The position numbers were made by a program, and so were the translations under genes. From positions 1 to 49,793 of the forward strand of contig DATMZR010000032.1 of NCBI GenBank assembly GCA_035573435.1: a stretch of DNA of 49,793 nucleotides. The letters run 5' to 3'. The notes under the pieces are model-generated. The model was not told the origin of the DNA and did not search any database. It saw nothing but the letters and a program-made list of their open reading frames with translations. How positions within the stretch are numbered: position 1 is the first letter of the stretch; each line of letters opens with the position of its first letter. Positions 1-49,793 of this stretch are shown in pieces. Source of the stretch: Solirubrobacterales bacterium. GTDB lineage: Bacteria > Actinomycetota > Thermoleophilia > Solirubrobacterales > 70-9.

Positions 1-2
1 TC

Positions 3-104
3 GAGCTCGGGGTCATGCTCGAGCGCGTCGCCCTGGCCCGCGCGATCCCGATCGAAGGCGGCACCGGGATCATCGACGATCTCGGCAACCCGCTCGACGA
101 GTGA
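3..104 (+). CDS. C-terminal fragment of an unidentified protein
   Basis: An open frame enters from the left edge and ends at a TGA at 102-104, giving a 33-residue C-terminus that finishes GNPLDE. Almost every codon ends in G or C (all but two of 33), which matches the codon use of the real genes here, so it is probably the end of a real gene. I do not recognise the family. It converges on murB with only three bases between the stops, so whatever it is, it marks the end of the dcw cluster and rules out ftsQ or ftsZ directly after murB. Only the tail is visible, so no function is proposed. Confidence 0.5.
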   Translation, partial: ELGVMLERVALARAIPIEGGTGIIDDLGNPLDE

Positions 105-107
105 GGC

Positions 108-1019
108 TCACGCGTCGGCGATCAATCCTGCCGTCTCTTCCGCGCTGAACCCCACCAGCACCGGCTCCGCATGGAGCTCCACGCCGAAGCGCTCGCGCAC
201 GCGGCGGCGACCCTCGCCCATGAGGGCGATCACGTCGGCCGTGGTGGCGTCGCCCATGTTCTCCACGAAGTTGGCGTGCTTCTCCGAGAAGCGGGCGCCG
301 CCGACCTGAAGCCCCCGACAGCCGGAGGCCTCGAGCAGCTGGCCCGCTGTCCGTCCCCCCGCGCGCGCGTCGTTGTCCGGATTCTTGAAGGTTGAGCCGA
401 AGGTCTTGATTCCCGAAGGCTGCGCCTCGCGCCGCTTGCCGCGCATTTCGGCGAGCCTGCCCTTGATCTCCGCAACCGCGCCCTCGTCGAGCCGGAAGGA
501 GGCCTGCGAGACGACCTCGCCTGGCTGGAGGTTCGAGCTCCGGTAGGCGAAGCCGAGCTGGCTCGGCTCGCGTCGATCGATGCCTACTGCTGTGCAGACG
601 CTGACCCATTCGAGTACCCGGCCCAGCTCACCGCCGTAGGCGTTCGCATTCATCTTCACGGCGCCCCCCACGGTCCCGGGGATGTTGATTCCGAACTCCA
701 GCCCGGCGAGGCCCCATCGCGCCGCCTGCGCCGCCGCCGAGGGAAGCCGGGCACCCCCACCGCAGACCAGCCGCGTTCCCTGTTGCTCGATCGCGACGAG
801 CCGGCCGTCCAGCTTCAGGACCAGGCCGCGGTAGCCGTCGTCCGAGACCAGGAGGTTGGAGCCCGAGCCGACCACCCCGACCGCGATCCGCTCCGACGCC
901 GCCCAGCTGAGAAGCTCCGCGAGCTCACGCTCGTCCTCCGGGCGGGCGAAGAGGTCCGCCGGCCCGCCCGCTCGCACCGTGGTCAGTCGGGAGAGGGGGA
1001 AGTCGCGGTGAATCTTCAT
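108..1019 (-). CDS. murB: MurB, UDP-N-acetylenolpyruvoylglucosamine reductase
   Basis: FAD enzyme that uses NADPH to reduce UDP-GlcNAc-enolpyruvate to UDP-MurNAc in the cytoplasm. The 303-residue protein has the FAD-binding GSGSNLL near residue 52, the IPGTVGGAVKMNANAYGGE block, the catalytic-serine region GSTFKNP, and a C-terminal ELHAEPVLVG carrying the expected glutamate. The length fits the shorter type II MurB proteins. The ATG start overlaps the murC stop as ATGA (1016-1019), which implies translational coupling. It is the last gene of the dcw cluster here. Identification is secure. Confidence 0.97.
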   Translation of the reverse strand: MKIHRDFPLSRLTTVRAGGPADLFARPEDERELAELLSWAASERIAVGVVGSGSNLLVSDDGYRGLVLKLDGRLVAIEQQGTRLVCGGGARLPSAAAQAARWGLAGLEFGINIPGTVGGAVKMNANAYGGELGRVLEWVSVCTAVGIDRREPSQLGFAYRSSNLQPGEVVSQASFRLDEGAVAEIKGRLAEMRGKRREAQPSGIKTFGSTFKNPDNDARAGGRTAGQLLEASGCRGLQVGGARFSEKHANFVENMGDATTADVIALMGEGRRRVRERFGVELHAEPVLVGFSAEETAGLIADA

Positions 1020-2320
1020 TCGTCGCTAGCCCGGACCAGGACGTCGGCCAGCCTGTTGACGTCGCCGGCGCCGATCGTCACCAGGACGTCGCCCTCCCTC
1101 AGCCGCGGCGCGAGGGCGCGCTCGGCTCCGTCGCCATCGGCGAGCCACCAGACGGGGCGCCCCGAGGCGCGGTCGGCGACGGCCCGCGCCACTGTGAGCC
1201 CGCTGACGCCGGCGAGCTCCCCCACGGGTCGCTCGCGGGCTGGATAGACCTCGAGCACGCCCACCTCGTCCGCCGCCGCGAGGGCCGCGCCGAAGCGGTC
1301 GGCGAGCGCTTTGGTCCGCGAATAGAGATGGGGCTGGAAGACCGCGATCAGCCGGCGCGGCCCGAGCTCGCGGAGCGCCTCGAGCGCGGCGGCGACCTCC
1401 GTCGGGTGGTGGGCGTAGTCGTCGTAGATAGTGGCTCCGTTCCGGTTGCCCTTGAGCTCGAGGCGGCGCAGAATCCCGGGGAAGGTGGCGAGCGCAGCCG
1501 CGGCCGGCGCCAGCTCGAAGCCCGCCGACTCGAGCCCTGCGAGGGCCGCGCGAGCATTGAGCAGGTTGTGGCGACCGGCGACCCGCAGCTCGAGCGGAGG
1601 GCCCGGGCGCTCTTCGTCGAAGCTCACAATCTGCTGGTCGCCCGCGAGACCGGCCAGGCTCCCGTCGCTCGGAAGCGCCAGACCCCCAGCCGGCTCGCAG
1701 AACTCTCGGAAGGCGCCGAGAAGCTCGGACCGGGAGGACCAGTGCGAGTGGTGGTCGAGCTCGACGTTCGTCACCACCGCCACCTCCGGGCGCAGGCGCA
1801 AGAAGCTCGCGTCGGACTCGTCCGCTTCCGCAACCACCCATTCGCCGGCGCCCCAGCCGGCGTTGCCGGGGCCGCCGTCCTCGCCGGCGCCCGGAAGCTC
1901 GCCACCCAGCAGGAAGCCCGGGTCGGCATCCATGGCGCGCAGGACGTGGACGAGCATCCCGGCGGTCGTCGTCTTGCCGTGGGTTCCGGCGACCGCCAGC
2001 AGGCGCTTTTCGGCGCACAGCTCGGCGAGCAGCTCACCGCGATGAATCACCGGCTGGCCGCGCTCGCGGGCCTTAGCCAGCTCGGGGTTGTCATCGCCCA
2101 CCGCGGTCGAGACCACCACCTCGGCGTCGGGCGGGAGCGCCTCGGCGTCGTGACCTATACGGGGCTCCAGGCCGGCTCTTCGCAGCCGTTCCAGGTACGA
2201 GCTGTGGGCGCGATCGGAGCCGCTCACCCGCGCTCCAAGCCGGTGGCAGACGAGCGCCAGGCCGCTCATCCCGGCGCCGCCGATGGCGATGAAGTGCAGC
2301 TTGCGCCGGCTCCAGGTCAT
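1016..2320 (-). CDS. murC: MurC, UDP-N-acetylmuramate--L-alanine ligase
   Basis: Cytoplasmic Mur ligase that adds L-alanine to UDP-MurNAc using ATP. The 434 residues show the N-terminal UDP-binding glycine motif IGGAGMSGLA (about 13-22), the ATP P-loop AGTHGKTTT (111-119), and the C-terminal DDYAHHPTE motif typical of MurC. The ATG start overlaps the murG stop by four bases (2317-2320), and its stop overlaps the murB start. Length and motif order are normal for the family. Confidence 0.97.
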   Translation of the reverse strand: MTWSRRKLHFIAIGGAGMSGLALVCHRLGARVSGSDRAHSSYLERLRRAGLEPRIGHDAEALPPDAEVVVSTAVGDDNPELAKARERGQPVIHRGELLAELCAEKRLLAVAGTHGKTTTAGMLVHVLRAMDADPGFLLGGELPGAGEDGGPGNAGWGAGEWVVAEADESDASFLRLRPEVAVVTNVELDHHSHWSSRSELLGAFREFCEPAGGLALPSDGSLAGLAGDQQIVSFDEERPGPPLELRVAGRHNLLNARAALAGLESAGFELAPAAAALATFPGILRRLELKGNRNGATIYDDYAHHPTEVAAALEALRELGPRRLIAVFQPHLYSRTKALADRFGAALAAADEVGVLEVYPARERPVGELAGVSGLTVARAVADRASGRPVWWLADGDGAERALAPRLREGDVLVTIGAGDVNRLADVLVRASDE

Positions 2321-3411
2321 CGCTCGTCGCTCGCGGCCTCCAGCACTTCCCCAGCGATTCGCTGGGCGGCGTCCGGCCGGGCGAGGGCTTTCGACGCGGC
2401 CGACATCCGCTCCAGGCGCTCGGGGTCGGCGAGCAGGTCGCCGACGGTTCTAGCCAGGGTTTCGGGGTCGAGCTGCGAGTCGCCGACCACGATGGCCGCG
2501 CCGGCGTCGGCCATCCAGGCCGCGTTGGCGTCCTGATGCTGCGCGGTGGCGTGCGGGTAGGGAACGAGAATCGCGGGCCTGCCGGCAGCCGCCAGCTCGA
2601 ACACGGAACCACCGGCGCGGGCGAGCACCAGGTCGCAGGCCGCCAGGGTGTCGGCCAAGGTCGGCTCGTATTCCAGCAGTGTGAACCGCTCCCCCCCGTC
2701 CCTGGCCTCCAACCGCTCCCGGGCCAACGGGTAGTCGCGATGGCCTGTGATCTGGATCACGTGGTAGTCGCGTCCGTTCGGAGCGTCTCCAAGGAAGGCA
2801 TCGAGGGCGCAGAGGTTGAGCGAACGGGCGCCCTGGCTGCCGCCGAAGACCAGCAGGCAACGGCGGTCCTCAGGGATCTCGAAGCGGCCCCGCGCCCCGC
2901 CCCTGTCGGCATGTAGGACGGCCGCGGGCACTGGCCGGCCCGTGACCAGGTAGCGATCACCCTGCCGACCCGGAATCGGGAACGCCAGACAGACGCGCGT
3001 CGCCCGGCGCGCCAGGAGGCGGTTGGCGAGGCCGAGGTGGCGGTCTGCCTCGGTCAGCACGAGCGGCAGTCGCATAGAGAGCGCAGCGAGACCCGCAGGG
3101 CCGGCCACGTACCCCCCGCCCCCGACCACCACGTCGGCCCTCCGCCGCCGCAGCGCCCTGCGCGCGGCGGGCAACGCGGCCGCCGCCAAGGCTGCGGCCG
3201 AAACCGCCTTCAATGGCGACGCGCGATCCAGGCCTCGAACTCGCAGGAAGTCGATCTCGTAGCCGGAGGCCGGGACCAGCTTCGCCTCCAGCCGCTCCCG
3301 CGTTCCGAGAAAGGAGACCTCGGCTCCTCTATCCCGAAGCGCGTCGGCGACGGCGAGCGCCGGCACCACGTGCCCTGCGGTCCCCCCCGCGGCTATGACG
3401 ACTCTTGGCAC
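2317..3411 (-). CDS. murG: MurG, lipid I N-acetylglucosaminyltransferase
   Basis: Membrane-associated GT28 glycosyltransferase that adds GlcNAc to lipid I to make lipid II. I chose the GTG at 3409-3411 because it gives MPRVVIAAGGTAGHVVPALA, the normal MurG N-terminus, and AAGGAG lies about 11 bases upstream. An in-frame ATG at 3501 would add 30 residues that do not resemble MurG. The resulting 364 residues match the family. Visible motifs are the first G-loop GGTAGHVVP, the second G-loop FGGSQGARSLN, and the UDP-GlcNAc site region AAGRPAILVPYPHATAQHQ. The start lies inside the ftsW 3' end, an overlap of about 83 bases in a different frame. Confidence 0.93.
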   Translation of the reverse strand: MPRVVIAAGGTAGHVVPALAVADALRDRGAEVSFLGTRERLEAKLVPASGYEIDFLRVRGLDRASPLKAVSAAALAAAALPAARRALRRRRADVVVGGGGYVAGPAGLAALSMRLPLVLTEADRHLGLANRLLARRATRVCLAFPIPGRQGDRYLVTGRPVPAAVLHADRGGARGRFEIPEDRRCLLVFGGSQGARSLNLCALDAFLGDAPNGRDYHVIQITGHRDYPLARERLEARDGGERFTLLEYEPTLADTLAACDLVLARAGGSVFELAAAGRPAILVPYPHATAQHQDANAAWMADAGAAIVVGDSQLDPETLARTVGDLLADPERLERMSAASKALARPDAAQRIAGEVLEAASDER

Positions 3412-4660
3412 TGCCCGAAACGCTCCTTCCTCTGGCGGACTTGGCGCCGCTGGAAGCGCGGCCGCCATCCACCACGCGCAGTCTCGCAGCGCCTCTGCCA
3501 CGCCGGGCGGACGCCGCCGCCTGCCCCCCGGCGGCCACGTTCAAGAGCAGCCCGGTGGCCGCCAACATGACCAACAGGCTGGAGTTGCCGTAGGAGACGA
3601 ATGGCAGGGGCACGCCCGTGAGCGGAGCGAGCCCGAGCACCGCGAACAGGTTGACGATCCCCTGGACGAGGATCATCGACGTGAGCCCCGCGGCCAGGAG
3701 CTTGCCGTAGCGATCGCGCGCGCGTTGTGCCGCCCGAAGCCCCGCGTACCCGAACAGCCCGAACAACCCAACGAGCGTCGAGATCCCGACGAGGCCGAGC
3801 TCCTCGCCGACCACCGCCGCGATCATGTCGGTGTGCGCCTCCGGGAGGTAGAAGGCCTTCTGGAGGCTTTGTCCCACCCCGACGCCGAAGATCCCGCCGG
3901 ATCCCAAGGCGATCTTGGCCTGAATCGCCTGAAAGCCCGCGCCCCCCGGGTCCCCGGTTGGATTGAGGAAACCCACGAGCCGCTGCATCCGATACGGCTC
4001 GACCGCGATCGCAAGCAGGACCACCACGCCGAGTGCGCCGCCCAGCACGGCCAGGTGGCGGATCTTGACGCCGGCGGCGACGAGCAAGGCGCCGGTCCCC
4101 AACAGGACGATGATTGCCGTGCCCAGGTCGGGCTCCACCACCATCAACATGCAGGCGAGGCCGACCAGAGCGAGGTAGGGCATCAGGGTGCGGACGCTTC
4201 TTGTCATCTGCGGTCGCAAGGCGAGCAGATGGGCGCCATAGAGGACCAGCGACAGCTTGGCGAACTCGGACGGCTGAATCTGGAACAGGCCGGTTCCTAT
4301 CCAGCGCTGGGCGCCATTCGCCGACATGCCGATCCCAGGGATCAGCACGGCGAGGAGAAGTAAGAACGAGGTCGCCACGAGCAGCGGCGTCAGCGGCCGC
4401 AGCATCCGCATCCCGCGAAGAGACAGGATCCGCATCACCAGCAAGCCCACGCCTCCGAACAGGACGGTCCGCTTCAGGTAGTAGGCGCTGTCGCCGCTCT
4501 GTCCCAGAAGCGAGGTCGTCGAGCTGGCGCTGAAGACCATCACCACCCCGAAGGCGAGCAGGCACAGAGTGGCGGTGAGCAGCAGGTTGTATTCGATCGG
4601 CTGGGCACCCGCGCGCCTGCGCGCCCTCGGACCGAGGCGGCTGAGCGAGAGTGCCGTCAT
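3329..4660 (-). CDS. ftsW: FtsW/RodA-family SEDS peptidoglycan polymerase (FtsW)
   Basis: Integral-membrane SEDS protein that polymerises lipid II at the septum together with its cognate PBP. About ten hydrophobic segments are visible, with SEDS motifs NGAQRWI, QPSEFAKL, PEAHTDMIAAVVGEELGL and PFVSYGNSS (GG is more usual than GN in the last). The C-terminal ~60 residues are Arg/Ser/Ala-rich and overlap murG. The ATG at 4660 gives 443 residues, but AGGAG abuts it with no spacer. A GTG eight codons upstream (4682-4684) has GGAAGG at proper spacing and may be the true start. Position in the dcw cluster supports FtsW over RodA. Confidence 0.93.
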   Translation of the reverse strand: MTALSLSRLGPRARRRAGAQPIEYNLLLTATLCLLAFGVVMVFSASSTTSLLGQSGDSAYYLKRTVLFGGVGLLVMRILSLRGMRMLRPLTPLLVATSFLLLLAVLIPGIGMSANGAQRWIGTGLFQIQPSEFAKLSLVLYGAHLLALRPQMTRSVRTLMPYLALVGLACMLMVVEPDLGTAIIVLLGTGALLVAAGVKIRHLAVLGGALGVVVLLAIAVEPYRMQRLVGFLNPTGDPGGAGFQAIQAKIALGSGGIFGVGVGQSLQKAFYLPEAHTDMIAAVVGEELGLVGISTLVGLFGLFGYAGLRAAQRARDRYGKLLAAGLTSMILVQGIVNLFAVLGLAPLTGVPLPFVSYGNSSLLVMLAATGLLLNVAAGGQAAASARRGRGAARLRVVDGGRASSGAKSARGRSVSGSAKSRHSRGGDRRARGAGARRRRRASG

Positions 4661-4706
4661 CTCCTGGTTGTGTTCGCGCCACACGTGCGCGAACCTTCCG
4701 CCGGGC

Positions 4707-6068
4707 CTAGGCGGGAAGCTCTGCGACCAGGGAGCGGAAGTGCTCGCCGCGCTCTTCAAAGTCGCGATAGGCGTCGAAGCTGGCGCATGCGGGGGAAAGC
4801 AGGACGACCTCGCCGGACGCCGCGTCGGCCGCGGCCGCGCGGACCGCGCCCGCGAGCCCCTCGCAGCGGCGAACCTCCACCCCGCCACCCCGGGCCGGCT
4901 CGAGGGCCCGCTCGAGCGACTCGGCGGCGTCGCCGATCAGATAGCAGGCAACGCACCTCTCCCTGACCGGCTCCACCAGGCCGCCGAAGTCCTCGCCCTT
5001 CAGCGAGCCGCCCAGGATCGCGCGTACACCGTCGTCGAACGAGCGCAGCCCGGCGGCGGCGGCGGCCACGTTCGTGGCCTTGGAGTCGTTCACGTAGAGG
5101 ACGCCGTCCACCTCGGCGACCCGCTCCAACCGGTGCGGAAGGCCGGCGAAGCCGCGAAGGCCGTCCCGCACCCCGTCGTGCCCCAAGCCCATCGCGAGCG
5201 CCGCGGCGGCAGCCGCCATCGCGTTGTCGGCGTTGTGAGGGCCGATCAGGCCCAACTCGCGTGCCTCGAGGAGCGCGCGCTCCCCGGCGAAGATCACGTC
5301 CTCGCTGAGGGAGACCTCGCACAGCTGCCCGGATGGCTGCGGCAAGCGGCAGTAGGGCACCCGCCGGCCGCAGCCACCAAGGTCGAGATCGCGCAAAAGC
5401 GCCTCGGAGGCGTTGTAGACGGCCACGTCGTCGTTTCCCTGGTTGACGAAGATCTGCAGCTTGGCGCGCAGGTAGTCCTCGAAATCCCGGTGGCGATCGA
5501 GGTGGTCCGGCGCGACGTTGAGGAGCACCGCGCACTCGGGGGCGAATGCCTCCGCATCCTCGAGCTGAAAGCTCGAGCACTCGCAGACGATGGTCGCCTC
5601 ACCTGGCAGTGTGCCCACCAGCGAGGCGAGTGGGGTGCCGACGTTCCCCGCCACCGCCACCGGCTCGGCGGCCGTCCGCCAGACATGGCCCAGAAGCTCG
5701 GTGACGGTGGTCTTGCCGTTCGTCCCGGTGACGGCGACGAACCGATTCGGCAGAAGCCGCCAGGCGAGCTCGAGCTCGCCGATCACGTCCAGGCCACGCT
5801 CGCGCGCACGGGCGATCACCGGCGCCTCGCCAGGGACCCCGGGGCTCTTGACGACGCAGCGCGCGGGCCCGAGCAGCTCGACTCCGTCCGTGCCCAGGTG
5901 CACGTCCAGCCCGGCGTCGGCGAGCCGCGCCCCTTCCTCCGGGAACCCGGTGTCACAACCCGCCACCTCCTCGCCTCGCGCCGAGAGCATTCGCGTGGCG
6001 GCCTCTCCCGACCGGGCCAGGCCCACCACCAGGTACGGGCCTTCGGGAAGGGGCGGGCGAGACTTCAA
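4707..6068 (-). CDS. murD: MurD, UDP-MurNAc-L-Ala--D-glutamate ligase
   Basis: Adds D-glutamate to UDP-MurNAc-L-Ala in the cytoplasm. The likely start is a TTG at 6066-6068 that overlaps the mraY stop as TTGA, giving 453 residues. No ATG or GTG lies between there and the conserved N-terminal VGLARSG motif. The P-loop VTGTNGKTTV, the NVAPDHLDRH block, the VNDSKATN motif and the C-terminal LLSPACASFDAYRDFEERG are all present. Frames extending further upstream run inside mraY and do not resemble MurD. Confidence 0.95.
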   Translation of the reverse strand: MKSRPPLPEGPYLVVGLARSGEAATRMLSARGEEVAGCDTGFPEEGARLADAGLDVHLGTDGVELLGPARCVVKSPGVPGEAPVIARARERGLDVIGELELAWRLLPNRFVAVTGTNGKTTVTELLGHVWRTAAEPVAVAGNVGTPLASLVGTLPGEATIVCECSSFQLEDAEAFAPECAVLLNVAPDHLDRHRDFEDYLRAKLQIFVNQGNDDVAVYNASEALLRDLDLGGCGRRVPYCRLPQPSGQLCEVSLSEDVIFAGERALLEARELGLIGPHNADNAMAAAAAALAMGLGHDGVRDGLRGFAGLPHRLERVAEVDGVLYVNDSKATNVAAAAAGLRSFDDGVRAILGGSLKGEDFGGLVEPVRERCVACYLIGDAAESLERALEPARGGGVEVRRCEGLAGAVRAAAADAASGEVVLLSPACASFDAYRDFEERGEHFRSLVAELPA

Positions 6069-7087
6069 CCGATCGAGTTCTGGTACAGCGTGTAGCCGAT
6101 TCCCGCGCAGACGGCGGCGACGATCCAGAAGCGCAGCATGATCTTCGTCTCCGACCAGGCCAGCATCTCGAAGTGGTGGTGGACCGGCGCCATCAGCAAC
6201 ACCCGGCGGCGAAACAGCTTGAAGCTGGCCACCTGAATCGCCACCGAGAGAGCCTCGATTACGAAGATGCCGCCGAGGATGATCAGCAGGAGCTCGGTTT
6301 GGGTCATCACCGCCAGGGCACCGATCGCCGCCCCCAGGCCGAGCGAGCCTGTGTCCCCCATGAAGATCGCCGCCGGAAACGAGTTGAACCACAGAAAGCC
6401 GATCGACGCGCCCACCAGGCAGGCCGAGAGAAGCGCCAGGCCCTCCTGGCCGCTCGTGATCGTGATTGCCGTATAGGCGAGCAGGACGATGGCGCAGGAC
6501 CCGGCCGCCAGACCGTCAAGCCCGTCGGTGAGGTTGACGGCGTTCGAAGCCCCGGCGATCACCAGGAAGACGACCAGGACGTAGAGCACGGGCCCGATGT
6601 AGATCTGCGCGTCGGAGATACGCACCTGTAGGTTCGGGTCGAGGCCCACCTGGTCGGTGGCCACCCACCACAGGGCCACCGCCAGGCCGATCTGGGCGAC
6701 CAGCTTCCAGCGAGCCGACAGGCCCAGGGAGCGGCGCTTGGTGACCTTGATGAAGTCGTCCGCGAACCCGAGGGCGGCGGCGCCCAGAGCGACGCCGAAG
6801 ACCGCCAGGCTCTGCGTGTCGCGGGGCGAGAGCACCAGGTAGGGCACCGCGATTGCGACGAACACGATCAGGCCGCCCATCGTCGGGGTCCCGGCCTTGG
6901 TTTGATGCTCCGCCGGGCCCTCCTCACGGATCTGCTGGCCGAACTCCCGCACCCGGAGGAGCTCGATGAACCTCGGCCCCAAGAAGATCGTGATCAGCAT
7001 CGCCGCCATCCCGGCGATCAGGATCTGGCCGCGGTCGATGGCCGAGGACGCGACCGAGTTCGTCAGAGCCGCCAGCTCAGGGGTCAT
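6065..7087 (-). CDS. mraY: MraY, phospho-MurNAc-pentapeptide translocase
   Basis: Integral-membrane enzyme that transfers phospho-MurNAc-pentapeptide onto undecaprenyl phosphate to form lipid I. It has 340 residues with about ten transmembrane segments. Diagnostic motifs are EHQTKAGTPTMGGL, FADDFIKV (catalytic aspartates), NLTDGLDGLA, FMGDTGSLGLG and the APVHHHFEM histidine motif. The ATG overlaps the murF stop by four bases (7084-7087). Identification is secure. Confidence 0.97.
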   Translation of the reverse strand: MTPELAALTNSVASSAIDRGQILIAGMAAMLITIFLGPRFIELLRVREFGQQIREEGPAEHQTKAGTPTMGGLIVFVAIAVPYLVLSPRDTQSLAVFGVALGAAALGFADDFIKVTKRRSLGLSARWKLVAQIGLAVALWWVATDQVGLDPNLQVRISDAQIYIGPVLYVLVVFLVIAGASNAVNLTDGLDGLAAGSCAIVLLAYTAITITSGQEGLALLSACLVGASIGFLWFNSFPAAIFMGDTGSLGLGAAIGALAVMTQTELLLIILGGIFVIEALSVAIQVASFKLFRRRVLLMAPVHHHFEMLAWSETKIMLRFWIVAAVCAGIGYTLYQNSIG

Positions 7088-8478
7088 CGCGGGCCCGCTC
7101 CGCGCCGGGCCATCAGCTCGTCGGTGACGAGCTCGAGGCCGACCGAGCGCGAGCCCTTGACCAGGAGCGCATCGCCCGGCTCCAGCATCGCCTCCGCGAG
7201 CGGCACCGCCGCCTCGGCGTCGGGCGCCCAGGCATCGGGGGCGTAGTGCCGCGCCAGCGCCCCGACTCCGACCAGCGGTCCGACGCCGAGCTGGCGGGCA
7301 TGGGCGCCGGCCTCACGGTGATAGTCGGGCGCGCTCGGGCCAAGCTCGGCCATCTCGCCGAGCACGGCCACATGCCGGCCGGACGACCGGAGCGAGGTCA
7401 GATAATCGAGCGCCGCGCGCATCGAGATCGGGTTGGCGTTGTAGCAGTCGTTGACGACGACGATTCCGTCGGCCAGCTCGAGCACCTCGCCTCGCAGGCG
7501 CGAGAGGGCGATCTCCGGCGCCCGCTGCGCCATCTCATCCAGGGGCAGCTCGAGCGCTTCGCCGATCGCGATCGCCGCCAGGGCGTTGGTCAGGTTGTGC
7601 GCCTCCCCGAACGGGAAGGTGAAGCGCTGCTCGCCGGAAGGCGTCCCCACGGTGGCCTCGATCGAACGCCCGTCGCCACTCGACCGAAGCGCGAAGACAT
7701 CGCCTCCGGGGCCGAAGGTGATCGTCACGAGCCGATCGTGCAGGTGCGGCTCGAGCGCCTCGGCGTCAGCGGGGACCACGGCGCGATCCCGTTCTCCAAG
7801 GTCGGCGAGTATCTCCGCCTTGGCCTCGGCTATCGCCTCGAAGGTGCCCAGCAGCTCCAGGTGGACGGGGCCGATATTGGTGATCGCCGCGACGTTGGGG
7901 TCCGCGATCCCGCAAAGCTGGGTGATCTGGCCTCGGCCTCGCATCGCCATCTCGAGGACCAGCACCTGCGTCTCGGGGGGCGCGGCGAGCACGGCGAGCG
8001 GCAGGCCGATCTCGGTGTTGTAGTTCTCGGGGCTGGCGTGTACGCGCAGGGGCAGGATCGCGTGGCAGATGTCCTTGACCGAGGTCTTGCCCACCGACCC
8101 CGTGATCCCCACCACCGGGCAGCCAAGCTGTTGCCGCGAGGCCCGTGCCAGCGCTTGAAGCCCGGCGAGCGGATCCGCGGCGGACAGCACCCAGCCCCCC
8201 GATTGCTGCTCCTGCCGCACCTCCGCCAGCGAGCGAGCGCGCTCTGGCTCGACCACCACGCCCCAGGCGCCTGCCTCGAGCGCCTGGGCGGCGAACTCCC
8301 CACCATCGGTGCGCTCGCCCCGCAGTCCGAAGAAGAGGTCGCCAGTGCGCACCTCGCGCGAGTCGACCACCGCTCGCTCCGGCCGCCTGCTCCCGCCGGC
8401 CAGCAGGGTCTCGGCCCCTGCCGCGGCGGCAATCCGCTCTGGCGAGAGCTCGATCACGCGGGGCACCGGGCGGCCCAA
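7084..8478 (-). CDS. murF: MurF, UDP-MurNAc-tripeptide--D-Ala-D-Ala ligase
   Basis: Adds the D-Ala-D-Ala dipeptide to UDP-MurNAc-tripeptide. It shows the P-loop ITGSVGKTS, the NYNTEIGLP motif, NDCYNANPISMRAAL, and LGEMAELG near the C-terminus. The start is uncertain. A TTG at 8478 gives 464 residues, while GTG codons at 8466 and 8457 give slightly shorter proteins, and the latter (MIELSPERIA) best matches the usual MurF N-terminus. None has a strong ribosome binding site. The gap to the murE stop is about 20-40 bases depending on the start. Confidence 0.95.
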   Translation of the reverse strand: MGRPVPRVIELSPERIAAAAGAETLLAGGSRRPERAVVDSREVRTGDLFFGLRGERTDGGEFAAQALEAGAWGVVVEPERARSLAEVRQEQQSGGWVLSAADPLAGLQALARASRQQLGCPVVGITGSVGKTSVKDICHAILPLRVHASPENYNTEIGLPLAVLAAPPETQVLVLEMAMRGRGQITQLCGIADPNVAAITNIGPVHLELLGTFEAIAEAKAEILADLGERDRAVVPADAEALEPHLHDRLVTITFGPGGDVFALRSSGDGRSIEATVGTPSGEQRFTFPFGEAHNLTNALAAIAIGEALELPLDEMAQRAPEIALSRLRGEVLELADGIVVVNDCYNANPISMRAALDYLTSLRSSGRHVAVLGEMAELGPSAPDYHREAGAHARQLGVGPLVGVGALARHYAPDAWAPDAEAAVPLAEAMLEPGDALLVKGSRSVGLELVTDELMARRGAGPR

Positions 8479-8497
8479 AGCTCTGACCGACTACCCC

Positions 8498-9991
8498 TCA
8501 CGCCGCCCTCGCCGCCAGCTTGCGCAGCTCCTCCCTCGCAACCTCTCGATCGTCGAACGGGATCTTCCTCCCGCCCGCCAGCTCCTGTCCCTGCTCGTGG
8601 CCCTTGCCCGCGATCACCACGGTGTCGCCGGGCGCCGCGGCCCCGAAAGCGAGCGCAATGGCGGCCCTGCGGTCAGGCTCCACCTCGATCTCGCCCTGAT
8701 CGGAGTCGGGCACCCCGGCCAGGATCTCGCCGATGATCGCGCCCGGCTCCTCTGAGCGCGGGTTGTCCGACGTGACCACGCACGCGTCCGACAGCCGTGC
8801 CGCGATGTTCCCCATCTGCGGACGCTTTTCACGGTCGCGATCGCCGCCGCACCCGAAGACGGCGATCAGCCGCTCCTCGGTCAGTTCCCGGGCGGCCACG
8901 AGCACGTTCTCCAGCGAGTCCGGAGTGTGGGCGTAGTCGATAAGCACCGTGAATGGCTGCCCTTCGTCTACCGGCTCAAAGCGCCCGGGAACCCGGTCGG
9001 CGGTCGCCAGGGAGGCTGCCGCCTCCTCTGTGGGCACACCCAGCGCGTGACAGGCGCCGATCGCCGCAAGCGCGTTCTCGACGTTGAAATGGCCGGGCAA
9101 TGGCATTCGCACCTGGGCCTCCCCATCGGGACCGAGGCACAGAAACTGCGAGCCGGCGGCGTCGAAGGAAACCTTTCCGGCCCGGAAGTCGGCGCCCTCC
9201 GCGCCGCCGGCGGAGAAGGTGAGCAGCGGCGGCTCGCCGAGCTCTTCCAGTTCAGCCGCAAGGCGTTTTCCATACGCATCGTCGACGTTCAGCACCGCGG
9301 CCTGGGGCGACTCTCTTTCCGGCGAGGAAAACAGCTCGCGCTTGGCCAGGAAGTACTGCTCCATGTCCAGGTGGAAGTCGAGGTGGTCCTGCGTCAGGTT
9401 GGTGAACACGGCGACCGCGAACCGGACGCCGGCCGTCCGGTGCAGCGCCAGGGCGTGAGAGGACACCTCCATCGCGCACGCCGCGTCGCCTCCGTCGAGC
9501 ATGCGGCGAAACGTCCGCTGGAGGTCGATCGCCTCAGGCGTGGTGCGCTCCACCTCCTCCTCCACTCCGCCCACGATTCGCTTCACGGTGCCCAAGAGGC
9601 CGGTCGAGGTGCCGCGCGAGGAGAGCACGTGCCGCACAAGGAACGCGGTGGTGGTCTTCCCGTTCGTGCCGGTGATGCCGGCGACCTGCAGCTTCGCGGT
9701 GGGATCGGCCCAGTAGCGAACGGCGATCGGGGCCATCGCGGCGCGGGAATCGGGGACCCGCACCTGGGTCGCCTCGACGTCCAACAGCCGCTCGACGACG
9801 AGCGCGACGGCCCCACGATCGACGGCGGGCTTGCCGAACTCGTGGCCATCCGACCGCTGCCCGGGAACGCAGAAGAAGAGCGTGCCCGGCTCCACCGTGC
9901 GACTGTCGTACGCGAGGCCGCCGATCTCCGCCCCGGCGTCCCCGACGATCTCGGCGACCTCGGTGTCGGCGAGCAGCTCGCGGAGCCTCAT
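8498..9991 (-). CDS. murE: MurE, UDP-MurNAc-L-Ala-D-Glu--meso-DAP ligase
   Basis: Adds the third stem-peptide residue. The ATG at 9989-9991 starts MRLRELLAD and gives 497 residues. The open frame continues upstream into ftsI but that part is not MurE-like. Motifs are the P-loop GITGTNGKTTT (residues 105-115), NLTQDHLDFH, DYAHTPDSLENVL and SDNPRSEEP. The DNPR sequence is the known specificity motif for meso-diaminopimelate, so this organism should make DAP-type peptidoglycan. It lies 19 bases downstream of the ftsI stop, without a clear ribosome binding site. Confidence 0.96.
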   Translation of the reverse strand: MRLRELLADTEVAEIVGDAGAEIGGLAYDSRTVEPGTLFFCVPGQRSDGHEFGKPAVDRGAVALVVERLLDVEATQVRVPDSRAAMAPIAVRYWADPTAKLQVAGITGTNGKTTTAFLVRHVLSSRGTSTGLLGTVKRIVGGVEEEVERTTPEAIDLQRTFRRMLDGGDAACAMEVSSHALALHRTAGVRFAVAVFTNLTQDHLDFHLDMEQYFLAKRELFSSPERESPQAAVLNVDDAYGKRLAAELEELGEPPLLTFSAGGAEGADFRAGKVSFDAAGSQFLCLGPDGEAQVRMPLPGHFNVENALAAIGACHALGVPTEEAAASLATADRVPGRFEPVDEGQPFTVLIDYAHTPDSLENVLVAARELTEERLIAVFGCGGDRDREKRPQMGNIAARLSDACVVTSDNPRSEEPGAIIGEILAGVPDSDQGEIEVEPDRRAAIALAFGAAAPGDTVVIAGKGHEQGQELAGGRKIPFDDREVAREELRKLAARAA

Positions 9992-10010
9992 CGTGGCGAT
10001 TCTATGACCG

Positions 10011-11660
10011 CTAGTTCGGCGGGATCTCGAGGTACGGCAGCGCGAACTTGGCGATCTCGCCGAAGGCGGGGGCGGCCACCTCGCCACCGTAGTAGCTGCC
10101 TTGCGGCTGGTCGACCACCACGGCGACCAGAAGCTGCGGATTCTGAGCCGGAGCAAAGCCCACGAAGGAGGCGACGTACTTGGTCTTCGAGTACGTGCCG
10201 TCTTCCGCAACCTCCGCGGTTCCCGTCTTCCCGGCCAGGGTGTAGCCCGGAACGCTGACCTCCGACGCCGTTCCCCCAGGGGCAAGGACTCCCTCGAGCA
10301 TCTGCGTCAGCTGCGCCGCCGTCTGCTTGCTGATCACCCGCTCGCCGTTCGGCTCGGCGGTGCGCGTGTCCCCTTCGTCGAGGACGAGCCGCGGTGGCCG
10401 CAGGATTCCGCCGTTGGCGATCGCCGCGTAGCCGGCGGCCATCTGCATCGGCGTCACGGAGAGCCCCTGGCCGATCGGCAGGTTGCCGATCGTCGAGCCC
10501 GAGAAGTCCGACAGGGCGGGGACGATGCCCCGCTCCTCGCCCGGGAAGTCGATCCCGGTCGGGTCGCCGAAGCCGAATCGGCGGACCCAGTCGTAGAAGC
10601 GCTCCTCGCCGAGCTCGAGACCGATCTTCACTGCCCCGACGTTCGAGGACTGGGCGAGGATCTGGGCGACGGTGAGGCTCTCGGCCCCGCGGGTCTCGGC
10701 ATCGGAGATCGACCGGTCCGCCACCTGGATCTTGATCGGCAGGTAGAAGACGGTGCTGGGCGTCACCAGATGCTGTTGAAGCGCGCCGGCGACGGTGAAG
10801 GCCTTGAAGGTCGAGCCGGGCTCGTAGTTGAAGCCGGTGGCCATGCTTCGCAGCGCTTCCGGCGACGCGGCGGACGGATCGCTTGGATCGAAGGTCGGCC
10901 AGTCCGCCATCGCCAGGACCTCGGCGTTGCGCGGATCCATGACGATCGCGGTGGCCCTCTTCGGCTGGTACGTCTGGGCAAGCTGGGCGAGCACCTCCTC
11001 GGTGCGTGCCTGGACCCCGGCGTCGATCGTGAGCCGCACGTCAGCCCCCTGCTCGGCCCCGTTGAGAGTGTCGCGTTCGATCTCGTTGCCGAGCCCGTCC
11101 AGCACCACCTGGCGCTCGCCGTTGGCGGCGCCGAGCACGTCGTCGTCACCCGCCTCGAGCCCCGTCAGGGCCTGGCCGTCGACACCCACGCTCCCGATCA
11201 CCGAAGCGGCGAGCTTGCCCTCGGGATAGACCCGCCGGCTCGACGGCACCGTGGCGATACCGGCCAGGTCGAGCTTGCGCACCCGGTTGGCGGTCGGCAG
11301 GCCCACCTGGCGAGCCAGGTAGGCGAAGCCCGACGATTGGTCCCCGAGCGAGCGCAGAATCTCTTCCTCGGAGACGTGGAGGAGCGGCGCCAAGCGCCGG
11401 GCAGCCGCGGCCGGATCCTTCACCTGGTACGGAGTCGCGATCACGTCCGCTGCGTCCTCCGAGACGGCCAGCTCCTTGCCGTTGCGGTCGAGGATCCGTC
11501 CGCGCCGACCCGGAATGGTCACGGTCTGGGTCTGCTGGCTCTGCGCGTCGGCGGCGAGCCCTCCACCCTGGACCCCCTGCACCCAGGCCGCGCGCCCGAT
11601 CGCGATCACGAACAGGAGCAGAAAGCAGGCGAACAGGAGGCCGATGCGTCGCTCGATCAT
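10011..11660 (-). CDS. ftsI: FtsI, class B penicillin-binding protein (PBP3-type transpeptidase)
   Basis: Septal transpeptidase that cross-links peptidoglycan outside the membrane and works with FtsW. The 549 residues have one N-terminal transmembrane anchor (about 7-27), a PBP dimerisation domain beginning at IPGRRGRILDRNG, and the transpeptidase triad: S283-T-F-K286, S338-S-N340 and K478-T-G-T481. There is no C-terminal PASTA domain; the protein ends soon after the transpeptidase fold. It follows the ftsL-like gene by 56 bases. Confidence 0.95.
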   Translation of the reverse strand: MIERRIGLLFACFLLLFVIAIGRAAWVQGVQGGGLAADAQSQQTQTVTIPGRRGRILDRNGKELAVSEDAADVIATPYQVKDPAAAARRLAPLLHVSEEEILRSLGDQSSGFAYLARQVGLPTANRVRKLDLAGIATVPSSRRVYPEGKLAASVIGSVGVDGQALTGLEAGDDDVLGAANGERQVVLDGLGNEIERDTLNGAEQGADVRLTIDAGVQARTEEVLAQLAQTYQPKRATAIVMDPRNAEVLAMADWPTFDPSDPSAASPEALRSMATGFNYEPGSTFKAFTVAGALQQHLVTPSTVFYLPIKIQVADRSISDAETRGAESLTVAQILAQSSNVGAVKIGLELGEERFYDWVRRFGFGDPTGIDFPGEERGIVPALSDFSGSTIGNLPIGQGLSVTPMQMAAGYAAIANGGILRPPRLVLDEGDTRTAEPNGERVISKQTAAQLTQMLEGVLAPGGTASEVSVPGYTLAGKTGTAEVAEDGTYSKTKYVASFVGFAPAQNPQLLVAVVVDQPQGSYYGGEVAAPAFGEIAKFALPYLEIPPN

Positions 11661-11716
11661 CGCTCGTCAGACCCTGCCCGCGGCCCGGCCGCGGGCGCGC
11701 CGTCCGAGCCTCGTGC

Positions 11717-12493
11717 TCAAGGCGTTCCCACTCCCCCGCCGCCGCCGGCAGCGCCACTCGCTGCCTGCCCGCCGGCCGGGGCGGGCGGCGGGGCGGTCGC
11801 TTCGGTGGTGGTCGTGTCGGTGGTCGCGGGGGCGGCGTCGGTCGTGTCCGTCGCCGGCTGTGTGGCCGCCGTGTCGGTCGCCACCGGCGCGACCGGAGTG
11901 GTCGTCGGCACGCTCAACGGCGCCAGCGGCGCCACGGTGAACGATTGGCTCGTCAGCTCGCCGGATGCGAGGCGCCTGGCCGCCACCTCCGCGTCGTCGC
12001 CGCTGTGACGCAGGTACCCGACCGACCCCGGAGCGGGGACGATCAGGCCAAGCTTCGCCGCCGCCTCCTGGATGCGCTGATTGGAGGCACCGTTCGTGGC
12101 GATCTCGGCGCGGAGGGCGGAGATCTGACGCTTCAGCGAGTCCGCCTGGCGGCCCACCTTGCTGGATGACGCGTTGAGGCTCAGCGCGAGCACGTTCAGC
12201 GCGACGATCCCCACCAGGAGCGTGGTCAGGGCGCCGATCCAGAGCCTGCCCCGGGTCAGACGATGGACGAGACCCGAATCCGCCATTCCCGAGACAGCCC
12301 CGGCGGTGCGCCCTACCGCAAGCGGCACCAGCCGGGCCGGCATCGGAGTGGGCTGGCGGCGACGAGCCGGGCGCGCCGTCCGCGTGGCCGCGCGCGATCG
12401 CGCCGCGCGCGCGGTTCGCGCCGGGGCCCGGCTGCGCGCGGTTCGCGCCGGCGCGGTGGTACGGCGGGCCGTCGCTGTGGAGGAGGCGGCCAT
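11717..12493 (-). CDS. ftsL: FtsL-like bitopic division protein
   Basis: A 258-residue protein between rsmH and ftsI, the usual place of ftsL. The N-terminal ~70 residues are Ala/Arg/Thr-rich and very basic. A single transmembrane segment follows (about 84-107), then a short heptad-like coiled coil beginning SLKRQISALRAEI and a SeptF/DivIC-like GLIVPAPGSVGYL block. The tail is a long low-complexity Pro/Thr/Ala/Gly region outside the membrane. The ATG overlaps the rsmH stop as TGATG. Sequence identity of FtsL proteins is low, so the name rests on topology and position. The long basic N-terminus and tail make it much larger than E. coli FtsL. Confidence 0.8.
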   Translation of the reverse strand: MAASSTATARRTTAPARTARSRAPARTARAARSRAATRTARPARRRQPTPMPARLVPLAVGRTAGAVSGMADSGLVHRLTRGRLWIGALTTLLVGIVALNVLALSLNASSSKVGRQADSLKRQISALRAEIATNGASNQRIQEAAAKLGLIVPAPGSVGYLRHSGDDAEVAARRLASGELTSQSFTVAPLAPLSVPTTTPVAPVATDTAATQPATDTTDAAPATTDTTTTEATAPPPAPAGGQAASGAAGGGGGVGTP

Positions 12494-13473
12494 CAGGCTT
12501 CCTTCATTTCGCCATCGCCGGCCAGCCCCCTGTGGAGCTTCCGCGCCACGCGCAGGCGCGCGGAGTGCGACCGGGGATTGCGCTCAATCTCCTCGGGGGT
12601 CGCGGCCAGCGCCCGCCGGGTCAGCGGCTCGGCCTCCGGCTCGTGCCCGCACTGGCACACCGGAAGCTCCGGAGGGCACACGCAACCCCGGGCACGATCT
12701 GCGAGGAAGCGCTTGCTCCGCCGATCCTCGAGCGAGTGGAAGGAGATAACGCCCAGGCGCCCTCCCTCGCTCAGGAGCTCCCACGCTGCCGGCAGCGCGC
12801 GGTCGAGCGAGTCGAGCTCTTCGTTGACCGCGATCCTGATCGCCTGAAAGGTCCGCTTCGCTGGGTGGCCGCGCCCAAAGCGGTAAGCGGGCGGCACGGC
12901 AGCGCGAATCGCCTCCACCAGGTCTGCCGTGGTTTGGAGAGGCCGGCGGCGGACGATCTCACGCGCGATCGCCCTCGCGTGGCGCTCCTCGCCATGCTCG
13001 CGGAGCGTCGCGGCGATCCTCTCGGGCGGCCACTCGTTCACAACCTCGGCAGCGGAGAGATCCGCGTCCGGATCCATGCGCATGTCGAGCGGCGCGTCAT
13101 ATGTGTAAGAGAAGCCCCGCTCCGCAGCCTCGAGCTGGAGTGACGAGATGCCCAGGTCCATGTAGACGAGGTCGGCGCACATCTCCTCGCGCGCCAGCTC
13201 GCCGAGCGCATCGGCGAAGTTCGCTCGCATGAACCGGGTCTGGCACGCGAGCTCGTCCTCGAGCTCCTCGAAGCGGCGCTGGGCGGTGGGGTCGCGGTCG
13301 ATGCAGACGAGCGTGCCGTCCGCCCCCAGGCGCTCGGCGACAGGCCGCGCGTGTCCGCCACCGCCGAAGGTGCAGTCAATCGCGGTCTCACCCGGGTGGG
13401 GATCCAGGAGCGTGATCAGCTCGGAGGCGAGGACTGGGACGTGCTCGGTGGGCATGTACGTCAGTGTGGCCAT
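12493..13473 (-). CDS. rsmH: RsmH (MraW), 16S rRNA C1402 N4-methyltransferase
   Basis: SAM-dependent methyltransferase that modifies C1402 of 16S rRNA. I chose the ATG at 13473, one base after the mraZ stop (TGA-G-ATG), giving 326 residues. An ATG six codons later (13455) is also possible. Motifs are HVPVLASELI, the SAM-binding DCTFGGGGH, CIDRDP, the LDMRMDP block, RTFQAIRIAVNEEL and ISFHSLEDR. A cluster of cysteines (CVCPPELPVCQCG) near the C-terminus is common in actinobacterial members. Confidence 0.96.
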   Translation of the reverse strand: MATLTYMPTEHVPVLASELITLLDPHPGETAIDCTFGGGGHARPVAERLGADGTLVCIDRDPTAQRRFEELEDELACQTRFMRANFADALGELAREEMCADLVYMDLGISSLQLEAAERGFSYTYDAPLDMRMDPDADLSAAEVVNEWPPERIAATLREHGEERHARAIAREIVRRRPLQTTADLVEAIRAAVPPAYRFGRGHPAKRTFQAIRIAVNEELDSLDRALPAAWELLSEGGRLGVISFHSLEDRRSKRFLADRARGCVCPPELPVCQCGHEPEAEPLTRRALAATPEEIERNPRSHSARLRVARKLHRGLAGDGEMKEA

Positions 13474-13474
13474 C

Positions 13475-13936
13475 TCAGCCGGCGACCCGTGGCGACCCGC
13501 CGCCGCCGTGTGCGAGCTCCTCGGCGATCTCCGCGGCGGTCGCATCGATCTCCGCGTCGTGGTCGGCCCAGCGGCCGGTGTTCCAGATCTCCAGGTGATC
13601 GGCGACGCCGATCACCACGCAGGGGCCCTCGACGAGACCAGCGTGCTCGATCAGGTGCCTGGGGATCCGGATGCGCCCCGCCGAGTCGAGCGTCTCGTCG
13701 TGGGAGCGACCGTGGAAGCGCCGCTTCATCATCCGTCCGTGCCGGCTGAGCGGGTTGAGCTCGGCGAGCACACGCTCCTCGAAGCGTGCGAAGTCGCCGG
13801 TCGCATAGACCTCGATGCAGGGGTCGAGGCCGGCCGAGAGAACCACTCCATCAGCCAGAGCCGCCCGAAAGCGCGCCGGGACGGTGAGCCGGTCCTTGGA
13901 GTCCAGGTTGTGCTCGTACTGTCCACGAAATGCCAA
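13475..13936 (-). CDS. mraZ: MraZ, dcw-cluster transcriptional regulator
   Basis: DNA-binding regulator that controls its own dcw operon and binds the nucleoid. It has a duplicated SpoVT/AbrB-like fold. Both DxxxR half-motifs are visible: DSKDRLTVPARFR in the first half and DSAGRIRIPRHL in the second. I prefer the TTG at 13934-13936, giving 153 residues beginning MAFRGQYEHNLD, which is the normal MraZ start, with AGGAGAGG about 9 bases upstream. A TTG seven codons earlier (13957) would put that ribosome binding site inside the gene. The operator-like repeats lie about 85-120 bases upstream. Confidence 0.95.
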   Translation of the reverse strand: MAFRGQYEHNLDSKDRLTVPARFRAALADGVVLSAGLDPCIEVYATGDFARFEERVLAELNPLSRHGRMMKRRFHGRSHDETLDSAGRIRIPRHLIEHAGLVEGPCVVIGVADHLEIWNTGRWADHDAEIDATAAEIAEELAHGGGGSPRVAG

Positions 13937-14009
13937 CCGTGGGGTCCTCTCCTGCAAGTGGTTGGACCGGAGTGGCGAGGTGGGAGGAACCTCACCACCC
14001 CGGTCCCTG

Positions 14010-14023
14010 GATCAAGCTTGATC
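14010..14023. repeat. 14-bp perfect palindrome in the mraZ leader
   Basis: GATCAAGCTTGATC is a perfect palindrome lying between the MraZ-box repeats and the mraZ start. It could be a second operator or a short 5' UTR hairpin. No function can be assigned from sequence alone. Confidence 0.4.
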
Positions 14024-14058
14024 GCCACGCTAACCCACAAGACCCCACTTTGCAACAC
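14019..14058 (-). promoter_or_regulatory. MraZ-box array upstream of mraZ (candidate operator)
   Basis: Read on the minus strand, four GTG-starting units begin exactly 10 bases apart, at 14058 (GTGTTG), 14048 (GTGGGG), 14038 (GTGGGT) and 14028 (GTGGCG). Known MraZ operators are three or four TGGG-type repeats with a 10-base period directly upstream of mraZ, so this is very likely the autoregulatory site of the dcw operon. No convincing -10/-35 pair was identified around it. Confidence 0.7.
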
Positions 14059-14127
14059 GAATGTGGTCCGGAATGGGACACGATCCGTCGGACGGAACTG
14101 CTACCCGCCCGGCGTTGTCCCCGCAAT

Positions 14128-14147
14128 CGGCTTTCTGAAGCCGTTTT
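14128..14147 (+). terminator. Stem-loop followed by TTTT, possible terminator
   Basis: CGGCTT and AAGCCG form a 6-bp stem with a TCTG loop, followed by TTTT on the plus strand. No plus-strand gene is upstream. On the minus strand the same stem lies between tadC and mraZ but is followed by ATTGC rather than a T-run. It may still separate the tad and dcw transcripts. Weak evidence. Confidence 0.3.
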
Positions 14148-14222
14148 CCGCGTGCCGGCAGCGACCCGCTGGGCCCCTCGCCACTCAGCTGATCTGCAAG
14201 CCGCGTTGCAGCTGGCGGGCCT

Positions 14223-15059
14223 CTAGAGAGGGCCGAGCAGCGCGGCGGAATGGGCGATGAGCGCCGCGAGGATCATCAGCAGGACGGAGGGGACGAGCAC
14301 CAGAGCCACGACCAGCTGGATCTTCGGCGCCGCGCGCGCGGCGTGCTCGGAGATCCTTCGCCGGCCGGCAGTCCGCAGCGACGCTGCCTGTTCGTGGAGC
14401 TGTTCGGCCAGCGGCGAGCCGTAGCGCCGCGAGCGCTCGAGAGCCGAGGTCAGAGCTCCGAGCTCAGAGCCGAACACGCGCTCGCGAACCGCGGCGATCG
14501 CCTCGCGCTGGGGCACCCCACACCCGATTTCCGCCACCGCCACCGCCAGCTCACGAGCCAGCGGGCCGTCTCCGCGGCTCGAGATCTCGCCGAGGACCGT
14601 CGCCGGGCTGCGCCCGGCGGCCGTGCCGACCGCGAGCAGGTCCAAGACGTCGGGGAGCGCCGTGCCGATCCGCGCGCGCCGGCGCCGCGCGTACCTCTCC
14701 AATAGCGCCTCCGGCGCCACGAAGCCGGCGGCAGGCAGAACTAGGGCAAACATCACGGCCAGCCGGCCGGGGAGCGCCGGCGAGGCGATCCCCGCCAGCA
14801 GGGCACCCACCACGACGCCGCCCATCTTTGCCGCCAGGACAGCCGCCACCGGGACGCGCTCTGCCAGCCCGGCGCGCCGAAGGCGCTGGGGGATGCGCAG
14901 CCACAACGCGGCGCCCGCCATCGTTCGCACGCGCCCGCCGCTCAGGGCGGCCGCGACGCCGCGAAGCCTGACACCCACCGCCTCCCCCCTGCTCCCGGCC
15001 AGCTCCCAAAGGGCACCAGCCCCAAGCAGGACCGCAAGGGCGATTAGCGCGGCGATCAC
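14223..15059 (-). CDS. tadC: TadC-like type II/IV secretion F-domain membrane protein
   Basis: Inner-membrane platform protein of Tad/Flp pilus assembly (T2SSF family). The GTG start at 15057-15059 overlaps the tadB stop as GTGA and gives 278 residues. The order is N-terminal transmembrane segments, a cytoplasmic helical T2SSF domain with LPDVLDLLAVGTAAGRSPATVL and the SELGALTSALERSRRYGSPLAEQL motif, then a C-terminal membrane segment (IQLVVALVLVPSVLLMILAA). It ends the tadA-tadB-tadC unit and lies 286 bases before mraZ. TadB and TadC are paralogous, so the letter comes from gene order. Confidence 0.85.
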   Translation of the reverse strand: MIAALIALAVLLGAGALWELAGSRGEAVGVRLRGVAAALSGGRVRTMAGAALWLRIPQRLRRAGLAERVPVAAVLAAKMGGVVVGALLAGIASPALPGRLAVMFALVLPAAGFVAPEALLERYARRRRARIGTALPDVLDLLAVGTAAGRSPATVLGEISSRGDGPLARELAVAVAEIGCGVPQREAIAAVRERVFGSELGALTSALERSRRYGSPLAEQLHEQAASLRTAGRRRISEHAARAAPKIQLVVALVLVPSVLLMILAALIAHSAALLGPL

Positions 15060-15898
15060 CCCTCGTCCACCCGGCCCAGATGCCGAATCGCAGCGAAGCC
15101 GCCAACCTGGAAGGCCACCGCCACGGCCAGGAGCGCAGCTGACGTCCCGTTCGAGAGCAGGCCGCCGACAAAGCCCGGCTCGATCAGCTCGGCGAACACG
15201 GCCGCCCCCGCCGGCATGGCGACCACGAGCAGGCCCGTGAAGCGGGCCTGCACCGTGGCCGAACGGGCATCTGCGGTCACCCGGTCGCGCTCCGCCGCCG
15301 AGGAGGCGAACCGCCGCAAGAGCCCGGCCAGGTCGCCGCCGCCGAGCTGATGGGAGAGGAGCGCGCGAGTGAACGAGTGGACGCGTTCCGAGCGCACGCG
15401 AGTCCCCAAGGCGGCGAGCGCCTCCGCCGTGGTGACCCCGAGCTCGAGGTCGGCGCGCACGCGTGCCAGCTCGGCGGCTGGAGCTCCCTCGATCGAGCCG
15501 GCTGCAGACGCGAGCGCCGCGCGGACCGATCTTTCTCCTGCGAGGGCGTCCGCCACCGCCGTGGCGACCTCTGGCAGGCCTCGCTCGACCGCCTGCAGAT
15601 AGCGAGCGCGGCGGCGGGCGACTGCCCAAGCCGCGGCCCCCGGCCCAGCGACCACGCCGAGGGGTGCGGGACCGGGACCGGCAACGAACAGCGTCGCAGC
15701 CAGCAGCGCTCCCGCGCCCACAATCGCGAGCCGGCGCCGCTCGGCCTCGTTCGGCGCGTAACCCTCGCGGCCAGCGCGTCGCAACGGCTCGATCGCCTCC
15801 GCGAGCCAGGCCGCAGCGGCAGGACTGGCGAACACCGCTTCCCTGACGGCGACCGCGGCCATGCCGCCGCCCAGCGCCGCCAGCAGGATGGGCGTCAT
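15056..15898 (-). CDS. tadB: TadB-like type II/IV secretion F-domain membrane protein
   Basis: First of two platform proteins of the Tad pilus machine. The ATG at 15896-15898 overlaps the tadA stop as ATGA and gives 280 residues; a GTG nine bases upstream is the alternative. Hydrophobic segments occur near the N-terminus, at about 60-90 and at about 215-275. The T2SSF helices in between contain LPEVATAVADALAGERSVRAAL and HSFTRALLSHQLGGGDLAGLL. It is transcribed between tadA and tadC. Confidence 0.85.
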   Translation of the reverse strand: MTPILLAALGGGMAAVAVREAVFASPAAAAWLAEAIEPLRRAGREGYAPNEAERRRLAIVGAGALLAATLFVAGPGPAPLGVVAGPGAAAWAVARRRARYLQAVERGLPEVATAVADALAGERSVRAALASAAGSIEGAPAAELARVRADLELGVTTAEALAALGTRVRSERVHSFTRALLSHQLGGGDLAGLLRRFASSAAERDRVTADARSATVQARFTGLLVVAMPAGAAVFAELIEPGFVGGLLSNGTSAALLAVAVAFQVGGFAAIRHLGRVDEG

Positions 15899-17082
15899 GG
15901 ACGCCACAGCTCCTTGACGCCGAAACCGCCGGCCGCCCGTACGACCTCCCCCACCTCCACCACCCGGCGCTCGCCCCGCGGTGACCTCGCGAGATGCACC
16001 ACCAACTCGATCCCGCGCCGCACCTGCTCGCGGATCGCCGCGTGCGGGAGCCCTACACCGGCCATCATCGCGAGCGTCTCGAGCCGGCGGAGCGCATCCG
16101 CGGGGGAGTTCGCGTGCACCGTGGACAGCGCTCCGTCATGGCCTGTGTTGAGGGCGGTCAGGAGGTCCAGGGCTTCGCGCCCCCGCACCTCACCGATCAC
16201 GATGCGGTCCGGCCGCATGCGGAGCGCGTTGCGAAGCAGGTCGCGAATCGTCACCTCTCCGCGCCCCTCGACGCTCGGCGGCCTGCTCTCAAGCCGCACC
16301 ACGTGGTCCTGGCGCAAGCGAAGCTCTGCCGCATCCTCGAGGGTGATCACCCGCTCGCGATGGCCGATGTAGGCCGAGAGGGCATTGAGGAGGGTCGTCT
16401 TTCCGGCTCCCGTCCCTCCCGAGATCACGATGCTCCGCCGGGCGCGAACCGCGGCGGCCAGTATGTCGCGAAGCTCGGCTGTCAGTGTGCCGGAGGCGAC
16501 CAGCTCGTCGGGGCCGGGCCGGGCGGCGGCGAAGCGGCGGATCGAGAGCGCGGAGCCGTCGACCGACAGAGGCGGGATGACCACGTTGACCCGCGAGCCG
16601 TCGGCGAGCCGGGCGTCTGCCATCGGGCTGAGCTCGTCCACCCGGCGGCCGACGGGAGCGAGGATTCGTTCGATTGCGTCCCGAAGCGCCCCCTCCGACG
16701 CGAACCTGACCTCGGTGGGCTGAATGCGGCCGCCGCGCTCAACGTAGACCGCGTCGGCTCCGTTCACCATCACCTCGGTGACGGCGGGGTCGGCGAGCAG
16801 CTGCTCCAGCGGGCCCAGGCCCACCGTATCCCTGAGGATCAGCTCCCGAATCCGGGCGCGCCGTGGCTCGGACAGCACCGCGGCGTGCTCGTCGACAAGC
16901 CCCGCCACAGCCCCCTCGAGATCCCCGTCCTGTGCCTCGCCGGCGGCCGCCTGACTGCGACGCCGCTCCACCAGCCGCTGCCGCAGGTCGGCGGCCAGCG
17001 CCTCCGCGTTGCGCTCGGCTGCACCCACGCCCGCATCAACCCCGCGGGCATGCGAAACGCCCCTACATTTAGGGGCATTCAA
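15895..17082 (-). CDS. tadA: TadA/CpaF-type secretion ATPase
   Basis: Cytoplasmic hexameric ATPase that powers Tad/Flp pilus assembly. It has an N-terminal helical domain (NTD motif VTEVMVNGADAVYVERGG), Walker A GGTGAGKTT (222-230), an aspartate-box region TLEDAAELRL, Walker B IVIGEVRGREALD, and a histidine box TGHDGALSTVHANSP. The start is uncertain. TTG at 17082 gives 395 residues but lies inside a strong inverted repeat, and a GTG at 17028 would leave that repeat as a leader. The RsbW-like gene lies 29 bases upstream on the same strand. Confidence 0.93.
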   Translation of the reverse strand: MNAPKCRGVSHARGVDAGVGAAERNAEALAADLRQRLVERRRSQAAAGEAQDGDLEGAVAGLVDEHAAVLSEPRRARIRELILRDTVGLGPLEQLLADPAVTEVMVNGADAVYVERGGRIQPTEVRFASEGALRDAIERILAPVGRRVDELSPMADARLADGSRVNVVIPPLSVDGSALSIRRFAAARPGPDELVASGTLTAELRDILAAAVRARRSIVISGGTGAGKTTLLNALSAYIGHRERVITLEDAAELRLRQDHVVRLESRPPSVEGRGEVTIRDLLRNALRMRPDRIVIGEVRGREALDLLTALNTGHDGALSTVHANSPADALRRLETLAMMAGVGLPHAAIREQVRRGIELVVHLARSPRGERRVVEVGEVVRAAGGFGVKELWRP

Positions 17083-17096
17083 AACGCCCTAAATGT
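17059..17096 (-). promoter_or_regulatory. Overlapping alternative hairpins in the tadA leader
   Basis: On the minus strand ACATTTAGGG (17096-17087) can pair with CCCTAAATGT (17074-17065), a perfect 10-bp stem with a 12-base spacer. The second arm can instead form GCCCCTA-AATG-TAGGGGC (17076-17059), a 7-bp stem with a tetraloop followed by GTTT. The two structures exclude each other, like an attenuator, or the site may be a protein-binding palindrome. It overlaps the TTG start candidate of tadA and is AT-rich compared with its surroundings. Confidence 0.5.
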
Positions 17097-17111
17097 GCGA
17101 CGGACCCGGCC

Positions 17112-17501
17112 CTAGTTGACTTCGAGCCAGACCAGCGACTGCTGCGGGCCTCGCCGTAAGCCCCAGCGATTACTCAATCGCGCCACCAGGTAAAGCGCCC
17201 AGCCCACGTCGCCCGGCTCGGGGCGTCGTGCAGGCAGCCGGAAGGCCTGGTCGCCCTGCGCCACCTCCACCCGGACTCGGTCGTCGCGAAGCTCGGCGCG
17301 CAGCGCGACTCTCCCATGGGCTTTCCCATTCTCCCCGTCGGCATTCCCATTCAGCGCCTCCACCATGAGCTCGCTGACCAGCAGCCGCAGGTCGAAGAAC
17401 GCCGTCTCATCCAACGCCTCCCGAAACGGCTCCAAGTGCTCACGGGCCCGCCGAGCACTCGCGGGCTCCAGGGGCAGGTCGATGGCGACGGCATGGCTCA
17501 T
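17112..17501 (-). CDS. RsbW-like anti-sigma factor / GHKL kinase
   Basis: A 129-residue single-domain HATPase_c protein of the RsbW/SpoIIAB type, expected to phosphorylate a STAS antagonist and bind a sigma factor. The ATG at 17501 (MSHAVAID) is preferred over a GTG ten codons upstream. The N-box region reads SELMVEALNGN, a degenerate form of the usual E-x-x-x-N, and the C-terminal GWALYLVARLSNRWG corresponds to the G2 region. A divergently oriented STAS gene begins 147 bases away, a classic partner-switch pairing. It lies directly upstream of tadA on the same strand, so it may be cotranscribed with the pilus genes. Confidence 0.75.
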   Translation of the reverse strand: MSHAVAIDLPLEPASARRAREHLEPFREALDETAFFDLRLLVSELMVEALNGNADGENGKAHGRVALRAELRDDRVRVEVAQGDQAFRLPARRPEPGDVGWALYLVARLSNRWGLRRGPQQSLVWLEVN

Positions 17502-17648
17502 AGCTCGCTCTGGTACCCGTCTACCCGTCACGGGGTTGCGCTAACGCGCTGGGCTGGCGGGTGTCAGATAACATCGCATTGAGCTCGAAGAACCAGCCGG
17601 TACTTGCACAGAGTTCGGCTCGCGGGCTTCCTGGCCTCCAACTCGCCC

Positions 17649-18065
17649 ATGGACTTCAAGGTCAGCACTGCGCCGATAGAACAGGACGGACTGCTCGTGT
17701 CCGTGGAGGGGGAGTTCGACCTGTCCAGTGCGGATCAGGTGCAGACGGCTGCGGAGCCGGCCATCTCCGCGGGGCGTCCCCTTCTCCTCGACCTGCGTGA
17801 CTGCAGCTTCATCGACTCGACCGCCCTGCGCCTTGTGCTGCAGATCCACGGCGCGCTCACGAGGGACGCTGGACCGGATGCCCCGATGGCGGTGGTCGCC
17901 AATTCCGAGATCCGCAAGTTCTTCTCCATGACCGCGATCGACCAGAGCGTTTGCGTGTGCACAACCCGCGAGGAGGCGCTCGCGGCGCTGACGGCGACGC
18001 CCGATGCCGAGAATGGCAAGCCCGCGTCGCCACCGGATCTCTTGGCACGAAGCGGCGAGGAGTAA
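17649..18065 (+). CDS. STAS-domain anti-sigma factor antagonist
   Basis: A 138-residue SpoIIAA/RsbV-like protein. The core is VSVEGEFDLSSADQVQ followed by LLLDLRDCSFIDSTALRLVL, in which DST contains the serine or threonine normally phosphorylated by the RsbW-type kinase. A ~25-residue polar tail follows the domain. The ATG at 17649 fits the domain; a TTG at 17604 would add 15 residues. Neither has a strong ribosome binding site. It is divergent from the RsbW-like gene, its likely partner. Its last codons contain GAGGAG, which appears to serve the downstream macro-domain gene. Confidence 0.85.
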   Translation: MDFKVSTAPIEQDGLLVSVEGEFDLSSADQVQTAAEPAISAGRPLLLDLRDCSFIDSTALRLVLQIHGALTRDAGPDAPMAVVANSEIRKFFSMTAIDQSVCVCTTREEALAALTATPDAENGKPASPPDLLARSGEE

Positions 18066-18071
18066 TTCCTC

Positions 18072-18575
18072 CTGGCGGAGATCGAGGTTCAGCAAGCGGA
18101 CATCACGAAGCTCGAGGTCGACGCGATCGCGAATGCCGCGAACACCGACCTCAAGCACGGTGGCGGCGTAGCTGGAGCGATCGTTCGCGCGGGTGGCCGG
18201 GTCGTTCAAGACGAGAGCGACGAGCTGGCTCCCATCGACCTCGGGGAGGCGGTGGCGACGAGTGCCGGAGAGATGCCGGCGCGCTGGGTGATCCACGCCG
18301 CCACCATGCACCTCGGCGGTCCCACCTCGGCGGACATCATCCGTAGCGCCACCGCGAGCACACTCGCCAAGGCCGACGAGCTGGGCGCCAAGTCGCTGGG
18401 GCTGGTCGGCTTCGGCACCGGGGTCGGCGGGTTCCCCGTGGACGAGGCGGCTGGGATCGAGATCGAGGAGGTTCGACGTCACCTGGACAAGGACGGCGCC
18501 CTGGAGCGGGTCGTGTTCTGTGTCTTCGGCGAGGAGGCTCGTCGGGCGTTCGAGGGGGCGCTGGCGCGCGGCTAG
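18072..18575 (+). CDS. Macro-domain (ADP-ribose binding/hydrolysing) protein with probable CTG start
   Basis: A 167-residue macro domain, expected to bind ADP-ribose or remove it from targets. Visible motifs are DITKLEVDAIANAANTDL with HGGGVAGAI (the ADP-ribose phosphate loop region), ARWVIHAATMH, and LVGFGTGVGGFPVDEAA. No ATG, GTG or TTG lies upstream of this conserved N-terminus, because the frame is closed by the TAA of the STAS gene, which is in the same frame. A CTG at 18072-18074 lies 9 bases after GAGGAG and gives LAEIEVQQADIT. Starting at the first internal GTG (18252) would delete the NAAN motif. The 3' end overlaps the convergent cpaB stop. Confidence 0.75.
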   Translation: MAEIEVQQADITKLEVDAIANAANTDLKHGGGVAGAIVRAGGRVVQDESDELAPIDLGEAVATSAGEMPARWVIHAATMHLGGPTSADIIRSATASTLAKADELGAKSLGLVGFGTGVGGFPVDEAAGIEIEEVRRHLDKDGALERVVFCVFGEEARRAFEGALARG

Positions 18576-19249
18576 CGGGGGATCAGACGGACCTGGCGGG
18601 CGAAGGTCTCGGCCTGGATCAGGCGCAGGGCCTGTGGCCTGCGCAGCGCGAGGGTCGCCGTCCAGGTCGCCGTGCCGGGCCCGGGTAGGGCATCGCCTGC
18701 GCCGCGGTCCGATTGCGCAAGCGCCAGCAATACGACCCGCTCGGCGGCGACATAGGTGCGGCCGGTCCCGCGACCCGGCCCGGGCTCGGTGGTGACGATG
18801 ACGTCGACGCGTCTGCCGCGTGGGTCGTCGCCGGTGACCGCGAGCGCCTCGGCCCCGCTGACCGCGATCTCCACCGGCTGGCGCCCCCCGCGGAGCCGCG
18901 GCGAGTTCCTTTCGTCGTCGGCTCGGGGGATCCCCAACTGGCCGGCGAGCACGTAGGCGCCGGCCGGGATGGCCGCCCTGGGCGAGCGGCCAATCGCCTG
19001 CTCCGGAGAGGTGAACGCCCCGGGGGGCGCAAACCGCTCCGGAATCCGTCGAACCTCGAGCAACCTCGACAGGTCTTGCGGCCGCAGGGCTTCCCGGGCC
19101 GGAAGCCTGGCACGGGCGACGACCGCCGGCCGCAGCGGCCCGAACTGGCTCTCGAGATCCGCCCGGTAGCCGCCCGCCACCGCAGCAGCCGTCCCCGCAC
19201 AGGCGAGCGCCGCGCACGCGAATGCAATCGCCCGGGCGCGCCGGCTCAT
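18572..19249 (-). CDS. cpaB: CpaB/RcpC-like Flp pilus assembly protein (SAF domain)
   Basis: A 225-residue exported protein with an N-terminal signal or anchor (about 5-27). Then comes a SAF domain: VVARARLPAREALRPQDL, then AIGRSPRAAIPAGAYVLAGQL. The C-terminal beta-rich part is of the RcpC type (GRRVDVIVTTEPG). CpaB/RcpC proteins stabilise Tad pili in the periplasm or cell envelope. The ATG overlaps the stop of the kinase-like gene as ATGA. Its stop shares the bases CTAG with the convergent macro gene, leaving no room for a terminator. Confidence 0.8.
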   Translation of the reverse strand: MSRRARAIAFACAALACAGTAAAVAGGYRADLESQFGPLRPAVVARARLPAREALRPQDLSRLLEVRRIPERFAPPGAFTSPEQAIGRSPRAAIPAGAYVLAGQLGIPRADDERNSPRLRGGRQPVEIAVSGAEALAVTGDDPRGRRVDVIVTTEPGPGRGTGRTYVAAERVVLLALAQSDRGAGDALPGPGTATWTATLALRRPQALRLIQAETFARQVRLIPR

Positions 19250-19977
19250 GCGGCGAGGTTGGCCGCGCCCCGCCCCTCGTTCGCTGCCGCGACCGGCGTG
19301 GGTGCGAGGGGCAGCTCCAGGATGGCGACCCAGGCGCCGGCCGGACGCTGAACATCGAAGCGGCCACCATGAGCAGCGGCGACCGACGCCACCACCCGAA
19401 GGCCATGGCCGTGGCGAGCGTCGTACGGGACATCGCCGATCGCTCGTAGCGCCGCGTTGGAAACCGAGATCCGCACCCGGCCCGCGGCGATCGTCACCTC
19501 AACCCGCACCCGCAGGCCTCCGTGCTCGATCGCGTTGGCAATCAGGTTGTCGAGGGCTTGCGCGACCCGGCGGGGATCGACCAACGCCACCGCCGCCCCC
19601 GCGCTCCAGCGAAGCTCGAGAGATCGGCAGGCGTTCGCGGCGGGAGTGCGCCAGCGCTCCACGGCGGACTCGACCAGCGCCCGGCACGCGACCGGGCGAG
19701 GCACCAGGGAACGCGAAGACCCGTTGATCTCGTGGTCGAGATCGTCGAGCGCGGCGAGTGCCAGCTGGGCCGCGTTCGGCCCCGGACCCCCGTCGGCTTT
19801 GGCCGGCGCCAGCGCCAGCGTCTGAAGCGGCCGGCGCAGCTCGTGCAGGGCACGGTTCAGCGCCGAGCGCCGACGAGCCCTGAGCAGCCGGTCCCCGATC
19901 AGAGCGACGACCAGCGTGAGCCCCACGGGCCAGCCGGCCAAGCCGACCTCCGCGAGCGCTCTCATCTCCTCACCCAC
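19246..19977 (-). CDS. Membrane histidine kinase-like protein
   Basis: A 243-residue protein with one N-terminal transmembrane segment (about 13-33), an H-box ALHELRRPLQTL with a candidate phosphohistidine, an N-box DNLIANAIEHG, and a G2-like GHGLRVVASVAAAHGG. The usual DxGxG motif is replaced by SNAALRAIG, so ATP binding may be weakened. The GTG at 19977 is listed; an ATG at 19965 is directly preceded by GAGGAG with no spacer. It lies 13 bases after an OmpR-type regulator gene, its obvious partner, and overlaps cpaB. Confidence 0.8.
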   Translation of the reverse strand: MGEEMRALAEVGLAGWPVGLTLVVALIGDRLLRARRRSALNRALHELRRPLQTLALAPAKADGGPGPNAAQLALAALDDLDHEINGSSRSLVPRPVACRALVESAVERWRTPAANACRSLELRWSAGAAVALVDPRRVAQALDNLIANAIEHGGLRVRVEVTIAAGRVRISVSNAALRAIGDVPYDARHGHGLRVVASVAAAHGGRFDVQRPAGAWVAILELPLAPTPVAAANEGRGAANLAA

Positions 19978-19990
19978 CGCGTCCAGTGGC

Positions 19991-20704
19991 TCAACCGTCG
20001 ATCAGGCGGTAGCCGACCCCCCACACGTTGATCACGAAACGCCCGTTCTCGGGATCCAGCTTGCGCCGCAGCCGGCTGGCGTGCGAGTCGAGCGTGCGGG
20101 TCCGGCCCATGGAGCGAAATCCCCAGACGTCACGGAGAAGCTCCTCCTTTGTGAACACGCGCGCTGGATCACTCGCCAGGGCGCAGAGCAGCGAGAACTC
20201 CTTGTTCGCGAGCTTGACCGGGCGATCGGCAATCCGCACCTGGCGCCGGGAGGGATCGATGAAGATCTCGCCCACCCGCCGCGGCCCCGCGCGCCGCGAG
20301 TCGCGACGGCGCAACACCGAGTGAATTCGCGCCTCGACCTCTTGATAGTGGAAAGGCTTGACGACGTAGTCGTCCGCGCCCTCGGCAAAGCCGCGGACCC
20401 GGTCTGCGTCCGTGCCGCGACCGCTGAGGATGATCACCGGTAGCTCCGGGTCGTAGCGACCGACGGCTCCCTCCGAGGCGCGGATCTCCCGCAGGATGTC
20501 GAGACCCGACGCGTCAGGCAGGCGAAGGTCCAGCAGCAGGAGGTCGGGTTGCTTGTAGTGGCACAGACGAAGCGCGTCCGAGGCTGACGGCGCGGGGAGA
20601 ACGCGGAAGCGGCCCGCCTCGAGGTGGTCGCAGAGCAGATCGAGAGTCGGCTCGTCGTCCTCGCACACGACCACCGTCGCGGTGGGCTCGACTTGCGGAA
20701 GCAC
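19991..20704 (-). CDS. OmpR/PhoB-family response regulator
   Basis: A 237-residue two-domain regulator. The receiver has the acidic pair CEDD (15-18), phospho-acceptor LLLDLRLPD, a conserved serine in ILSGRG and the lysine in VVKPF. The C-terminal winged helix is typical of OmpR (NKEFSLLCALASDPARVFTKEELLR, split across two lines of homology, and RTLDSHASRLRRKL, GVGYRL). The GTG start directly abuts the stop of the DUF192 gene (TGAGTG). It presumably controls the pilus genes or is controlled with them; this is an inference from gene order. Confidence 0.92.
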   Translation of the reverse strand: MLPQVEPTATVVVCEDDEPTLDLLCDHLEAGRFRVLPAPSASDALRLCHYKQPDLLLLDLRLPDASGLDILREIRASEGAVGRYDPELPVIILSGRGTDADRVRGFAEGADDYVVKPFHYQEVEARIHSVLRRRDSRRAGPRRVGEIFIDPSRRQVRIADRPVKLANKEFSLLCALASDPARVFTKEELLRDVWGFRSMGRTRTLDSHASRLRRKLDPENGRFVINVWGVGYRLIDG

Positions 20705-21118
20705 TCACGCGCCTTCCCGCGGGGCAGGCTCTCCCGCCGGCAGCTCGAGCACCGCCTGCGCACGCCGCTCGAAGGCGATCCGGCCTGGCGGCACGGCGCG
20801 CCGCACGGAGATCTGATGGAGGTCGAGGTCGAGGAACACCAGGTCGAGGGGAAAACGCATGCCGAAGGTGTGGACGCTCCGGCACCCCGGAAGCAGGAGC
20901 CCCGTGCCGGCGACGCGACGGTCGAGCAGCGCCAGCCCCAGAAGCCGCGCCCGTCGCGAGAGCGCCACCGGGACCCTGCGGCCCCCGACCTCCGCTTGGG
21001 GATCACGGCGAAAGCGCCGCGGAAGAGTGTGCGTCTGGCTCCTCACGACGCGTACAACCCCAAAGCCATCGCCTGCGCCCCCGCGTGCAAACGGCCGTTC
21101 AGGCAACGCAGCGCCCAC
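20705..21118 (-). CDS. DUF192 family protein
   Basis: The recognisable part is the DUF192 core: VALSRRARLLGLALLDR, a GTGLLLPGCRSVHTFGMRF segment, then PLDLVFLD. This small family has no settled biochemical role but often sits beside Tad pilus genes. The listed GTG gives 137 residues; the first ~45 do not look like the family, so a downstream GTG may be the true start. It is the first gene of the minus-strand unit DUF192-regulator-kinase-cpaB. Confidence 0.75.
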   Translation of the reverse strand: MGAALPERPFARGGAGDGFGVVRVVRSQTHTLPRRFRRDPQAEVGGRRVPVALSRRARLLGLALLDRRVAGTGLLLPGCRSVHTFGMRFPLDLVFLDLDLHQISVRRAVPPGRIAFERRAQAVLELPAGEPAPREGA

Positions 21119-21170
21119 ACGAGCACCACCGGCATCGGAGAAGATTCGGGTCGATCGGAGAGAGGACGGT

Positions 21171-21635
21171 TTGGAGAAAGCGACACGCAGAGGTAATTAC
21201 GACTCGGGCTCGGACTACGTACTCGAGTACGGCGAGTTGCGGTTCTCCTTCAACGAGCAGGATTTCGCCGAGCGGGTCGAGCAGGCCGCGGTGAAGCTCG
21301 ACTTCGTCGATGGGGGACTGGGCGCGGAGGAGCTTCAGGACCTGCTCGAGCTCGCCGTGAACGGCGAGATCGGCGAGCCCATCTCATCGCTCGGGGAGCA
21401 CATCAACGAGCATTGGACCGAACTGGTCGGTCCCGCGAGCCGCAGCCTCGTCCACTGGCTCCGCCGGCTCGTCTTCCGAGGTGCTTGGCTCGACCAGCGG
21501 GTCAAGGAGGGCGAGCTCGACATCGTCTACGACCCCGAGACGCAAACCTTCGGGTACGTGCAGCCCGAACGCGACGCCGAGCCGATCGAGCTCTCTCGCG
21601 AGCCCTCCTGGGCTCGCCTGGCCTACCGGGGCTGA
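21171..21635 (+). CDS. Conserved-looking hypothetical protein
   Basis: A 154-residue acidic protein of unknown function, probably started by the TTG at 21171 (MEKATRRGNYDSGSDY), because GGAGAGAGGA lies just upstream. The frame stays open upstream but there reads antisense to the DUF192 gene. The sequence is soluble and mixed alpha/beta with no transmembrane segment (for example ELRFSFNEQDFAERVEQAA). Codon third positions look native. I do not recognise the family. It is divergent from DUF192 and converges on the rho-like gene. Confidence 0.65.
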   Translation: MEKATRRGNYDSGSDYVLEYGELRFSFNEQDFAERVEQAAVKLDFVDGGLGAEELQDLLELAVNGEIGEPISSLGEHINEHWTELVGPASRSLVHWLRRLVFRGAWLDQRVKEGELDIVYDPETQTFGYVQPERDAEPIELSREPSWARLAYRG

Positions 21636-21654
21636 GCCCCCGGTTCCTGCCGTC

Positions 21655-22917
21655 TCAGCCGAGCGCTGCCAGCAGCTCGGCGTTGGTTCTCGTGCTCTCG
21701 ATCCGCTCGCGAAGCAGGCCGGCCGCCTCGGGCGGAGCCAGATCCGTGAGCAGAGAGCGCAAGCGGCGCGCCGCCGCCAGCTCGTCGGGCCCGCGAAGCT
21801 CCTCCTCGTTCGAGACCCGGCACTCGGCGGTCACGAGCGCGGGGAACACGCCGGCGGCGGCCAACTCGGGATCCAGCCGTATCCGCGCGCTCTCCGTGGT
21901 CACCACCGCGCGCTCCGCGGTGCCGTCGTCCTCGGCGCCCTCGACCACGGTCGCGATCACCGTGAGCGAGCCGGCTCCCTCCTCGGCCAGGTCTCGGCCG
22001 GAGCCGAACAGGCGTTTGACCTCCGCGGCCTTCCGCGAGGCCACAGCCAGTCGCGAAAGCGAGTCCACGATCATCACCACGTCAGCCCCCGATTCGGCGC
22101 GCCGCCGTGCCCGTTCGAGTGCAAGCTCCGCCAGGCGGACCTGCTCGGCGGGCGGCAGGTCCGCGGTCGCGGCAGCGATCTCGACGTCGTCAACGGCCTG
22201 GCGCCACGCGGTGGCCTCCTCGGGCCGCTCGTCGATCAGCAGCACGATCAGCTCGGGGCCGCGGGTCGCGCGGACAGCCCTGGCCAGGCCGCGCAGAAGA
22301 GTCGTCCGGCCCGACCGCGGGGCAGCGAACACGAGCACGCGCTGTCCAAGCGCCAGCGGGGCCAGGAGGTCGACCGCGCGGGTGAGGACGTCAGCCGGAT
22401 CGTGGTCGAGCGCCAGGCGACGCTTCGGCATGATCGGCGTCAGCTCCTCGAATTCGGGGCGATCCTTCAGCGGCTCGCCGCCGTTGACGCGATCCACGTG
22501 GACGAGGGCGCGGTGGCGTTCGCCGCGGCGGGCCGCGCGCGCCGGCCCGGACACCTGGTCGCCCGCCCGCAGCTCACAGCGGCGGACCTGGGAAGCCGAG
22601 ATGTAGACGTCGTCGGGGCCCGCTTCGATCCCCCCAAGCCGCAGGAAGCCGTAACGCTGCGGGGTGATTTCAAGCGTCCCGGTCGCCTCCGCGGTATCCA
22701 CCTGTTCGAGCGACTCCCGTTCCCGATCCGACCCTGGCTCACGCTCGGGCTCGGGCTCCGCCTCGGGCTCAGCGGCCTCGGGCTCGCCGGCTTCGCGACG
22801 GGCGGCGATCTCGTGGACGAGCTGCTCGCGGTTCAAGAGCCGGAAGCGGGGCACCCCGAGCTCCGCGGCGAGCGCGTGCAGGTTCGCCAAGTGGAGCTCT
22901 TCGAGCTTGTCCGCCAT
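21655..22917 (-). CDS. Rho-like transcription termination factor with degenerate ATPase motifs
   Basis: A 420-residue homologue of Rho. The order is Rho_N-like helices (1-45), an acidic Glu/Pro linker, an RNA-binding OB domain (GTLEITPQRYGFLR, then DDVYISASQVRR), and the RecA-like domain. In the P-loop the usual APPKAGKTT reads APRSGRTT, so the Walker A lysine is Arg204. LIDERPEEAT (catalytic E230) and IVDSLSRL (D285) remain. The Q-loop segment with GGVDANALQ is missing and the R-loop KGTGN is replaced by unrelated sequence. It could be a divergent main Rho of this lineage or a non-catalytic paralogue. No strong ribosome binding site precedes the ATG. Confidence 0.85.
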   Translation of the reverse strand: MADKLEELHLANLHALAAELGVPRFRLLNREQLVHEIAARREAGEPEAAEPEAEPEPEREPGSDRERESLEQVDTAEATGTLEITPQRYGFLRLGGIEAGPDDVYISASQVRRCELRAGDQVSGPARAARRGERHRALVHVDRVNGGEPLKDRPEFEELTPIMPKRRLALDHDPADVLTRAVDLLAPLALGQRVLVFAAPRSGRTTLLRGLARAVRATRGPELIVLLIDERPEEATAWRQAVDDVEIAAATADLPPAEQVRLAELALERARRRAESGADVVMIVDSLSRLAVASRKAAEVKRLFGSGRDLAEEGAGSLTVIATVVEGAEDDGTAERAVVTTESARIRLDPELAAAGVFPALVTAECRVSNEEELRGPDELAAARRLRSLLTDLAPPEAAGLLRERIESTRTNAELLAALG

Positions 22918-22963
22918 GCGGGCGCCAGGATAAACCCGCCAACCGAGCAGCCGCTAGCGGGCT

Positions 22964-23029
22964 CGGGCTAGCGACGAAGTCGCGGTAGATACGGAGGTGC
23001 CTGCCGGGTCAGGTTTGCGCCCTAGCCCG
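22964..23029 (+). repeat. 66-bp structured repeat, copy A
   Basis: It is bounded by perfect 8-bp inverted repeats, CGGGCTAG and CTAGCCCG. It contains an inner hairpin GCGAC-GAA-GTCGC and a second CCTG/CAGG stem. It aligns without gaps to copies B (26019) and C (28839). The TAG stop of the transaldolase gene (22-24 bases of 23000) lies inside its right terminal repeat. A GC-rich CCGCCGC...GGCGGCGG hairpin follows directly. Confidence 0.85.
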
Positions 23030-23735
23030 CCGCCCCCGGACGCGAAGCGGAGGAGGCGGCGGTTGATGTCAGACCTTCGAGCCACTGGGCGAATTCGGGG
23101 CGTGACTCCCAGTCCTTGCGGAAGCGCTCCGCGCCTGCCGTGGTCAGCGGGTGCTCGAGCATCTGGTGCAGCACCTTGGCCGGAACGGTCGCGATCTCGC
23201 AGCCGAGCTTGGCGGCCGTGATCACGTGCTCCGGGTGACGCACCGATGCCGCGATGATCTGCGAGGTGACCCCGCCCGCCCGGAAGCACTCGACGATCTC
23301 ACCTACGACCTGGCCGGAGTCGACCGAGATGTCGTCCAGGCGGCCCATGAAGCAGGAGACGTAGGTCGCACCCGCGCCGGCCGCCAGCAGCGCCTGATTG
23401 GCGGAGAAGACGAGCGTCATGTTGACCGGGATGCCGTCGGCGGTCAACTCGTGGGTCGCCGCCAGGCCCTGCTCGCAGAAGGGCACCTTGACGGTGACGT
23501 GCTCATGCAGTTCGCGGAGCGCACGCCCCTCGGCGACCATCCCATCGGGATCCGAGGAGACGACCTCGGCGGAGACCGGACCGCCGACCAGATTGCATAT
23601 GCGCTGGATGATCTCTCCCGGATCACCCTGCTCCTTTGCCAGCAACGAGGGATTGGTGGTGGCGCCGGCGAGAATCCCCCAGGCTGCGATCTCCTCGACC
23701 TCGGCGACGCTCCCGGTGTCGATGAACAGCCTCAC
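23022..23735 (-). CDS. tal: Transaldolase, small TalC/MipB (fructose-6-phosphate aldolase-like) type
   Basis: Pentose-phosphate enzyme of the small class I aldolase family. The GTG at 23733-23735 overlaps the glpD stop as GTGA and gives MRLFIDTGSVAEVEEI, the standard N-terminus. Motifs are GATTNPSLLAK, the Schiff-base lysine in TVKVPF, and NMTLVFSANQALLAAGAGA. The 237 residues exceed the usual ~215-220 because of a Ser/Ala tail (TSTAASSASRPGAAG) that reads into the downstream repeat, whose terminal repeat supplies the stop codon. Transaldolase and fructose-6-phosphate aldolase activity cannot be separated by sequence here. Confidence 0.9.
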   Translation of the reverse strand: MRLFIDTGSVAEVEEIAAWGILAGATTNPSLLAKEQGDPGEIIQRICNLVGGPVSAEVVSSDPDGMVAEGRALRELHEHVTVKVPFCEQGLAATHELTADGIPVNMTLVFSANQALLAAGAGATYVSCFMGRLDDISVDSGQVVGEIVECFRAGGVTSQIIAASVRHPEHVITAAKLGCEIATVPAKVLHQMLEHPLTTAGAERFRKDWESRPEFAQWLEGLTSTAASSASRPGAAG

Positions 23736-25462
23736 GCGGGCGAGCTTACGGGGTGTGCCGGATCGATGCCCTCGCCTTCCGCGACGGCCGTCCACTGATC
23801 GGCTTCGGCGCGAACGCGGCGGGCGCTCCACCCCAGCTCCCCCCCGATTGCCTCGGCTACCGGTCGCACGGCCTCGGCGTCACGAAGCTGTGGCGCAGCG
23901 AGGAGCCCGAGCCGGGTCCGGCGCAGCAGCACATCCGCGACCGAGCGTGCCTGCTCCAGCCGCGCGGCGATCACCGCCTCCGCGAGCAGGTCAGGCTGGC
24001 CGGAAACGATCGGCTCGGCCCACTCGGGCCGCTCGCCGGCGACCTTCAGAACGTCGCGCGACGCGTGCCCATAGCGAAAGGCGAGCAGCTCGAGGGAGCC
24101 GTCGGGCAGCTCGGCCACCGAAGGTCCAGCCGCCGGTTGCAGGTCTTCCTCGCTCGCCGACATGCCCAGCGGAATCTCCGTGGTCCGGCACGGCGCCTCC
24201 CGTCCCTCGCGCTCGACCATCCGGTCGACGACCTGCTTCGCCATCCGCCGCCAGGTGGTCAGCTTTCCGCCGGTGATCGTCAGCAGCCCCGAGGACGTCT
24301 CGTACAGCTCCGCGCGGCGCGAGATGTCCACGGACTTTCGCGGGTCACCCCCCGAGATCAGCGGACGCACGCCTGCAAAGGCGCCGCTGATGTCCGCCAG
24401 CCCCAGGTCCAGCCCGAAGAACGAGTTGACCGCCTCGAGCAGGTACTCAATGTCCTCTCCGGAAGGCTGGACGCTGGCGATGTCCCCGTCGTAGTCGCGG
24501 TCGGTCGTGCCGATCAGCGCCCGCCCGTACCACGGAAGGGCAAAGATCGTCCGCTCTTCGCCCGCCGGCACGATGCACGCCGCCTCGGTGAGCGGAAGCT
24601 TCTCGGTCGGGATCGTGATGTGCGTGCCCCGGCTGGGGGCAATCCGGGGCACCTCCTCCTCGGCGAGGATCTCCTCTGGGCGGATGCGGTCGGCCCAGAC
24701 GCCCGTCGCGTTGACCACGTTGGTCGCCCTGACCTGGAAGCTCTCGCCGCTCTCGGCGTCCGTGCAGACGACGCCGGTGGCCCTGCCGCCGTCCGAGATC
24801 AGCTCGATCACCTCGGCGCCGTTCACGAACACGGCGCCGAAGCGCGCCGCCTCGCCCAACACGGTGAGCACCAAGCGGACGTCGTCGGTCTGGCAGTCGT
24901 AGAACAGATACGCCTCCTTGGGGTCCCGCGGTGCCAGCGCCGGGATCAGCTCCGCCGCCTCGTTGCCTGGGATCGTGCGGTGGCGGTCCGGCGCCCAGTA
25001 GTCACTCTCGGCGTGCTCGCCGGCCGCCCGCCCCCTGGAGGCGCGCTCGCGGGCCTGGCGCTCGCGCCGCGCCTGGCCCACCCGGGTGGTGGCCATGACG
25101 TCGTACATGTTCAGCCCGATGCCGATTCGCCAGTCGCGGCGCGCCTCGCCGAGGGTCGGGACGAGAAAGGGCATCGGATACACCAGGTGCGGCGAGAGGT
25201 CGACCATGAGCTGGCGCTCCAGGAGCGCCTCGCGCACCAGGCCGAGGTCGAAGTTCCGCAGATAGCGAAGGCCGCCGTGCACCATCTTCGAGGAGCGGCT
25301 CGAGGTCCCCGAGGCGTAGTCGTGGCGCTCGACCAGAGCCACCGAGTAGCCACGCGAGGCGGCGTCGAGCGCCACGCCCGCGCCGGTGATCCCACCGCCG
25401 ATCACGACCACGTCGAAACGCTCGCCGCTGAGTGCCTCGAGTGCGTCGGAGCGGGAGAGCAT
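23732..25462 (-). CDS. glpD: GlpD, FAD-dependent glycerol-3-phosphate dehydrogenase
   Basis: Oxidises glycerol-3-phosphate to dihydroxyacetone phosphate and passes electrons to quinone at the membrane. The 576 residues carry the FAD-binding VVIGGGITGAGVALDAASRG near residue 19, SGTSSRSSKMVHGGLRYL, a central GTTDRDYDG motif, and TGGKLTTWRRMA, followed by the C-terminal helical GlpD domain. It lies 11 bases after the nitroreductase stop and is coupled to tal downstream, linking glycerol use to central carbon metabolism. Confidence 0.95.
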   Translation of the reverse strand: MLSRSDALEALSGERFDVVVIGGGITGAGVALDAASRGYSVALVERHDYASGTSSRSSKMVHGGLRYLRNFDLGLVREALLERQLMVDLSPHLVYPMPFLVPTLGEARRDWRIGIGLNMYDVMATTRVGQARRERQARERASRGRAAGEHAESDYWAPDRHRTIPGNEAAELIPALAPRDPKEAYLFYDCQTDDVRLVLTVLGEAARFGAVFVNGAEVIELISDGGRATGVVCTDAESGESFQVRATNVVNATGVWADRIRPEEILAEEEVPRIAPSRGTHITIPTEKLPLTEAACIVPAGEERTIFALPWYGRALIGTTDRDYDGDIASVQPSGEDIEYLLEAVNSFFGLDLGLADISGAFAGVRPLISGGDPRKSVDISRRAELYETSSGLLTITGGKLTTWRRMAKQVVDRMVEREGREAPCRTTEIPLGMSASEEDLQPAAGPSVAELPDGSLELLAFRYGHASRDVLKVAGERPEWAEPIVSGQPDLLAEAVIAARLEQARSVADVLLRRTRLGLLAAPQLRDAEAVRPVAEAIGGELGWSARRVRAEADQWTAVAEGEGIDPAHPVSSPA

Positions 25463-25473
25463 CGGTCGGGGCC

Positions 25474-25983
25474 TCAGTCCAGGTAGACGACGGTGTCGGC
25501 GAGGGGAGCCCGGCTGGGCGCTTCCCTCTCCTGGATCGGTTCACCGAGGTGGATGAGGCTGACGAAGTGCTCGCTCGCTCCGAGCCCGACCGCAGCACGC
25601 CCGGCCTCCGTACGCAGGACGCTGGGGGTCCGCCAGTAGCCGGCCAACCCGCGGGCATGCGCGGCCAGCAGCACGATGTAGGCGGCGCAGGCAGTCGCAT
25701 GAAGGTCCTCCTCGTCCTGCACCGGATCACCGCCAAGGGCACACGAGCAGACGACGAGCGTCGGTGCGCGGTCGAGCTTCGACGCCGCCTCGGTGCCGGC
25801 CGCCTGCTTGAGGCGGTCCAGCGTCCGCTGCCCCAGCACGCGAAAGCGCCACGGATTGGTCAGGTTGTGGTTCGGGGCCCAGCGGGCCAGGTCGAACAAC
25901 TCGTCGAGGACCTCGCTCGGCACCGGGTCGGGCCGGAAGGCCTTGTGCGTACGCCGGCTGCGGATTGCGGTCTCCACGTCCAT
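25474..25983 (-). CDS. Nitroreductase-family FMN oxidoreductase
   Basis: A 169-residue compact nitroreductase, probably a homodimer binding FMN. The N-terminal RSRRTHKAFRPDPVP binds the FMN phosphate, and WAPNHNLTNPWRF is the family signature. HARGLAGYWRT and LIHLGEP complete the fold. It resembles the short YdjA-like subgroup. The substrate is unknown. It is the first gene of a unit with glpD and tal. Repeat copy B lies 36 bases upstream of the start. Confidence 0.88.
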   Translation of the reverse strand: MDVETAIRSRRTHKAFRPDPVPSEVLDELFDLARWAPNHNLTNPWRFRVLGQRTLDRLKQAAGTEAASKLDRAPTLVVCSCALGGDPVQDEEDLHATACAAYIVLLAAHARGLAGYWRTPSVLRTEAGRAAVGLGASEHFVSLIHLGEPIQEREAPSRAPLADTVVYLD

Positions 25984-26018
25984 CGCAAGAACGGTACCCG
26001 TGCCACCGCGTGTCTGGT

Positions 26019-26084
26019 CGGGCTAGCGACGAAGTCGCGGTAGATGCGTGCAGACTGCCGGGTCGGGTTCGGACCCTCGCCCCG
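26019..26084 (+). repeat. 66-bp structured repeat, copy B (diverged)
   Basis: The first 27 bases are identical to copy A, and the rest aligns without gaps but is diverged. The left terminal CGGGCTAG is intact. The right end reads CTCGCCCC instead of CTAGCCCG, so the terminal stem is damaged. It sits between the nitroreductase start and the end of the ECF operon. Confidence 0.8.
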
Positions 26085-26108
26085 CCGAGGGAGCGGGAGG
26101 CGACCGGT

Positions 26109-26127
26109 CGTCCGGCGGAGCCGGACG
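26109..26127 (-). terminator. GC-rich hairpin after the B12 ECF operon
   Basis: CGTCCGGC and GCCGGACG form a perfect 8-bp stem with a 3-base loop, 30 bases past the stop of the last ECF gene. No T-run follows. U-less hairpins are proposed as terminators in some high-GC actinobacteria, but it may equally be part of the extended repeat region around copy B. Confidence 0.4.
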
Positions 26128-26156
26128 CGTAGGCGAAGCCGAGGCTTTCGGCGGAT

Positions 26157-28052
26157 TTATTCGGGCAGACGGCGGCGGTACCAGAAGAACCCGCCGACCA
26201 GCGCGGCCGTGAGGAGCGCGAAGCCCGCACCGACGTAGGCGGAGGTGCCCGGCCGGCCGCCGTCCGCGGTGGCGGCGGCGACCGGGGGGGCCGCCGCATC
26301 CGGCCGACCGCCTGCAGCGAGCTCTCCCCTGACTCCTTGCCGGGGCTGCGCGGGATCGCCCGGGGCTCCGCCGGAGGGTCTGCCGGTCGCGACCGGCCCG
26401 CCAGTCGGGGATACGTCCCCCTGCGTCGACTCGGCGCTACCCGTACCGGCAGTGTCCCCGGGCCCACTTCCCGATCGAGCACCCGCCGGGGAGCGCGGTA
26501 CCGCGGCCAGCGGGAATGCCTTGCGGCTGACCGCGAGCAGCGCCTGGGCGGTGACCCAGACGGGTGTCTGGTCGCTCGCCTGCGAGTAGCGGTAGTGGCC
26601 GTCGGCTGCCTGGCGACTCTCCAGATAGTCGAAGGGGCTGCGTCCGTTCGTCCGGACGGCGGGATTGGTTCCTCCGGCGATCAGGCCCTGGACCGCCCAA
26701 GCGGTCGACTGTGAGTTGGTCGGTCCGCCGTCGGCCAGCGCGAAGCCGCCGTCGGAGCGCTGGGCGCGGCGCAGGTAGGACGTTCCTCGTGCGGTCGCCC
26801 GGTGCGCGCCCCCGGCCGCCGCCAAGCCTTGGACCACGGCCCCAGTGCTGTCCGGGTCGCTTCCCGCGTCCGGCTGAAAGCCCCAGCCGCCGTCATTGTT
26901 TTGAGCCTGACGGAGCCAGGCGGCCGAGGATCGGACGGCGGATGGCGAGACGCCCGCGGCGCGCAACGCCAGGACGCCGAAGGCCGTCAGGTTCACCTGG
27001 CCCTCGAACGAACCGTTCCCGGACCGTCGCCGGCGAAGCTCGGCAACCAGGTCGCGGCCACCGAAGCTCCGCGGATCCGCGCCCGCGCCCTCGAGGGCGA
27101 GAATTGTCCGCTCCAGATCGCCGGTCGACCGCAATTCGGCGACCTGGGAGCGAAGGTAGCCGACCGCCGAGCGCCCTCCCCGTTTTACGTCGAGCGGATT
27201 GCGGCCGGCGGCCTCCATCCCCAAGACTGCCCAGCCCGTGATCGCCGCGTTGGACGTGGCTTCGGGGGACGCTCCGAAGCCGCCATCCGCGTTCTGCATT
27301 CGCTCGAGCCAGTGCCTTGCCGAGGCGGTCCCCGCCCGGGCCTCGCCCGGCAGGGCCAGCGCCCCGACAACCGCGATGGCCGCGAGCAGCAGGGCGACGC
27401 CCCCCGCGGTCGCCCGCGGTTCGGCACGCTGCCGCGCCGGCCCATCCGGCCACGTGAACTCGAACCTGCTCCGGTAGCGCGAGACCATCCGCACCAACGC
27501 GGGGCCTGCGGCGAGCGCCAGGGCGATGTTCCCGGCCGCGTGAGCGACGTTGAAGGGGATCCCGCGGGCGGAAAGCGCCAGGTAGCGATCAAGTGACTGC
27601 TCTCCCCCGTAGCTGACCATGACCGAGAGGTCGAGGAGCGCGCCATAGGCCAACCCGGCCAGACCGCACGCGACAGCGAGCCCGCCCCGGCCCAGGCGGC
27701 GCCCGGTGAGGACGGCAAGCGCGGCGCCCCCAATCCCGACCAGACCCCACCCGGCCATCTGCCACGGTGTCCACGGCCCCTGGCCGAGCCACAGGTTGGA
27801 GACGACGGCGGCGAGCGCTCCCACCGCAAACCCGGGAGCCGCCCCCACCGCATAGCCGGTGATCAGCACGATGTCGGTCGTCGCCACCACGTTCGGGATT
27901 GGCGCGAGGGCAAGCCGTCCCGCGACCGCCAGCGCCGCCAGCGCCGCCACCAGCGCGACGATTCTCGCTGGCGGCCGGGAACGCTCGTACCACGCGAGCC
28001 CTCCCGCCAGCACCAGGGCCAGCAATGCATATGCCGTCAGCTGCCAAGTCAT
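26157..28052 (-). CDS. ECF S-component fused to an alpha/alpha-toroid (transcobalamin alpha-domain-like) and a C-terminal membrane anchor
   Basis: A 631-residue fusion. Residues 1-195 hold about six hydrophobic segments with IPNVVATTDIVLITGYAVG and GQGPWTPWQMAGWG, typical of a CbrT-like ECF substrate-binding subunit. Another hydrophobic segment (217-236) ends GEARA, resembling a signal-peptide cleavage site. Residues ~243-515 are alpha/alpha-toroid repeats with NADGGFG, NNDGGWG and SDGGFA motifs, the fold shared by prenyltransferases, terpene cyclases and the N-terminal domain of intrinsic factor/transcobalamin. No DxDD cyclase motif is present. A Pro/Gly/Ser linker leads to a final transmembrane segment ending YRRRLPE. 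The ATG overlaps the ATPase stop. The toroid is probably extracytoplasmic and captures cobalamin (inference from riboswitch and neighbours). Confidence 0.85.
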   Translation of the reverse strand: MTWQLTAYALLALVLAGGLAWYERSRPPARIVALVAALAALAVAGRLALAPIPNVVATTDIVLITGYAVGAAPGFAVGALAAVVSNLWLGQGPWTPWQMAGWGLVGIGGAALAVLTGRRLGRGGLAVACGLAGLAYGALLDLSVMVSYGGEQSLDRYLALSARGIPFNVAHAAGNIALALAAGPALVRMVSRYRSRFEFTWPDGPARQRAEPRATAGGVALLLAAIAVVGALALPGEARAGTASARHWLERMQNADGGFGASPEATSNAAITGWAVLGMEAAGRNPLDVKRGGRSAVGYLRSQVAELRSTGDLERTILALEGAGADPRSFGGRDLVAELRRRRSGNGSFEGQVNLTAFGVLALRAAGVSPSAVRSSAAWLRQAQNNDGGWGFQPDAGSDPDSTGAVVQGLAAAGGAHRATARGTSYLRRAQRSDGGFALADGGPTNSQSTAWAVQGLIAGGTNPAVRTNGRSPFDYLESRQAADGHYRYSQASDQTPVWVTAQALLAVSRKAFPLAAVPRSPAGARSGSGPGDTAGTGSAESTQGDVSPTGGPVATGRPSGGAPGDPAQPRQGVRGELAAGGRPDAAAPPVAAATADGGRPGTSAYVGAGFALLTAALVGGFFWYRRRLPE

Positions 28053-29752
28053 GAAGCCGCGACCTCGTCCCTAGCCCCGGCCAACTGGTGGCGAAGCAGG
28101 GCCGCGCCCTGCTCGGGGGAGATTGCGCCGGTGGCTCCCAGAATGCGGGCCACCTCGGTGGCGAAGTACCAGCCGCCGGAAAGGATCTCGCCGACCGGGC
28201 CGTCCGCGATCAGCTCGCCGTCCCCGAGCAGCACGACGCGCTCCGCGAACGCCGAGGCGAACTCGACGTCGTGAGTGGCGACCACCACGCTCGCCCCCCT
28301 GTGGGCCATCTCGGCTATCCAGGCCGCGAGCTCCTGTTTGCGGGCCCAGTCCATCCCGCGCGTCGGCTCGTCGAGACCGACCAGCCCTGGGAGCCCTCCA
28401 TCGGCCCGACCGGCCATCACCAGCGCGAGCGCCAGCCGCTGGCGCTCGCCGCCGGACAGATCGCGCGGGTCGGCGTCCGCCGCCCACCCAAGTCCCACCG
28501 AGGCAAGCGCCCGGAGGCCCGTACTGCCGGGCAACTCGTCGGCGACCCGTTCGCGAATCAGGAGGTCGCCGGGGCGCTGAGCCAGGAGCGCGCAGCCACC
28601 CGGCGCCGAGATCCGTCCCCGCACGGGGTCGACCAGGCCTGCGGCCGCGCGCAGAAGAGTGGTCTTGCCGGCACCGTTGCGACCCATCAGCGCCACCCGC
28701 TCGCCGGGGTCCAGCAAGAGGTCGACCCCGCGCAGCACCTCACGTGGCCCGCGACCGTCGTCGAGCTCGACCCAGAGATCGGAGACCTGGAGGGCGGGCG
28801 ACCTACTTGGCGGTTTCGGTTTCGAGGCTTCGGGGGCCGGGGCTAGGGACGAAGTCCCGGTAGATACGGAGGTGTCTGCCGGGTCAGGCCCAGGCCCTAG
28901 CCCGGGGGCGGCGTAGCGGGAGGCGAGCCGCCGCCGGATTAAGTGTTTTCGGGCAGTCTTCACCGAGGTCGGTGGGGGGTGCAGGCCGGCGCCCTCGAAG
29001 AGGCGTGCCCCCGGCGTGGCCAGAGCGGAGTCGCTAGCCAGGGCCCACCTGAGGAAGTCCTGGGGCGCGCCATCGAAGACGATTCGGCCTTCCGCCATGG
29101 CGAGCACGCGGTCGGCCGCCGAGAGGCAGCGCTCGAGCCGGTGCTCGGCGCAGACCACCGCAAGCCCCCACTCCTCGTTCAGCCGGCGCAGCAGACCGAT
29201 CAGCTCGTCCCCGGCCACCGGGTCGAGCTGGGAGGTCGGCTCGTCCAGAAGCACCAAGCGCGGCCGGCCGACCAAAGCCGCAGCCAAGGCCACCCGCTGC
29301 AGCTCTCCTCCCGAAAGGGAGTCCGCGGTGCGATCGAGCAGGTGTGGGATCGCCAGGGCCAGGGCCGCCTCCTCCACCGCCCGTGCGCGGGCGGTGGCGG
29401 GCTCGCCGCGGATCTCGAGGGGCAGCTCCAGCTCGGCGCGCACCGTGGTCGAGACGACCTGCGTCTCGGGATCTTGCGCGACCAGCCCCACGATTCCGCC
29501 AAGCTCCGCTGGGCCGTGATGGCGAACGTCGAATCCACCTACCTCGATCTCGCCACTCACCTCGCCGCCGTGGTAGTGGGGCACGAGCCCGCAACAGGCC
29601 CGCAGGAGAGTCGACTTTCCGGACCCGGAACGGCCCGCGAGGACAATCAACTGGCCCGGCTCGAGCTCGAGGCTGACGTCGTGCAGGCTGTCGGCACCGC
29701 CGCCCGGATAGCGATATGACAGCGATGCCGTACGGACCAGCGCTTCAGCCAC
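28049..29752 (-). CDS. ecfA: Fused EcfA-EcfA' ATPase of an ECF transporter
   Basis: A 567-residue protein with two ABC ATPase domains. Domain 1 has Walker A GRSGSGKST (40-48), signature LSGGELQR and Walker B LVLLDEPTSQLDP. Domain 2 has Walker A GRNGAGKTT (357-365), LSGGERQR and LVGLDEPTRGMDW. Both are complete, so both sites may hydrolyse ATP. The linker at residues 283-305 is encoded by repeat copy C. The GTG start overlaps ecfT by eight bases; the stop overlaps the S-component start. The last codons coincide with a truncated reverse copy of the same repeat. Confidence 0.93.
   Translation of the reverse strand: MAEALVRTASLSYRYPGGGADSLHDVSLELEPGQLIVLAGRSGSGKSTLLRACCGLVPHYHGGEVSGEIEVGGFDVRHHGPAELGGIVGLVAQDPETQVVSTTVRAELELPLEIRGEPATARARAVEEAALALAIPHLLDRTADSLSGGELQRVALAAALVGRPRLVLLDEPTSQLDPVAGDELIGLLRRLNEEWGLAVVCAEHRLERCLSAADRVLAMAEGRIVFDGAPQDFLRWALASDSALATPGARLFEGAGLHPPPTSVKTARKHLIRRRLASRYAAPGLGPGPDPADTSVSTGTSSLAPAPEASKPKPPSRSPALQVSDLWVELDDGRGPREVLRGVDLLLDPGERVALMGRNGAGKTTLLRAAAGLVDPVRGRISAPGGCALLAQRPGDLLIRERVADELPGSTGLRALASVGLGWAADADPRDLSGGERQRLALALVMAGRADGGLPGLVGLDEPTRGMDWARKQELAAWIAEMAHRGASVVVATHDVEFASAFAERVVLLGDGELIADGPVGEILSGGWYFATEVARILGATGAISPEQGAALLRHQLAGARDEVAAS
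28057..28082 (-). repeat. Truncated reverse-oriented copy (D) of the 66-bp repeat
   Basis: The minus strand matches the first ~25 bases of copy C (GGCCGGGGCTAGGGACGA, then GTC and CGG) with two differences. It is in the last codons of the fused ecfA. The hairpin is imperfect here. This may be an old fragment of the element. Confidence 0.5.
28839..28904 (+). repeat. 66-bp structured repeat, copy C, inside the ecfA coding region
   Basis: It aligns without gaps to copy A over 66 bases with about ten differences. The inner hairpin GCGAC-GAA-GTCGC of copy A is GGGAC-GAA-GTCCC here, a compensatory pair change. The second stem keeps pairing through a T-G wobble. The repeat length, 66 = 3 x 22, preserves the reading frame of the gene, and its translation forms the flexible linker between the two ATPase domains. 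Confidence 0.85.
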
Positions 29753-30620
29753 GGGGGCGCCTCACCAGCGGAACGGCCGCCGCGAGCGGGATGAACGCGG
29801 CTACGAGCAGCGCCGGCCATCCGCTCTCGACGGCGACGGTCGGATAAGCGTCGAACGCCCCAACGCCAGCGGCTCGGGCCGCGATACCCGCCCCCGCGAC
29901 CATGAGCCCCGCGGCAAAGAACCGCTCATCGCGGCGCGAGCGGCGGCCGCCGCGGGCTGAACCCGGGGCTCCCCGCGCGTACCCCCGCAGCTCGAGAGTG
30001 GCGGCAACGTCGATCGCTCGGTCGAGGGACCCGGCGACCAGACGACGCGCCAGCGCGGCACGGCCCACAGGCGCCGCGGCCGGACCGCGGAGCGCGGCGG
30101 CCTCGCCAAGCCGGAGGTGATCGGCGACGGCAAGGGGCACCAGGCGGGCGACGAGCGTCGCGGTCAGCGCCGAGCGGCGGGCCACAGGCCGCAGCAGGCG
30201 GAGCGTGCGGTCGGGGTCAACGCAGGCGGTGTGCACCGCGAAGGCCATCAGCACGACCACGATTCGCAGCGCGAGCACGCCGCCCTCGGCGAGCGCCTCT
30301 GCACTTGGGTCCGTGGAGCCGATCAGCGGCAGCCACAGGCCGTGGACCAGGATCGTGTCGCCACGTTGGACGACCAGACCATTGACGGCGACGATGAAGA
30401 TGCCGAGCGTCGCGCCCCAGCGCAGGGAGGCGCTGAGCGCTCTCCCCGCCTGAGCGCCCAAGCCCGCGACGGCGACGCCCGCTCCCGCACCGGCGAGCAC
30501 GATCGGACTCGAGTTGACGAAGGCCACGAGCACGAAAGAGCCCAGATAGACGCCGGCGGCCCCGGCACCCGCGTCGTGGAGGGGCGTATGCCGGGGCAGG
30601 TAGGAGAGCGCCGGTCTCAT
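29745..30620 (-). CDS. ecfT: EcfT, transmembrane coupling subunit of an ECF transporter
   Basis: A 291-residue membrane protein with several hydrophobic segments and a cytoplasmic helical region carrying the two short Arg-containing coupling motifs that dock on the ATPases: EAAALRGP and ATLELRGYARG. The ATG start overlaps the upstream lipoprotein gene as ATGA. It lies between the two DUF4430 genes and the fused ATPase, completing the ECF module (S, T, A, A'). Confidence 0.9.
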   Translation of the reverse strand: MRPALSYLPRHTPLHDAGAGAAGVYLGSFVLVAFVNSSPIVLAGAGAGVAVAGLGAQAGRALSASLRWGATLGIFIVAVNGLVVQRGDTILVHGLWLPLIGSTDPSAEALAEGGVLALRIVVVLMAFAVHTACVDPDRTLRLLRPVARRSALTATLVARLVPLAVADHLRLGEAAALRGPAAAPVGRAALARRLVAGSLDRAIDVAATLELRGYARGAPGSARGGRRSRRDERFFAAGLMVAGAGIAARAAGVGAFDAYPTVAVESGWPALLVAAFIPLAAAVPLVRRPRG

Positions 30621-31570
30621 TCCGCCCCGCCCTGCTGGAGCGGGAGCGCCACGGGCGGCCCGCCCGGCGGGGCGGCCACGGCGTAGCGGTTTCGCAGCGC
30701 CGCGGCGTCTAATGAGCCGGCCGCCCGGCGTACCCCCGAGCCTGCGGACCCCGTGACGATCCAGGTCGGCGCCTCGCCGTCACCCAGCGCAGCCACCAGG
30801 CCGGCATCGGGACCGAGATCCCTGACCGGCGTGGCCGTCGAGTCGAGCGCCTCCAGCTGATAATCACCGTCGACCGGGCCCTTGAAGGTGGCGAACACCC
30901 CATTCGCCTTGGGGCCGCCGCGCAACTCGTCGACCGCCGAGTCGCCGCCGACCCGGCGCCATGGGCCCACCAGTAGCCGCGTTGTCCCGGCGGCCGGCCG
31001 TTGTTCCCCGCGGTCGACCGTCGCCTCCACCCCGGCGTCATCCAGACGGTCCGCCGCCAGCTCGCAGGCGGCGCCGCCGGCCAGGCACTCGACGCGCACG
31101 GGCGGGTGATCAGCTTCTGCCGAAGCCTGAGCGAACGGCTCCGGCCACGATCCGACCACCGCCGGGACCCGCATGGCGTCGGTCCAGTCGCGATAGTCCC
31201 ACCAGATCCGGTCTCCGCCCTGGACGTGCACATCGGCGGAGCCGACCGCGGACTCGACCCCATTGACGTAGAAGAACCAGTCGTAGCGCCGCCCGTCCCT
31301 TTCGGTGCCGGCCAATCCGTCGATCGACTGCACGAAGCCGCCGCCGTAACGCGTCGTGATCTCGGCCTCGCGATCGAGGAAACGGATCACAGTCTCCGAT
31401 GAGGATGGGTCGTCCAGCGCCCCGTCCACGAGCGTCCTGGAGCCGTAGTCGCGGGTCACGGTCAGCGTTGCCGTGCCCTCGGAGCTTGGCCCTGCCCCGA
31501 AGCCGCAACCGGCCGCCGCGGCGCCGCACACGAGCGCCGCGGCGGCGGCCCGGCGCGGGCGTGTGGTCAC
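30617..31570 (-). CDS. DUF4430 lipoprotein (transcobalamin beta-domain-like)
   Basis: A 317-residue exported lipoprotein with a lipobox (AAAAGC, Cys22). Residues ~30-140 form a DUF4430 domain: a VIRFLDREAEITTRYGGGFV segment followed by DGRRYDWFFYVNGVE and GGDRIWWDYRDW. DUF4430 is related to the C-terminal beta-domain of eukaryotic transcobalamin and intrinsic factor. The remaining ~170 residues contain an alpha/beta region I do not recognise. The GTG start overlaps the previous gene as GTGA. Context suggests a membrane-tethered corrinoid-capture protein for the ECF importer. Confidence 0.85.
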   Translation of the reverse strand: MTTRPRRAAAAALVCGAAAAGCGFGAGPSSEGTATLTVTRDYGSRTLVDGALDDPSSSETVIRFLDREAEITTRYGGGFVQSIDGLAGTERDGRRYDWFFYVNGVESAVGSADVHVQGGDRIWWDYRDWTDAMRVPAVVGSWPEPFAQASAEADHPPVRVECLAGGAACELAADRLDDAGVEATVDRGEQRPAAGTTRLLVGPWRRVGGDSAVDELRGGPKANGVFATFKGPVDGDYQLEALDSTATPVRDLGPDAGLVAALGDGEAPTWIVTGSAGSGVRRAAGSLDAAALRNRYAVAAPPGGPPVALPLQQGGAE

Positions 31571-32550
31571 CGCCGCACGACCCGCTCGCAGCTATCGTCG
31601 ATTGCGTCGCCGCTGTCTCCCGACGACACGACTACCCGGTCGCGGCCGACGCCGCAGCTCACCCGGTCCACGCCCCCGGAGGTGATGTTGATGACGTCGT
31701 CGCCGGCCCGAGCCCAGATCCGATCCCAGCCTCGGGTGCCGGCGATCTCGTCTGGCCGCAGGCTCCCCAGGATGAGCTTCCCGTGTGCGCTCGGACACTT
31801 GGACAGATCCGAGTTGACACAGACGGCGACCCTGTTCGACGGAATGCTGCCGTCACTCGACCGAGTGGCCCGCAGGGAGCCCGTGCCCTGGGTTGCCACC
31901 GTTACGGTCGCCTTGCCCTGCGGTCCGGTGACCACAGGCGAGTTTCCTCCGGACACGGTTGCCCCGGACGCGGGGAGCCGCTTCCCAGAATCGTCGAACT
32001 GGACCACGGTCACCTGGAACGGAACGCCGGGCTTCACGCGGGCCGGCGCCAGCAGCGCCAGTTCCACCGGGGGTGGAAATCCGGGCGAGAGATACCAGAG
32101 GACCTGATCGCCCTGGTGGAGGCTGAGCTGGTCGCCCCCGACCTGCGAGCCCGCGTGGTTGTACTTCAGGTACCAGAAGCTGGAGCCGCCAGCCTCGAAG
32201 CCCCCGATCCCGCAGACCGCGAGACCGAAGGAGAACTGGTCCGTGACGGAGAGCGGCCGCAGGTCGGTGTCGGTGTCGAGCGCATCGCGGACGATTCCAA
32301 GTCCCGTCGCGCCCGGGACCTTGACGCGATCGCCGCTTCCGCCAGGGGCACCGAAGCAATCCGCGTTCGGATCCGTCCTGATCTGAACGGTGCCGGTGTA
32401 TTGACGCTGCTCGCCCAGCGTCCTGCCGGCGGAGTTGACCACGCGCAGATCGGCGCCTGTGGTAGCCGCCGCGCCGGCGGGAAGGAGCAGGAGCAACGAG
32501 ATGACGAGCGCGGCAGCGGAGCTGCCGAGCCGCAGTGCAGGTATGACCAT
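31567..32550 (-). CDS. Secreted DUF4430 protein with Ca-binding-repeat-like tail
   Basis: The first gene after the cobalamin riboswitch, 327 residues. The ATG at 32550 is preferred because GGAAAGG lies 9 bases upstream; a GTG at 32559 is the alternative. A signal peptide (about 1-29, ending PAGAAA) leads into a DUF4430-like domain with SSFWYLKYNHAG and GDQVLWYLSPGF. Next is an immunoglobulin-like segment (VKPGVPFQVTVVQFDD). The C-terminal tail resembles RTX-type calcium-binding repeats (WDRIWARAGDDVI, VSCGVGRDRVVV). Probably a released or surface-bound corrinoid-binding protein; this role is inferred from riboswitch control and domain relationship. Confidence 0.82.
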   Translation of the reverse strand: MVIPALRLGSSAAALVISLLLLLPAGAAATTGADLRVVNSAGRTLGEQRQYTGTVQIRTDPNADCFGAPGGSGDRVKVPGATGLGIVRDALDTDTDLRPLSVTDQFSFGLAVCGIGGFEAGGSSFWYLKYNHAGSQVGGDQLSLHQGDQVLWYLSPGFPPPVELALLAPARVKPGVPFQVTVVQFDDSGKRLPASGATVSGGNSPVVTGPQGKATVTVATQGTGSLRATRSSDGSIPSNRVAVCVNSDLSKCPSAHGKLILGSLRPDEIAGTRGWDRIWARAGDDVINITSGGVDRVSCGVGRDRVVVSSGDSGDAIDDSCERVVRR

Positions 32551-32587
32551 TTCAGCCACCCTTTCCTCGAGGGTTGATAGGGCTGGC

Positions 32588-32768
32588 CGGCGGACAGGTC
32601 TCCTGGCTTCCGGGATCCGGGCCGCGCCTTCCCAGGAACGCTGTGGCGTCCCCAGTGGCTGATGCCGTACCCATCGCTGGGGCCGACGTCGTGCGGCAAC
32701 GTATTACCCGGTCACAGTGGCGGGACCGCGCCGGACTTTCACCGGGCTTCCCTTGACCACCGACCGTA
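32588..32768 (-). ncRNA. Cobalamin riboswitch
   Basis: Read on the minus strand, the 5' part contains GGGAAGCCCGGTGAAA, then GTCCGGCGCGG, then CCCGCCACTGTGA, the conserved core of cobalamin riboswitches. The 3' part has the B12 box AGCCAGGAGACCTG (about 32609-32592). The B12 box ends about 40 bases before the ATG of the first DUF4430 gene and just upstream of its GGAAAGG ribosome binding site, so translational control is likely, though a terminator cannot be excluded. This identifies the downstream five-gene operon as B12-repressed. Confidence 0.92.
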
Positions 32769-32813
32769 TGTGGAGCGGGAGTCTATGCCCAAACGGAGAG
32801 GCTGCGTGGGCGC

Positions 32814-33200
32814 CTAGCCCTGGCGCTCTTGCACCCGGCGCTCGAGGTCCTCGACCACCTCGGGCATCGTCTTGCGCATGCGCGAGAGCTCCCAATGCTC
32901 GATCTTGATGACCCGGAGCGGCGAGCTGGCCACGACGCTTGCCGACCGCTCCTGGCGCTCCAGCAGTCCCTGCTCGCCGAACACGTCGCCCGGACCGAGG
33001 TCGGCGAGGTGCTCGCCTGCCCGCTCCACCTTGACCGTCCCCTCCTGAATCGCGTAGAAGTGGTTCGAGTACGCCCCTTCCTTCACCACGGTCGCGCCCT
33101 CAGGAAACTCCTCGGTGGTGGCGAACGTCGCCACCTTGCGCAGGTCCTCGTCGGGCACCTCGGCGAACAGCGGGATCTTCTTCAGCAGGCTCTCGTCCAA
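32814..33200 (-). CDS. Single-domain cyclic nucleotide-binding (Crp-like) protein
   Basis: A 128-residue protein consisting of one cNMP-binding domain: PLFAEVPDEDLRKVA, the EGAYSNHFYAIQEGTVKV beta-roll, and a phosphate-binding cassette PGDVFGEQGLLERQERSASV with the conserved arginine. No helix-turn-helix follows, so it is not a transcription factor by itself. The start is a TTG with GGAGG 5 bases upstream. The gene ends just before the riboswitch. Ligand and partner are unknown. Confidence 0.88.
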   Translation of the reverse strand: MDESLLKKIPLFAEVPDEDLRKVATFATTEEFPEGATVVKEGAYSNHFYAIQEGTVKVERAGEHLADLGPGDVFGEQGLLERQERSASVVASSPLRVIKIEHWELSRMRKTMPEVVEDLERRVQERQG

Positions 33201-33254
33201 TGTCGCCTCCGGTCTGGTTGCGGGAGGGAACCTAACCGATGCGGGGGCGTGCCG

Positions 33255-33557
33255 CTAGCTGGACTCGGCCTGGACATCGAGGCTGAAGCGAACCTCCTCC
33301 CCCTCGACGTCGGCATCCAGAAGCTTGTTGTCGAGGAAGTCCGCGGCCTGGGGGTCGAGGAAGATCCGGACGTCCTCGAGCACCTCGTCCCCCTCCTCGG
33401 CGGACTCGACCACCGCCAGGCGGAGGTCGGTTCGGGTCTCTCCGTCGCTCTGGGCGCTCACCTCCTGGGTGATGCGGAGGCCCGCCCCATCGGGCAGCCC
33501 GGACGTGGAGAGGATGCTGTCAATCGCCGTCGCGGCGTCCTCGGTGATGGCAAGCAC
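33255..33557 (-). CDS. HesB/IscA-like protein lacking cysteines
   Basis: A 100-residue protein with the overall pattern of A-type Fe-S carriers (MLAITEDAATAI at the start, DVRIFLDPQAADFLDNKLLD near the end). It contains no cysteine at all, so it cannot bind a cluster in the usual way. Cys-less HesB-like proteins are common in actinobacteria and their role is unknown. GTG start. It lies 54 bases upstream of the cNMP-binding gene on the same strand. Confidence 0.72.
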   Translation of the reverse strand: MLAITEDAATAIDSILSTSGLPDGAGLRITQEVSAQSDGETRTDLRLAVVESAEEGDEVLEDVRIFLDPQAADFLDNKLLDADVEGEEVRFSLDVQAESS

Positions 33558-33701
33558 GTCGGCGAGCTTACCGCGACCCGAGCCGAAAGATCTCGATGCT
33601 CGAGCCCGGCGAAGATGCCCCCGTCGTCACATACGAGCAGGATTCGTCGGACAAAGAGCCTTCGTCCTGACCACTAGCCTCACTGGACCTTCCGCCTGGG
33701 C

Positions 33702-33715
33702 ACCTGCTTGCAGGT
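33702..33715. promoter_or_regulatory. Short inverted repeat upstream of the SpoIIE-type gene
   Basis: ACCTGC-TT-GCAGGT is a perfect inverted repeat about 38 bases before the GTG start of the phosphatase gene. It could be an operator or a chance match. No promoter hexamers could be assigned in the 196-base divergent region. Confidence 0.3.
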
Positions 33716-33753
33716 AGGCGTGCGCGCGTTACCCTGCCTGGCCGAGGGGGAAC

Positions 33754-36168
33754 GTGAGCGCTTACTCGGAGGAGAAACCGTCGAGGCGGAAGGCCGGGAG
33801 CGGCAGGCGCTCGATCACGGTGTCGATGCTCGGCAGGCTCCGGTGGAGCGTGCGCGGCCTCTTGCCCGTCACGAGCCCGGTCGTGATGGCCCAAGCGTTC
33901 TCCTACCTCTTCGGCATCGGGGCAACGCTGGCCTTGCTCACGCTGCTCCTCCCGCACGATCCCGATCGCTTCGTTCCCGGAATCGTCGGCCCGGCGGTCC
34001 TCGCGTACACAGTCGCCGCGGTGATGCTGATCGGCTTCGAGCGCATCCCCATACGGGTCTTCTACCTGCTGCCCGCGCTGGGAGCCGCCCTGATCACGGT
34101 GGTCGTGTACTCAGGAGGGGCCGATGCGGCCGCGGCCTACGCCGGGTACTACTTCTGGGCCGTTCTCGCCGCGTTCTTCTTCCTCGACTTCTGGCGCGCC
34201 GTTCCGACGCTCCTGGTCTGCGTCATCGGCTACGCGGCTGCGCTGGTTGGCCAGGGGGATGCGGCCGACCCTGCCCTCAGCTGGCTGATGGCCGCCGGCA
34301 CACTGACCGTGGCCGGCGTTCTGATCTCGGTGCTGCGGCAGCGCAGCGAGCGGCTGGTTGCGCTTCTCGGCGAGGCACAAAGCGTCGCTCACATCGGGAC
34401 CTGGGAGTGGCATGTCTCCTCCGACGAGGTCGCCTGGTCACGAGAGCTATACCGGATCTACGGCCTCAAGCTGGGGGGACCCCCGGCCAGCTACGGCGAC
34501 CTCCTGAGCTACGTCCACCCCGAGGATCGCGACGCGGTCGACCGGACGCTTCGCAGGGCGTTGGTCGAACACGCTCCCTTCGACTTCGAGCATCGCGTCG
34601 TTCGTCCGGACGGGGCCACCAGAATCGTTCACGGACGCGGGCAGGTGACAACGGATGACAGCGGCAACCCTGTGAGGATCTTCGGGACGGCGCAGGACGT
34701 CACCGATCAGAGGCGGGCCGAGGAGCAGTTCCGCGAGCTCGTCGAGTCCGCGCCGGACGCGATGGTGATCGTGAACGAGGAGGGAAGGATCGTGCTCGTC
34801 AATGCCCAGGCGGAGAGGCTGTTCGGCTACGCCCGCCAGGAGCTCCTGGACAGGGAGGTCGAGGTCCTCGTACCGGAGCGCTTCCGCGCCTCTCATCCGG
34901 GCCACCGAGGCGGCTACTTCCTAGACTCGGAAACGCGCGCGATGGGAGCGGGACTCGACCTTTGGGGACTGAAGAAGGACGGCACGGAGTTCGCCGTCGA
35001 GATCAGCCTCAGCCCTCTCCCCACGGAGCAGGGCATCCTCGTGTCGAGTGCGATCCGCGACATCACCGAGCGGAAGCGCGCCGATGTACTCGAGCGAAGC
35101 TTCGTTCCGGAGCGCCTGGCGGAGATCCCTGGGGTGCGGCTGGCGGCGCGCTTCGAACCCGGCGGCGCCGGCGTCGAGGTGGGGGGCGACTGGTATGACG
35201 TGCTCGAGCTCGACGACGGAAGCATCGGCCTCGCGATCGGCGACGTCGCCGGGCGGGGCGTTCCTGCGGCAGCGGTCATGGCGCAGCTGCGCAATGCCTT
35301 GCGCGCTTACGCCGTCGAGTTGCATCGTCCCTCTGCCGCGCTCGCCCGCCTGAATCGTCTCGCCTGGATCCACGAAGACAGCGTCATGGCCACGGTCATC
35401 TACCTCGTGTTCGATCCGACCTCGGGTCGAGTGCGTCTTGCCAACGCGGGCCATCTGCCGCCACTCCAGGCGAACCCGGACGGGTCCACCCTGTACCTGG
35501 ACGGGGGACGGTCGCTTCCCCTCGGCGTCCAGGGGATCACCACGTACACGGACGCGGAGTACGAGCTCAGCCCCGGCTCGACGCTTCTGCTCTACACGGA
35601 CGGCCTGATCGAGAAGCGACGGAGGCCCATTGACGAGGGTCTGGCACGCCTTGCTGCATGCGTAGGGGACCACGGAGATCTCGAGGAGCTCTGCGACCGG
35701 CTGCTCGCACAGCTGGGCCCCAGCGGGGAGGACGACGTCACGTTGCTCACGCTCAGCCCGATTGAGCTCGTGCCGGAGGGCCTTCAGCTCACGATGCCAG
35801 CCGAGCCTCCGACGCTGGCCGCGCTTCGCCGCACCCTGCGCGGCTGGCTGAGACAGTGCGACGCCAGCGACGAGGAGGGGTACGACATCGTCCTCGCCTG
35901 CAACGAGGCCGCTGCGAACGCGATCGAGCACGCGTACGGCCCCGGGGACGGGTCGGTGGAGGTGCTCGCCACTCTCTCGGGCCGAGCGGTGTCCGTCACA
36001 GTCCGCGACTTTGGCCAGTGGCGGAAGCGACGCGACGACCGCGGGGGTCGCGGCCTGGGGCTGATCGACGCGGTGATGGACGAGGTCAGCGTGATGACGA
36101 ACCCCGAGGACGGGACGGAGGTTCGGATGGTCCGCCACCTCGAGGGAGGGCGAGATGGGACCGGTTGA
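33754..36168 (+). CDS. Membrane PAS-PAS-SpoIIE phosphatase with C-terminal RsbW-type kinase domain
   Basis: An 804-residue sensor. Residues ~45-195 hold about six transmembrane segments. PAS domains follow at ~205-315 (GTWEWHVSSDEVAWS) and ~325-445 (FRELVESAPDAMVIVNEEG). The SpoIIE/PP2C phosphatase at ~455-660 has VGGDWYDVLELDDG, GDVAGRGVPAA, NAGHLPPL, LLYTDGLIE and EDDVTLLTL. The HATPase at ~670-800 has NEAAANAIEHAYG and GGRGLGLIDAV. It combines opposing phosphatase and kinase activities on STAS antagonists. GTG start after GAGGGGG. The downstream STAS gene overlaps it by 14 bases. Confidence 0.93.
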   Translation: MSAYSEEKPSRRKAGSGRRSITVSMLGRLRWSVRGLLPVTSPVVMAQAFSYLFGIGATLALLTLLLPHDPDRFVPGIVGPAVLAYTVAAVMLIGFERIPIRVFYLLPALGAALITVVVYSGGADAAAAYAGYYFWAVLAAFFFLDFWRAVPTLLVCVIGYAAALVGQGDAADPALSWLMAAGTLTVAGVLISVLRQRSERLVALLGEAQSVAHIGTWEWHVSSDEVAWSRELYRIYGLKLGGPPASYGDLLSYVHPEDRDAVDRTLRRALVEHAPFDFEHRVVRPDGATRIVHGRGQVTTDDSGNPVRIFGTAQDVTDQRRAEEQFRELVESAPDAMVIVNEEGRIVLVNAQAERLFGYARQELLDREVEVLVPERFRASHPGHRGGYFLDSETRAMGAGLDLWGLKKDGTEFAVEISLSPLPTEQGILVSSAIRDITERKRADVLERSFVPERLAEIPGVRLAARFEPGGAGVEVGGDWYDVLELDDGSIGLAIGDVAGRGVPAAAVMAQLRNALRAYAVELHRPSAALARLNRLAWIHEDSVMATVIYLVFDPTSGRVRLANAGHLPPLQANPDGSTLYLDGGRSLPLGVQGITTYTDAEYELSPGSTLLLYTDGLIEKRRRPIDEGLARLAACVGDHGDLEELCDRLLAQLGPSGEDDVTLLTLSPIELVPEGLQLTMPAEPPTLAALRRTLRGWLRQCDASDEEGYDIVLACNEAAANAIEHAYGPGDGSVEVLATLSGRAVSVTVRDFGQWRKRRDDRGGRGLGLIDAVMDEVSVMTNPEDGTEVRMVRHLEGGRDGTG

Positions 36169-36499
36169 GGAGCTCGAGTTCGAACCGCTCGGCGAGGCGG
36201 TGCTCGCTCACCTGAAAGGCGAGGTGGACCTAGCCAACGCTCGATCGGTGAGGGACAGACTGCTCGAGGCGGTGCCCAACACGGCCACCGGTCTGGTGCT
36301 CGACCTGACGGCCACGCACCACCTCGACAGCTCGGGGGTCCGGGTGCTGTTCGAGCTAGCCGAGCGGCTGGAGAACCGCAGGCAGAAACTGGAGATCGTC
36401 ATCCCGGACGAGGCCCCCGTCAAGCGGGTCCTGCTGCTGACGGAGATCGACCGAGTCGTGCCGCTGTTCGGCTCGGTCGACGCCCTCCCCCACTCTTAG
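36155..36499 (+). CDS. STAS-domain anti-sigma factor antagonist
   Basis: A 114-residue RsbV/SpoIIAA-like protein. HLKGEVDLANARSVRDRL is the first half and LVLDLTATHHLDSSGVRVLF contains the phospho-acceptor serine in DSSG. The ATG lies after GGGAGGGCGAG inside the end of the phosphatase/kinase gene, so the two are translated together. It is the expected substrate of that protein and the output of the switch; the sigma or anti-sigma target is not in the window. Confidence 0.9.
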   Translation: MGPVEELEFEPLGEAVLAHLKGEVDLANARSVRDRLLEAVPNTATGLVLDLTATHHLDSSGVRVLFELAERLENRRQKLEIVIPDEAPVKRVLLLTEIDRVVPLFGSVDALPHS

Positions 36500-36506
36500 T
36501 ACGGGC

Positions 36507-38255
36507 TCAACCGAAGCCGGCAGGCGGGGTGGCCTCGCCGCTTGTGTCGTCACCCCAGCAGACCACGGTGCCGTTCGTCTTCATCCCACAGGTGTGGTCG
36601 CCGCCGGCGGCCACCGCGGTGAAGGTTCCGGCGGGGGGCGTGGATTGGCCTTCGAGGGTGCGGCCCCAGCAGGCCACCGTACCGTCCGTCCTTATGGCAC
36701 AGCTGTGGAGATGGCCGGCGCTCACCGCGGTGAAGGTGCCCGCCGGCGGGGTGGAAAGTCCGTTGCCGTTGTAGCCCCAGCAGGCGAGGGCGCCGTTGGT
36801 CCTGATGCCACAGGTGTGTATGTCTCCGGCGCTCACTGCGGTGAACGTGCCCGCTGGCGGGCTGGCCTGGTGGCTGCGATTGCGCCCCCAGCAGGCGACG
36901 ACGCCGTTCACCCTCACCCCGCAGGTGTGGTAGGCGCCGGCGCTGACCGAGTTGAAGGCGCCAGTCGGCGGGGTCGCCTGGTCGAGGCCGTTGCGCCCCC
37001 AGCAGGAGAGGGAGCGATCCGCTTTCATCCCGCAGGTGTGGTAGGCGCCGGCGCTCACCGAGGCGAAGGTGCCCGAGCGCGGGGTCGACTGGCCGTCGCC
37101 GTTTGCGCCCCAGCAGGCGACCGCGCCGTTCGCCCTCACCCCGCAGCCATGTAAGAGGCCCGCGCTCACCGCGGTGAAGATGCCGGTGGGAGGAGCGGCC
37201 TGGCCGGACGAGTTGTTACCCCAGCAGGCGAGGGCGCCGCTGTGCTGTGCGCCGCAGGTGAAGTCAGTCCCTCCGTCAACAGCGGCGCCCGCGAAGGTGC
37301 CCGTAGGCGCCGTGGCCTGACCGCCGTCGTTGGCGCCCCAGCAGGCGAGGGCGCCATTCGTCCTCACAGCGCAGGCGTGGTCGGCGCCAGCGCTCACCGC
37401 GGTGAAGGTGCCCGCCGGCGGGGTGGCCTGCCCATAGCTGTTGTCGCCCCAGCAAGCGAGGGTGGCGTTCGCCCTGATCGCGCAGGTGTGGTCACCCCCG
37501 GAGCTCACCGCGGTGAAGGTGCCCGCGGGCGGCTTGGCCTGGCCGTTCCCGTTGTAGCCCCAGCAGGCGAGGGCGCCGTTCGTCCTGATCCCGCAGGTGT
37601 GGACGATGCCGGCGCTCACCGCGATGAATGTGCCCGTTCGCGGGGTCGCCTGCCCATAGGTGTCGTCGCCCCAGCAGGCCACCGTGCCGCTCGTCCTCAC
37701 GCCGCAGCCGAAGAAATCGCCGGCGCTCACCGAGGTGAAGGTGCCCTGGGGGGGCGTGACGCCGCCGCCCCAGCAGGCGAGGGTGCCCGCCGTCCTGATG
37801 CCGCAGGCCTGATGCCAGCCGGCGCTCACCCCGGTGAAGGTGCCGGCGGGAGGGGTCGCCTGGCCGTTCCCGTTGTAGCCCCAGCAGGCGAGGGAGCCGC
37901 TCGTCTTTATCCCGCAGCTGTGGTCGCCACCCGCACTTACAGCCTTGAAGGTGCCCGCGGGCGGGGTGGCCTCGCCGTAGAACTCAGGGCCCCAGCAGGT
38001 GAGCGTGCCGTTTGTCAGCAGTGCGCATGTGTCAAAGATGCCCGCGTCCACGCCCCCGCCCACCTTGCCCTCCGCCGCGGTGGAGATCGAAATGCCCGAG
38101 GCCCCAGTGGGCGGGGCGGCTGCGGAGGCCGAGCCGGCGAGGCTCAGGCAGACAAGGGCGATCGCGCTGCAGAGGCGAAGCTGGCGCGCGCCGCGCCGGC
38201 AGCTCTCAGCATCGCACCATCGGGTACGTGCTGGCCCACACCGCGCCCTCTCCAC
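36507..38255 (-). CDS. Secreted RCC1-like repeat protein with 14 cysteine-paired repeats
   Basis: A 582-residue exported protein. The GTG at 38255 is preceded by GAGAGGAG at good spacing, and a signal peptide (LCSAIALVCLSLAGSASA) follows a basic stretch. The rest is 14 tandem ~37-residue repeats of the form CG(I/M/V)(R/K)TNG-LACWG-GQATPPAGTFTAVSAG-HT, enough for two seven-bladed propellers. Each repeat has two cysteines, one at the start and one before WG, suggesting disulfides outside the cell. The function is unknown; the family includes RCC1/BNR-type propellers. It converges on the STAS gene with seven bases between. Confidence 0.88.
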   Translation of the reverse strand: MERARCGPARTRWCDAESCRRGARQLRLCSAIALVCLSLAGSASAAAPPTGASGISISTAAEGKVGGGVDAGIFDTCALLTNGTLTCWGPEFYGEATPPAGTFKAVSAGGDHSCGIKTSGSLACWGYNGNGQATPPAGTFTGVSAGWHQACGIRTAGTLACWGGGVTPPQGTFTSVSAGDFFGCGVRTSGTVACWGDDTYGQATPRTGTFIAVSAGIVHTCGIRTNGALACWGYNGNGQAKPPAGTFTAVSSGGDHTCAIRANATLACWGDNSYGQATPPAGTFTAVSAGADHACAVRTNGALACWGANDGGQATAPTGTFAGAAVDGGTDFTCGAQHSGALACWGNNSSGQAAPPTGIFTAVSAGLLHGCGVRANGAVACWGANGDGQSTPRSGTFASVSAGAYHTCGMKADRSLSCWGRNGLDQATPPTGAFNSVSAGAYHTCGVRVNGVVACWGRNRSHQASPPAGTFTAVSAGDIHTCGIRTNGALACWGYNGNGLSTPPAGTFTAVSAGHLHSCAIRTDGTVACWGRTLEGQSTPPAGTFTAVAAGGDHTCGMKTNGTVVCWGDDTSGEATPPAGFG

Positions 38256-38353
38256 GCTCGCTCCTCTCCCCCACTCGGCCACTCGGGCTTCCCGGCCAAG
38301 TTACCACCGGAGCCGCATACGGACCACGTTCGCCCGCCGGAAACGGGGTGGGT

Positions 38354-39421
38354 TCAGGGATCGAGCCGGAAGATGTTCGTCCGGGTGCTGAAGAAGATCG
38401 GCCCGCCGTCGAGCGGCGTTTCGACCGAGAGGACGGCGTCGGAATGGTCGTAGAACGGCGCCTGGGAGACGATCCCCCGGCGATCGGAGGTCAGCTTGGC
38501 GCGGCGGATCGTGCCGGTATTGAAATCGGCGAAGAAGAGCTGGCCGCCGCTCGACGGGAGCCCGCAGAGGCGGCAGAAGGCGGTCCCGGTGATCCCCTGC
38601 GACACAGGGAGGGTGAGCTTCGGAAGCACCGGGCTCTGCCCGTCCTGGTTCGTGTTGCGGGGCGCCGGAGGTGGCGAGGTACAGGTTGCCCGCGGCCCCC
38701 AGCCGTAGTTCCTGAGCGTCAGGCGAGCGATCAGGTTGAGCTCGTCGTTGCATTCCGGGCCGTTGTCGGCAAGCCACAGGTGCCCCTGTTGGGGATCGAA
38801 CGTGAAGCCGAAGGAGTTGCGGATCCCGTAGCCGATGATCGGGCTTCCCGCGCTGGGGTTGTTCGAGGGCACGGTGCCGTCGGGATTCAGCCGCAGCACC
38901 TTTCCCGCCAGGCTCGACAGGTCCTGGGCCAGGCCTTTCCTGTCGGTGTATCCGACGACGGTGTAGAGCTTCCCGTCGGGGCCGAACATGATGCGGCCGC
39001 CGTCGTGGCTGGTCCAGGTCGGCAGGTTGCGAATGACCGTGAAGCCGCTGCCATCCGCCCGGACCCGCAGAAGCTGGTTCTTGGCCGTCCCCGACACCGT
39101 GCGCGTCGCGAACGCCCACACCCGACTGTCGCTGGGGTAACTCGGAGGCAGGGCCAGGCCCAGAAGACCCTCGTCCCCGTCGCCCGCCACGTTGGGGACG
39201 GTGAAGAATGGCGTGCTCATTCCCGTGGTTGGATCGAGCCACCTGATGCGGCCCGTGTAGCGCTCCCCGTAGAGGATGCGGCTGCCGTCCGGCCTCGCCG
39301 TGAAGGCCGCGGGAAAGGCGAGCGCCGACGGGGAGAGCTGCTCCGCGCTCGCGGCCAGGGCACTTCCGGGCGCCGCCAGGACCAAGGCGAGCACGGCCGA
39401 CAACAACAGCCGCTTGATCAT
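38354..39421 (-). CDS. Secreted glucose/sorbosone dehydrogenase-family beta-propeller (PQQ type)
   Basis: A 355-residue protein with a signal peptide (about 1-24, ending GSALAA) and a GSDH-family propeller: GDGDEGLLGLALPP, HDGGRIMFGPDGKLYTVVG, SLAGKVLRLNPDGTVP, YGIRNSFGFTFDP and WLADNGPECNDELNLI. The His-Asp-Gly-Gly and the Arg-Asn motifs match positions that bind PQQ and sugar in soluble glucose dehydrogenases. The ATG at 39421 has GGAAGGGGG upstream; a TTG sits just before it. The actual substrate is unknown. Confidence 0.9.
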   Translation of the reverse strand: MIKRLLLSAVLALVLAAPGSALAASAEQLSPSALAFPAAFTARPDGSRILYGERYTGRIRWLDPTTGMSTPFFTVPNVAGDGDEGLLGLALPPSYPSDSRVWAFATRTVSGTAKNQLLRVRADGSGFTVIRNLPTWTSHDGGRIMFGPDGKLYTVVGYTDRKGLAQDLSSLAGKVLRLNPDGTVPSNNPSAGSPIIGYGIRNSFGFTFDPQQGHLWLADNGPECNDELNLIARLTLRNYGWGPRATCTSPPPAPRNTNQDGQSPVLPKLTLPVSQGITGTAFCRLCGLPSSGGQLFFADFNTGTIRRAKLTSDRRGIVSQAPFYDHSDAVLSVETPLDGGPIFFSTRTNIFRLDP

Positions 39422-39527
39422 CAACCCCCTTCCGACCCCCTTCCGACCCCAGGAGGCCCTGACCCTACCACGGCCGCCCGAGCAGGAAAGCCGGTCGCGT
39501 CATCCCTGTCGATGGAAGGTCGCCGGT

Positions 39528-40934
39528 TCAGTCCGGCGGGATGTTCTGGTTCAGGCGGAAGAGGTTGTCGGGGTCGTACTTTCGCTTCAGCGCCTTGAGG
39601 CGGTCGTACTTCGGCGCGCCATAGGCTTGCCGGACCCGCTCCTCCCCCTCCTCCCCGAGGAAGTTCACGTAGACGCTCGTGTGGAAGGGCTCGAGCGCCG
39701 ACCACAGATCCCGAACCCACTCGCGCTCGGAGTCGAAGCCATCTTCCGTCTCGGTGCAGGCGGTGATGTTGAAGGCATGCCCCGCGCCTCGTGTGTCGTA
39801 GGCGGTCTCGTCGCGAGCCACCCGGGATACCGCTCCGCCGAGCTGCCAAACCGGGAAGGCGGTAAGCGGCGAGCGGATGCGCTGCGAGTGCTCGACGGTG
39901 ATGTCGATCACCTCGTCGGTGAGCTCGGCGACGTCGCACGCCCGGTTGTAGTACCAGCGGTAGTGCGGGAAAGCGGCGTCGAACATCGCTTGGTGCTCGA
40001 GGAAGGGCTTGGGGACACAGAGGTCGAGCACGGGCGATCCGAACGTCTTCATCGGCCTCAGCACCTCCTCCCCCTCATCCACGGCTCCCGCGTAGCAGCA
40101 GACGACGTTGATCACGAGCTCGCCGTGCAGCTCCGCGGGCACGAAATCGAGTGGCGGCGCCTTGCGCAGGATGACGATGGTCATCAACTCGTCGGGCGCC
40201 GCGGAGATCCAGTCGCGATAGAACCGCAGAACCTCAGGGGCATCCCTCATCCGCCACATGATCGGGCCCGCGAGCACCGCCGGGCCGAGCGCATTGAGCC
40301 TGAACCGGAACTCGGTCACGACACCGAAGTTGCCGCCGCCACCTCGCACCCCCCAGAAGAGGTCGGCGTTCTCGTCCTCGCTTGCCTTTACGAGCTCGCC
40401 CTCGGCCGTGACCACGTCCACGGACAGGAGCTGGTCGATGCTCAGCCCATGCTTTCGCATGATCCACCCGATCCCGCCGCCCAGCGTCAGCCCCGCTACC
40501 CCGGTGTGCGTCACGATCCCCGCTGGAACGGCGAGTCCGTGCTCCTGGGTTGCGGTGTCCAGCTCGCCCAACGACACACCAGCCTCGACCCTCGCGGTCC
40601 GGGCCTCCGGGTCGATCTCGATCCCCTTCAAGAGGCCCAGGTCGACGACGATCCCGTCGTCGCAGACCGAGTGCCCCGGGAAGCTGTGACCCCCGCTGCG
40701 AACGGCTGTCGTCAGATCCGTCTGCCGGGCAAATCGCAGGGCCGCCGAGACGTCCGTGGCGTCGCGGCAGCGCGCGATCGCCGCCGGCCGCCGATCGATG
40801 GACCCGTTCCACACCCGGCGTTGCGCGTCGTAGCTCGGCTCGCCGGGGACGACCACGTCCCCCTTGAACGAGGCTCTCAGCGCTCCCAGGGCGGTCTCAT
40901 CGACGTGGATCTCGGAGCGGGTCGCCTTCGCCAC
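39528..40934 (-). CDS. BBE-type FAD-linked oxidoreductase
   Basis: A 468-residue cytoplasmic-looking flavoprotein of the berberine-bridge/6-hydroxynicotine oxidase family. The FAD_binding_4 part has RSGGHSFPGHSVCDDG, whose His is the usual 8-alpha-FAD attachment site, and LTLGGGIGWIMRKHGL. The second attachment Cys of bicovalent members is not present at the expected place (THTGVAG), so a single covalent bond is likely. The C-terminal BBE motif DNLFRLNQNIPP is intact. GTG start. The substrate cannot be predicted. Confidence 0.9.
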   Translation of the reverse strand: MAKATRSEIHVDETALGALRASFKGDVVVPGEPSYDAQRRVWNGSIDRRPAAIARCRDATDVSAALRFARQTDLTTAVRSGGHSFPGHSVCDDGIVVDLGLLKGIEIDPEARTARVEAGVSLGELDTATQEHGLAVPAGIVTHTGVAGLTLGGGIGWIMRKHGLSIDQLLSVDVVTAEGELVKASEDENADLFWGVRGGGGNFGVVTEFRFRLNALGPAVLAGPIMWRMRDAPEVLRFYRDWISAAPDELMTIVILRKAPPLDFVPAELHGELVINVVCCYAGAVDEGEEVLRPMKTFGSPVLDLCVPKPFLEHQAMFDAAFPHYRWYYNRACDVAELTDEVIDITVEHSQRIRSPLTAFPVWQLGGAVSRVARDETAYDTRGAGHAFNITACTETEDGFDSEREWVRDLWSALEPFHTSVYVNFLGEEGEERVRQAYGAPKYDRLKALKRKYDPDNLFRLNQNIPPD

Positions 40935-40961
40935 CTGGCGAGTATCGCCGATCCCGGAGGC

Positions 40962-41612
40962 TCAGTCGACCAGGCGCCGCTCCACCGCCCAGCGTCCAAG
41001 CTCGTGGCGGTTCGAGAGCTGCAGCTTCCTGAGCACGGCGCTCACGTGAGCCTCGACCGTCTTCGGCGAGATGTTCAGCTCCCGCCCGATCTCCTTATAG
41101 AGATAGCCGCGGGCGATGAGCCGCAGCACCTCGCGCTCGCGCATCGTGAGCTGGTCGAGCTCGGGGTCGACATCGGCCTCCGGGATCTCGCCCTGGAAGG
41201 CGTCGAGCACGAAGCCCGCGAGGCGCGGCGAGAAGACCGCGTCGCCCGCGTGAACCCGCTCGATCGCCTCCGCCAGCTCCGCGCCCGAGATCGACTTCGT
41301 CACGTAGCCGCGGGCGCCTGCGCGGATCAGCGCGATCACGTCCTCGGCGGCGTCGGAGACCGAAAGGCCAAGGAAGCGCTGGACTGGACGTTCCTCCGCA
41401 ACCTTGCGGATCACCTCCACTCCCCCGCCCCCCGGCATGTGGACGTCCAGCAGGACAACGTCGGGCTTTTCGCCCAAGATCGCCGCGACGGCCTCTTCGA
41501 CCGTGGCGGCGTCGGCGCGCACGTGGACCAGGTCCTCGAGCTCGGAGCGCACGCCGGCACGAAAGAGGGCGTGGTCGTCGACGATGACGACGCTGGTTCG
41601 CGGGTCACTCAT
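40962..41612 (-). CDS. NarL/LuxR-family response regulator
   Basis: A 216-residue regulator with a receiver domain (VDDH at the acidic pocket, phospho-acceptor VVLLDVHMPGG, lysine in YVTKSI) and a C-terminal LuxR-type helix-turn-helix (LTMREREVLRLIARGYLYKEIGRELNIS, here cited only as its boundaries LTMREREVL and SPKTVEAHVSAVL). The ATG overlaps the kinase stop as ATGA. It is the output of the PspC-kinase operon, organised like LiaFSR-type envelope-stress systems. Confidence 0.93.
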   Translation of the reverse strand: MSDPRTSVVIVDDHALFRAGVRSELEDLVHVRADAATVEEAVAAILGEKPDVVLLDVHMPGGGGVEVIRKVAEERPVQRFLGLSVSDAAEDVIALIRAGARGYVTKSISGAELAEAIERVHAGDAVFSPRLAGFVLDAFQGEIPEADVDPELDQLTMREREVLRLIARGYLYKEIGRELNISPKTVEAHVSAVLRKLQLSNRHELGRWAVERRLVD

Positions 41613-42649
41613 CGGGGGCCATCCTCTCGCGTCGTCGCGGTCCGAGCTATTCGCAGCGCAACCTCGGTCCCGCCGCCGGGAATCGCACGTACCTCCGCCC
41701 GCCCGCCGGCACGCTCCATCCTGCCCACGATCGACTCGCGGACGCCGCGGCGGTCGACGGGCACGGCGGCGAGGTCAAAGCCCGGCCCGCGGTCGCGGAC
41801 AAAAACCTCGATCGAGTCCGGCTCCACCTCCGCATAGACCTGGATCGGGCCGGGCTCGGCGGCGTGCTTCGCGGCGTTTGTGAGCGCCTCGCGGGCGGCG
41901 CCGAGCACCGCGTCGGTCGGGGCGTCGAGCTCGCAGTCGCCGACCGCGACGACCTCGATCGCCACACGGTGGTCGTCCTCCACCGCCTCGGCGGCAGAGC
42001 GGAGCGCCGCTGCGAAGCTATCGGCCCCGGCACGCCGTCCGTCGGCCGCCAGCCAGTCGCGAAGCTCGCGCTCCTGCCGCCGCGCCAGCGCCGCGACCTC
42101 GCGCGGATCGCCGGCGCGTTTCTGCATCAGGGTCAGCGTCTGGAGCACCGAATCGTGGAGGTGGGCGGCGAGCTCGGAGCGCTCCTGGGAGCGGATCCGC
42201 TCGGCGCGCTCGGCGGCGAGGCTCCGCCCGAGCCGCCAGAGGAACGGCGCCAGGATCAGCCCGATCGCCACGATCACGACCACCGTGGTGAGCGCCGCGT
42301 CTCGGACGCCGCTCAGCACGTTGTTGGAGGACAGGAAGAGCAGCGCAGCACCCATCACGAGGAGCACACCGAAGACCCCGCGATAGAGGTCCGCGAAGCG
42401 CGAGCGCCGGGCATCGGACGGCCCCTCGACGGTGGCGGGGGGGCGCCGCGGCGCCGGGGCTGGGGGCGCCGGGGCACGCGAGCGGCCACCCCAGAGGAGG
42501 GTGACGCCGAACGCGGCCAGGATCACGGCCATCACCCACAGCGAGACGTCGAGCACCTCCGCCGAGTCGAGGAGGACGAGCCCGCCGAGGGCGGCGACCG
42601 CCGCCCCCGACGCAAACGAGATGCGATCCGGCTTCAGCGGGTCGCGCAC
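41609..42649 (-). CDS. HisKA_3-type sensor histidine kinase
   Basis: A 346-residue membrane kinase of the NarL/DesK/LiaS class. Hydrophobic segments occur at ~13-53 and ~90-140, separated by a proline-rich loop. The dimerisation and phosphorylation motif is LAAHLHDSVLQTLTLMQ, and the HATPase has AREALTNAAKHA and RDRGPGFDL. The GTG start lies inside the end of the PspC gene (16-base overlap) and the stop overlaps the regulator gene. Probably senses envelope state through PspC. Confidence 0.92.
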   Translation of the reverse strand: MRDPLKPDRISFASGAAVAALGGLVLLDSAEVLDVSLWVMAVILAAFGVTLLWGGRSRAPAPPAPAPRRPPATVEGPSDARRSRFADLYRGVFGVLLVMGAALLFLSSNNVLSGVRDAALTTVVVIVAIGLILAPFLWRLGRSLAAERAERIRSQERSELAAHLHDSVLQTLTLMQKRAGDPREVAALARRQERELRDWLAADGRRAGADSFAAALRSAAEAVEDDHRVAIEVVAVGDCELDAPTDAVLGAAREALTNAAKHAAEPGPIQVYAEVEPDSIEVFVRDRGPGFDLAAVPVDRRGVRESIVGRMERAGGRAEVRAIPGGGTEVALRIARTATTREDGPR

Positions 42650-43656
42650 GCCCTGGCCTCCGCCGCCCGCAGCGGCGCAGTGTCCTCGTGGAACGGGCCC
42701 GGCCCGTAGCCGGGGCGGTCCACGCTCGCGGTGTTGCTGTTGATCACGCGGAGCTGCCCGGCCTGGACATCCGCGTCGAGAACGAGCCTCGGCGCGGCGT
42801 CTGTCTCAGCCGAGCCCGGCGAGTAGTCGGTGCTGAACCCCTGGTTGAGCTGTCCGACCACCTCGCTCTCGCCAGCGCCGACGTGGGTCGAGCCGACGAC
42901 GCAGACCTTTGCCGGTACGAACAAGGTCGACTCCCCGGCACCGAGCCGAGTGTCCAGATGGACCACCCTGTCCTTCTTCCAGTTCAGGTCGCGCAGGTCG
43001 ACCACCAACCGCCCGATGCCGAGCTCGTAGCCATCGGCCGGGATCGCCGTGACCGACAGCGGGTGGTACTCGCGGTCGCCGATCCCGCCCCGGAAATCCA
43101 GGTCGGTGGCCGCCGCGACGCCCCCTCCGACCGCGAGCGCCACGGCCGGCGGGATCAGCCAGCGGGCGCCGCCACGGAACGACATCGCCACCAGCACGAT
43201 CCCCAGCACGACGACCGCCGCCGCAACCGGGATCCCCCAGCCGACCGCGACGCCGAAGGCGGCGATGCCCGCCAGCGAGAGCAGCACGCCGAGACCGAGC
43301 AATGCCAGGAAGGCGAGTCCAACGCCGCGCCAGAATCCGACGCGCCGCAGGCGCCCGCCCACGCGCTCGCCCCGGTCCGGCTCTCCGTCCGTGGGGACGA
43401 AGAGCCAGAGCAGTCCATAGGCGATCGCGCCGAGACCTCCGAAGAACACGGAGATCACGAAGCCGATCCGGAACATCACCGGGTCGACGCCGAAGTAGCG
43501 GCCGAGGCCGCCGGCCACGCCGGCGATCACGCGGTCGCTCGTCGAGCGCCTGAGCCGCTGCGGCCCAGCCTCCGGCTGCTGGACCTCGGTCGGAGCGGTG
43601 GGTTCCTCGCGGTCGGGTGGCTCGGGGTTTTCGATGGTTGGAGTGTCGTCGTTCAT
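42634..43656 (-). CDS. PspC-domain membrane protein (LiaF-like partner of the kinase)
   Basis: A 340-residue protein. After an acidic Pro/Glu-rich N-terminus, a PspC domain (RSTSDRVIAGVAGGLGRYFG, then IAYGLLWLFVP) is followed by several transmembrane segments. The C-terminal domain (about 215-340) is beta-rich, as in LiaF/DUF4097-type proteins. The ATG has a near-perfect AAAGGAGG eight bases upstream. First gene of the PspC-kinase-regulator operon, which suggests it modulates the kinase in envelope stress. Confidence 0.88.
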   Translation of the reverse strand: MNDDTPTIENPEPPDREEPTAPTEVQQPEAGPQRLRRSTSDRVIAGVAGGLGRYFGVDPVMFRIGFVISVFFGGLGAIAYGLLWLFVPTDGEPDRGERVGGRLRRVGFWRGVGLAFLALLGLGVLLSLAGIAAFGVAVGWGIPVAAAVVVLGIVLVAMSFRGGARWLIPPAVALAVGGGVAAATDLDFRGGIGDREYHPLSVTAIPADGYELGIGRLVVDLRDLNWKKDRVVHLDTRLGAGESTLFVPAKVCVVGSTHVGAGESEVVGQLNQGFSTDYSPGSAETDAAPRLVLDADVQAGQLRVINSNTASVDRPGYGPGPFHEDTAPLRAAEARACATR

Positions 43657-43845
43657 TCCAAATGCCTCCTTTCAGGCTGTGATTGCTTGCCCGCCGAGGC
43701 TCTCAGCCGATCGCTCCTCCGTCTATTGGGGATGTCCCCTAGGAATCCCTATTCGTTCCCCAGGTGCGCCTTCGCGACCGCCTGATTCTCGGCGCGCGGT
43801 TGACCCAGGGCGCCCGAGGTGAAAGGCTGTCGCCAAGGGAGGTCC

Positions 43846-44637
43846 ATGCATTCCACGCGTCGTCCGTCACCAGCGCTGATCATCGCGATGATCGCCCTGT
43901 TCGTGTCCCTCGGCGGCACTGCTGCCGCGCTTTCGGGTTCGAACACGGTGTACTCGGACGACATCGTCGACAACGAGGTGAGGAGCGCCGACGTGCGGAA
44001 CGACACCCTCTCGGGAGGAGGCCTCGGGGCCGCCGACCTGAGGACGGGTTCGGTCGGTACGAGCGAAGTGGCCCCGAACAGCCTCGGGGCGGGGGACCTG
44101 GCCCCGAGCTCAGTGGGCACCGATGAGGCGCTCGACGACTCGCTCACCGGCGCGGACATTCACAACGGCTCGCTGGAGGCGGCGGAGTTCGCACCGATTG
44201 CCGCGGCTCGAGCAACCAACTCCGCAGATCAGACCATCGCAGAATCAACTCCAACCGTCATCACGCTCGACAGCGAGGGGTTCGACAACTCCAATCTCCA
44301 CGACCCCGTCACCAACAACTCCCGGCTGACCGCCCCAGTGGGGGGCGTCTACCAGATCAACGGCCGGGTGCACTGGGACAGCGGCGCGGCCGGTACTCGT
44401 CAGGTGCGGATCGAGAAGAACCTCGGCTTGCCGGCCGGAAAGACAATCGCCGAGGCGTTGGATACGACCTCGGCCACGGATGAGCTGACTCAGAACGTTT
44501 CGACGATCTCCCGCCTCATACCGGGCGACTATGTCGAGCTTCGCGTGCAACAGGCGAATGGCACCGCAACGGCGGTGGACACGCTCGCCCAAAACCACGT
44601 TGCTCCGGAGCTGTCGATGGCCTGGATCGGGCCCTAG
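43846..44637 (+). CDS. Surface protein with SVGT-type repeats and C1q-like jelly-roll domain
   Basis: A 263-residue exported protein. The ATG at 43846 follows AAGGGAGG. The N-terminus (RRPSPALIIAMIALFVSLGG) is a signal or anchor of a kind common in this lineage. Residues ~35-115 are short, regular repeats rich in Gly/Ser/Asp, such as GSVGTSEVAPNSLGAGDL. The C-terminal ~140 residues look like a C1q/TNF jelly roll (GGVYQINGRVHWD, LIPGDYVELRVQQANG). This resembles collagen-like C1q architecture, but with a different stalk. Function unknown; ends 11 bases from the convergent kup stop. Confidence 0.78.
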   Translation: MHSTRRPSPALIIAMIALFVSLGGTAAALSGSNTVYSDDIVDNEVRSADVRNDTLSGGGLGAADLRTGSVGTSEVAPNSLGAGDLAPSSVGTDEALDDSLTGADIHNGSLEAAEFAPIAAARATNSADQTIAESTPTVITLDSEGFDNSNLHDPVTNNSRLTAPVGGVYQINGRVHWDSGAAGTRQVRIEKNLGLPAGKTIAEALDTTSATDELTQNVSTISRLIPGDYVELRVQQANGTATAVDTLAQNHVAPELSMAWIGP

Positions 44638-44648
44638 CGCAGCAAGGC

Positions 44649-46562
44649 TCAGAACTCGATCTCCGAACCCAGCGTGATCGTCCGGTCGCGAGGCAGTTGG
44701 AAGTAGTCGGCGGGCTCGGCCGAGATCAACGCCGTCAGCAGGAAGAGGTGCTTCCGCCAGCGTCTCATCCCGGTTCCATCGCCGGGCTTCAGCTCCACCC
44801 GGGAGAGATAGAACGAAGTGTCCCGGGCATCGACCGGGCTCTCCACGCCCGCGTCCGCGATCTGCCGCACTAAAGCGGGGACGTCGTAGTGCTCCGCGTA
44901 CCCGTGCTTCGCCCGGACGAAGGTAATGCCGTCGTCCTTGTATCCGAGCTCGTCGATCTCGAGCCGGTTCGCGGGGCTGACGCGTGGGGTTGGCAGGTTC
45001 TCCAGCGAGAGGATGATCGCGTGCTCCTGGAGGGAGTGGAGGTGCTCCACGCAGGCGCGCATCGACAGCGGCGCTGTCTCCTTCCCCCGGTTCATGAACA
45101 CGCCGGTGCCGGGTCCCCTGACAACCGGCGGGTCCATTCCCCGGAGGGTCTCTACGAAGTCCTGCAGCGGGCCCTCCACCAGGAAGCGCTCCGTCGTGAC
45201 CAGCTCGCGCCCACGGAACCAGGTGGTCATCACCGTGAAGAGGAGCAGACCGATGATGATCGGGACCCAGGCTCCGTGCAGGAACTTGGTGACATTCGCC
45301 CCGAGGAATGCGAGCTCCACGGTGAGGAACAGAGCCGCCCCGAGAACGGCGAGCCACAGCGGTCGGTGCCAGCGACGGCGAACGATTACGAAGAAGAGGA
45401 CAGTGGTGATCGCGATCGTGCCCGTCACCGCCATCCCGAAGGCGAACGCGAGCTTGGCGGAGCTCTGAAAGGCGAGCACCAACGCCAGCACGGCCACCAT
45501 CAGGATCCAGTTGATGATCGGCACGTAGACCTGGCCGTACTCGCGCTCGGATGTGTGGATCACGCGCAGGCGGGGCAGGTAGCCCAGCTGCGCAGCCTGG
45601 TGGGCCAGCGAGAAGGCGCCGGAGATCACTGCCTGCGAGGCGATCACCGTCGCCGCGGTCGCGAGGATCACCAGCGGAACCAGCCCCCCGTGGGGCATGA
45701 GCTGGAAGAAAGGGGCGCTGATCGTGTCCGGGTCGTCCAGGATCAGCGCCCCTTGGCCCAGGTAGCTGAGGATGCACGCCGGAAAGACGAGCATGAGCCA
45801 CGCCCGGCTGATGGCCGGTCGGCCGAAGTGGCCCAGGTCGGCGTAGAGCGCCTCGACGCCGGTGATCGCGAGCACCACCGAAGCGAGCGAGAAGAACCCG
45901 GTCGACCCGCTGTGAAACAGGAAGTCGAACGCGTAGCTCGGCGAGAGGGCCTTGAGGACCTCGGGGTGCATCGAGATCCCGCGAATTCCGAGTACCGCGA
46001 TCGTCGTGAACCAGACCAGCATGATCGGCCCGAACATGCGGGCGACCGATCCGGTGCCGCGGCGCTGGATGGCGAAGAGGGCCACGATGATCACGACGGT
46101 GATCGGCACGACGAGGCGGTCCATCGACGACGAGATCGACTCCGTTCCCTCCACTGCCGACAGCACCGAGATCGCTGGGGTGATCATGCTGTCGCCGAAG
46201 AACAGGGCCGCTCCGAACACACCGAGGCCCGCGAGAATGAACTTGGTGCGCCCCGGGACCTCGGTGCCGATCTGACGGATCTGCGAGATCAGCGCCATGA
46301 TCCCGCCCTCGCCGTCGTTGTCGGCCCTCATCACCAGGCCGACGTACTTCACAGTGACGATGATCGTCACCGCCCAGAAGATCAGCGACACGACGCCGTA
46401 CACGCTCTGGAGCGACGCCTGGACCGGATGGGGATCACCGGGGTCGAACGCGGTCTGGATCGTGTAGATCGGGCTGGTCCCGATGTCGCCGAAGACCACC
46501 CCGAGCGCGCCGACCACCAGCGCCGTCCTGCCCAGGGCGCGCTTTGGGTCGGTGTCCATCAT
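44649..46562 (-). CDS. kup: Kup-type potassium uptake transporter
   Basis: A 637-residue K+ transporter, probably proton-coupled. About twelve transmembrane segments precede a cytoplasmic C-terminal domain. The N-terminal signature GVVFGDIGTSPIYTIQTAF and NDGEGGIMALISQ are diagnostic, as is the FGDSMITPAISVLSAVEG segment. Two ATG codons are adjacent (46562, 46559). It is divergent from the first SnoaL-like gene with a ~70-base gap. Confidence 0.96.
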   Translation of the reverse strand: MMDTDPKRALGRTALVVGALGVVFGDIGTSPIYTIQTAFDPGDPHPVQASLQSVYGVVSLIFWAVTIIVTVKYVGLVMRADNDGEGGIMALISQIRQIGTEVPGRTKFILAGLGVFGAALFFGDSMITPAISVLSAVEGTESISSSMDRLVVPITVVIIVALFAIQRRGTGSVARMFGPIMLVWFTTIAVLGIRGISMHPEVLKALSPSYAFDFLFHSGSTGFFSLASVVLAITGVEALYADLGHFGRPAISRAWLMLVFPACILSYLGQGALILDDPDTISAPFFQLMPHGGLVPLVILATAATVIASQAVISGAFSLAHQAAQLGYLPRLRVIHTSEREYGQVYVPIINWILMVAVLALVLAFQSSAKLAFAFGMAVTGTIAITTVLFFVIVRRRWHRPLWLAVLGAALFLTVELAFLGANVTKFLHGAWVPIIIGLLLFTVMTTWFRGRELVTTERFLVEGPLQDFVETLRGMDPPVVRGPGTGVFMNRGKETAPLSMRACVEHLHSLQEHAIILSLENLPTPRVSPANRLEIDELGYKDDGITFVRAKHGYAEHYDVPALVRQIADAGVESPVDARDTSFYLSRVELKPGDGTGMRRWRKHLFLLTALISAEPADYFQLPRDRTITLGSEIEF

Positions 46563-46612
46563 GCGGCAGCCTAAGCGCGGCGCCTATCGGGTTGCTGATC
46601 CCGGTGCCCGTC

Positions 46613-46631
46613 GCGAGATACTGCGCGGACG
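46613..46631 (+). promoter_or_regulatory. Conserved GCGAGATACT box before SnoaL paralogue 1
   Basis: GCGAGATACTGCGCGG followed by ACG-ATG. GATACT (46617-46622) fits a -10 hexamer 9 bases before the ATG, which would give a nearly leaderless transcript; there is no ribosome binding site. The same block recurs before paralogues 2, 6 and the one at the window edge. Confidence 0.5.
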
Positions 46632-47033
46632 ATGTCGCGAGAAAACGTGGAGATACTCAGGCGTGCCTTGCCCGAATCCGCACCCGCGAACGTCGCCGCG
46701 CTGTTCGAGATCCTCGATGAGAGTGTGGAGTGGGACTACGTGGGAACCTTTCCAGAGGGCCTCACCACCTATCACGGTCCTGCGGAAGTACGGGAGTTCC
46801 TGGGCCAGTGGGCCGACGCATTCGATGACTTTGGCTTTGAGGCGGAGGAGACGATCGATGCAGGAGATGCCGTCCTGATCCGCCTGCATCAATGGGGACG
46901 CGGCAAGGACACCGGTGCCCAGGTTGAAAGTCGGACCTGGCAGCTATTCACCTTCCGGGACGGCAAGATCGTCCACTGCCGTGGGTATGCGACTAAGGCG
47001 GAAGCCCTCGAGGCCGCCGGGCTTTCGGAGTGA
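46632..47033 (+). CDS. SnoaL/NTF2-like protein, paralogue 1
   Basis: A 133-residue single-domain protein of the SnoaL/NTF2-like superfamily (alpha+beta cone fold with a ligand pocket). It begins MSRENVEILRR and ends EALEAAGLSE, the shared signature of this array. Middle motifs include VEWDYVGTF, YHGPAEVREFLGQW and the closing strand FTFRDGKIVHCRGYAT. Substrate or catalytic function is unknown. It stands alone before an unrelated gene; the other copies follow further downstream. Confidence 0.88.
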   Translation: MSRENVEILRRALPESAPANVAALFEILDESVEWDYVGTFPEGLTTYHGPAEVREFLGQWADAFDDFGFEAEETIDAGDAVLIRLHQWGRGKDTGAQVESRTWQLFTFRDGKIVHCRGYATKAEALEAAGLSE

Positions 47034-47073
47034 TGGACTGTTACCGGCGCCCACGGGCTGAGCCGAGGGTAAT

Positions 47074-47607
47074 GTGGGTGAAATGCGCAATCCCTTACGG
47101 CGGGCGACGGCCGCAGGCACCGAGCGAGAGTGGCATGAGTTCATGGCGATTCCGGGGGATCGGATCACGGAAATAGCCAGGCAGAGGTTGGCTGCGGAGA
47201 GGTTGGCAGGCCTCACCCTCTACGTCGTAAACGATGGAGCCGAGGGTGAGACAAGGGGAGTGTTTGTGAACGTCGACGCCGTCGAGGCGGAGATCGATGA
47301 GAGAACGACCAAGCTGCACGAAGAGCTAGCCGCGGCAGCCATCGAGCGGCATGGCGTGGGGGACTGGGATGATCCGGATTACCGAGCCCGGCTCGAGGCG
47401 GCGGCTGACGAGGACATGCAGAGCCCTGACTTCCAGGCACGCCTGCAACAGATCACGGAAGCCGCGTTCAACAACACCGACCACTGGGTGAAGGGCGGCT
47501 TCGACAACCTGCCGGACAATGACGTCACGTACTCGCTGTATCGAGTCAACCTGGCCACAGGCCGGATTGGACCTGGAAGCCTGGTTTCGTTGCCGGAGTG
47601 GGACTAG
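47074..47607 (+). CDS. Hypothetical protein interrupting the SnoaL array
   Basis: A 177-residue acidic, soluble protein with no recognisable domain, signal peptide or membrane segment. GTG at 47074 or ATG at 47083 are possible starts. The centre is helical and charged (TKLHEELAAAAIERHG). Its base and codon composition appear less extreme than its neighbours, with more A/T at third positions, which may hint at different origin. I do not recognise it. Confidence 0.6.
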   Translation: MGEMRNPLRRATAAGTEREWHEFMAIPGDRITEIARQRLAAERLAGLTLYVVNDGAEGETRGVFVNVDAVEAEIDERTTKLHEELAAAAIERHGVGDWDDPDYRARLEAAADEDMQSPDFQARLQQITEAAFNNTDHWVKGGFDNLPDNDVTYSLYRVNLATGRIGPGSLVSLPEWD

Positions 47608-47640
47608 AGCGGGCTGGCTGGGCTGACCCTGAACTGAGAA

Positions 47641-47660
47641 GCCGAGCTCGGGGGCTCGGC
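47641..47660 (+). terminator. GC-rich hairpin after the hypothetical gene
   Basis: GCCGAGC and GCTCGGC form a 7-bp stem with a 6-base loop, 34 bases past the stop of the hypothetical gene. No T-run follows, so it is only a candidate terminator. Confidence 0.45.
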
Positions 47661-47698
47661 CTCACAGGTTCACGGTAGCGTGCTGCGCACGCCAGGTC

Positions 47699-47717
47699 GC
47701 GAGATACTGCGCGGGCG
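47699..47717 (+). promoter_or_regulatory. Conserved GCGAGATACT box before SnoaL paralogue 2
   Basis: GCGAGATACTGCGCGGGCG directly precedes the ATG. GATACT at 47703-47708 is again 9 bases before the start codon, as before paralogue 1, and no ribosome binding site is present. Confidence 0.5.
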
Positions 47718-48122
47718 ATGTCCCAGGAGAACGTGGAGGTCGTGCGGCGCTGGTGGAGCGGATTCAACGAGGACGGGATGCCCCCGCTGTCCCTCTGCGA
47801 CGAACAGATCGAGATTCGCATGCCGCCGGACTTCCCCGTCCGAGGTCTCTTCCAAGGGCACGAAGGTGTTCGCCGCTGGCGTGAGCAGGTGTTCGAAGTT
47901 GCAGAGAACGCCCACGTGGAGCCGGAGAAGATCGTCGACGTGCATGACGACGGGGAAACCGTCTTGATGCTGCTTCGCGCCACGGGCACAGCCAGCTACT
48001 CTGAGATCGAGCTGGACATCGAGTGGGCGGCGATCTGGACGATTCGCGACGGGAAGCTGCTGCGTGCCCAGGGCTATCTGAACCGTGCCGAGGCGCTCGA
48101 AGCCGCCGGGCTGTCGGAGTAG
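47718..48122 (+). CDS. SnoaL/NTF2-like protein, paralogue 2
   Basis: A 134-residue member of the array: start MSQENVEVVRRWWSGF, end EALEAAGLSE. The core (FQGHEGVRRWREQVFE, ATGTASYSEIELDIEWAA) fits the SnoaL-like fold and differs strongly from its neighbours. It is the first of four tandem copies (47718-49346) separated by only three bases each, so they form an operon. The end of its coding region (CTGTCGGAGTAG) carries the GGAG used as ribosome binding site for the next copy. Confidence 0.88.
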   Translation: MSQENVEVVRRWWSGFNEDGMPPLSLCDEQIEIRMPPDFPVRGLFQGHEGVRRWREQVFEVAENAHVEPEKIVDVHDDGETVLMLLRATGTASYSEIELDIEWAAIWTIRDGKLLRAQGYLNRAEALEAAGLSE

Positions 48123-48125
48123 GCG

Positions 48126-48533
48126 ATGTCAGAGGAGAACGTGGAGGCTTTCAAGCGCGGCCTTGAGGCTGGGAACCGTGGAGACGTCGAAGGGCTGCTC
48201 GAGGAGCTCGCCCCCGAGGTGGAGTGGCACTCGGCGCTCCACGCGTTGCTGGGAGGGGAGCAGACGGTGTTCCGTGGCCACGACGGCGTCCGCGAGATGC
48301 TCCGAGACCTCAACGACGCCTTCGGCGAGATCCACATCGAGGTCTCGGAGATCCGGGATCTGGGAGACGGACTCGTCGCAATCGGCCGCACCCGCACGCG
48401 CGGCAGGGAAAGCGGCGCCGAGACCGAGACGCCCTTGGCCCTCGTGACCGAGGTCAGGGATGGCAAGACGATTTCGATTCGGGCTTTCCTCGATCACAAG
48501 CAGGCCCTCGAAGCCGCCGGGCTTTCGGAGTAG
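48126..48533 (+). CDS. SnoaL/NTF2-like protein, paralogue 3
   Basis: A 135-residue member starting MSEENVEAFKRGLEAGNRGD and ending ALEAAGLSE. The core includes PEVEWHSALH, FRGHDGVREMLRDL and a closing VRDGKTISIRAF strand. This pattern is close to typical SnoaL-like polyketide cyclase-type domains, but the array's proteins have no known substrate. Its ATG lies six bases after the GGAG at the end of paralogue 2. Confidence 0.9.
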   Translation: MSEENVEAFKRGLEAGNRGDVEGLLEELAPEVEWHSALHALLGGEQTVFRGHDGVREMLRDLNDAFGEIHIEVSEIRDLGDGLVAIGRTRTRGRESGAETETPLALVTEVRDGKTISIRAFLDHKQALEAAGLSE

Positions 48534-48536
48534 GCG

Positions 48537-48932
48537 ATGTCGCAGGAGAACGTGGAGATCGTGCGTCGATGCTATGAGGCGTTCGACCGTGGCGACCTTG
48601 ACGTTGCGTTCGAAGACTTTGCGCCAGATTTCGAGCTCGACCTGTCGCGGGCGATCGGCATCGACCGGGGTACCTACAACCTCGCCCAGTTCCGGCGGCT
48701 GACCGAGCAGTTCGCTGAGAACTGGGAGTCCGCTCGGTATGAGGCCGACGAGCTCATCGATGCCGGGGAGCATGTGGTGATGCCTTTCACGAACCGCCTG
48801 CGGGGCAGGGACGGAATCGAAGTGCAGGCTCGCGGCATCTGGTTGGGCACGATCCGCGACGGGTTGATCGTGCGGATCTGCCTCTACCAGGAGCTTCAGG
48901 AAGCCCTCGAAGCCGCCGGGCTGTCGGAGTAG
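48537..48932 (+). CDS. SnoaL/NTF2-like protein, paralogue 4
   Basis: A 131-residue member starting MSQENVEIVRRCYEAFDRGD and ending EALEAAGLSE. Core motifs are APDFELDLSRAIG, YEADELIDAGEHVVM and IRDGLIVRICLYQ. Its first 26 bases are identical to those of paralogue 5, although the cores share little at the nucleotide level. Tandem copy in the operon. Confidence 0.9.
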   Translation: MSQENVEIVRRCYEAFDRGDLDVAFEDFAPDFELDLSRAIGIDRGTYNLAQFRRLTEQFAENWESARYEADELIDAGEHVVMPFTNRLRGRDGIEVQARGIWLGTIRDGLIVRICLYQELQEALEAAGLSE

Positions 48933-48935
48933 GCG

Positions 48936-49346
48936 ATGTCGCAGGAGAACGTGGAGATCGTGCGGGGATTGCACGGGGCGTTCGCACAGGGGGACAACGA
49001 AACCCCGTTTGCGGTCTACGACCCCGAGATCGAGTGGGACATGTCCGGTTTCCCGCTTCCCGGCGAGGAGTCGGTCTATCACGGGCACGAGGGTGTTCGA
49101 CGCTACTGGCGGGCCTGGCTCGCGGCGTGGGAGTTCATCGATGCACCAATCGAGCGGTTGGTTGATGCCCGAGAGAACGTGGTCACGCTTTTCGGTCCTT
49201 CGACGGCCCGGGGCAAGAGGAGCGGCGCCGATGTCCAAATCGGTCCCTGGGCGCAGGTCTGGACATTGCGCGACGGAAGGGTGGTCCGCATGCGGATGTA
49301 TCCCGACCACGCGAATGCCCTCCAAGCCGCCGGGCTGCGTGAGTAG
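48936..49346 (+). CDS. SnoaL/NTF2-like protein, paralogue 5
   Basis: A 136-residue member starting MSQENVEIVRGLHGAF and ending ALQAAGLRE, a slightly altered tail. Core motifs are DPEIEWDMSGF, YHGHEGVRRYWRAW and LRDGRVVRMRMYPD. It is the last of the four closely spaced copies; the next gene is preceded by its own promoter-like box. Confidence 0.9.
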   Translation: MSQENVEIVRGLHGAFAQGDNETPFAVYDPEIEWDMSGFPLPGEESVYHGHEGVRRYWRAWLAAWEFIDAPIERLVDARENVVTLFGPSTARGKRSGADVQIGPWAQVWTLRDGRVVRMRMYPDHANALQAAGLRE

Positions 49347-49365
49347 CGAGATACTGCGCCGGGCG
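49347..49365 (+). promoter_or_regulatory. Conserved CGAGATACT box before SnoaL paralogue 6
   Basis: CGAGATACTGCGCCGGGCG fills the whole gap between paralogues 5 and 6. GATACT (49350-49355) is 10 bases before the ATG. Same block as before paralogues 1 and 2, with one inserted base. Confidence 0.5.
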
Positions 49366-49773
49366 ATGTCGCAGGAGAACGTGGAGATCGTCGGTCGCCT
49401 GATGGATGCTTGGAACCGCCAGGACCTCGAGGGCATCCTCGCCCTGATCGATCCTGAGGCCGAGTACGTCAATGCCCCCAATGCCGTTGAGCCGGGCACT
49501 AGGCGAGGGCACGACGCAATCGTCGTCGTAATGCGAAAGCTGTGGGAGGGCATCCCCGGCGCCCTTCAGGAGATCGACCGATTCCACGACCGGGGCGACG
49601 AGATCATCACCGAAGGGCGTCTTTCTCGGACGATGCCGGGAAGTGACGCTCGGATCAGCAACCCGCTCCTCATATCGTGGAAGTTCCGCGATGGAGCTCT
49701 CATCCGGCTCGAACAGCTCGGTGCTGGCCCGGAATTTCCCGCAGCCGTCGAAGCCGCCGGGCTGCGGGAGTAG
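49366..49773 (+). CDS. SnoaL/NTF2-like protein, paralogue 6
   Basis: A 135-residue member starting MSQENVEIVGRLMDAWNRQD and ending AAVEAAGLRE. Core motifs are LIDPEAEYVNAPN, RGHDAIVVVMRKLWEG and WKFRDGALIRLEQLG. An upstream in-frame extension runs through the end of paralogue 5 in another frame and is not part of this gene. It is followed by another promoter-like box and start codon. Confidence 0.9.
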   Translation: MSQENVEIVGRLMDAWNRQDLEGILALIDPEAEYVNAPNAVEPGTRRGHDAIVVVMRKLWEGIPGALQEIDRFHDRGDEIITEGRLSRTMPGSDARISNPLLISWKFRDGALIRLEQLGAGPEFPAAVEAAGLRE

Positions 49774-49793
49774 CGAGATACTCGCGGGCGATG
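49774..49793 (+). other. Promoter-like box and start codon of a probable seventh SnoaL-like paralogue, cut by the window edge
   Basis: CGAGATACTCGCGGGCG is followed by ATG at 49791-49793, where the window ends. The arrangement matches the boxes before paralogues 1, 2 and 6, so another copy probably starts here. Only the start codon is visible. Confidence 0.5.

What the first reader, a model, noticed from the sequence alone, without database searches (positions are those of the whole stretch)
46632..49793. Array of SnoaL-like cassettes with near-identical ends and divergent cores
Six paralogues, and a seventh start, share 5' ends (ATGTCGCAGGAGAACGTGG in three copies) and 3' ends (GAAGCCGCCGGGCT then TCGGAGTAG), while the ~100 central codons are highly diverged. 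This pattern suggests either selection for a conserved N-terminal and C-terminal tag (EALEAAGLSE) or gene conversion through the ends, generating diversity in the binding pocket. The tail could be a docking or targeting peptide. Multi-copy families of this type seem characteristic of Thermoleophilia, but I know of no assigned function.
Basis: partly seen in the sequence, partly recalled or inferred. Interest (0 to 1): 0.78.

Follow-up and report, generated by a model that had tools for sequence, protein, structure and literature searches.

The report
Gene cassettes with swappable cores
A soil actinobacterium carries about 80 SnoaL-type genes whose first ~20 and last ~30 bases, plus a short promoter, are nearly identical DNA 'connectors', while the gene bodies are ancient, unrelated to their neighbours and appear to have been moved between connectors, like integron cassettes but with no integron integrase found.

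Summary
Six SnoaL_2 (PF12680) genes and a seventh start lie at 46632-49793. The 2.58-Mb Solirubrobacterales genome gives 87 matches to the family (76 full-length copies collected). Their ends are conserved as DNA: Ser2 is TCG in 63/68 (27% in cores), Glu(-7) is GAA in 56/59 (18%), Gly(-4) is GGG in 51/62 (26%). An 18-bp box (CGAGATACTGCGCGGGCG|ATG) heads solos and arrays. Inside arrays, stop and start are joined by 3 nt (23 of 27 cases). Ends and cores have separate histories. Cores interleave between three genomes, array neighbours are no more alike than random pairs, close cores sit at unrelated sites with other connectors, and end similarity does not fall with core divergence. Genomes show their own end 'dialects'. 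Connectors also flank a GNAT, a metallophosphoesterase and an SRPBCC gene; the GNAT's 75% orthologue has none. No integron integrase or attC-like hairpin was found. I propose cassette-like arrays in which recombination between the connectors swaps genes while promoter, start and ribosome site stay (mechanism inferred). The protein-tag idea is weak: most of the tail is the last helix of the fold. Main rival: pure selection on expression signals. New variant of a known kind.

The parts
46614..46631 (+). box (CGAGATACTGCGCGGACG) directly before ATG of the solo gene; leaderless-type -10 GATACT
46632..47033 (+). SnoaL_2 gene 1 (solo), MSRENVE...EALEAAGLSE
47074..47607 (+). unrelated 177-aa ORF between the solo gene and the array, no significant Pfam or NCBIfam match
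47700..47717 (+). box (CGAGATACTGCGCGGGCG), head of the five-gene array
47718..48122 (+). SnoaL_2 gene 2
48099..48146 (+). junction module: tail GAAGCCGCCGGGCTGTCGGAGTAG + GCG + head ATGTCAGAGGAGAACGTGGAG; GGAG can serve as ribosome site of the next gene
48126..48533 (+). SnoaL_2 gene 3
48510..48557 (+). junction module 2
48537..48932 (+). SnoaL_2 gene 4; protein modelled (NTF2 fold)
48909..48956 (+). junction module 3
48936..49346 (+). SnoaL_2 gene 5, tail LRE followed by a box
49347..49365 (+). box (CGAGATACTGCGCCGGGCG) directly after the stop of gene 5
49366..49773 (+). SnoaL_2 gene 6, tail LRE
49774..49793 (+). box (CGAGATACTCGCGGGCG) plus ATG of a seventh copy, cut by the contig end

Best explanation
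The genes are cassettes: a variable core (usually an NTF2/SnoaL-fold domain) between two standard DNA connectors. The 5' connector is ATG plus about 20 nt, preceded either by a leaderless promoter box (solo or array head) or by the previous gene's stop and ribosome site (array interior). The 3' connector is the last ~30 nt with the stop, which carries GGAG for the next gene. Shown: the connectors are conserved as DNA; their history is separate from that of the cores; the same core type occurs at unrelated sites with the other connector type, homology breaking at ATG and stop; arrays are made of unrelated cores joined by 3 nt; foreign genes occur between connectors. Inferred: recombination between the 25-60 bp connectors (RecA-type homologous exchange, no dedicated enzyme found) excises, inserts or replaces whole genes in frame with expression signals kept, and homogenises the connectors within a genome. 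The products are probably small-molecule-binding or -converting NTF2-fold proteins with diverse pockets.
For: DNA-level ends: 78 copies; also in solo genes with nothing downstream: GAA 9/10, GGG 12/12. Box: 44 genomic hits of GAGATACT-N-ATGTC with 0 in the reversed control. Separate histories: core tree of 134 copies from 3 genomes shows no clustering by genome (49 changes, 50.0 shuffled); end codon identity 0.71-0.86 in all well-filled bins while core codon identity goes 0.44, 0.59, 0.78 with core similarity; same-genome ends more alike than between genomes (0.786 against 0.739, 0 of 1000 label permutations), e.g. TCT and GCCGTGGGC in MGR_bin120. Relocation: the closest pairs with connectors have flanks at background identity (0.37-0.57 upstream), and 10 of 17 switch between box and junction heads. 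Assembly, not tandem duplication: neighbours 0.295 against 0.294 for all pairs (permutation 1142/2000), spacer 3 nt in 23/27 and 10/10. Non-SnoaL passengers: GNAT L043 3998-4591 with box, MSQE head and GLSE-stop-head tail; its 75% G001 orthologue lacks both; SRPBCC in L156 between junctions; metallophosphoesterase in L054 between head and tail. Core-deleted 31-codon mini-gene in L041.
Against: No exchange event was caught in the act: no two strains with alternative cores at one site were available. For the two closest orthologue pairs, ends (0.74) are about as diverged as cores (0.78), which suits end replacement but rests on 27 codons. In G007 neighbours are somewhat more alike than chance (41/2000), so some tandem duplication occurs. 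The between/within-genome difference in ends is modest. Copies outside the three whole genomes were found through the end peptides, which biases them. All named relatives are MAGs.
Confidence: 0.62

Rival explanations
1. Pure selection: the box is a shared leaderless promoter, the head an initiation region, GGAG the ribosome site of the next gene, the tail peptide a structural helix; paralogues arose by ordinary duplication and transposition and only the ends are constrained.
For: GATACT lies 15 nt before ATG, and other genes of this genome show a TANNNT peak 11-16 nt before starts. GGAG-TAG-GCG-ATG is a good ribosome site. Much of the end similarity is shared across genera. Tail and head are part of the fold.
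Against: Synonymous choices such as GAA and GGG persist in solo genes with no downstream gene; genome-specific dialects including TCT; array neighbours unrelated; a GNAT with both connectors, absent from its orthologue.
Confidence: 0.22
2. A dedicated site-specific recombinase (integron-like, Xer-exploiting or large serine recombinase) recognises the connectors.
For: Exact 3-nt junctions, gene-exact units, arrays often just downstream of tRNA genes, one large serine recombinase 4.3 kb from a solo copy. The NTF2-fold protein Bal32a comes from a soil mobile gene cassette (1tuh).
Against: No integron integrase above cut-off; the two tyrosine recombinases are XerC/XerD-like; connectors fold no better than shuffles, so no attC-like hairpin. 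The serine recombinase was not tested in relatives.
Confidence: 0.1
3. Protein-level tags: conserved N- and C-terminal peptides dock to a common partner or target the proteins.
For: Peptides are near-invariant (M1, S2, A126, G128, L129); the last residues are flexible (pLDDT 64 for the last residue, block mean).
Against: Conservation is stronger at DNA than protein needs require and extends outside the gene; most of the tail is a confident helix; LSE or LRE depends on the next DNA element.
Confidence: 0.04

Closest known systems
Integron gene cassette arrays (attC/IntI)
   Same: Head-to-tail arrays of unrelated genes in one orientation, short conserved sequence at every boundary, gene-exact units, some genes of wholly different families; an NTF2-fold protein (Bal32a, 1tuh) is known from a soil cassette
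   Different: No IntI, no attC-like hairpin; the boundary sequence includes start codon, first and last codons and ribosome site; most cores belong to one fold family; copies are spread over the chromosome in many small arrays with their own promoters
Recombining families with conserved ends and variable middles (gonococcal pilS/pilE, Borrelia vls), from general knowledge
   Same: Short identical flanks and divergent middles; exchange by homologous recombination
   Different: Here nearly all copies are full genes with expression signals, no single expression site, divergence of cores is ancient
SnoaL_2 / NTF2-like family PF12680
   Same: Domain and fold (TerC, SnoaL2, AclR, limonene epoxide hydrolase neighbours in PDB)
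   Different: ~80 copies in 2.6 Mb with DNA-level connectors, not described in the papers searched
Concerted evolution of multicopy genes (rRNA operons)
   Same: Homogenised segments within a genome
   Different: Only the ends are homogenised, cores are not

Membership tests
SnoaL_2 (PF12680) | Pfam match above curated cut-off | tested here: met
   all six window proteins 41.9-57.5 bits, cut-off 27
SnoaL_2 / NTF2-like fold | alpha+beta barrel (cone) fold | tested here: met
   AF2 pLDDT 95.4, Foldseek hits to NTF2-like proteins
SnoaL polyketide cyclases | cyclase activity on a polyketide | not testable with these tools
   no biochemistry; context not examined for polyketide synthases
Integron | IntI integrase | tested here: not met
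   TIGR02249 below cut-off; only XerC/D-like; the genome is 97% complete
Integron | attC sites with imperfect hairpin at each boundary | tested here: not met
   connector folding z between -0.51 and 0.43
Integron | array of unrelated genes in one orientation with short shared boundary sequence | tested here: met
   mostly one fold family
Integron | cassette excision or insertion observed | not testable with these tools
   needs strain-level or experimental data
Concerted evolution by gene conversion | homologous segments more alike within than between genomes, independent of the rest of the gene | tested here: met
   0.786 against 0.739, 0/1000 permutations; unaffected by core divergence

The most novel reading that the evidence does not exclude
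An integrase-independent gene cassette system: order-wide standard connectors (promoter-start and stop-ribosome site) that let whole genes, including non-homologous ones, be swapped into expressed positions by recombination, producing a shuffled repertoire of NTF2-fold proteins in Solirubrobacterales.
Probability: 0.35. Interest if true: 0.88.

Novelty: new variant of a known kind. Interest (0 to 1): 0.72.

Why it matters
Integrons are the textbook way in which bacteria keep exchangeable gene arrays. Arrays with standard DNA connectors and no integron integrase would show that short shared ends alone can support cassette exchange, with expression guaranteed because promoter, start and ribosome site belong to the connector. 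It would also explain why these actinobacteria hold dozens of SnoaL-like genes of unknown role, and it gives a simple sequence signature for finding captured genes.

Tried and rejected
Hairpin or attC-like structure in connectors: no excess stability. Tandem duplication as origin of arrays: neighbours not related in G000. Contig ends within arrays as overlapping assembly repeats: no terminal overlaps of 15 nt or more among those compared (that script then failed on an id, and only its L108 part was rerun). Papers on MSQENVE, SnoaL with Solirubrobacterales or Thermoleophilia: nothing relevant. An inverted repeat around ATG (CTGCG/CGCAG) seen by eye in the own genome is broken in other genomes' dialects (sequences).

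Full report
Observation. The window ends in a solo SnoaL_2 gene, an unrelated ORF and a five-gene array, followed by the start of another copy. Head and tail motifs are as described and far beyond chance. The window is contig C32 (1-49793) of a 2.58-Mb genome, and the array runs off its end.

Extent. A protein search of the genome gives 87 matches. I fetched 227 kb around them and collected 76-78 full-length copies, with fragments beside them. A pattern for an upstream box, GAGATACT-N(4-16)-ATGTC, matches 44 times and its reversed control never. CGAGATACTGCGCGGGCG is exact in 29 places. Conservation starts abruptly at this box and fades about 20-30 nt into the ORF; further upstream most flanks are unrelated. 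The tail pattern matches 87 times, control 0. Contig lengths and names of relatives place the genome in Solirubrobacterales (Thermoleophilia), same genus as MAG nzgw112, same family as MAG C_No_T20_A_bin.54.

DNA or protein? Both ends keep particular synonymous codons: Ser2 TCG 63/68 (27% in cores), Glu(-7) GAA 56/59 (18%), Gly(-4) GGG 51/62 (26%), stop TAG 68/78. The bias is as strong in solo genes with no gene behind them, so the ribosome site for a next gene cannot be the only reason.

Anatomy. There are two kinds of head. 'Box' heads (37 of 75) have GATACT 15 nt before ATG, where other genes of this genome also show a -10-like TANNNT peak, so leaderless transcription is plausible (inferred). 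'Junction' heads (31 of 75) follow a stop by 3 nt: GGAGTAG-GCG-ATG. Tails end LSE when a gene follows and mostly LRE when a box or nothing follows (28/1 against 7/19, Fisher p 6e-8). The peptide end therefore depends on the DNA context.

Separate histories. A core-only tree of 134 copies from three genomes shows no clustering by genome: cores are older than the genera or have moved between them. Codon identity at identical residues falls in cores from 0.78 to 0.44 with divergence, but stays about 0.71-0.92 in heads and tails in every bin. Ends are more alike within a genome than between genomes (0.786 against 0.739, 0 of 1000 permutations), and genomes have dialects, such as ATGTCTCAG with GCCGTGGGCCTG in MGR_bin120. 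Loci outside the three whole genomes were found through the end peptides, so this comparison is biased in sampling.

Relocation. Among the closest core pairs with connectors (55-89% identity), flanks are at background identity, 10 of 17 pairs switch head type, and homology breaks at ATG and at the stop. The best case: the fifth gene of an array in G000 (L058 8546) and a solo gene in G001 (L185), 89% identical cores. Array neighbours are no more alike than random pairs in G000 (0.295 against 0.294; 1142/2000), with a 3-nt spacer in 23/27; in G007 spacers are 3 nt in 10/10 and neighbours slightly more alike (41/2000).

Other passengers. A GNAT gene (L043 3998-4591) has a box, MSQE start and GGGCTCTCGGAGTAG-CG-ATGTCGCAGGAG end; its 75% orthologue in G001 has neither. 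An SRPBCC gene (PF10604) lies between two junctions in L156, and a metallophosphoesterase between head and tail modules in L054. Heads are also fused to a chloride channel and to several proteins without a Pfam match. L041 holds a 31-codon gene with both ends and almost no core.

Protein. The model of gene 4 is an NTF2 fold (pLDDT 95); the head starts helix 1, residues 120-126 form the last helix, and only the residues behind it are irregular, with confidence dropping at the very end. PDB neighbours are NTF2-like proteins, TerC, SnoaL2, AclR and limonene epoxide hydrolase; 1tuh, Bal32a from a soil mobile gene cassette, matches by sequence (6.8e-9) and fold. The function of the cores is unknown; small-molecule binding or conversion is inferred from the fold.

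Mechanism. Connectors of 25-60 bp shared by all copies would let homologous exchange insert, delete or replace whole genes while keeping expression signals. I found no integron integrase; the two tyrosine recombinases are XerC/XerD-like, connectors have no special folding, and one large serine recombinase lies 4.3 kb from a solo copy. So RecA-type exchange is the default, not shown. Selection on expression signals alone remains the main rival; it does not readily explain dialects, unrelated neighbours and captured genes.

Spread. Junctions with up to 3 mismatches occur in 20 of 232 genomes and 9 of 54 genera of the order, most in G000 (40), G007 (21), G219 (11) and G157 (10). I found no paper describing this (library limited to open-licence papers).

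Noticed in passing
L055 1-3001 (-): Two SnoaL arrays in tandem; the first follows a complete tRNA-Val, the second follows a copy of that tRNA's 3' half (58 bp, 97% identical), as if a tRNA-side insertion or duplication had occurred.
   Followed up: partly
L042, L035, L045, L054, L055, L032, L062: Several boxes or array ends lie within about 50-350 bp of tRNA genes (Arg, Met, Leu, Ser, Val, His, Glu), which looks like more than chance; not tested statistically.
   Followed up: partly
L033, L043, L050, L051, L060, L065, just upstream of the box: A 33-bp element CTTTGCATGGAAAGCGACACGTTCAGCAYCGC precedes six boxes; two of these boxes head other genes (isochorismatase-like by eye in L051, a zinc-site protein by eye in L060). 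Possible operator.
   Followed up: no
L053-, L059+3460, L062-, L065-: An upstream repeat of 70-140 bp (ACGCCGAGCCACTGGGGCCGTCC...) shared before boxes, some followed by secreted-protein genes instead of SnoaL.
   Followed up: no
L224 5667-7259 (+), G000 C21: Single large serine recombinase of the genome, 4.3 kb from a solo SnoaL copy.
   Followed up: partly
L108 2573-3491: 117-bp exact repeat with period 825 reaching the contig end: a two-gene box-gene-junction-gene unit may be tandemly duplicated there.
   Followed up: partly
window 47074-47607 (+): 177-aa ORF without significant Pfam or NCBIfam match between the solo gene and the array.
   Followed up: partly
L089, L146: Similar connectors in MAGs named Mycobacterium sp. 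RYN_167 and Pseudonocardiales RYN_117; transfer or binning error.
   Followed up: no
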